From: an uncultured Akkermansia sp.
GTDB taxonomy: Bacteria > Verrucomicrobiota > Verrucomicrobiia > Verrucomicrobiales > Akkermansiaceae
Length of the DNA: 33,303 nt
Reading direction: 5' to 3'
NCBI GenBank assembly: GCA_947629715.1
Contig: CANRET010000022.1
Span: 1-33,303 of the forward strand
Each line of letters starts with the position of its first letter. Within the stretch, counting starts at the first letter, position 1. The notes beneath the pieces are model-generated. The model was not told where the DNA came from and did no database searches. It saw only the letters and a list, made by a program, of their open reading frames with translations. Shown here one piece after another: positions 1 through 33,303 of this stretch. The translations under genes were made by a program, and so were the position numbers.

Positions 1-20
1 TACTCTAGCATACTTTGAAC

Positions 21-48
21 TTCTTGGCACCCTTTTTTGTGCCAAGAA
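21..48. other. perfect 10-bp hairpin with T-rich loop
   Basis: TTCTTGGCAC (21-30) is the exact reverse complement of GTGCCAAGAA (39-48), with the 8-base loop CCTTTTTT between. No T-run follows the stem on either strand, so it is not a standard intrinsic terminator. It could be the 3' end of the transcript upstream of the window or an operator. It lies about 55 bases upstream of the hppA promoter. Confidence 0.5.
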
Positions 49-102
49 CCTGTTGCATTTAATTTTGCGATCCACAAACGGGGAAGGGCATGAAGATTTG
101 TA

Positions 103-131
103 TTGCCAAAACGGGTAGAGCAGTGTAGAAT
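103..131 (+). promoter_or_regulatory. putative sigma70 promoter of hppA
   Basis: TTGCCA (103-108) and TAGAAT (126-131) are separated by exactly 17 bases. The predicted transcription start is near 138, giving a leader of about 39 bases. That leader contains AAGGAG (166-171), five bases before the ATG, one of the best Shine-Dalgarno sites in the window. Confidence 0.55.
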
Positions 132-176
132 GCACCGCCTTTCGTCAGGGAGGCAAAAAGAACACAAGGAGATACT

Positions 177-2417
177 ATGGACCCCCAAACATTATTCTGG
201 TTGGTACCGGCCGCATCGCTGATTGCTCTGTTGTTCGCAGCGATATTTTTCTTCAACATGAAGAAAGCAGATGAAGGCACGGATAGAATGAAAGAGATAG
301 CGGGCTACGTGCGCGAAGGCGCCATGGCTTACCTGAAACAGCAGTACAAGGTGGTGGCGATTTTCTTCGTCATCATTGCGGTGGTATTTGGGGTGATGGC
401 CTACTTTGGGCTGCAGAACAACATTGTGCCCGTGGCATTCCTGACGGGCGGCATTTTCTCGGGTCTTGCAGGGTTCATTGGGATGAAAACGGCCACATAC
501 GCCTCCGGGCGCGTGGCGGAGGCTTGCCGCGACGAGCACGATGGATTGAATCGCGGACTGAAGCTCGCTTTCCGTTCCGGCGCCGTGCTGGGGCTCACCG
601 TGGTAGGCTTCGGATTGCTGGATATTTCGGCGTGGTACCTCATCTTGGACAACACAGGCCTTGTGCAGGGCGAGGGAGTGAGCAAGTTGGTGGAGATTAC
701 CACGATTATGCTGACCTTCGGTATGGGCGCATCATTGCAGGCGCTTTTTGCACGCGTGGGCGGCGGCATCTACACGAAGGCGGCGGATGTGGGCGCAGAC
801 TTGGTAGGCAAGACCGAGTTCCACTTCAATGAGGATGATCCTCGCAACCCTGCCACGATTGCCGACAACGTGGGCGACAACGTGGGCGATGTGGCAGGCA
901 TGGGGGCAGACCTGTATGAGTCCTACGCCGGGTCGATTTTGGCTTCCGCCGCGTTGGGCGCGGCAGCTGTGGCTTCAGCTCACGGTACAGCTGAGCAAGG
1001 GTTGCAGATGGTCATGGCGCCTATGATTATCGGAGCCGTGGGGGCCATTCTTTCCGTACTGGGCATCTTCATCGTGCGCACGAAGCAGGGTGCGACGCAG
1101 AGTCAGCTGATGGCTGCGCTCAACCGTGGCATCAACTTTTCGGGCGTGTTGATCGCGCTTGCCGCTGCCGGGGTTCTCTACCTGTTGGGCATTGAAAACT
1201 GGCTCGGCCTGTGGGGCTCGATCGTGATTGGTCTGGTGGTGGGCATCCTGATCGGCAAAGTGACAGAGTACTACACCTCTTTTGAGTACAAACCCGTTAA
1301 GTTCATCGCGGAAAACGCCACGACGGGTCCCGCCACCGTCATCATCTCCGGTATCGGTGTGGGCATGATTTCCACCTGCTGGCCGGTGATTTTCATCGTG
1401 CTAGGCACCATTGGGGCGTACCTGTGCGCAGCCGGAGGACTTGAGTTCTCCTCCGCCAACCTGAGCATGGGGCTCTACGGCATCGGTATTGCGGCAGTCG
1501 GCATGCTTTCCACCCTCGGCCTCACGCTGGCGACGGACGCCTACGGTCCCATCTCTGACAACGCCGGCGGCAACGCCGAGATGAGCGGCTTGGGTGAGAG
1601 CGTGCGCTCGCGCACGGATGCTCTGGATGCCCTTGGCAACACCACGGCGGCCACCGGCAAGGGATTTGCGATCGGCTCTGCCGCTCTCACAGCTCTGGCG
1701 CTGCTTGCCTCCTACATCGAGGAGCTCAAGATCGCCGCCGGTCGTCTGGGCGATGCGGATATCACGCTGAGTCTCTTCAGCGGTGCTGTCGGCAAGGGCA
1801 CGGAAGTTGCCACTTGGGATATCGCTACTTTCATGAGCAAGTTCGAGGTGACCCTGATGAACCCGAAGGTGCTGCTGGGCATCTTTATCGGGGCCATGCT
1901 TTCCTTCCTCTTCTGCGGACTCACGATGAATGCCGTGGGACGCGCCGCCAAGCGCATGGTGGAGGAAGTGCGCAGTCAGCTTGCCGACAAGGATGTGCTT
2001 GAGGGACGCAAGAAAGCGGACTACGCGCGTTGCGTAGGCATCTCCACCCAGGGCGCCCAGCGCGAGATGATCATCCCCTCGCTCATCGCGGTGGTGGTGC
2101 CGATCCTCACGGGTCTGTTCATGGGCGTGGCCGGCGTATTCGGCCTGCTGGCGGGCGGTCTTGCCGGAGGCTTTGTATTGGCCGTGTTCATGGCGAATTC
2201 CGGCGGAGCGTGGGACAACGCCAAGAAATTCATCGAAACCGGCGATGCCCCTTTCTGCGGCAAACACACGCCGATACACGATGCCTCCGTGGTGGGTGAT
2301 ACGGTGGGCGATCCCTTCAAGGACACTTCCGGACCTTCACTCAATATCCTCATCAAACTCATGAGCATGGTGAGCATTGTGACTGCCGGACTGAACATCG
2401 TGTTCTCCCTGCTGTAA
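177..2417 (+). CDS. hppA: K+-stimulated membrane-bound ion-translocating pyrophosphatase
   Basis: Membrane-integral pyrophosphatase of 746 aa that couples PPi hydrolysis to Na+ and/or H+ export, with about 16 membrane segments. The substrate-binding block at about residues 201-250 is intact: KAADVGADLVGK, then DDPRNPATIADN and VGDNVGDVAGMGAD. GNTTAATGKG (487-496) carries Ala491 and Gly494, the pair that marks K+-dependent enzymes (K+-independent ones have Lys and Thr there). Glu248 in LYESY sits in the sixth helix at the position used by Na+-pumping enzymes; plant H+-pumps carry Gly here and their Glu one helical turn later. The motif rules are family knowledge; Na+ or dual Na+/H+ transport is inferred. 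The ATG is fixed by AAGGAG five bases upstream. The gene appears to be a single unit with its own promoter and a following hairpin. Confidence 0.96.
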   Translation: MDPQTLFWLVPAASLIALLFAAIFFFNMKKADEGTDRMKEIAGYVREGAMAYLKQQYKVVAIFFVIIAVVFGVMAYFGLQNNIVPVAFLTGGIFSGLAGFIGMKTATYASGRVAEACRDEHDGLNRGLKLAFRSGAVLGLTVVGFGLLDISAWYLILDNTGLVQGEGVSKLVEITTIMLTFGMGASLQALFARVGGGIYTKAADVGADLVGKTEFHFNEDDPRNPATIADNVGDNVGDVAGMGADLYESYAGSILASAALGAAAVASAHGTAEQGLQMVMAPMIIGAVGAILSVLGIFIVRTKQGATQSQLMAALNRGINFSGVLIALAAAGVLYLLGIENWLGLWGSIVIGLVVGILIGKVTEYYTSFEYKPVKFIAENATTGPATVIISGIGVGMISTCWPVIFIVLGTIGAYLCAAGGLEFSSANLSMGLYGIGIAAVGMLSTLGLTLATDAYGPISDNAGGNAEMSGLGESVRSRTDALDALGNTTAATGKGFAIGSAALTALALLASYIEELKIAAGRLGDADITLSLFSGAVGKGTEVATWDIATFMSKFEVTLMNPKVLLGIFIGAMLSFLFCGLTMNAVGRAAKRMVEEVRSQLADKDVLEGRKKADYARCVGISTQGAQREMIIPSLIAVVVPILTGLFMGVAGVFGLLAGGLAGGFVLAVFMANSGGAWDNAKKFIETGDAPFCGKHTPIHDASVVGDTVGDPFKDTSGPSLNILIKLMSMVSIVTAGLNIVFSLL

Positions 2418-2452
2418 CGCATCGCGTTCACTTTACTGCCAATTTGGTCGAG

Positions 2453-2497
2453 GCCAGCGGCTGTTCAGGGGCGAAGTTTCCCCCTGAGCACGCTGGC
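2453..2497 (+). terminator. terminator-like hairpin after hppA
   Basis: This is a two-part stem. GCCAGCG (2453-2459) pairs with CGCTGGC (2491-2497), and TCAGGGG (2465-2471) pairs with CCCCTGA (2481-2487) around a 9-base loop. Small asymmetric internal loops separate the two helices. Only TTT follows, so it may act as a weak intrinsic terminator or as a 3'-end stabilising structure. It starts 36 bases after the hppA stop. Confidence 0.55.
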
Positions 2498-2582
2498 TTT
2501 CCTGTGGCGGGTCACAGGTGAGAGACAATGCCGCCTTAGACGTTTGAGGTGTTTTTTTTTCAGTTTGACATGAAAATCACTC

Positions 2583-2657
2583 TTTTCCCCGGGATAGAGC
2601 TTGACAACAAGGGGAAAATTCTTTAAGTTTGCTTAAAGGTTAAGCGAACCTTATCAT
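2583..2657 (+). promoter_or_regulatory. promoter and palindromes upstream of the 2664 operon
   Basis: TTGCTT (2629-2634) and TATCAT (2652-2657) lie 17 bases apart and predict a start at about 2664, which is the A of the next ATG. Two inverted repeats are present: TTTTCCCC (2583-2590) with GGGGAAAA (2611-2618), and CTTTAAG (2621-2627) with CTTAAAG (2632-2638). The second overlaps the -35 box. A consensus TTGACA at 2601-2606 has only a poor -10 partner. Operator function is inference. Confidence 0.45.
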
Positions 2658-2663
2658 TTTTTC

Positions 2664-3299
2664 ATGGACGAACGGCGAGCAGAGGGGAATTACAGGCAGA
2701 TGGAACTCAATCCGCATGCGGCGGATGGGGAAATGCATTCGCCGGATCAGGTGAGGCTTCGTGTGGAGCAGGCGCGCAAACAGGCGGAGTATTTTGAGCA
2801 ACAGAGAATCCATTTGGAGACACAGCGTCGCGAGCTGGAACTGAGCAACGAACAGAAAGCGATGTTCAGCGCGAATTTGAACGAGGTGGGGATGAAGCTG
2901 CACAACGCGGTGAGACGTTTGGAGCAGGAGTTGGAATCCATGGACAAAGAGCAGCGTGAGGTTGAGAGCATCAACGAATGCTTTAAGCGTCACCTGCAGA
3001 TTCTTTCGGCGCTTCAACCGCAGAATTGGAGTACGGACGGTTTCCAGGAACGTCTTCGTGAGGCGCTGCCGAAGCTGGATCGCGCAGAGAACGACTTTGA
3101 AGAGGCGTACAGCATGGGACGTCGCTTCAGGCACACGGACACCTTCCAGCACAAACCGGGAGAACAGAAAGAGATGGGGATCACCTTCAAAGAACTCCGA
3201 GATCACATGGTGAAAGGTCTCGCTTTCCACATACCTCTTTTCCTGCTGCTGCTCATTACATGGCTCATCTACCTGTGGGTGCAGCACGCGGCAGGTTAA
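2664..3299 (+). CDS. hypothetical coiled-coil protein with C-terminal membrane anchor
   Basis: Unrecognised 211-aa protein. Residues about 25-110 are rich in Glu, Gln, Arg and Lys with heptad-like spacing, predicting a long coiled coil. A second charged helical region covers about 125-180. A single hydrophobic segment at about 188-206 (FHIPLFLLLLITWLIYLWV) ends five residues from the C-terminus, and there is no signal peptide. This is the layout of a C-tail-anchored inner-membrane protein with its coiled coil in the cytoplasm. No Shine-Dalgarno precedes the ATG, in keeping with the leaderless promoter predicted here. It is followed 28 bases later by a second small protein of the same topology and then by gatCA-thiD. 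Function is unknown; a scaffold or envelope-organising role is only a guess. Confidence 0.8.
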   Translation: MDERRAEGNYRQMELNPHAADGEMHSPDQVRLRVEQARKQAEYFEQQRIHLETQRRELELSNEQKAMFSANLNEVGMKLHNAVRRLEQELESMDKEQREVESINECFKRHLQILSALQPQNWSTDGFQERLREALPKLDRAENDFEEAYSMGRRFRHTDTFQHKPGEQKEMGITFKELRDHMVKGLAFHIPLFLLLLITWLIYLWVQHAAG

Positions 3300-3327
3300 A
3301 AAACACACGCTTCGGCAATCACACAAA

Positions 3328-3648
3328 ATGTCCACATCACGTATGACTCGGCAAAAGGAATATGAACTTCAGGCGGCGGACGCGCGGCGTCGATGGGAGG
3401 AGGCTCGCCTCATGCGCCAACGAGCGGAAGGCTACTACGGAGACGTCCGCGCCAACACCATGGGGCCGCAGGAGGATGTCATTGAATCTCGCCGCAGCAC
3501 GCGCAACCGCGTGGTAATGCCTGTGGGGCGCTCCACGGCCACCAGGACACTGCTGCTGGAGAACCTGCTTTTGCTTATTGTGCTTGGAGTGAGCATATTC
3601 GGGTTGTACATGCTGAGCATTTACTTGCTCAACCAAACCAACTACTGA
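3328..3648 (+). CDS. hypothetical small tail-anchored membrane protein
   Basis: Unrecognised 106-aa protein. The N-terminal half is highly charged and probably helical (about residues 7-40, rich in Arg, Glu and Ala), followed by a basic stretch. One hydrophobic segment lies at about 75-100 (LLLENLLLLIVLGVSIFGLYM), six residues from the end. It repeats in miniature the topology of the preceding gene, so the two may interact through helices and membrane segments; this is inference. The stop codon lies within the GAGGAG that serves as the gatC ribosome-binding region, so the gene is tightly linked to gatC. Confidence 0.75.
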   Translation: MSTSRMTRQKEYELQAADARRRWEEARLMRQRAEGYYGDVRANTMGPQEDVIESRRSTRNRVVMPVGRSTATRTLLLENLLLLIVLGVSIFGLYMLSIYLLNQTNY

Positions 3649-3661
3649 GGAGACAAGAGCG

Positions 3662-3958
3662 ATGGATGAGCCTCGGATTGACGTAGCTTATATCGCCGAA
3701 CTGGCCAAGCTGGAGCTGAGCGATGAGGAAAAAGCGCGTTACACGCGCGATCTGGAGCAAGTGCTTGCTTACGTGACCCAGCTGAAAACGTGGGACACGA
3801 AAGATATAGAGCCCATGTGTCATCCGTTGGAGGCGTACGACGCCCTGCGAGCGGACACTCCCGGCGAGAGCCTGAGTAACGAAGCTGCATTGTCCAATGC
3901 GCCTGAGAGGCTTGACGGACAATTCCGTGTTCCCAAGGTGGTGGAATCCGCCCATTAA
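3662..3958 (+). CDS. gatC: Asp-tRNA(Asn)/Glu-tRNA(Gln) amidotransferase subunit C
   Basis: GatC of 98 aa, a normal length. It is the small subunit that stabilises GatA against GatB in the complex converting Glu-tRNA(Gln) and/or Asp-tRNA(Asn) to the amidated forms. Family features visible are the N-terminal IDVAYIAELAKLELSDEE block, the central helix DLEQVLAYVTQL with the following acidic IEPMCHP segment, and a C-terminal LRAD...APER...FRVPKVVE. GAGGAG straddling the upstream stop is its Shine-Dalgarno. gatA follows after 17 bases. gatB is not in the window. Confidence 0.95.
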   Translation: MDEPRIDVAYIAELAKLELSDEEKARYTRDLEQVLAYVTQLKTWDTKDIEPMCHPLEAYDALRADTPGESLSNEAALSNAPERLDGQFRVPKVVESAH

Positions 3959-3975
3959 TTTCACTCCTGTCAATC

Positions 3976-5394
3976 GTGTCCACCTTCCCGAAGACAAATC
4001 TGGTCGCCCTGCGACGGAAGCTTGTTGACCGCCAGCTTTCCGCGGTCGAACTGGTGCAGGAGTGCGAGCGGCGCATGCAGCGGCTCAACCCTGCGCTTAA
4101 CGCTTTCATTTCCTGGGATACTGAGCGAGCCTTGCTCGCTGCGCAGCAGGTGGATTTGAGCCTGCCCCTCGGAGGGCTTCCTATCGCAGTGAAGGACAAC
4201 ATATGCTGTCTCGGGGAACCCACGCGCTGCGCCTCGCGTATGCTGGAGAGTTTTGTGGCCCCCTACGATGCCACCGCAGTTGTCCGGTTGCGCACGGCCG
4301 GCGCCATCCCCTTCGGTCGCGCCAACATGGACGAATTTGCCATGGGGTCTGCCGGTGAGAACTCCGCTTTCGGCGCCACGCACAACCCGACGGATGAAAA
4401 TCGCGTGCCCGGAGGTTCCTCCAGCGGCTCAGCCGCCGCTGTGGCTGCCGGCATGATTCCTGCCGCTTTGGGATCTGATACCGGTGGTTCCGTACGCCAG
4501 CCCGCTTCTCACTGTGGCGTGGTGGGACTCAAACCCACTTATGGGCGCATCTCGCGTTACGGACTTGTAGCCTTCGCTTCTTCGCTGGACCAGATCGGCA
4601 CGCTCACCGTTTGCGTGCAAGATGCGGCCCTGCTGCTGCAAGCTCTCTGCGGGCATGATGCGCAGGATTCCACCTCCGCCAGACAACCCGTGCCGGATTT
4701 TGCCGCTGAACTCACCGATGGCGTGCGTGGCATGCGCATCGGTTTGCCCAAGGAATACGTGAGTTCCGGCAATGCGCCGGAAGTGCAAGCTGCTCTCCAA
4801 TCCGCCGTGGACGCTTTGGAGTCTCAAGGAGCGGAAATCTGTGAAATCTCCTTGCCGCACACCGAGGCGGCTGTTGCTTCCTACTACATCATCGCTTGCG
4901 CCGAAGCCTCTTCCAACCTCGCTCGCTATGACGGCGTGCGCTATGGCTACCGCGCCTCGGCCTCATCCGACGGGACGGGAGATATTTACGCCCGCTCACG
5001 AACGTTGGGCTTCGGAGAAGAAGTGAAACGACGCATCATTTTGGGCACTTACGTACTCTCAGGAGGCTACTACGACGCCTACTATGCGCGCGCCCAGAAG
5101 GTACGCGCCCTCGTGGCTCGCGATTTTGCTCGGGCTTTTGCAGACGGGGTGCAGCTCATCCTCGGTCCGGTAGCTCCCACTCCTGCTCCCAAGCTGCATG
5201 CTCAGGATATGACCCCGCTGCAAATCTACCTCGCGGATATTTACACCGTGCCGGCTAACTTGGCGGGATTGCCCGCCATCTCTGTGCCTACGCCCCAAAG
5301 CGGTCTTCCCGTGGGCGTGCAGCTTCTCGCACCGCACTTTGAAGAAACGAGTTTGCTGCGCGGAGCGGCAGCGCTGGAGCGGGCATGGACATGA
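3976..5394 (+). CDS. gatA: Asp-tRNA(Asn)/Glu-tRNA(Gln) amidotransferase subunit A
   Basis: GatA of 472 aa, the amidase-signature subunit that releases ammonia from glutamine for tRNA-dependent amidation. The Ser-cisSer-Lys triad is complete: Lys73 in AVKDN, Ser148 in PGGSSSGSAAA and Ser172 in GSDTGGSVRQPA, with the same 75- and 24-residue spacings as in characterised GatA. The start used is GTG at 3976; no ATG is available before the conserved N-terminus, and no strong ribosome-binding site is visible, so translation may be coupled to gatC. The end overlaps thiD by 10 bases. The C-terminus (ERAWT) is a little shorter than usual. Confidence 0.96.
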   Translation: MSTFPKTNLVALRRKLVDRQLSAVELVQECERRMQRLNPALNAFISWDTERALLAAQQVDLSLPLGGLPIAVKDNICCLGEPTRCASRMLESFVAPYDATAVVRLRTAGAIPFGRANMDEFAMGSAGENSAFGATHNPTDENRVPGGSSSGSAAAVAAGMIPAALGSDTGGSVRQPASHCGVVGLKPTYGRISRYGLVAFASSLDQIGTLTVCVQDAALLLQALCGHDAQDSTSARQPVPDFAAELTDGVRGMRIGLPKEYVSSGNAPEVQAALQSAVDALESQGAEICEISLPHTEAAVASYYIIACAEASSNLARYDGVRYGYRASASSDGTGDIYARSRTLGFGEEVKRRIILGTYVLSGGYYDAYYARAQKVRALVARDFARAFADGVQLILGPVAPTPAPKLHAQDMTPLQIYLADIYTVPANLAGLPAISVPTPQSGLPVGVQLLAPHFEETSLLRGAAALERAWT

Positions 5395-6197
5395 CTCCTG
5401 TGACGCTCAGCATCGCCGGCTCCGATTGTTCTGCAGGCGCGGGATTGCAGGCGGATCTGAAAACAGCCTTTGCGCTTGGCTGCTACCCGCTTACCGTGGT
5501 TACCTGTGTGGTGAGTGAAGTCCCGGGGCATGTGGACGGCATTGTGCCGTTGGGCGCCGATTTTGTAGCGCGCCAACTTTCCGAGTGCCTGCGCGTCTTC
5601 CCGGTGGCTGCCGTAAAAACCGGCATGCTCTACAGTCCGGAAACTGTTCGAGTCGTGGCGGACCTGTTGCCGTCGAATATCCCGCTGGTCGTAGATCCCG
5701 TGATGGTAGCCACCGCCGGGGATGCTCTCATGCTGGATGAAACACTGGACGCTTACGAGCGGCTCCTCTTCCCGCGCGCTACGCTCATGACTCCGAATTT
5801 GGACGAACTCTCTCGCCTGAGTTCTTCTCCGCGAGCGCGCTCGCTGTCCCAGATGGAAGAAGCTGCTCGTGTCCTGGCACGTCGCACGGCTTGCACCATT
5901 CTCGCCAAAGGCGGTCACCTGACCGGCGATTCCTGTACGGATCTCCTTTGCTCTCCGGATGGCGTGCTCCAACGCTTTTCCCACCCGCGAACCACGAGGG
6001 TGAGCACGCACGGCACCGGTTGCACCCTCTCGTCAGCCATCACTGCTTTCCTTGCGCAAGGCAGCTCTCTCTCGCAGGCCGTGCAGCGCGGCATTAACTA
6101 CACCGTTGCCGCTATTGCTCGCTCTCATAGCTGGAACAATGTCAGCGCCCTCAATCATAGCGTGCCAAGTCAGCGGCAAGACGAGACGTCCCGTTGA
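5385..6197 (+). CDS. thiD: hydroxymethylpyrimidine/phosphomethylpyrimidine kinase
   Basis: ThiD of 270 aa, a ribokinase-fold kinase that phosphorylates HMP and HMP-P in thiamine synthesis. Motifs: AGSDCSAGAGLQADLKT (11-27, substrate pocket), VVDPVM (102-107), MTPNLDE (135-141) and the anion-hole signature GTGCTLSS (210-217) with the catalytic-region Cys213. The ATG lies inside the last codons of gatA (10-base overlap), so the genes are probably translationally coupled. The last 25 or so residues (after IARSHS) look non-conserved. No other thiamine gene is nearby, so this may be a salvage enzyme or part of a dispersed pathway. Confidence 0.93.
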   Translation: MDMTPVTLSIAGSDCSAGAGLQADLKTAFALGCYPLTVVTCVVSEVPGHVDGIVPLGADFVARQLSECLRVFPVAAVKTGMLYSPETVRVVADLLPSNIPLVVDPVMVATAGDALMLDETLDAYERLLFPRATLMTPNLDELSRLSSSPRARSLSQMEEAARVLARRTACTILAKGGHLTGDSCTDLLCSPDGVLQRFSHPRTTRVSTHGTGCTLSSAITAFLAQGSSLSQAVQRGINYTVAAIARSHSWNNVSALNHSVPSQRQDETSR

Positions 6198-6255
6198 TTT
6201 ACGATTCGGAAAGGATGCGCCCAAGCGCGTGGAGGAGTTTTTCCGGCTAAGAGGC

Positions 6256-6293
6256 AAAAAAGCCACAGCGCCGGAAACACCCGACGCTGTGGC
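6256..6293 (-). terminator. intrinsic terminator of the parE-mscL operon
   Basis: GCCACAGCG (6262-6270) pairs with CGCTGTGGC (6285-6293), and an inner CGG/CCG extends the stem. Six A residues (6256-6261) on the plus strand give a TTTTTT tail when read on the minus strand, directly after the stem. This is a textbook rho-independent terminator for minus-strand transcription, 59 bases beyond the mscL stop. It may also slow forward transcription leaving thiD, though it lacks a good T-run on that side. Confidence 0.85.
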
Positions 6294-6351
6294 AATTTCT
6301 CAAGTACAGAGTAAGCTCGGCGGAGCCGCAGAGTTGCAAAAGCGCTTCTGT

Positions 6352-6777
6352 TTATTCGTGCCTCTTGAGAGCATCGCGAATCTCGCGCAGCAGGAGTGTG
6401 TCCTCTGGCGTGGGGGCCGGAGCTTCCGGGGCAGGCTCCTCTTTGGCCTTGGCGCGGAAGGAGCACAGAATTCGGATGGCAAAGAAGATGGAGAGCGAGA
6501 TGATGAGGAAGTCCAGCACAGTTTGGCAGAAGACGCCGTATTTGACCTCCGCAGCATCTGCTGCATCACTGATCTTCCAAGAGAGGGCGGCGAGATCCTT
6601 GGTGCCGCCGGTGAGCATGGAAACGAGGGGCATGATGATGTCGCTCACGAGGGAGGAGACAATTTTGCCGAAGGCGCCGCCGATGATAACGCCGACTGCC
6701 ATATCCATGACGTTCCCTTTCAGAGCGAAGGCTTTGAACTCATCGATCCAAGCGGGTTTGAGTTTGGTGATATCCAT
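6352..6777 (-). CDS. mscL: large-conductance mechanosensitive channel
   Basis: MscL of 141 aa, a homopentameric inner-membrane channel that opens under high membrane tension to release solutes during hypo-osmotic shock. The conserved start FKAFALKGNVMDMAVGVIIG (residues 14-33) holds the N-terminal helix and first pore helix. IVSSLVSDIIMP follows (39-50), the second membrane helix is at about 83-104 (FCQTVLDFLIISLSIFFAI), and the C-terminal amphipathic helix follows a Pro/Ala/Glu-rich linker (about 112-125). It is the last gene of the minus-strand operon, 30 bases after the histidine phosphatase, and ends at a strong terminator. Confidence 0.96.
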   Translation of the reverse strand: MDITKLKPAWIDEFKAFALKGNVMDMAVGVIIGGAFGKIVSSLVSDIIMPLVSMLTGGTKDLAALSWKISDAADAAEVKYGVFCQTVLDFLIISLSIFFAIRILCSFRAKAKEEPAPEAPAPTPEDTLLLREIRDALKRHE

Positions 6778-6807
6778 AGTATGTGTGTGGTTTGAGGTTG
6801 TGTGTGT

Positions 6808-7503
6808 TTATAGGAAAGAAACTTTTTTGAAGGCTTTGACGCCCCATTCCGAGCATTGCCACGGTTCGCCGGGACGGGCGGTGAAGATGCACACGCCTCC
6901 GGTTGGCACTTTGATGTCGTGCTCGGCGCAGAAGGCTGCGTAGTTCCCGGTGATGTGCGGTGCAAAGCGGATGACGCCGTTGGAAGAGACGCAGAGGAGC
7001 GTTTCGCCTTCCTCAACGGAGTCGGCGATGTTCCGCCAAGCTTCGATGAGCTGGGACGGATTGACCACCCATCCGCTCGGGACGATGGCTTTTGCATTCC
7101 ACAGTTTGATGGCACGGGCTCCAAGGTCCTCCAGATCTTTTTCAGTGAGATTGTCCAGATTCTGACCGGCTGCCTGTGCAGTGACGCGCCCCAAACGGAG
7201 CGCGACGGCTTGCTCGGTTTGGTTTTCATCCGGCCCGTAGTCGATTTCCACGAGACTGGGTTCCTGTTGCACGGGGCAGGGGTTGCCGAGGGCATCGGCT
7301 GCGAGTTCAGCCGTGCGCAGTGTGCGCAGGAGCGGGGCTGCCAGAATGCGCGTGGGAATCATGCCACGTTGTTTCAGGTAGAGACCGATGCCGCAGGCTC
7401 GCTCTTCTTCCACGAGCGGGAGATTGGTGCGCGCGCCCACGCGGGTGGGCGTTTCTCCGGGACGGAAAGTGTTGCCGTGGCGTGCGATGATAAGTGTTCT
7501 CAT
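6808..7503 (-). CDS. histidine phosphatase (phosphoglycerate mutase-like) family protein
   Basis: 231-aa protein of the histidine phosphatase superfamily. RHGNT at residues 8-12 contains the phospho-accepting His9. The ILAAPLLRTLRTAE segment (53-66) matches the S-P-x-x-R-x-x-x-T-A block, and Glu86 could be the acid. The second catalytic histidine, normally in V-S-H-G-G, is absent: this protein reads VSSNG (172-176), with Ser174 at that position. It may have changed mechanism or substrate, or be weakly active. The open frame extends further upstream, but ATG 7503 places RHG at the usual distance from the N-terminus, 13 bases after the parE stop. Substrate unknown. Confidence 0.85.
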   Translation of the reverse strand: MRTLIIARHGNTFRPGETPTRVGARTNLPLVEEERACGIGLYLKQRGMIPTRILAAPLLRTLRTAELAADALGNPCPVQQEPSLVEIDYGPDENQTEQAVALRLGRVTAQAAGQNLDNLTEKDLEDLGARAIKLWNAKAIVPSGWVVNPSQLIEAWRNIADSVEEGETLLCVSSNGVIRFAPHITGNYAAFCAEHDIKVPTGGVCIFTARPGEPWQCSEWGVKAFKKVSFL

Positions 7504-7516
7504 GATGAAGGGGGGA

Positions 7517-9370
7517 TCAGGCGAGGTCTTCCTCGATGCGCAGGTTATCGATGATGTACTGGCGACGCTCATCGGAATTGTCGCCCATGTAGAAGCGCAG
7601 CACATCGCGCAGATTATGGGCGTTTTCCAGCGTAACAGAGTGCAGGCGAATGTCCTCTCCGATGAAGTTTTTGAACTCTTGCGGAGAAATTTCACCGAGC
7701 CCTTTGAATCGGGTAATTTCCGGGGTCTTGCCGAGCTTTTTCACGGCGCGGTCGCGTTCGGCTTCCGAGTAACAGTAGATGGTCTTTTGTCTGTTGCGTA
7801 CACGGAAAAGAGGAGTTTGCAGGATAAAGAGGTGACCCTCTCGGATGAGCTCCGGGAAGTACTGAATGAAAAAGGTGAGCATGAGCAGACGAATGTGCAT
7901 GCCGTCCACATCAGCATCCGTGGCGATGATGACCTTGTTGTAGCGCAAGTCATCAATGGATTTGTCGATATTGAGGGCGAGATGCAGAAAATCGAGCTCC
8001 TCGTTGCGCTTCTCCTCAAAGAGCGCGGACTTGTTCATGCCGTAGCTATTGGCTGGTTTACCGCGCAGGGAAAAGACAGCCTGGGTTTCGGCATCGCGCG
8101 CGGTTGTGATGGAGCCGGAGGCCGAGTCTCCCTCGGTGATGAAGAGCATAGTCTCCTCGGCGCGCTTGTGTTTGGAATCGTAATGCACGCGGCAGTCGCG
8201 CAGTTTTTTGGTGTGAATTTTCGCTTTTTTTGCGCGTTCTTTGGCAATTTTGCCCGTCACGCCGGCCACTTCCTTGCGCGTCTTTTCGTTCTCCTTGATT
8301 TTATCCTCAATGGCGGCGGCAATGTCCGGATGACGGTGCAGGTAGTTATCCAGCTCCTTAGCCAGAAAATTGCTCACGAAGGTGCGAATGGTTTCCTTGC
8401 CAGGGCCCATCGTATTGCTGCCGAGCTTCGTCTTGGTCTGCGATTCAAAGACGGGCTCAATCACTTTCACGCTGATGGCCGCCTCAATGCAAGCGCGGGT
8501 GTCGGCGGCCTCGTAATTCTTTTTGTAAAAGTTTTGCAGAGTCTTGGCGATGGCCTCTTTAAAGGCGTTCTGGTGCGTGCCTCCCATGGTGGTATGCTGT
8601 CCGTTCACGAAAGAGTAATACGACTCGCCGTAGGAATCTCCATGCGTGATCACCACCTCAATGTCGTCTCCCACCAAATGAATCGGCTCGTAGAGCGGCT
8701 CGGCGCTCATTTCTTCGCGCAGCAGGTCGAGCAGTCCGTTCTTGGAGGAAAAGCTTTTGCCGTTGAAGACGATGGTGAGACCGGTATTCAGGTAGCAGTA
8801 ATAACGGCACATGCGCTCCACAAACTCGAAATTGAAAGCTGCATCCTCCGGGAAAATCGTGCGATCCACCAGAAAGCGGACACGTGTTCCATCCAGTTCC
8901 TTGGTTTTGGCGGTTGAATCGCTGCCTTTCACCTTTACTCCCTCGCGGAAGACGATCGTGCGAGTTTTGCCGCCGCGACAGGACTGCACTGTGAATTCCG
9001 AGGAGAGGGCGTTCACCGCTTTGATGCCTACGCCGTTGAGTCCTACAGATTTCTTGAAAGCTTCGCCATCGTACTTTCCGCCGGTGTTGATTTGCGCTGC
9101 GCATTCGTAGAGCTTGCCCAAGGGAATGCCGCGTCCGAAGTCGCGCACTTCGCAGGTTCCGTCCTCGCTTATGTTGATGACGATTTTCTTGCCGTTGCCC
9201 ATCACGAACTCGTCAATCGAGTTGTCGATCACCTCCTTAAGCAACACGTAAAGTCCGTGGTCTGACGCTGAGCCATTCCCCAAACTTCCGATGTACATGC
9301 CCGGACGCAGCCGTATGTGCTCCCGCCAATCCAGCGTTTTGATGTCTTCCTCCGTGTAATTGTTCTCCAT
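7517..9370 (-). CDS. parE: DNA topoisomerase IV subunit B (type IIA, GyrB/ParE family)
   Basis: 617-aa ATPase/TOPRIM subunit of a type IIA topoisomerase. GHKL ATPase motifs: EVIDNSIDE (46-54), DFGRGIP (77-83), [14 protein letters not shown] (110-123). The transducer-domain lysine loop is QTKTKLG (311-317). TOPRIM motifs: EGDSASGS (413-420) and DADVDGMH (485-492). The C-terminal [12 protein letters not shown] block is present. Length and the absence of the proteobacterial GyrB insertion fit a short ParE/GyrB2 type, as in Bacteroidetes and Verrucomicrobia; ParE rather than GyrB is a judgement. No parC/gyrA partner is in the window. A consensus promoter sits just upstream, and the gene heads an operon with the histidine phosphatase and mscL. 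Confidence 0.93.
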
Positions 9371-9384
9371 GGTTGCTCCAGCCC

Positions 9385-9413
9385 ATTGTACCCGTGAACA
9401 TGCAACTTGTCAA
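9385..9413 (-). promoter_or_regulatory. strong sigma70 promoter of parE
   Basis: On the minus strand, TTGACA (9413-9408) and TACAAT (9390-9385) are separated by 17 bases: a perfect -35 and a 5/6 -10. The predicted start is about 9378, leaving only about 8 bases before the parE ATG at 9370. This is the best promoter match in the window. Confidence 0.75.
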
Positions 9414-9447
9414 TGAGAGCGCAATGTCTGGCAAAAGAGCATCATCA

Positions 9448-9488
9448 TTTCTTTCTTTACATCGCGTTCGTAATTTGCTAGAAAGAAA
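9448..9488 (+). promoter_or_regulatory. galK promoter bracketed by an inverted repeat
   Basis: TTTACA (9456-9461), a 17-base spacer and TAGAAA (9479-9484) form a promoter with an extended -10 (TGC directly upstream). The predicted start is about 9491, four bases before the galK ATG. The inverted repeat TTTCTTTCT (9448-9456) / AGAAAGAAA (9480-9488) has one arm touching the -35 and the other overlapping the -10, so a bound repressor could occlude the promoter. Regulation by galactose is inference. Confidence 0.5.
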
Positions 9489-9494
9489 GCGCGT

Positions 9495-10676
9495 ATGGAT
9501 TTGGAGCAACGAAGTATCACAGTCGATTCCCTTCTGCCTCTCTTTGAAAAGAGTTTCGGGCACCAACCTTCTGTCATTGCCGCAGCCCCGGGGCGCGTGA
9601 ACCTTATCGGTGAACACACCGATTACAACAGCGGATTTGTGCTGCCTATGGCGCTGGAGATGATTAATGCTGTGACCGTGGCTCCCTCGCCCACCGGCAG
9701 GCACCGCTGGATCGGTTCCCCGGGAGACGGCATCATTGAACTTTCCGCCGGGGAGGTTTCTCAGCCCGGCGATCCTTTCTGGAGCAACTACGTGCGAGGC
9801 GTTATTTGCATGCTTGAGCGTCGTGGGGTGAAGGTGCCGCCGGTAGATATGTTGGTGGACTCTAATGTGCCACGCGGGGGCGGCCTGTCTTCTTCCGCCG
9901 CCTTTGAAGTCTCGGTTTGCACGGCTTTGGCTGCTCTTTGCGGAGCTGATGTGCCGCCTACTGAGCGCGCTCTGATAGGTCAGCTAACAGAACATGAGTT
10001 TGTGAATGTTCCCTGCGGCATCATGGATCAATTTATCTCGGCCAACGGGAAAAAAGACCATGCTCTCATGCTGGATTGCAAGGATCTGAGTTATCGCCAC
10101 ATTCCCATGACCGATCCCAACGTCAGTGTGCTTGTTATTGATTCTGCTGTCAAGCATTCTCTGGCGGATGGAGGCTATGCTGCGCGTCGCAAAAACTGTG
10201 AGGACGCCTGCGGAGTTCTTGGTGTACAATCCCTGCGTGAGGCTACGCTGGAGATGCTTGAACAACACAAGAATCGCCTCGGCGACCTGTGCTACCGGCG
10301 TGCCCGTCATGTGGTGGGGGAGAACCTGCGCGTAGCAGCTTTTGCAGATGCCCTGCAACGCGGGGATTGGGAAACTGCCGGCATTGCCATGCGAGGCTCG
10401 CATGCTTCCCTGCGCGATGACTTCGAAGTCTCCTGCGCCGAGGTCGATACCTTGGTAGGACTCAGCTACACCATCCCCTCTGCTGAGTCTGTGTACGGTG
10501 CGCGCATCACTGGCGGGGGCTTCGGCGGTTGCATCGTGGCGCTCGTGAAGAGCAATGCGGTGGAACAGGTAGCGCACGAGATGCTTGAAGGCTACCGCGA
10601 GGCTCTCGGTATTGAAACGACCTATATTGTCACTCGCCCCGGTCAGGGGGCCCGTCTCCTTTTCCACGAAAAATAA
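9495..10676 (+). CDS. galK: galactokinase
   Basis: GalK of 393 aa, a GHMP kinase that phosphorylates alpha-D-galactose to galactose-1-phosphate, the first Leloir step. Motifs: galactokinase signature GRVNLIGEHTDYN (33-45), ATP-binding GGGLSSSAA (128-136), catalytic Asp178 in CGIMDQF, and the C-terminal glycine-rich ARITGGGFGGC near residue 340. Length is normal. The gene is divergent from parE and starts an apparent two-gene unit with the SGLT-like symporter 39 bases downstream, a coherent uptake-plus-phosphorylation module. galT and galE are not in the window. Confidence 0.96.
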   Translation: MDLEQRSITVDSLLPLFEKSFGHQPSVIAAAPGRVNLIGEHTDYNSGFVLPMALEMINAVTVAPSPTGRHRWIGSPGDGIIELSAGEVSQPGDPFWSNYVRGVICMLERRGVKVPPVDMLVDSNVPRGGGLSSSAAFEVSVCTALAALCGADVPPTERALIGQLTEHEFVNVPCGIMDQFISANGKKDHALMLDCKDLSYRHIPMTDPNVSVLVIDSAVKHSLADGGYAARRKNCEDACGVLGVQSLREATLEMLEQHKNRLGDLCYRRARHVVGENLRVAAFADALQRGDWETAGIAMRGSHASLRDDFEVSCAEVDTLVGLSYTIPSAESVYGARITGGGFGGCIVALVKSNAVEQVAHEMLEGYREALGIETTYIVTRPGQGARLLFHEK

Positions 10677-10715
10677 CTTTTCCCCCATTTCATTCAACCT
10701 CTCCTCAGCTTACCT

Positions 10716-12902
10716 ATGAAAAAGCTCGCAACAGTACTAACTCTCTCAGCACTTGCCTGTTGTACGGCCGCTGCACAAGAAATTTCCGCCCCCCAGGCAG
10801 TGAATGTGCTGCCGGTTTGGGAAATGGTCGTCTTTTGCCTGGTGGTGGTCGGTGTCATCGGCCTGGGCATCTGGAAATCCGGCGATTCAGGCTCCTCAGA
10901 AACCGGCGAGGCTACCGGCGGGGCTGAGGGCTATTTCTTGGCGGGACGCGGACTGAGCTGGTGGCTCGTGGGCTTCTCCCTCATTGCTGCCAACATTTCT
11001 ACTGAGCAATTTGTGGGTACGAGCGGCAAGGCTGCCAACTGGGTCGGTCTCGCCATTGCGGGGTATGAGTGGCTCGCCGCCATTGTACTGGTCATTGTGG
11101 CTTTCACCTTCCTGCCCATGCTCCTCAAACGCGGCGTGTACACCATTCCCCAATTTTTGGAGGAGCGTTACAATGGAGCTGCTCGCACTATCATGGCAGT
11201 CGCCAATCTCGTCATTCTCGTGGGTGTTCCCACCGCCGGAGTCATCTTCGCCGGGGCCAAGGTGGTGTCCGGTTACTTCGATCTCTCCATGGCCACGGGC
11301 TGTATCATCATCGGCGCCTGCGCTACGATCTACGTGTTTGTCGGCGGTCTGAAAGCCTGCGCGTGGACGGATCTCATCTGGGGCGCCGCACTCATTGTTG
11401 GCGGTGGCGTGGTGGCGTGGTTTGCCCTTGATGCCATCGGTTCTGCTGACCCCAATGAACTTATTAAGACTGCTTCCGCCACATCCGGAGCCACCGTAGA
11501 TTCTCTCAGCAACGCCTCCGGCATTGAGCGCTTTCTTGCCCTTAACGGAGGCGATGCCATCACCGCTACCAACGCCGTGGGCGGCAAGCTGCACATGATT
11601 CGCCCGGCGGACGATGGAGAAATCCCATGGACCGCACTTTGCCTTGGCCTTTGGATTCCCAACTTTTTCTACTGGGGCCTTAATCAGTACATCATGCAGC
11701 GCACTCTCGCCTCCAAGAGCTTGGCCGAAGGGCAAATGGGCGTGGTCTTTGCCGCCGGACTCAAGCTGCTCATCCCCTTTGTGGTCCTCATCCCCGGCAT
11801 CCTTGCCTACAATCTGTACCGCGATGACATGCGTGTCGGCGCTGAGCAGAAGATGCAGGCCGTGCTCGCCACTGCCCAAAAAGCCGAGCAAGCAGGCAAG
11901 AAACCGCTCTACAATGTCACGGCGGATTTTCTGATGACCGATGTGGAGAAGGGGATAGGGCTCATCGCGCGCAACGTGGATACCGCTGCCACTCCTGAAC
12001 AAGCTGCCGCTGTCAGAGAGCTTGAGGACGACTTGGCGCGCGTGTTCACGGTGCAAGAGCTCGATAACACGACGCCTCAGCTCTTCGATGTAGCCAAGAA
12101 ACACGGCGTTGCCATCCCGGAAAGCGCTTCGACTACTCATGGCAAAATCACTGTGGTGGCTGCTGCTGTCGCAGCTAAGCTCGCCCGTGCGAATGGAGAC
12201 ATCCTTGCAACAAAAGCTGCGGATGCAGCCTTTGTGACAACGGAAGCCATCGGCGGGTACGACTACGACTCAGCTTTCGGCACACTGCTCAAGCGGCTTC
12301 TGCCGGGCACAGGCTGGGCCTGGTTCGTTCTGGCAGCCCTCTTCGGGGCAGTGGTCAGTTCGCTGGCGTCCATGCTCAACTCCGCCTCCACCCTTTTCAC
12401 CATGGACATCTACAACAAGCTGCGCAAATCCGCTTCCCAGAGTGAGCTGGTGGGCATCGGCAAGCTCGGCGTGTTAGTCTTTGCGAGCGTCGCCCTCTGG
12501 CTCGCTATCTTCCTGTCGGACAAGCTGGACAGCATCTTCAGCTACATCCAGGAGTTCCAAGGCTTCCTGAGCCCGGGTGCACTGGCAGTATTCATCTTCG
12601 GCTTCTTCGTGCCTAAGTGCCCGCGCTATTTTGGCTGGCTGGGCATCGCCATCAACGTGGCGGAGTACGGTTTACTCAAGGAATGCTACCCTGAGCTGGC
12701 TTTCCTGAATCGCATGGCCGTCTGCCTCATCACGATCCTCATTGTGGGCGCCATTCTTACCCTCATCCACCACTTGCGTGGCGGGGAAGCTGTGCGCCTC
12801 ACCGACAAGGGCATTATCAAGATGGAAAGCTCAACCCGTGCCAAGGCCTTCGGCTGGGTAGTGGTGTTGCTCACCGTTGCTCTCTACATCATCTTCTGGT
12901 AA
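10716..12902 (+). CDS. vSGLT-like sodium/sugar (probably galactose) symporter
   Basis: Solute:sodium symporter of 728 aa, close in sequence to the Vibrio Na+/galactose transporter vSGLT. The residues that contact galactose there have counterparts: Gln98 (STEQFVG), Glu118 (YEWLAA), Asn316 (NFFYWGLNQY, with gate Tyr319), Lys350 and Gln612 (YIQEFQG). AVVSSLASMLNSASTLFTMD (545-564) matches the helix with Na+-site serines. There are two oddities. The N-terminus looks like a cleavable signal peptide (MKKLATVLTLSALACCTAAAQ), compatible with an outside N-terminus. About 160 residues (369-528) fill the external loop that is about 40 residues in vSGLT. The adjoining galK supports galactose as substrate. 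The substrate call is inference; family membership is clear. Confidence 0.93.
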   Translation: MKKLATVLTLSALACCTAAAQEISAPQAVNVLPVWEMVVFCLVVVGVIGLGIWKSGDSGSSETGEATGGAEGYFLAGRGLSWWLVGFSLIAANISTEQFVGTSGKAANWVGLAIAGYEWLAAIVLVIVAFTFLPMLLKRGVYTIPQFLEERYNGAARTIMAVANLVILVGVPTAGVIFAGAKVVSGYFDLSMATGCIIIGACATIYVFVGGLKACAWTDLIWGAALIVGGGVVAWFALDAIGSADPNELIKTASATSGATVDSLSNASGIERFLALNGGDAITATNAVGGKLHMIRPADDGEIPWTALCLGLWIPNFFYWGLNQYIMQRTLASKSLAEGQMGVVFAAGLKLLIPFVVLIPGILAYNLYRDDMRVGAEQKMQAVLATAQKAEQAGKKPLYNVTADFLMTDVEKGIGLIARNVDTAATPEQAAAVRELEDDLARVFTVQELDNTTPQLFDVAKKHGVAIPESASTTHGKITVVAAAVAAKLARANGDILATKAADAAFVTTEAIGGYDYDSAFGTLLKRLLPGTGWAWFVLAALFGAVVSSLASMLNSASTLFTMDIYNKLRKSASQSELVGIGKLGVLVFASVALWLAIFLSDKLDSIFSYIQEFQGFLSPGALAVFIFGFFVPKCPRYFGWLGIAINVAEYGLLKECYPELAFLNRMAVCLITILIVGAILTLIHHLRGGEAVRLTDKGIIKMESSTRAKAFGWVVVLLTVALYIIFW

Positions 12903-12911
12903 GCATGACAT

Positions 12912-12940
12912 GCCGGCGGCTTTCCCCAAAGCAGCGGCAA
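12912..12940. terminator. hairpin between convergent symporter and sufS genes
   Basis: TGCCG (12912-12916) pairs with CGGCA (12936-12940), and GCTTT (12920-12924) pairs with AAAGC (12929-12933) around a CCCC loop, with a small internal loop between. No T-run follows on either strand, so a bidirectional terminator role is only suggested by its place between converging genes. Confidence 0.35.
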
Positions 12941-12993
12941 AAGCAAAGAGCAGAACGTGTGTGCTGCTAGCGACCTTGGCTCCGATTCTTTGC

Positions 12994-14196
12994 TCAGCGG
13001 AGCATGGCGAGGGCTTTTTGGACAGAAGACAGCGCGCGCCGTACATCATCCGAATTATTGTAGAGAGCTACGGAGAAGCGTGTTGTTCCGGTGATGCCGA
13101 GGGATTGCATGAGGGGTTGGCAGCAGTGGTGTCCGGTACGCACGGCGATGTTCATTTGGTCGAGCAATGAGCCAAGATCGTAGTGATGGACGTCAGGTAT
13201 GTGGATGGATACAAGCGAACCGCGCGAAGCATTGCCACCAAGCAACTGCACTTGAGGAAGCTGTTGCAGACCCTCACAGAGTTCATGCATCAGTTTCGCT
13301 TCATGCTCACGAATGGCGGGCAGACCGATGCGCTGTACGTAGCTGAGGGCTTCTGCGAGCGCGATATTACCGCCGATGTTGGGAGTGCCTGCTTCAAACT
13401 TGAAGGGAAGTTTGTTGTAAGAGGTGTGCGTGAAAGTGACCTGGCTAATCATTTCTCCGCCGCTTTTCCAAGGAGGAAGCCTGTCGAGCAATTCTTCGCG
13501 TCCCCACAGGGCGCCGGTAGCTGTGGGTGCGTACACTTTGTGTCCGGAAAAAGCGAAAAAGTCGCAACCGAGCGTTTTCACGTTCACCTCTTCATGGGCC
13601 ACGCTCTGCGCCCCATCGAGCAGGACGAGCGCTCCGGCATCATGAGCCGCTTTCGTGATGTCCTCCACCGGCAGACGCAATCCCAGTGCGTTGGAGATCA
13701 CCGGCACGGCTACCACACGCGTTCGCTTGCTGAGCATGCTCAGGAAGGCGGGCATATCGAAGAATAGCTCGGGGGTGAGAGGGACGGGTTTCAGGTTGGC
13801 TCCCCTGCGCTCGCAGAGCATCTGCCATGGTACAATGTTAGAGTGGTGCGCATCGGTTGGCACCAAAATTTCATCTCCGGCTTTCACGATATCGGTGAGA
13901 GCGAGTGTCTGTGCAACGAGGTTGATGCCTTCGGTGCAGCCAGAGGTAAAGACGATTTCCCTCTCCGACGGGGCGTGAAGGAATCGGGCAACAGAACTGC
14001 GGGCAGCTTCGTGGGCGTCGGTAGCCTCACGACTCAGGCGGTGGGCGCCTCGGTGGACGTTGGCGTTGAAAAACTCGTAGAAGCGGCGCGCGGCGTCCAG
14101 CACACATGCAGGCTTTTGAGTGGTTGCGGCGTTGTCGAGGTATATCGGTGCATTATGCGCTGCATGGAAGAAAGGGAAGTCATCGCGAGCATTCAT
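12994..14196 (-). CDS. sufS: cysteine desulfurase, SufS type
   Basis: Group II cysteine desulfurase of 400 aa. This PLP enzyme takes sulfur from cysteine as a persulfide for Fe-S cluster assembly. PLP-site residues: ASP-type Asp195 in LLDGAQS, Schiff-base Lys220 in FSGHKVY, and the HHSN motif (117-120). The active-site loop RTGHHCCQP holds catalytic Cys358; the next residue, usually Ala, is a second Cys here. The ATG overlaps the stop of the upstream unknown gene (ATGA, 14193-14196), so translation is probably coupled. No sufBCD or sufE/U is in the window, unusual for a sufS that normally sits in a suf operon. Confidence 0.94.
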   Translation of the reverse strand: MNARDDFPFFHAAHNAPIYLDNAATTQKPACVLDAARRFYEFFNANVHRGAHRLSREATDAHEAARSSVARFLHAPSEREIVFTSGCTEGINLVAQTLALTDIVKAGDEILVPTDAHHSNIVPWQMLCERRGANLKPVPLTPELFFDMPAFLSMLSKRTRVVAVPVISNALGLRLPVEDITKAAHDAGALVLLDGAQSVAHEEVNVKTLGCDFFAFSGHKVYAPTATGALWGREELLDRLPPWKSGGEMISQVTFTHTSYNKLPFKFEAGTPNIGGNIALAEALSYVQRIGLPAIREHEAKLMHELCEGLQQLPQVQLLGGNASRGSLVSIHIPDVHHYDLGSLLDQMNIAVRTGHHCCQPLMQSLGITGTTRFSVALYNNSDDVRRALSSVQKALAMLR

Positions 14197-15605
14197 GAGC
14201 TATGGCCTCCTTTCAGGTGTTCAGCCATGCAATGGGCCTGTTCGGGGACGTATTCCTTCCACTGCTCATCGCCCTCGTTGATCATGCGCACAATGTCGCG
14301 GGGCGTGCGCGTGAGGAGTTTTTGGTTAAAATAGGGAACTTCTACAATGCTTCCGTTTTCCATGAGGTGCATGTACAGGAAGCGGTATTTTTCCGGCGGG
14401 CGATAGGTGCCGGCAGTGACGAACTCGCCACTGCTGCGGTTAATCCATGGGGTGACGTAGCACTTGGTTTGGTTCAGGAAGATGTGTGCCATGCTGCCCA
14501 AGATACCGCCCGGCAAGTCAGCTGCCCATTTTTCCTTGAAAAGTTCGTGGAGCAAGCCGATAGAGAGCGCAATGGCCACTGGCTCCTTGGTAAACTGATT
14601 GAGCAAAGTGGAGATGCGGTGGAAGTGCGTGATGTTAGTCACCAGAACGGTTTTCCTCAGTGCAGAGAGAGCATCTACGCGGTCGAGAAAGTCGAGAAGA
14701 TCCACTTCTTCGCCGCGCAAAAGGTTAGAGAGCGATATCTCACAGATATCGATTTCGCGTTCGCGCTGCTCAGGAGTTAAGCCGGAACAGAACTTGGCGC
14801 GCACGCTGTCCATCATCTCCAGGTGGATGTTGCACAGAGGCATAAAACTGCCGCGCATCAGCACAATGGGACGTTTGTAAAGGAAATCGCTGGGCTGTTG
14901 CACGGAGTTGTCCTCCGGGCAGAAAAGTGTGGCTTCCGAGAGTCCGCTGCGCACCAGTTGCAAGGCGAGGATACGGTTGTCGAACATGCTGAAGCCGTTG
15001 CCGGAGAAGCGCATCAGGTCCACTTCGTAAAGACTTCGGTCGAGATTTTCGCCGACGCAACGCACAAACTCCTCCATGCGTTCCCGTTTGTAAAAAAGGG
15101 CGTAGAGCAGGTTGACGCCGAGGATGCCGAGGACGCGTTTTTGAACCTCTTGGTCCGGGACGATGAGGCGCACGTGCATGATGAGATCACTCGGAGGGGC
15201 GCCGGGCTTGAGCTGAAAGCGCACGCCGATCCACGCGGCCCAAGGCCCGTTATCTTTATAGCCCTTGCATTTGGCGGTATTGCAGAAAGAGAAGAAGCAG
15301 GTGTTGGCGCCGCGTTTTTCGCCCAACCGGTCAATAAGCTGCGAATATTCATAATCCATCATTTGGCGAAGTCTCTCCTCAGAGACGTAACGCTGCACGG
15401 AACCGTAGAGCGTATCGCTCACAGTCATGTCATAGGCTGAGATGGTCTTTGCCACCGTACCGGCGGCGCCGGAGGAGCGGAAGAACCAGTTGGCCGTTTC
15501 CTGTCCGGCGCCGATTTCTGCAAACGCGCCGTAGAAGGAATCATCCATGTTGATGAAGAAAGCTTTCTCTTGTGTGGCAGCTAAAGTTTGGAATTCAGTG
15601 GCCAT
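14193..15605 (-). CDS. conserved protein of unknown function, 470 aa
   Basis: Soluble 470-aa protein with no signal peptide or membrane segment. From memory it resembles a widespread uncharacterised bacterial family whose N-terminus reads like YGAFAEIGAGQE...GAAGTVAKTISAYDM, and which is sometimes given doubtful names such as TonB-dependent receptor. That name does not fit a cytoplasmic protein. Other conserved-looking blocks are YVSEERLRQMMDYEYSQL (73-90), ERLGEKRGA-like RLGEKRGA (93-100), LGVNLLYALFY and VLMRGSF. Cysteines 103, 108 and 113 form a C-x4-C-x4-C cluster. It lies between a class A PBP (14-base gap) and sufS (4-base overlap). A tie to sulfur or cofactor metabolism is only inferred from sufS. 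Confidence 0.85.
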   Translation of the reverse strand: MATEFQTLAATQEKAFFINMDDSFYGAFAEIGAGQETANWFFRSSGAAGTVAKTISAYDMTVSDTLYGSVQRYVSEERLRQMMDYEYSQLIDRLGEKRGANTCFFSFCNTAKCKGYKDNGPWAAWIGVRFQLKPGAPPSDLIMHVRLIVPDQEVQKRVLGILGVNLLYALFYKRERMEEFVRCVGENLDRSLYEVDLMRFSGNGFSMFDNRILALQLVRSGLSEATLFCPEDNSVQQPSDFLYKRPIVLMRGSFMPLCNIHLEMMDSVRAKFCSGLTPEQREREIDICEISLSNLLRGEEVDLLDFLDRVDALSALRKTVLVTNITHFHRISTLLNQFTKEPVAIALSIGLLHELFKEKWAADLPGGILGSMAHIFLNQTKCYVTPWINRSSGEFVTAGTYRPPEKYRFLYMHLMENGSIVEVPYFNQKLLTRTPRDIVRMINEGDEQWKEYVPEQAHCMAEHLKGGHSS

Positions 15606-15619
15606 GGTGGGAAGGGTGT

Positions 15620-18238
15620 TCAGAGTTGAAGCGGCATGGTGGGTAAGTAGCGCAGGGGAAGGGGCATACGAAGGTCGATATTCGTGTTCACTCTGGCCTC
15701 ATCGTCGGCATCCGGAGTCTCATCCGCCGGCAGGGCGTCTTCCTCGGTCAGTACTCGTGCTTCGCCGGATGTGTTGACGGCGTCTTTATACTTGGGATTG
15801 ATCGTGAGCGTGCATCCGTAGGGATCCTGACCGATGAGGGCGAGTCCCTGCGGCAGGATCGGGGCGATCGGCAGCACGCGCGAAAATGCATTCCGTCCGC
15901 GCGTGTCGAGCAGATCTCGCAGGGAGGGGCTGCCGTCGCCGTGGACGGTGCAGGAACTCAGCGAGACATCCCCTTTCGGAAAGTACTCCACGTAAGTAGG
16001 ACGGACGTAACCCGGCTTACCGTTTTCGGTGACGGTTTCGTAGCAAAAGTTGGTAGCCACTTGACCGCTGTTCTTGCAAATTTCGACGGCTTCTACATCG
16101 GGCGGCGGTAGAATTTTCTTATCTTCGTACTTGCCCGCTGCAGCTCGCATAACTTCTCTGAGTATTGGTCCACAGACGTCCGTGGCAAAGGCTTCCGGGT
16201 AGATGGCTTTGCGGTCGTTGAGGAAGCCGATCCAAATTCCGCAAGTGAACGAAGAAGTGTATCCGAAGATTGATGCGTCTGCAAAGTCGTAATTGGTGCC
16301 GCTCTTCACAGCTCCGTTGAACTGCGTCGGCAGATAGGGGCGAATTCTCGTGCCGGAGCCCTCCTTGAGCGACTCATGCATGATGGAATGAAGACGGAAA
16401 GCAGTGCAGGGAGAGACGCTGCTGTGCATACGCCCGGAGATGTGCAGAGGGTTTTCCCAAAGGACGGTTCCCTTGCTGTCCGTCACTTTGGTGATGACGT
16501 AGGGGGTGATTGGGCGTCTGCCGCAGTTGGGGAAGATGGTGTAGGCCATCACCATTTCCTTGAGCGAGGCCGGTTCCGTGCCGAGGTAAACCCTTGGGTA
16601 GTACACGGGGTGTGCTTCGGTGCTGTTTGGGTTGCGCGGCGGCGGGGTGATTCCTGCTTTAGCGAGGGTTTTGATGAAGGGGCGTGCAGCTTTGCCGCTA
16701 CGCGCGCTCAAAGCCATCCCCAAGCGAGCGGAGGCTGCTATCTTCGACCACTCTAAAGCCTGTCGAGCCGTTACGGTATCCATGTAGCGTCCCTTTTCCA
16801 CCTCCATGCCCCACTCCCCGAGGATGCCTTCCGTTCCCCCTATGCCGGCCAAGCGGTTGTCCATGGCATCGTCCACCAGACGGGAGCATGGGGTATAGCC
16901 GTTGTCAAAGGCACACATATAGAGGAAAGGCAGCAGGGCCGTACCCATCGGACGTTTTCCGCTTTCGATGATATCGAAGTTGTCGCGTTCAAAATCACGA
17001 CCGGCCACATAGACAAGGGTTGCTCCGGTACGGTTATCTACGGCGTACACGGCGCCGTCCAAGTAGCGGTGGCGGTCATTGTTCGGGTCGCGCAGGTCCG
17101 TGTAGCGCTCATGGTTGTAATCACCACGTTCTTCAATGGCGAGGAGCTGGCGTTGCAGAGCTTGCTCGGCGGCGCGTTGCAAGTCGGCGTCAATGGTTGT
17201 ATGGATGCGTATGCCGGCGCTTTTCACAATTTCTTCGCCGCGTTCCGGATTGTCATAAAGGCTGATAGCCTGCTGTTGCACAAGGGCGTGCAGGAATGAA
17301 GTATGGCGTCGCAGGGGGGTCGGGTTGATTTCGAGCGGCTGTTTTTTGACGCGCTCGGCTTCTTTGAGACTCAGGTAGCCGGAACGCTGCATGCGGTCAA
17401 TGACATCATTTCGCCAGCGCATGTTGAGTTCCGGATTGCGGATCGGGTTGTAGTTTTCGGGGTTTTTGATGAGGGCGGCAAGGCTGGCGGATTCGCGCAC
17501 GGTGAGATCGCGAGGCTCTTTGCCGAAGTACCCCAAAGCGGCGGCACGAATGCCGTAGTACCCACGACCGAAGTAGATGCGGTTCAGATAGAATTCAATG
17601 ATCTGCTTCTTGTCGTAACGCTTCTCCAAACGCCTTGCCAAGAAGATTTCCACGACTTTGCGCTCGTAGCGAGTGCCGCCTTTCACAAGTGTACGTCGTT
17701 CCAAGTCGTAGGCGTTGCGTGCCAGTTGCTGCGTAATGGTTGATGCTCCCTGGTTGGCGCGACCATGGGAAAAAAGAGTCTCTTTGAAGGCACGCAATAT
17801 GCCCATAGGATCGTACCCATGGTGAGTCCAGAACGTCTTGTCCTCTTGAGCTACCAGAGCATCCAACATGCTACGCGAGATATCTTTGATTTCCACGTAG
17901 CTGCGGTTTTCATCAAAGATGCGTCCGATTTCTCGTCCTTTGCAGTCGTAGATGATGCATGGGTGGTCCAGATTATTGACATCTTCGAGATTGAACTCAT
18001 CTGCCCATCGGCTGTATTTGGAGGTGATCATAACAAACGCTCCGTAGCCCAAAACGGCACACAGCACGACTATCACCAGCCCCATGAGAAGCAGGCGCCA
18101 CAACACGCCGCGCCATCGGCCCCCGGTGCGTTTTGAACCCTCCCTGCGTTTGCCCCCCCCCACTCGATGCCCTTCAGCCATTGCGCGGCGGTGCAGATAG
18201 TCATCATCCAACGCCACTACGCGCGCAGTGTAACACAT
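15620..18238 (-). CDS. class A PBP-like peptidoglycan glycosyltransferase with degenerate transpeptidase
   Basis: PBP1A-like protein of 872 aa: basic cytoplasmic N-terminus, one membrane segment (about 46-71), GT51 domain, then a transpeptidase-fold domain. GT51 looks intact: catalytic Glu132 in QEDKTFWTHHGYD, QGASTITQQLARN (163-175), RKVVEIFLARRLE with Glu197, IIEFYLNRIYFG (213-224). The transpeptidase motifs are all altered. SxxK reads GTALLP (432-437), with Thr433 replacing the nucleophile and Leu436 the lysine. SxN reads SKI (498-500), and KTG reads KSG (645-647). It should polymerise glycan from lipid II but probably cannot cross-link or bind beta-lactams. ATG 18238 agrees with the predicted promoter; ATG 18181 (MAEGHRV) is an alternative start. 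It is the first gene of a three-gene operon. Confidence 0.9.
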   Translation of the reverse strand: MCYTARVVALDDDYLHRRAMAEGHRVGGGKRREGSKRTGGRWRGVLWRLLLMGLVIVVLCAVLGYGAFVMITSKYSRWADEFNLEDVNNLDHPCIIYDCKGREIGRIFDENRSYVEIKDISRSMLDALVAQEDKTFWTHHGYDPMGILRAFKETLFSHGRANQGASTITQQLARNAYDLERRTLVKGGTRYERKVVEIFLARRLEKRYDKKQIIEFYLNRIYFGRGYYGIRAAALGYFGKEPRDLTVRESASLAALIKNPENYNPIRNPELNMRWRNDVIDRMQRSGYLSLKEAERVKKQPLEINPTPLRRHTSFLHALVQQQAISLYDNPERGEEIVKSAGIRIHTTIDADLQRAAEQALQRQLLAIEERGDYNHERYTDLRDPNNDRHRYLDGAVYAVDNRTGATLVYVAGRDFERDNFDIIESGKRPMGTALLPFLYMCAFDNGYTPCSRLVDDAMDNRLAGIGGTEGILGEWGMEVEKGRYMDTVTARQALEWSKIAASARLGMALSARSGKAARPFIKTLAKAGITPPPRNPNSTEAHPVYYPRVYLGTEPASLKEMVMAYTIFPNCGRRPITPYVITKVTDSKGTVLWENPLHISGRMHSSVSPCTAFRLHSIMHESLKEGSGTRIRPYLPTQFNGAVKSGTNYDFADASIFGYTSSFTCGIWIGFLNDRKAIYPEAFATDVCGPILREVMRAAAGKYEDKKILPPPDVEAVEICKNSGQVATNFCYETVTENGKPGYVRPTYVEYFPKGDVSLSSCTVHGDGSPSLRDLLDTRGRNAFSRVLPIAPILPQGLALIGQDPYGCTLTINPKYKDAVNTSGEARVLTEEDALPADETPDADDEARVNTNIDLRMPLPLRYLPTMPLQL

Positions 18239-18247
18239 GTGTCCCCG

Positions 18248-18276
18248 TTTATCAAGTCAATTGAAAGACAGGGCAA
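18248..18276 (-). promoter_or_regulatory. putative promoter of the PBP1A operon
   Basis: On the minus strand TTGCCC (18276-18271) and GATAAA (18253-18248) are separated by 17 bases, each matching four of six consensus positions. The predicted start is near 18241, three bases before ATG 18238. The -35 box lies inside the left end of the palindrome at 18271-18301. Confidence 0.4.
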
Positions 18277-18301
18277 ACGCATTTTCCAAAAGCATTTGCC
18301 C
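18271..18301. repeat. 31-bp imperfect palindrome in a divergent intergenic region
   Basis: The 31 bases are symmetric at 12 of 15 paired positions, with outer arms GGGCAAA (18271-18277) and TTTGCCC (18295-18301) and a central TTTT/AAAA. It lies between the divergent PBP1A-like and HtrA-like genes and overlaps the predicted PBP -35 box. It could be an operator for both genes or a hairpin; nothing in the window identifies a binding protein. Confidence 0.5.
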
Positions 18302-18334
18302 GGGGATTTGGTCTTGACTTGAGGGAAGAGAGGG

Positions 18335-20065
18335 ATGACAATGGCAAGCATCATGAAGTTTCACTTTTTGATTTTTGGTGCCTTGGTCGTCTCCGAGATA
18401 GTGATGGCGCAACAGGAGCCTGTGACAGATCAGGTTGCTGAACCGCCGGGTGGTTTTCCGTTGCCGCCGTCTCCGGCTGAGCCCCCCGTTCAGACTCCGC
18501 AGACTGATGGCCAAGTAGCCGAGGGGCTCCTTCCCTCATCGTCGCCGCAACAGGCAGTTGTGCCTGAGTCTCCGGCGGTGTCTGCTTCGAGCGACGAGTT
18601 GACTGCACAGTCGGAGGCAGCCCAGGCATCCGAAAAAGAGAGAAAAATTCCGGGGAGGTCTCAAGAACTTTCCTCGGCTTACCGAGGGATTGTGAAGGTT
18701 GAGGTAGCCAATCGGGTGCCGGACTACGCGATGCCGTGGCGTTCGGGACAGTTCGGGCGCGGAACGGGGACGGGCTTCATGGTGGCTCCCGGGGTCTTCA
18801 TGACCAATGCGCACGTGGTAGCCAACGCGCAGCGCATTTATGTGTCGCCGTACGCGGATGCGCGAAAGATACCAGCCAAAGTCGCGTATGTGGCACACGA
18901 TGCGGATTTAGCTTTGATTAAGGTGCTGGATGAGACAGCTTTTGCGGGTGTTCCTTCCTTGGAATTCAGCGATCGGATGCCCAAGCTGGAGGACCAGGTG
19001 CGCGCCATCGGGTTTCCCATCGGCGGGGACCGTCTTTCTGTCACTCGAGGCATTGTTTCGCGCATAGATACGATACCGTACGCTCATCCCTTCAATGAAT
19101 CCCACCTCATCGTGCAGATTGATGCCGCCATCAATCCGGGTAACAGCGGGGGCCCTGTACTTATGGGAGACAAAGTGGTGGGAGTAGCGTTTCAAGGGCT
19201 TTTGCAGGCTAATTCCACCGGCTATATGATCCCCTTGCCGGTGATTCGTCGATTTTTGAAAGATGTGGAAGATGGTCGTTATGATCGTTACGTGGATCTC
19301 GGCGCCACGTTTTTCCCAATTCAGAATCCGGCTATGCATCGCCACTTCGGATTGCCGGATAATGCCATGGGTGCGTTGGTCGGCGAGGTGGTACCGGGAA
19401 GTTCCTGTCACGGACGTTTGCAGGTGGGTGATGTGGTGTTAGCGGTGGATGGACACGGCGTGGATAATTCAGCAATGATTGAATTGGAAGGCGAGCGCGT
19501 GAAACTTGAGGAACTTGCGGAACGTTCTTTTTCTACGGATGAGCTTACTTTCACCGTTCTACGCGATGGTGAGAAGAGGACGGTGAAAGTAAATCCTCGC
19601 CCGATTGAAGCTTATCGCATCATGGGAAACGAATTTGATGAACGTCCTCGATACGTGCTTTTTGCAGGCTTGTTGTTCCAACCGCTGCAGCGGGACGTGA
19701 TTCGTGCACATAACCTTGACCCCAATAACTTTATTGTGGAGTTGGATGAGTTCATTCGCGGAGGAGCGTCGCTTCACAAGGACGATATCGTGGTACTCAC
19801 CGACGTGCTGCGTGATGAGGTGAACGCTCGTTTCTCTGAGTACGGTTCAGGTATTGTCAGCAGGGTGAATGGACAAGAGGTGAAAGGTTTGAATCATCTT
19901 TACAGCCTGCTCTTTCCTGAAGGCGGCAAGCGAGAGGGGGAGTACACAGTCATTGAATTCAAGGATGCTCCCCGTCCCTTTGTAGTGGAAAACTCAGCAT
20001 TGCCAGCGGCACATGCGCGTATTCGCGCCAGCTACAACGTGTCGGAAACTGCCCGCCTGAATTAA
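18335..20065 (+). CDS. secreted HtrA/Deg-type serine protease with PDZ domain
   Basis: Trypsin-fold HtrA/Deg family protease of 576 aa, for periplasmic or cell-surface quality control. A signal peptide covers residues 1-25 (FLIFGALVVSEIVMA, cleavage before QQ). A Pro/Ser/Gln-rich linker runs to about 105. The catalytic domain (about 115-310) has a complete triad: His160 in TNAHVV, Asp191 in HDADLALIKV, Ser271 in NPGNSGGPV. A PDZ domain follows (about 325-425; GRLQVGDVVLAVDG). The C-terminal region beginning RYVLFAGLLFQPL (about 441) resembles the modified second PDZ of plant Deg9-like proteases. ATG 18341 is better spaced from AGAGGG than ATG 18335, so the start may be two codons in. A degenerate paralogue follows after 20 bases. 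Confidence 0.92.
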   Translation: MTMASIMKFHFLIFGALVVSEIVMAQQEPVTDQVAEPPGGFPLPPSPAEPPVQTPQTDGQVAEGLLPSSSPQQAVVPESPAVSASSDELTAQSEAAQASEKERKIPGRSQELSSAYRGIVKVEVANRVPDYAMPWRSGQFGRGTGTGFMVAPGVFMTNAHVVANAQRIYVSPYADARKIPAKVAYVAHDADLALIKVLDETAFAGVPSLEFSDRMPKLEDQVRAIGFPIGGDRLSVTRGIVSRIDTIPYAHPFNESHLIVQIDAAINPGNSGGPVLMGDKVVGVAFQGLLQANSTGYMIPLPVIRRFLKDVEDGRYDRYVDLGATFFPIQNPAMHRHFGLPDNAMGALVGEVVPGSSCHGRLQVGDVVLAVDGHGVDNSAMIELEGERVKLEELAERSFSTDELTFTVLRDGEKRTVKVNPRPIEAYRIMGNEFDERPRYVLFAGLLFQPLQRDVIRAHNLDPNNFIVELDEFIRGGASLHKDDIVVLTDVLRDEVNARFSEYGSGIVSRVNGQEVKGLNHLYSLLFPEGGKREGEYTVIEFKDAPRPFVVENSALPAAHARIRASYNVSETARLN

Positions 20066-20085
20066 CGCATACATTTTCTCCTGAA

Positions 20086-21705
20086 ATGATCATTATGAAC
20101 AAATTCCAGCAAACAGCATTCCTGCTTTTTACACTATGCGTAGCCCTGCTCGGGTCCTGTAAACCCACGCCGCGCACGGCCAACGACCATCGAGCCGAAA
20201 CGGAACGACTGGAGGATGAGCACCAAGTGGTGTCCCGAACAATGGACGAAGCCGAAGTTGTTTCTCCCACCCGGCAGACAGCCGCTGACCTGCTCTACGT
20301 CTGCGTCACTTACCGCAGCTACAACCCTTATCGTCCTTGGGAAATGGAGGCCGGGCACTTTGTGAAGACGAGTGGCGTGTATCTTGGTAATGGGCAAGTG
20401 TTAACCACAGCCGGTAAGCTGCCCACTGCCACTTATCTTGAGTTGCGTTTGCCGGATCAGTCACGCGCCGTGCCGGCGAGAGTTATCAAGGCGGACCCCG
20501 ATACTAATTTAGCACTTGTCACGGTGCAGCACGAGGACGATGCCGATATTTTTGACAAGGTATCTGCGCATGAGGTGGGGGCGCCATTGATGATCGGAGA
20601 TGTGGCACAGCTGCAAAGTTTGATTAATGATACGGAGCCTGTTCAGGTGGATGTGCGGGCCGAGAGCGCTAACGAGCACGCGGCCTTAATTCCTCTCATG
20701 ACGATGCGTTCGCACGCTCCGCTGCCGCAGATGATTGAGCCGGGAATGCCGTTGCTTAAGAATGGGCGAATTGTGGGGCTGGTACACAATTATGAGTCAA
20801 ATAGCCAGTCACTCAATATCATCAATGCTGAGATGATTCGGCGTTTCCTGCTCCAAGAGTCAGACAGCTCCGGGGTTCCGGTTATAGGGGGAGGAATGAC
20901 TCTGCTCAACGATCCGGTGTTTCGTAAATACCTCAAGCTTGAAGACGGGACCAATGGTTTGTATGTAAGCGAACTCGTCCCCGTTGGTTCAGCGGCTGCA
21001 GCTGGTATCAGAAAGGGGGATGTCATCGTGTCCGTGGAGGACATGCCCGTCAACGCCTCCGGGGTTTGCAATCACCCCATCTACGGAAAAATCAGCGTGC
21101 CCATGGTGATTCGAAGTCTCAAGCCCTGCGGAGAGAGTGTGACGCTGGGTGTGATACGCGATGGAAAGCCGTTCCGCGTGAGCGTGCCGCTCAACCACGA
21201 TGCTCTCGACAAGTCTCCCATTCGCCGGGAAAAGCAGGGAACTCCTCCACGTTACGTCATGTGGGGAGGAATGCTTTTTCAACCACTCACACACAATTAT
21301 TTAGATGCTCTGGAGGCTCGAGTCGGCTCTCTTCCCATTTCCTTTGTACGCGCCAAACACGATGTCGAGGAACTTCTGAAACAGGGGCGAACAGAACCTG
21401 TTGCGCTTACGCTCTTGATCCCAACTCCTGCAACTTTGGGCTATGATTCTTTGGGCTTCTGTGTGGTGGAGAAAGTAAACGGAGAACTTGTGCGCTCTCT
21501 GGAGCATTTCGCTGAGCTGTTGGATGCTCCTACTCCGGATGGCACGGTGGAATTCACCATTGACCGCGCACCCTACAAGATCTATATGGACCAGCAACTT
21601 GCCAACGCGAGCAACGATGTCCTGAGACGCAACGCGATACCGAACCTGAGACGTCTGAGGGAGGCAACCCGAGATGAGAGTTCCGTTGTTGAAAGGAGGC
21701 ATTAA
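20086..21705 (+). CDS. lipoprotein pseudoprotease, HtrA/Deg paralogue with lost triad
   Basis: 539-aa paralogue of the preceding protease, with the same domain order. The N-terminus is a lipoprotein signal (LFTLCVALLGSC, lipidated Cys25). The trypsin-like domain keeps VLTTAGKLPTATYLELRL, where Gly110 replaces the catalytic His. Asp139 in DPDTNLALVTV is retained. The NSGGP nucleophile loop is shortened to IEPGMPLLKNG (217-227), with no serine. A PDZ domain follows (about 280-365; GIRKGDVIVSVED), then YVMWGGMLFQPL, the counterpart of YVLFAGLLFQPL upstream. Proteolysis is very unlikely. A substrate-binding, scaffold or regulatory role with the active neighbour is inferred. ATG 20095 is an alternative start. 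Confidence 0.9.
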   Translation: MIIMNKFQQTAFLLFTLCVALLGSCKPTPRTANDHRAETERLEDEHQVVSRTMDEAEVVSPTRQTAADLLYVCVTYRSYNPYRPWEMEAGHFVKTSGVYLGNGQVLTTAGKLPTATYLELRLPDQSRAVPARVIKADPDTNLALVTVQHEDDADIFDKVSAHEVGAPLMIGDVAQLQSLINDTEPVQVDVRAESANEHAALIPLMTMRSHAPLPQMIEPGMPLLKNGRIVGLVHNYESNSQSLNIINAEMIRRFLLQESDSSGVPVIGGGMTLLNDPVFRKYLKLEDGTNGLYVSELVPVGSAAAAGIRKGDVIVSVEDMPVNASGVCNHPIYGKISVPMVIRSLKPCGESVTLGVIRDGKPFRVSVPLNHDALDKSPIRREKQGTPPRYVMWGGMLFQPLTHNYLDALEARVGSLPISFVRAKHDVEELLKQGRTEPVALTLLIPTPATLGYDSLGFCVVEKVNGELVRSLEHFAELLDAPTPDGTVEFTIDRAPYKIYMDQQLANASNDVLRRNAIPNLRRLREATRDESSVVERRH

Positions 21706-21720
21706 CCATTTTCTTTCAAA

Positions 21721-21912
21721 TCAATAGCAAGAAATTTCCACCACATTCATTTGGTACTGACGTAAATAAGACTTGCCAGGCGGAGTGAGCGGTGTATCAT
21801 CTTTCCGCACGGGACGGGTGAATCCGGTATGCAGAGTCAGCCCGCTGAATACAAAAGGAAAGCGTTCCGGTGTCAACATCATACACAGCCATGGATCCCC
21901 GGGGGTTCGCAT
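21721..21912 (-). CDS. possible small protein or gene remnant (uncertain)
   Basis: A 63-codon minus-strand frame fills most of the 240-base gap between the pseudoprotease and the RRM gene. Its translation is protein-like in composition (MLTPERFPFVFSGL, then PLTPPGKSYLRQYQ), and the frame stays open 12 codons upstream of its ATG. No promoter or ribosome-binding site is evident, and I do not recognise the family. It could be a real short gene, a remnant of a longer one, or chance. Confidence 0.3.
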   Translation of the reverse strand: MRTPGDPWLCMMLTPERFPFVFSGLTLHTGFTRPVRKDDTPLTPPGKSYLRQYQMNVVEISCY

Positions 21913-21945
21913 AGGGGGTGCTTGCTGCGAACATACAGAAAAATC

Positions 21946-22647
21946 ATGTCAGAACACTACACTCAAGGACGGCAGGGCCAGGGAGCTCGCCACCGCCGTC
22001 GTTACAATGCCAATCGGAATTACCGTCATCGCATGCCGCGTCCGGAAGAGCCGAAACCCTCCCTTTTCAAACGCGTGCTTTCCTTTTTCGGAATCGGTAG
22101 CCAAAGTGACCGGAAGAAGAAGGAGGGTAAACAGAACAAGAATCATCCGCCTCAGAGAGTGCGCGTGGCTCAGTCCCGCGCGCCGCGCAGTGGCAATCCT
22201 GCGGCTGCAAAGAAGCAGCGTCGCCGTTCGGTTTCTACTCCGCCCACTGAAAACGGGCGCCTCTACGTGGGCAATCTTTCTTTTGAGACCACGGAACCCG
22301 AACTGGAAGACCTCTTTAAGGGATTCGGTCGCGTACGCAGCGTAGAGATCGTTTACAATTCCCACACTTATCGCAGCAAGGGCTACGCCTTTGTGGAGAT
22401 GGAGGAACTGGCTGACGCTAAGCGCGCTGCAGAAGAGCTACATGGACAACCTTTCATGGGTAGGGAATTACGAGTGAGCGCCGCTAATGAAAAAGCAGGG
22501 CATAGCGATGATGATGAACCTGCAATGGGAATCCCCGACAGGAAGGATGACGCCGATGAGCAGGGTGCGGATGGGTTTGCTTTCGGCGAGGAAGTAGTCG
22601 TGAAGCTGCCTGAGACGGAGCCGGTCGCTCAGTCTCCCCAGGTGTGA
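21946..22647 (+). CDS. RRM-domain RNA-binding protein
   Basis: 233-aa protein with one RNA recognition motif at about residues 104-180: RNP2 LYVGNL (106-111) and RNP1 KGYAFVEM (145-152), both with the aromatic residues that stack on RNA bases. The first 100 residues are unusually basic and low in complexity (Arg, Lys, Gln, Asn, Pro), with a short hydrophobic patch LFKRVLSFFGIG (40-51). The last 50 are acidic (HSDDDEP, DRKDDADEQGAD). Bacterial RRM proteins are usually about 80-150 aa, so the charged tails are extra. A longer frame starts upstream, but ATG 21946 follows an A-rich stretch and gives the more natural N-terminus. RNA targets are unknown. Confidence 0.88.
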   Translation: MSEHYTQGRQGQGARHRRRYNANRNYRHRMPRPEEPKPSLFKRVLSFFGIGSQSDRKKKEGKQNKNHPPQRVRVAQSRAPRSGNPAAAKKQRRRSVSTPPTENGRLYVGNLSFETTEPELEDLFKGFGRVRSVEIVYNSHTYRSKGYAFVEMEELADAKRAAEELHGQPFMGRELRVSAANEKAGHSDDDEPAMGIPDRKDDADEQGADGFAFGEEVVVKLPETEPVAQSPQV

Positions 22648-22718
22648 GACTTTTTCATTTCGCGAGGAGAGGAAAGAGTTGAGCTTTTTTCCTCCCTTGG
22701 TTCACTTTTACACGCACC

Positions 22719-23420
22719 ATGGGAATAGCCATACGGCTCCAAGAAGTACGCGAGCGCATTGCGCAGGCGGAAGCACGCGCCGGGCGAATTCCGGGCAGCG
22801 TGCAGCTGCTGGCGGTAACAAAAACTTTTCCCGCCGCTGCTGCACAGGAGGCATACGATGCCGGGCAGCGTCATTTTGGCGAGAACCGTTTGCAGGAAGC
22901 GTTGGAAAAAATTCCGCAACTTCCGAAGGATGTCGCATGGCATCTCATAGGTCCGCTCCAGCGCAATAAAGTGCGCAAGGCATTGGAGGCCGACGTGGCG
23001 CTCATTGAGGCAGTGGATTCCCTGCGCACAGCGGAAAGTATTTCGCGCATTGCCGGTGAACTTGGAAAAACGGCTGACGTTTTGCTGGAGGTGAATATTG
23101 ACGGCGAGGCGAGCAAGCATGGATTTTCTCCAGCCGATTTAAGGATCGAGTGGGAGCAGCTTGCGGTGCTGCCTCACATGGAGATACGCGGTCTCATGTG
23201 CATTCCTGCTCCGGTGGACGATGTGCAGCGGGCGCGTCCGGCTTTTGCGGCATTACGTCAGCTTGCGGAAGAGTTGCGGGCGCGTGGTCCGCTTTTGCTT
23301 CCAGTTCTCTCCATGGGCATGAGTCATGATTTTGAGGTGGCCGTGGAAGAAGGTTCCACGGAGGTGCGCGTGGGATCTTTTATTTTCGGAACGCGTTTTT
23401 ATCCTTCTCACTCTGCATGA
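22719..23420 (+). CDS. yggS: YggS/PROSC-type PLP homeostasis protein
   Basis: 233-aa alanine-racemase-N-fold protein that binds pyridoxal phosphate and maintains PLP and amino-acid balance; no catalytic activity is known for the family. PLP-binding Lys35 is in LLAVTKTFP. Other family blocks are HFGENRLQEA (52-61), WHLIGPLQRNK (74-84), MEIRGLMCIPAP and the phosphate-binding LSMGMSHDFEVAV...STEVRVGSFIFG near the C-terminus. Its stop overlaps the ATG of the next gene (ATGA, 23417-23420). YggS genes often sit next to small membrane-protein genes, which is the case here. Confidence 0.95.
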   Translation: MGIAIRLQEVRERIAQAEARAGRIPGSVQLLAVTKTFPAAAAQEAYDAGQRHFGENRLQEALEKIPQLPKDVAWHLIGPLQRNKVRKALEADVALIEAVDSLRTAESISRIAGELGKTADVLLEVNIDGEASKHGFSPADLRIEWEQLAVLPHMEIRGLMCIPAPVDDVQRARPAFAALRQLAEELRARGPLLLPVLSMGMSHDFEVAVEEGSTEVRVGSFIFGTRFYPSHSA

Positions 23421-23749
23421 ACGAAGATTTCAACGAGTTCAACAGTCGGGATTGCGGTGGCGCAGCAGCCATGCTCGCTATCGTGCCTGCTGTGTTCTAC
23501 TTCGTCAATTCAGACCATGACTATGAGGGTACGGCAGTGATGACAGCAGTTGCCGTGGTTATTGGTTTCTTTATCTTTTTTGTAGCCCACCTCACGGGTA
23601 GTCGCCTCATCGGCCGCATTCTTCAGTTCGTCGGCATTCTCCTCTGCATCGGCTACTGGGTCTTTGCCATTCACATGTGGAGCAACAACTCCAAGTTTTC
23701 TCCCCCCGACCCCGACGAAATTCCCGTTGGCGCCTCCCATGCGGAGTGA
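23417..23749 (+). CDS. hypothetical small integral membrane protein
   Basis: Unrecognised 110-aa protein with three hydrophobic segments at about residues 15-31 (GAAAMLAIVPAVFYFV), 40-59 (AVMTAVAVVIGFFIFFVAHL) and 65-88 (IGRILQFVGILLCIGYWVFAI), ending in a Pro/Asp-rich hydrophilic tail. It overlaps yggS by four bases, so its translation is probably coupled to it. Function unknown. Confidence 0.75.
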   Translation: MNEDFNEFNSRDCGGAAAMLAIVPAVFYFVNSDHDYEGTAVMTAVAVVIGFFIFFVAHLTGSRLIGRILQFVGILLCIGYWVFAIHMWSNNSKFSPPDPDEIPVGASHAE

Positions 23750-23785
23750 AGTGCTGACGATGTTGAGAAGGGATTTGCTCCGAGA

Positions 23786-23838
23786 CCCCTTGCTTCTCTC
23801 CAAACGCTTTTATCGTGACCTCGTCTCCCCTTGCTTCT
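23786..23838. repeat. 12-bp direct repeat upstream of the barrel-protein promoter
   Basis: CCCCTTGCTTCT occurs at 23786-23797 and again at 23827-23838, 41 bases start to start (about four helical turns), both on the same face upstream of the promoter at 23882. Possible activator or repressor sites; no regulator is identifiable. Confidence 0.4.
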
Positions 23839-23881
23839 GATTGTCCGACTGCAACATCTTGTATATTTCTCTAAAAAAATG

Positions 23882-23890
23882 TGCTATAAT
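23882..23890 (+). promoter_or_regulatory. extended -10 promoter of the barrel-protein gene
   Basis: A perfect TATAAT (23885-23890) is preceded by TGC, giving an extended -10 element, with an A/T-rich run upstream (seven A residues) and no clear -35 box. The predicted start is about 23897, giving a leader of about 54 bases. Confidence 0.55.
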
Positions 23891-23950
23891 CAGTGTCGGG
23901 CGTATTTTTAGACTTGCAAGGGATAGAAAAGAGGATTAAACTGGACTCGT

Positions 23951-24943
23951 ATGATGAAGAGATTTTTTCTGTTATCAATCGTAAGCATTTCAGGAACGCT
24001 GGCTGTGGAGACTCCGCCAGCTATACCGGACGGTCAGGTTACGTACGATGAAGTGAGCTACCAGAGCGGCAGCAGCTCGGAGCTGCCGCCGGAGTTCATG
24101 GGGACTACTTCCGGAACGGGTGGGTACGATGCTCTGTCTGCCCCAGCGGCGATCTCTCCTTCTTCATCCCCAAACACAGTGATTGACTTGCTACTCTACG
24201 CGAGCAATTACCAGGTGAGAGGCATGGGAGTGACAGATGATCTGAGCAACTATGGTACGTCTCACTTGTACGCTTCCCATACCTTTGCTAATAAAAACTT
24301 GTTTCACAAAGGAATTCAGCAGCGTGTGCACGGCATGGCTGGAGTGATTTGGGATGCCTCTTGTCCGCTGGGGGATATCATGCAATTTGAAGCGGGATAT
24401 TCCATCGGGAAAGAGGTGCTGCCCAATTTGCTGGTGGAGGTGGGTTACAACTTCAAGCGAGGGGGCTTGGAGGGTTTTATGGCACAGAGTTTTGACGATT
24501 GTTCACATCGCGCTGCGCAAGAGATTGTGCTGACTGCCCGGTTTAACGATCACCAGAAAGGCTTTTTCGGTCATGCCGAGCTGGGTGCGAGCTTCTATGG
24601 GCTGACGGGGTACTATGTGGATGCCGAGGTGGGTTATCGCTTCACGAACGTCATCAATAAGGCAAACCATGGCGCGGATTTGGAGGTGTCCTGCGGCATG
24701 GCTCCCTCTTTCAGCTACTGGGGCAGCGGGGTGGATGGCATCGATGCGTACCGAATACGCGTGGCCTTGCAACCGTTTACGCATGGGGGCAGGCTGGGGC
24801 GTGATGCTCGTCTCAGCATCACGCCGTGGGTGCAGTGCTCGTGGACTGGCAACAATGCGCGCAAGATTCACCATCACACAGGACTGGGCATAGCGGATCA
24901 CTTCCAGCTCACCGTGGGAGTGAATGCCGGTTACAGGTTTTAA
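23951..24943 (+). CDS. predicted outer-membrane beta-barrel protein, unknown function
   Basis: 330-aa secreted protein. A signal peptide covers residues 1-18 (FFLLSIVSISGTLA, cleavage near VET). A Pro/Ser/Gly-rich low-complexity stretch follows to about 75. From about 76 to the end there are alternating hydrophobic and polar strands (LLVEVGYNFKRG, AQEIVLTARFND, YVDAEVGYRF, LQLTVGVNAGYRF-like ends). The last residues are GYRF; a terminal Phe after an alternating strand is the classic outer-membrane barrel signal. I do not recognise the family. It has its own extended -10 promoter, and map follows after 15 bases, so it may head the long operon to 29246. ATG 23954 is an alternative start. Confidence 0.8.
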   Translation: MMKRFFLLSIVSISGTLAVETPPAIPDGQVTYDEVSYQSGSSSELPPEFMGTTSGTGGYDALSAPAAISPSSSPNTVIDLLLYASNYQVRGMGVTDDLSNYGTSHLYASHTFANKNLFHKGIQQRVHGMAGVIWDASCPLGDIMQFEAGYSIGKEVLPNLLVEVGYNFKRGGLEGFMAQSFDDCSHRAAQEIVLTARFNDHQKGFFGHAELGASFYGLTGYYVDAEVGYRFTNVINKANHGADLEVSCGMAPSFSYWGSGVDGIDAYRIRVALQPFTHGGRLGRDARLSITPWVQCSWTGNNARKIHHHTGLGIADHFQLTVGVNAGYRF

Positions 24944-24958
24944 TCCGACTGTTTGCCC

Positions 24959-25753
24959 ATGGCGGAACACATACCCACGCGCAATCCGAGTGAGATTGTC
25001 AAGCTTCGTCGTGCCGGGGAGGTGTCCGCGCGCATTCTCACCGAGGTTGCTTCCTTTGTTCGCGTTGGGGTGACGACGGCGCAGGTGGATGCCTATGCTG
25101 CAGAACTTTTCGAACGTGAAAAGTGCGGCAACGCTTTCCACGGCTATCATGGTTACCCGGGGCATATTTGCATTTCGGTGAACGAAGTGGTCGTGCATGG
25201 TATCGGAAGTGATCGCATGATCCATGAGGGAGACATTGTGAGCCTGGATGTGGGCGCTGTTGTGGATGGATGGTACGGCGACAATGCACTCACTGTGCCG
25301 GTGGGGTGTGTGAGCGAGGATTTACGCCGCCTGCTGGCTGTGACTGAGGAGGCGTTGTATCGGGGTATTGCCGAGGCGAAGCAGGGCAACAATTTGGCGG
25401 ACGTTTGCGGAGCAATCGAGGATTATGTGAAACCCTTTGGCTTCGGGATTGTTCGCGACTATGTGGGGCATGGCGTAGGACGCCACTTGCACGAAGAACC
25501 GTCCGTTCCGAATTACCGTCCCAAATACCGTCTGCCTCATCTGAAGCGTGGTATGATATTGGCGATTGAGCCGATGATAACGCAGGGCACTTGGAAAGTG
25601 AAGGTGCTGGAGGATCAGTGGACGGCGGTGACGCAGGATGGACTGCCCGCTGCGCACTTCGAACACACTGTAGCCGTCGGTTCCCATGGTGGGGAGATTT
25701 TGACAGAACGTTCGCGAAGCGCTCTGCCGGAGCAGCTCGGTATCACACTCTGA
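24959..25753 (+). CDS. map: methionine aminopeptidase type I
   Basis: 264-aa pita-bread-fold metallopeptidase that removes the initiator methionine. All five metal ligands are present at the E. coli numbering: Asp97 (SLDVG), Asp108 (WYGDNA), His171 (VGHGVG), Glu204 (AIEPM) and Glu235 (HFEHT); the substrate-binding His is in VVVHGIG. A TTG two codons upstream (24953) is in frame, but ATG 24959 gives the standard N-terminus. It follows the barrel gene closely and is followed 8 bases later by an unknown membrane protein. Confidence 0.97.
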   Translation: MAEHIPTRNPSEIVKLRRAGEVSARILTEVASFVRVGVTTAQVDAYAAELFEREKCGNAFHGYHGYPGHICISVNEVVVHGIGSDRMIHEGDIVSLDVGAVVDGWYGDNALTVPVGCVSEDLRRLLAVTEEALYRGIAEAKQGNNLADVCGAIEDYVKPFGFGIVRDYVGHGVGRHLHEEPSVPNYRPKYRLPHLKRGMILAIEPMITQGTWKVKVLEDQWTAVTQDGLPAAHFEHTVAVGSHGGEILTERSRSALPEQLGITL

Positions 25754-25761
25754 CGCGCGCG

Positions 25762-26358
25762 ATGGTTGAAAATTGGATCCATCCCTATGAGGAAATACCG
25801 CTTGGCACGGTCGGAGTGGTCATGGGAGTGATTCTCCTGCTGGTTCATTTAGGGGCTCTGATTTGCCCTGGCGAGGCGTTGAGATTGGCTCGTGCTGCCG
25901 CGTCTTCCGTTCGTTTTGGACAAGCGTTGCTCATTTTCGATTTTGTGTGGATAGCGCTTTTGCTCTGGGGATCTCCCGCCAATCCTTTGCGCATGGAGCT
26001 TTTCGACTTCGAAGGATTGCGCACGCCCTTGCTTGTTGCATGTCCTGTGGTATGCTACGTGCTCTGCACACAATCCAAGCAAAATCTGACCGGACGGGCT
26101 CTGGGGCTCTTTCTGCTGTTGCTTGGCATTGTTCCGCTCACTGCGGCGTACCTTAAGGAGCCGGTTACGCGTATCCTCATTCCGCTGTGGTGGTATCCGG
26201 TGTTGTGCGTGGCGATACTGTGGGTGCCTAAACCGTATTTACTGCGCGATTGGTTGGCGTGGTTTGCCGGGCGCCTTTCTCTCACGCGTCTGTTGGCGGC
26301 GCTTGGCGTCTCCTATGCGGTGGCTGTTTTCACCTGCGCCATCCTTTTCTGGTCATGA
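25762..26358 (+). CDS. hypothetical polytopic membrane protein
   Basis: Unrecognised 198-aa protein with about five or six hydrophobic segments: about 14-32, 48-68, 83-100, 107-122, 130-152 and 176-197. The short loops have few charged residues. The N-terminus VENWIHPYEEIPLG and the motif MELFDFEGLRTPLL (about 75-88) may help identify homologues. ATG 25762 is chosen because it follows the map stop by 8 bases; the frame runs upstream inside map, but that part is not membrane-like. The stop overlaps the next ATG (ATGATG at 26355), suggesting translational coupling to the amidohydrolase. Confidence 0.75.
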   Translation: MVENWIHPYEEIPLGTVGVVMGVILLLVHLGALICPGEALRLARAAASSVRFGQALLIFDFVWIALLLWGSPANPLRMELFDFEGLRTPLLVACPVVCYVLCTQSKQNLTGRALGLFLLLLGIVPLTAAYLKEPVTRILIPLWWYPVLCVAILWVPKPYLLRDWLAWFAGRLSLTRLLAALGVSYAVAVFTCAILFWS

Positions 26359-27671
26359 TGACGACGATTCCCGATGCCCTGTACACTGCAGATTACGTGG
26401 TTACTCAGAATGCCGGGCGCGATGTGATACGCCGGGGTGCATTGGCGGTGGCAGGCGATACGATTGAATGCGTGGGGCATGCGGATGTGCTCACGACGCT
26501 CTACCCGGATGCCCGTCGTGTGGATTTGGGACGCGCGGTCATCATGCCGGGCCTCATCAACGCGCACACGCATGTGTCCATGAGTTTATTGCGCGGATAC
26601 TCGGATGACAAAGCGTTGCAGGATTGGTTGCAGGAGGACATTTTTCCGCAGGAGGCCAAATTGACGCCGCAGCTTGTCGAACTCGGCGCTCGTTTTGGCA
26701 TGGCGGAAATGATACGTAGTGGCACCACGGCTTTCTACGACATGTATATGTTCGAAGATAGCGTGTTTCACGCTGCGGACGAGATGGGATTGCGCGCGGT
26801 GCTCGGCGAGAGTACGACCAAGTTTTTCCCGACTTTGGTGGCCAGGGACAAGGAGGCCTATTTCGACCTCGTACGCAGGTACAGTGCAGAGTGGGCGAAT
26901 CATCCGCGCATCCGTCAGGCTGTGGTGCCTCATGCGCCCTACACCACTACGCCGGAGTTGTTGCGCGAGTGCCGCGATTTGGCGGATGAAACCGGCGCGC
27001 TCTTCGGTATGCACTTGGCGGAGACTCCATGGGAAACGCAGCAGTGCCTGACAGAACACCATTTGCGACCCGTAGCTTACTGCTCACAGCTTGGGCTGCT
27101 GCGCCCGGATTCCACGTTCTTCCACCTCGTGGATGTGAATGAGCAGGATATGTGCATGCTTGCCGATAGTCGTTGTGCGGGTGTGCACAATCCCGCCTCC
27201 AATATGAAACTTGCCAGTGGGGTGTGCCCTGCGCGCGCCTTGCGTGCTGCGGGCGTACCCATGGGGCTGGGCACGGATGGTCCGGCCAGCAATAATGCGC
27301 ACAATATGTTGCGCGAAATGTATGTGTCCTCTCTCTTGCAGAAAGTTCATGCTCTTTCCCCTACCGTTGCCCCGGCGCAGGAAGTTCTCGACCTCGCCAC
27401 CTTGGGCGGTGCGGCGGCTTTGCACGCGCCGTACATCGGCTCTCTGGAACCGGGTATGAAGGCGGATTTTATCGCGCTGGATCTCTCGTTTCCCAATATG
27501 CAGCCGGTGCATAATATGGTCTCGCAACTGGTTTATGCGGCCAGCGGAGCTGAGGTTTGTCTCACGGTGGTGGATGGACGTGAATTGTACCGCGCCGGCG
27601 TTTTCACGACCTGTGATTACGCAGCTTTGCTGGAGGAAATACAGGATGTTCTGGCATGGATTCGCAAATGA
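26355..27671 (+). CDS. amidohydrolase, MTA/SAH deaminase-like
   Basis: 438-aa metal-dependent amidohydrolase of the ATZ/TRZ/MtaD branch. Metal ligands: His71 and His73 in GLINAHTHVSMSLLRG, His220 in GMHLAET with Glu223, and Asp308 in GLGTDGPASNN. The HNPASNMKLASGVCP block (278-292) is typical of 5'-methylthioadenosine/S-adenosylhomocysteine deaminases and related hydrolases; substrate specificity cannot be set from sequence alone. The start is ATG 26355 or 26358, overlapping the upstream stop. The end overlaps the exonuclease gene by 16 bases if that gene starts at 27656. Confidence 0.88.
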   Translation: MMTTIPDALYTADYVVTQNAGRDVIRRGALAVAGDTIECVGHADVLTTLYPDARRVDLGRAVIMPGLINAHTHVSMSLLRGYSDDKALQDWLQEDIFPQEAKLTPQLVELGARFGMAEMIRSGTTAFYDMYMFEDSVFHAADEMGLRAVLGESTTKFFPTLVARDKEAYFDLVRRYSAEWANHPRIRQAVVPHAPYTTTPELLRECRDLADETGALFGMHLAETPWETQQCLTEHHLRPVAYCSQLGLLRPDSTFFHLVDVNEQDMCMLADSRCAGVHNPASNMKLASGVCPARALRAAGVPMGLGTDGPASNNAHNMLREMYVSSLLQKVHALSPTVAPAQEVLDLATLGGAAALHAPYIGSLEPGMKADFIALDLSFPNMQPVHNMVSQLVYAASGAEVCLTVVDGRELYRAGVFTTCDYAALLEEIQDVLAWIRK

Positions 27672-28252
27672 CAGAGCGTCCCATGGCGCAGTTGCCCTTT
27701 GCCGCTATTGATTTTGAATCCGCCGGGGCTGCACCCGGGGAGACGGATCTGCCGATTCAGGTAGGCATGTTGCGCGCACCGTCTCTTTTTGCTCCGGCAG
27801 AGCTCTACACGACCTACTTGGCCTGTGAGCGTCCGGTGCGCTGGACGGCGTCTCGCCTGCACGGCATCACCACAGCCGATTTGCAGGACGCTCCCTCTAT
27901 GCTCTCACTTTGGCCCACTTTTCGGCGCTACCTTTCCGATTGCGTGGTAGTGGGGCATAATCCCTCCACTGAGCGACGATTTTTGCGCGTTTTCCCGGCT
28001 CATGGATTCGGTCCGTGGTTGGACACACTGGCTCTGGCGCGGCATTGCATCCCCGCGTTGCAGGATTTTTCGCTTTCTTCCGTGTGCGAGGCTCTGGGCG
28101 TCGTGCCGACGGTGGATAAGTTGGTTCCAGGGCGGACCTGGCACCACGCGTTGTACGATGCTGCGGCCTCCTTGGAGGCTCTGCGCACGGTGGTACTGGC
28201 CTTGCAGCTTCAGAATCGACCCCTCCGCACGCTTCAATTTGCTCTCAAGTGA
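27656..28252 (+). CDS. DnaQ-like 3'-5' exonuclease domain protein
   Basis: 198-aa DEDDh exonuclease. Exo I is AIDFES with Asp19 and Glu21. Exo II is VVGHNPSTERRFL (98-110), where the usual Asp is Glu106. Exo III is HHALYDAAASLEAL, with His164 and Asp168. It is a single-domain protein, so it could be a polymerase III epsilon-like proofreader or a stand-alone nuclease in repair or RNA turnover. ATG 27668, which overlaps the upstream stop as ATGA, is as likely a start as 27656. The ABC ATPase gene follows after 7 bases. Confidence 0.85.
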   Translation: MDSQMTERPMAQLPFAAIDFESAGAAPGETDLPIQVGMLRAPSLFAPAELYTTYLACERPVRWTASRLHGITTADLQDAPSMLSLWPTFRRYLSDCVVVGHNPSTERRFLRVFPAHGFGPWLDTLALARHCIPALQDFSLSSVCEALGVVPTVDKLVPGRTWHHALYDAAASLEALRTVVLALQLQNRPLRTLQFALK

Positions 28253-28259
28253 CGGACTG

Positions 28260-29246
28260 ATGGACACGCCTTTGCTTCAGGTACGCAATCTGCGCGTTGA
28301 GTTCCGTTCTCACGGCGGAACGACCTATGCGGTCAACGGGGTGGATTTTGACCTGCATGCCGGTGAGATGCTGGGCGTGGTGGGTGAATCCGGTTCCGGC
28401 AAATCGGTGACTTGTAGCGCAATCATGGGGCTTCTTCCTGAGCCGCCCGCTTGGGTGAATCCGGAGTCATCTGCTGTTTTTGCCGGGAAGGACCTGCTGC
28501 GCCTCAGTGATCCGGAGATGCGCCGCATTCGGGGCGATGCCATGACCATGATTTTTCAGGACCCGATGACCTCGCTCAATCCCTGCATGCGCGTCGGCGA
28601 CCAGGTGGCTGAACCTCTTATAATACACCGCCGGATTCCTCGCAAAGAAGCGCGTGAACTCGCCATTCGCGAGCTGGAACTCACCGGCATTCCTGATGCT
28701 GCACAACGCGCTGATTGCTTTCCGCACGAGTTTTCCGGCGGCATGCGTCAACGCGTCATGATCGCCATGGCTCTCATCACGCGCCCACGCGTGCTCATCG
28801 CTGATGAGCCAACCACGGCTTTAGATGTGACGATTCAAAAGCAAACGCTTGATCTGCTGCGAACCCGCCAACAGGAGCTCGGCACGGCTATCATTCTCAT
28901 CACGCATGATCTCGGCGTGGTGCGTCAGTACGCTCACCGCATTCAAGTGATGTATGCCGGAAGCATCCTGGAGCAAGCCCCCACGGAGGAGCTGCTGACT
29001 CACCCGCTGCATGCTTACACGCAGGCGCTCATTGCCTCCGTCCCGACCCCCGAGCAGCGGGGACAGCGTCTTCCCGCTATTCCCGGTTTGCCTCCGGATA
29101 TGCACGAGCTGATTCGAGGCTGCTCCTTTCGCGAACGTAACACCCTCGGGCACCCCGAACTGTGCCTTACCGATGGGATTCCGCCGCTCGTCGAATATTC
29201 CCCCGGCCACTTCGTTCGTCATTGTCCCGGCTGCCTGATGGGCTGA
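28260..29246 (+). CDS. oligopeptide/dipeptide ABC transporter ATP-binding protein (OppD/DppD type)
   Basis: 328-aa ABC ATPase that would power a peptide or related importer. Walker A GESGSGKS (42-49), Q-loop FQDPMTSLNP, signature FSGGMRQRV, Walker B VLIADEPTTALD, and H-loop LITHD. The C-terminal oligo-HPY region starts HPLHAYTQALIASVP. Its Cys-rich tail is GCSF...LC...VRHCPGC, keeping four or more cysteines but with altered spacing compared with the usual GC-x-F-x-x-R-C. The frame runs upstream into the exonuclease gene, but ATG 28260 matches the family start. No permease, OppF partner or binding protein follows, so the other subunits lie elsewhere or the ATPase is shared. Confidence 0.93.
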   Translation: MDTPLLQVRNLRVEFRSHGGTTYAVNGVDFDLHAGEMLGVVGESGSGKSVTCSAIMGLLPEPPAWVNPESSAVFAGKDLLRLSDPEMRRIRGDAMTMIFQDPMTSLNPCMRVGDQVAEPLIIHRRIPRKEARELAIRELELTGIPDAAQRADCFPHEFSGGMRQRVMIAMALITRPRVLIADEPTTALDVTIQKQTLDLLRTRQQELGTAIILITHDLGVVRQYAHRIQVMYAGSILEQAPTEELLTHPLHAYTQALIASVPTPEQRGQRLPAIPGLPPDMHELIRGCSFRERNTLGHPELCLTDGIPPLVEYSPGHFVRHCPGCLMG

Positions 29247-29272
29247 TATCCGGAGCGAGGTGCACAATGGGA

Positions 29273-29301
29273 TTGCCATTTTTACCGTATTGTGCTATCG
29301 T
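29273..29301 (+). promoter_or_regulatory. putative promoter of ilvN-fabD-mrdA
   Basis: TTGCCA (29273-29278) and TATCGT (29296-29301) lie 17 bases apart, with TGC immediately before the -10 (extended type). The predicted start is about 29308, three bases before the ilvN ATG. The TTGCCA box is the same as in the hppA promoter. Confidence 0.5.
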
Positions 29302-29310
29302 AACGGCGTC

Positions 29311-29814
29311 ATGGAAAGCTCTGCTACCACTCCCGTTCATACGCATACAATCTCCGTACTGGTTGAGAATAAGTTCGGCGTTTTATCCCGTGTGGCCGGG
29401 TTGTTCTCCGGTCGTGGCTACAACATCCACTCCCTCAATGTGGCTCCCTGCGAGGATCCTCATTTTTCACGCATGACGATTGACGTGAACGAACACGGAG
29501 AAAAACTCGACCAGGTGATCAAGCAGCTCAGCAAATTGGTCAATGTGGTGGAAGTCATTGACTTCCGTTCGCATCCCACGGTGTACCGCGAGATTGTGTT
29601 GATGCGTGTGCTTTTCGGCGATAAGAAGCAGGATATTTTGGAGCTGTGCAGCATCTTCGGCGCAAAGATCCTGGATGCTACGCGCGAAACGCTGACCATT
29701 GAGATATCCGGGGGCGAGTTCCGACTGGAGCGTTTCCTGAATCTGATGCAGGACTACGACGTGCAGATGCTCATGCGTTCCGGCAAGATTGCCGTGATTA
29801 AACCAAACAATTAG
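29311..29814 (+). CDS. ilvN: acetolactate synthase small (regulatory) subunit
   Basis: 167-aa IlvN/IlvH, the ACT-domain regulatory subunit that activates the catalytic subunit and gives valine feedback inhibition in branched-chain amino-acid synthesis. The ACT domain covers about residues 10-85 (HTISVLVENKFGVLSRVAGL, with GRGYNIHSLNVAPCED for ligand binding), followed by the C-terminal domain with REIVLMRV and DATRETLTIEISG. ATG 29311 is used; an earlier in-frame ATG at 29260 adds 17 residues not seen in the family. The catalytic ilvB is not adjacent, which is uncommon. fabD follows after 8 bases. Confidence 0.95.
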   Translation: MESSATTPVHTHTISVLVENKFGVLSRVAGLFSGRGYNIHSLNVAPCEDPHFSRMTIDVNEHGEKLDQVIKQLSKLVNVVEVIDFRSHPTVYREIVLMRVLFGDKKQDILELCSIFGAKILDATRETLTIEISGGEFRLERFLNLMQDYDVQMLMRSGKIAVIKPNN

Positions 29815-29822
29815 TTTTTATC

Positions 29823-30758
29823 ATGCAAGCTGTTCTTTTATTTCCCGGTCAAGGCGCCCAGAAAGTGGGCATGGGACATGATTTGTACACGGCAAACGCT
29901 ACGGCTCGTGAACTGATGGATCAAGCGGATGCCGCGCTCGGCGTTTCCCTTACCAAGGTGATGTTCGATGGTCCGGATGAGGAACTGACCCGGACCTGCT
30001 ATTGCCAACCGGCTCTTTTCCTGCATGGGTTGGTCATTTACAGAATGCTCTGTGAACAGGTGGACGTAGAGCCCGTTGCAGCAGCAGGTCTCTCCCTCGG
30101 TGAGTTTACGGCACACGCCGCCGTGGGAACCTTTACCATGCAGGAGGGGCTGCGCCTCGTCCAAAAGCGCGGCGCTTTCATGGAAGAGGCTTGTCAGGCT
30201 GCCCCTGGCGCGATGGCTGCTCTCATTGGCGGGTCAGATGAAGCTGCGCAAACTCTTGCCGCTGAGTGCGGTGTGGATGTGGCCAATTACAATTGTCCGG
30301 GACAAGTGGTGATTTCCGGTGTGGAAGAAGGCGTGGACGAGGCAGTTGCCCGCGCTAAAGGAGCCGGTTTCAAGCTTGCGAAGAAGCTCAATGTAGCCGG
30401 CGCTTATCACAGTCGGCTCATGAAGAGCGCGCAACAAAAACTCATCCCCGAGTTGGAGTCGGTGCAGATGTCGATGCCGAGTGTGCCGGTTTATTGCAAC
30501 TTCGCGGCCCGTCCCGTGCAGAGTGTGCAGGATATTCGCGATGTGTTGGGGGCGCAGGTTTGCGGTTCCGTCCGTTGGGCTGCCTCCATGCAGGATCTCG
30601 TGAATAAAGGACACCGCCTCTTCATTGAAATGGGTCCCGGAAAGACCTTGGCAGGCATGATGACGCGTATCTGCAAAGAGGCGACCGTTGTTTCCATTGA
30701 GGATGCCGCCACGCTTCAGCAGGCTGTGGAGCAATTGCGCTCCATGCAATCTCTATGA
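29823..30758 (+). CDS. fabD: malonyl-CoA:ACP transacylase
   Basis: FabD of 311 aa, which transfers malonyl from CoA to acyl carrier protein for fatty-acid synthesis. N-terminal LLFPGQGAQKVGMG (5-18); nucleophile Ser91 in GLSLGEF; Arg116 in LVQKRGAFM, which binds the malonyl carboxylate; catalytic His196 in GAYHSRLM; and the terminal IEMGPGKTLAGM. Length is standard. Its stop overlaps the ATG of the PBP2 gene (ATGA, 30755-30758), linking lipid and wall synthesis. The usual fabH, fabG and acpP neighbours are absent. Confidence 0.96.
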   Translation: MQAVLLFPGQGAQKVGMGHDLYTANATARELMDQADAALGVSLTKVMFDGPDEELTRTCYCQPALFLHGLVIYRMLCEQVDVEPVAAAGLSLGEFTAHAAVGTFTMQEGLRLVQKRGAFMEEACQAAPGAMAALIGGSDEAAQTLAAECGVDVANYNCPGQVVISGVEEGVDEAVARAKGAGFKLAKKLNVAGAYHSRLMKSAQQKLIPELESVQMSMPSVPVYCNFAARPVQSVQDIRDVLGAQVCGSVRWAASMQDLVNKGHRLFIEMGPGKTLAGMMTRICKEATVVSIEDAATLQQAVEQLRSMQSL

Positions 30759-33043
30759 GTTTTTCAGCTCACAGCCTGAGGCGGTGCAGCGGGTTGTCGG
30801 TCTCCCTTTTGGCAACGCTCTCCTTTTGCGTTTGGGGAGAGCCGGAGCAGTCGCCCGCACTGCCGCCAAGCGATGCCGCATCCATCCCGGATGACGTGAA
30901 TGCCGTGCCTGTGGACGAGGAAGAAGACGTGGTGGAAACGGTGAAGTTGGGAGGTGAGGATCGCGTGCCGGCGCAGGAACAGGGGGTGCAGCAGGATGAT
31001 GCTGACGCCACGTTGATAGATTCTTCTTCTCCGTTGCGCGTGGAGGGGCTTCCGGAAGAAATCCCTCTGCACGTGCTTGGGGAGGGAGTTCCGTTGGAGA
31101 TCAACAACGAGCCTTCGATCCATGATCCTTCGCGAGTTGCCTATGCCAGCACGCGAAAAAACGCGCGAACCATGTCCCTTTCCATTCCGGCGCCGCGTGG
31201 AATGATCACCGATCGTGAAGGCCGCATCTATGCGTGCTCTGAGGTTGCATTTCAACCGGCTATTGACTATCGTACCGTGAAGGATGTGAGCGAGAAGGAG
31301 ATTGTGCAGATTGGTCGGCGCGTGATGGCTGACTTTGAGGCCGCCGGTTTCAAACTGAGCGAAAAGACCGATGAGCAGCTGCTGAGTCACTACAGAGACC
31401 GCCGTTGGTTGCCTCTTCCGGTGGGACCGGCGGTGCGTCATGGACAACTCACAAAAAAGATGAGAGAAAGAGCCGAAAAGGTGAGGTGCGGAATGCTCAT
31501 GAGCCTCTACCTGCGGCTTTATCCTGCCAAAGAGAGCGCTTGCCACATCCTCGGTTATACCGGTTCGCCGTCTAAGCTCCCCGTTGGCCCCATCAATCAC
31601 AACGACCCTATCTTTGAACGTCGTGAGGGACGTTTTGGCTTAGAAAAGCAGTTTAATAAGCAGCTCATTGGGCGTCCGGGCATTTGGCGTCTCATGTTTG
31701 ATGAGCAAGGCAATAAAATTTTAGATGAACTCCAAGTGAAGCCATGTCCCGGTCATACCCTCGTGACTACGCTTAACATGGAGTGGCAAAAAATAGCAGA
31801 AAAAACACTGCGTGAAAACACGATCGGACGTGGAGCTTTCGTCTTGTTGGATATACACACCGGGGAAGTGCTGGTGCTTGCTTCCGTACCTAACTACGAT
31901 CCTAACGCCTTCATCCCTTCCATCTCTCAAAAAGACTATGATGCTCTACGCTCCGACAAGAGCACACCGCTTGTTTCGCGAGCTTTCGCCGGCGTATATC
32001 CTCCGGCTTCCACCTTCAAAACTATCACTATTGCCGCTGCTTTGCGCTACCGTGTCATCAACGAAAACACGGTTATCCACTGTCCGCAGAGCATCATGAT
32101 TGGTAATCACCGTTTTCGCAATCACAGCGCTTTCGCTGGCAGCATCAATTGTGTTACTGCTATCGTCCTTTCCAATAACCCTTTCATGTACCAGGTGGCT
32201 GCTACTCGCGATCCTCGCATTGGTGCGGCTCGCCTCTGTGAAACGGCTCGTCGCTTCGGCTACGGTTCTGTCACTGGTTTGCCCTTGGCAGACAAAGCGG
32301 GTAATGTGCCAGATGATGCATGGATGTACCGCAACTATGGACGAGGCTTTATGGCCGGCGATGCGGCGAATATGGCCATCGGTCAAGGAGCTCTTTTGGC
32401 CACTCCTCTTCAAGTGGCGCATGCTATATCCGCTATCGCGAACGGGCGCTATCTGCCCAAACTCCAGCTCATTCGCCAAGTGCTCGATCCGGAAGGAAAT
32501 GTGGTGTACCAATTTACACCCACTGTGCAGAACAACATGAGCGATATGTCTGCAGCCCTTGCCGTCGTGCGCAAGGGTATGCGCGCCGTGGTAGCCGGAG
32601 GCACCGGCCATCGCGCTGCCCTGAACTGGATTTCCAATGCCGGGAAAACAGGAACAGCCCAGTGGGGACGCCCATCGGATGATTGTCGCCTTGCCTGGTT
32701 TGCCGGATTTTTGCCGGCGGATAATCCACGCTTTGCGTACGCTGCCCTCTACGAGGGGCGACCTCATCAGAGGATTTCCGGCGGTCATGTCGCAGCGGCC
32801 ATTGTGCGAAACTTTTTCAATGCGGTTCGTCCTGGTATTGAGGCGGCTTTAAAAAATGAAGTCCCTCGCGCCACAATGGCTGACGGGCAGGAGGCTTTTG
32901 CAGAGGATGAGGCCGTTGATCCGGAAGAAGAAGCAGCCCTTGAGCGTGCCTCGCACGAGGATGAAGAACGCGCGAAAAAGGAGGAAGCCACACGCAAGCG
33001 TCGTCAACAATCGGGGTGGGACGACGGTCGCTCTCGTCATTGA
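30755..33043 (+). CDS. mrdA: class B penicillin-binding protein 2 (elongasome transpeptidase)
   Basis: 762-aa class B PBP; family members are usually about 600-650 aa. It would cross-link peptidoglycan during cell elongation. Residues about 13-28 (GLSVSLLATLSFCVWG) are a short hydrophobic stretch more like a signal peptide than a full anchor. An acidic linker (about 30-140) follows, then the dimerisation domain beginning APRGMITDREGRIYA (146-160). The transpeptidase motifs are intact: S419TFK, S473NN and K631TG. The last 80 residues are acidic, then very basic. mrdA is preferred over the division PBP ftsI because of the GRFGLEKQFNKQLIGRPG and LADKAGNVPD features; this is a judgement. It is coupled to fabD by a 4-base overlap. 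Confidence 0.9.
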   Translation: MSFSAHSLRRCSGLSVSLLATLSFCVWGEPEQSPALPPSDAASIPDDVNAVPVDEEEDVVETVKLGGEDRVPAQEQGVQQDDADATLIDSSSPLRVEGLPEEIPLHVLGEGVPLEINNEPSIHDPSRVAYASTRKNARTMSLSIPAPRGMITDREGRIYACSEVAFQPAIDYRTVKDVSEKEIVQIGRRVMADFEAAGFKLSEKTDEQLLSHYRDRRWLPLPVGPAVRHGQLTKKMRERAEKVRCGMLMSLYLRLYPAKESACHILGYTGSPSKLPVGPINHNDPIFERREGRFGLEKQFNKQLIGRPGIWRLMFDEQGNKILDELQVKPCPGHTLVTTLNMEWQKIAEKTLRENTIGRGAFVLLDIHTGEVLVLASVPNYDPNAFIPSISQKDYDALRSDKSTPLVSRAFAGVYPPASTFKTITIAAALRYRVINENTVIHCPQSIMIGNHRFRNHSAFAGSINCVTAIVLSNNPFMYQVAATRDPRIGAARLCETARRFGYGSVTGLPLADKAGNVPDDAWMYRNYGRGFMAGDAANMAIGQGALLATPLQVAHAISAIANGRYLPKLQLIRQVLDPEGNVVYQFTPTVQNNMSDMSAALAVVRKGMRAVVAGGTGHRAALNWISNAGKTGTAQWGRPSDDCRLAWFAGFLPADNPRFAYAALYEGRPHQRISGGHVAAAIVRNFFNAVRPGIEAALKNEVPRATMADGQEAFAEDEAVDPEEEAALERASHEDEERAKKEEATRKRRQQSGWDDGRSRH

Positions 33044-33083
33044 ATCTGGGTTGTTTGTCCGATCCAAGTGAATGAAAATGCTT

Positions 33084-33146
33084 GCCGTCAAGAAGAGACA
33101 GGGGTGAACAAAATGACGGCTTTGAGTTTGCGGCGCTTCCTGTCTC
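33084..33146. repeat. two interleaved inverted repeats after the PBP2 gene
   Basis: GCCGTCA (33084-33090) pairs with TGACGGC (33114-33120), and GAGACAGG (33095-33102) pairs with CCTGTCTC (33139-33146). The left arm of the second repeat lies in the loop of the first, so the two helices form a pseudoknot or exclude each other. No clear T-run follows. Confidence 0.4.
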
Positions 33147-33168
33147 GTATCTCAAAGGAACGCGAGGA

Positions 33169-33303
33169 TCACTCACTTTTTCTTTTGCGGAGAGCGGAGG
33201 AGCTGTGCAAGTGAGCGCGAAGCGTCGAGAGCCAGAGCGATGCTGCGCGCGAGAGGGGGCGCGATTTGAGCCAGCAGAGGTAGAGCGGTGCGGTGAGTTT
33301 GGG
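33169..33303 (-). CDS. possible 3' end of a minus-strand gene cut by the window edge
   Basis: A minus-strand frame is open for 44 codons from the right edge to a TGA at 33171-33169. Its translation (KLTAPLYLCWLKSRPLSR, then a basic end ALRKRKSE) is plausible as the C-terminus of a protein, and convergence with the PBP2 gene would explain the structured spacer. The piece is too short to identify. Confidence 0.25.
   Translation of the reverse strand, partial: PKLTAPLYLCWLKSRPLSRAASLWLSTLRAHLHSSSALRKRKSE

Follow-up and report, generated by a model that had tools for sequence, protein, structure and literature searches.

A class A penicillin-binding protein family of Verrucomicrobia with an apparently intact glycosyltransferase and a conserved pseudo-transpeptidase domain

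Bifunctionality is part of the usual definition of class A penicillin-binding proteins (PBPs), which are also regarded as targets of beta-lactams. What is the role of a class A protein that keeps the catalytic residues of its glycosyltransferase (GT) domain and has lost most of those of its transpeptidase (TP) domain? The question is raised by an open reading frame (ORF) at 15620-18238 on the minus strand of a 33,303-nucleotide stretch of DNA from an uncultured Akkermansia sp. (hereafter the window). The initial annotation had proposed that a bifunctional enzyme was here reduced, over the long term, to a GT carrying a pseudo-TP, with the loss of three TP motifs. The length and strand which it gave for the ORF are correct, and the motifs and GT residues discussed below lie at the positions that it named. 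The genome containing the window is 2.2 Mb in size and 97.6% complete, and its nearest relatives are Akkermansia MAGs from the rabbit gut.

The predicted product is a class A PBP-type protein of 872 aa composed of a TM anchor, a GT51 domain, a linker, the pseudo-TP domain and a Cys-bearing C-terminal tail. The GT51 domain (residues 101-284; 17387-17938, minus strand) scores 198-203 bits with PF00912, and this Transgly model (198 bits) is the sole Pfam match of the ORF. The catalytic residues E132 and E197 and the block QGASTITQQLAR are all retained. By parsimony neither Glu changes once among the 113 members on which our statistics for the pseudo-TP family rest, which bears out the earlier impression that this domain is intact. 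The TP model PF00905 was silent in the same Pfam search, and the pseudo-TP domain (residues ~392-700; 16139-17065, minus strand) is instead recognized through its fold. The predicted model of the protein has a mean pLDDT of 70, with most of the TP core between 80 and 96 and residues 459-483 below 50. It matches the class A PBPs 4oon and 3ue1 with a Z of about 39; therefore the TP fold, as had been supposed, is predicted to be kept.

Alignments and a sequence scan place T433-A-L-L436 (16931-16942) at the SxxK position, S498-K-I500 (16739-16747) at the SxN position and K645-S-G647 (16298-16306) at the KTG position, all on the minus strand. In a HMMER alignment with P. aeruginosa PBP1a (4oon), GTALLP falls on GSSFKP, SKI on SRN and KSG on KTG. 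No S..K tetrapeptide occurs anywhere in the 872 aa, and the family alignment holds no alternative conserved Ser/Lys pair in the TP domain, a substitute for which the initial annotation had allowed. Its claim of three lost motifs stands for SxxK and SxN but not for KTG. KSG is an accepted and usual variant of KTG among serine penicillin-recognizing enzymes, and many of the 57 aligned Akkermansia orthologues have an intact KTG; the change is therefore mild and the third motif barely touched.

Compared with a bifunctional class A PBP, the protein has the GT51 domain with its Glu pair, a TP fold C-terminal to it and KTG in the form of KSG, but neither SxxK nor SxN. The TM anchor, the succession of GT51 and TP fold, the order of the motifs and the structural match all resemble the PBP1A type (TIGR02074; P. 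aeruginosa 4oon, A. baumannii 3ue1). TIGR02074 is also the nearest NCBIfam model, although its 364 bits lie below the cut-off of 509, and the ORF differs further in lacking the Ser and Lys of SxxK and the Asn of SxN and in having a signature of its own family, E475-W-G477-M-E479 (16802-16816, minus strand; EWGxE), which was found in the family alignment. With the monofunctional glycosyltransferases of the MtgA/SgtB type (TIGR02070) it shares the GT51 domain and the expectation of no working TP. Unlike these, it retains an entire TP-fold domain on which selection acts, and its 124 bits with TIGR02070 fall short of the cut-off of 182.65.

Two other GT51 proteins are present in the genome. The first, a class A paralogue on contig C5, has an intact TP domain with SVFK, SRN and KTG (PF00905, 82.7 bits). 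Such canonical paralogues reach about 620 bits or less in the family-profile lists and form a separate group on the tree, and all 13 canonical class A proteins aligned retain Ser, Lys, SxN and KTG. Two further proteins have a TP domain and no GT51, one of which, at 30755-33043 of the window, carries STFK and KTG in a motif scan and belongs to the class B PBPs. The remaining GT51 protein, on contig C8, has 631 aa (about 600-630 aa in Akkermansia) and keeps GT51, with the regions of SxxK, SxN and KTG all gone. This protein (G000 contig C8:39957-40472; L006 and L090; relatives L235-L238), with its shrunken TP domain, represents a second and more extreme TP loss within Akkermansia.

The loss of Ser, Lys and Asn, the intact GT residues, the intact paralogue in the same genome and the age, class-wide spread and purifying selection of the family can be read directly from the sequences; GT activity, the absence of acylation and a scaffold or sensor role are inferred. 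In the reading that we consider probable, the GT51 domain of the ORF would, most likely, polymerize lipid II, and its TP module would no longer acylate. The TP-fold module would have been retained for a non-catalytic job, whether positioning the GT, docking partners or binding stem peptides, and crosslinking would be left to the class A paralogue on contig C5 and to class B PBPs. There are precedents for a TP module with duties beyond catalysis: the class B PBPs PBP2B of B. subtilis and PBP1 of S. aureus are active, and their TP modules are also required for non-catalytic reasons. Those proteins keep their catalytic motifs, whereas in the pseudo-TP family the motifs have gone through evolution.

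The altered motifs are not peculiar to the window. T433 and L436 occur in 57 of 57 aligned Akkermansia sequences, and none of these orthologues has the SxxK that would have counted against the initial annotation; SxN is always S-(K/R)-(I/V), and K645 is always Lys and followed by T, S, G or C at 646. Taking a family-profile match above 700 bits as an orthologue, 141 of the 144 sampled genomes of the order carry the family (the exceptions are G088, G113 and G143). In the class sample, it is carried by 39 genomes outside the order, from 11 further families, and in the phylum sample no match was found outside the class at E 1e-160. Judged by this distribution, the pseudo-TP family is ancient and spans a large part of one Verrucomicrobia class. 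A second, diverged copy is found in some genomes of family f2 (L176, L177 and L178 in G129, G156 and G153), with the odd motif combinations TAIT/KGG, SAFL/KSG and TAFA/TTG.

Across the 113 members, position 433 is occupied by Thr in 108 cases, by Ser in the other five and never by another residue. Lys at 436 is retained in 15, of which 11 have Thr433 and four Ser433, and 47 of the 108 Thr members have I, V or T in place of the SxN Asn. Akkermansiaceae and several lineages besides share the window's form, without Lys and without Asn; no coupling between the two losses was detectable among the 113 members. Parsimony assigns three steps to T433 and 35 to position 436, against a TP median of 24, and E475, E479 and K645 change zero, one and two times, respectively; G647 is, like K645, strongly conserved. 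Four members (L143, L152, L215 and L216) have the full Ser/Lys/SxN/KTG set and are nested among Thr members, which makes them candidates for regained TP catalysis. With these four and the 11 Thr members that have Lys, some relatives may be active, a point against the reading that we prefer.

On the whole tree, parsimony gives four Ser/Thr changes and at least nine changes of the Lys, or 18 if Lys cannot be regained. In an AU test (38 rows, no mixture model), the four complete Ser members were rejected both as one clade (p-AU 0.0003) and as a group with the canonical proteins (p-AU 0.0001), values to be read with caution in view of the long stems of the Ser members (0.5-0.65) and of the naming of the groups once the tree had been seen. 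The simplest history suggested by the tree would have one basal change from Ser to Thr; Lys would have been lost several times over, SxN would have eroded and Ser would now and then have come back.

A second position follows the nucleophile. Exactly three changes of G477 are counted, each to Ala or Ser, and they coincide with the three Ser lineages; apart from 433 itself, no other column of the whole protein tells the Ser members from the Thr members. As three events are too few for significance in a sign test, this coupling without exceptions is a strong pattern and not proof; on a simple reading, Gly477 would make room for the extra methyl group of Thr. A merely decayed pocket should let Thr drift. 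Thr433 has not drifted, which means that its hydroxyl, or else the beginning of the helix there, is still of importance. The conserved Thr/Ser hydroxyl, K645 and G647 are not obviously needed by a purely structural domain, and this counts against the explanation that we prefer. In a bolder reading, the pseudo-TP would be a retooled pocket, in which the invariant Thr hydroxyl, Gly477, Glu475/Glu479 and Lys645 bind or react with a stem peptide by a chemistry unseen in serine penicillin-recognizing enzymes; the classical motif set would then have come back at least twice, each time through a reversion to Ser compensated at 477. We regard this as unlikely.

One of the two main rivals makes Thr433 itself the working nucleophile, with a base supplied by K645 or by Glu475/Glu479 and not by the SxxK lysine. 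It would account for Thr or Ser at 433 in 113 of 113 members, for the invariant E475 and nearly invariant E479 and K645, for the coupling with G477 and for the 11 TxxK members, 10 of which also have SxN and KTG/KSG intact. However, most lineages lack the Lys, nearly half of the Thr members have a substituted Asn, and the window's own form lacks both residues. Moreover, Thr or Ser could merely suit a helix start, as the helix predicted at 432-445 begins in the T433 region, and a threonine SxxK enzyme was not found in the open-access papers searched. A nucleophilic Thr433 is accordingly judged improbable.

The other main rival, to which we give no better chances, is plain decay, in which the TP domain would be functionless and on its way to being lost. 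The C8 protein, with none of the three motif regions left, demonstrates that TP decay occurs in Akkermansia. Against this, the TP domain of the pseudo-TP family is full length throughout the order and the class, and at 32 of its 290 columns 95% or more of the Thr members agree. For pairs of close relatives, the median dN/dS is 0.036 in the TP and 0.031 in the GT domain, rough values as many dS are high. The purifying selection on the pseudo-TP thus appears almost equal in strength to that on the GT, and a ratio of about 0.04 largely refutes decay. Class-wide spread, a conserved fold and this selection agree with the proposal made at the outset, that the enzyme was reduced over the long term to a GT carrying a pseudo-TP. 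Nothing was found in favor of an assembly error, frameshift or strain-specific error, which is refuted because the residues recur in dozens of genomes obtained independently, among others from samples of rabbits, ruminants and horses.

No description of an inactive, pseudo or Thr-type class A PBP family was found in the open-access papers searched, and the family is provisionally regarded as undescribed so far. In one survey, Akkermansia is counted as having aPBP, apparently with no remark on an inactive TP (PMC8406291). The study of the essential genome of V. spinosum, a species in which gene deletion is established, names class B PBPs and SEDS among the essential proteins, and class A PBPs are absent from its main table (PMC12283558). 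A family near-universal in one gut and environmental order should polymerize the wall without being a penicillin target, and a GT51 annotation is an unsafe basis for counting crosslinking enzymes. The occurrence of Ser, Thr with Lys, and Thr-only states on one tree is a natural experiment, with which the job of the TP module beyond catalysis, and how GT and TP are coupled, can be tested directly.

The gene neighborhood contains no activator such as LpoA/LpoB. Directly downstream of the ORF in Akkermansia lies a gene for a 470-aa protein (14193-15605, minus strand) without a Pfam or NCBIfam match, and in Akkermansia loci that are long enough the order is the PBP gene, the 470-aa gene and a SufS-type cysteine desulfurase. 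Between Akkermansia species, the 470-aa protein is more conserved than the adjoining PBP. In two more distant loci, L229 of the same genus and L230 of the same family, its gene lies ~1.3-1.7 kb from the PBP gene. The link was not found in loci outside Akkermansiaceae, where none of the neighbors tested was conserved, and therefore it does not explain the function of the pseudo-TP family. On the other side of the ORF are two tandem HtrA-like genes, at 18335-20065 and, on the plus strand, at 20086-21705, which differ as to the trypsin domain: the second has Pfam PDZ matches and no trypsin domain, and its product is possibly a degenerate protease.
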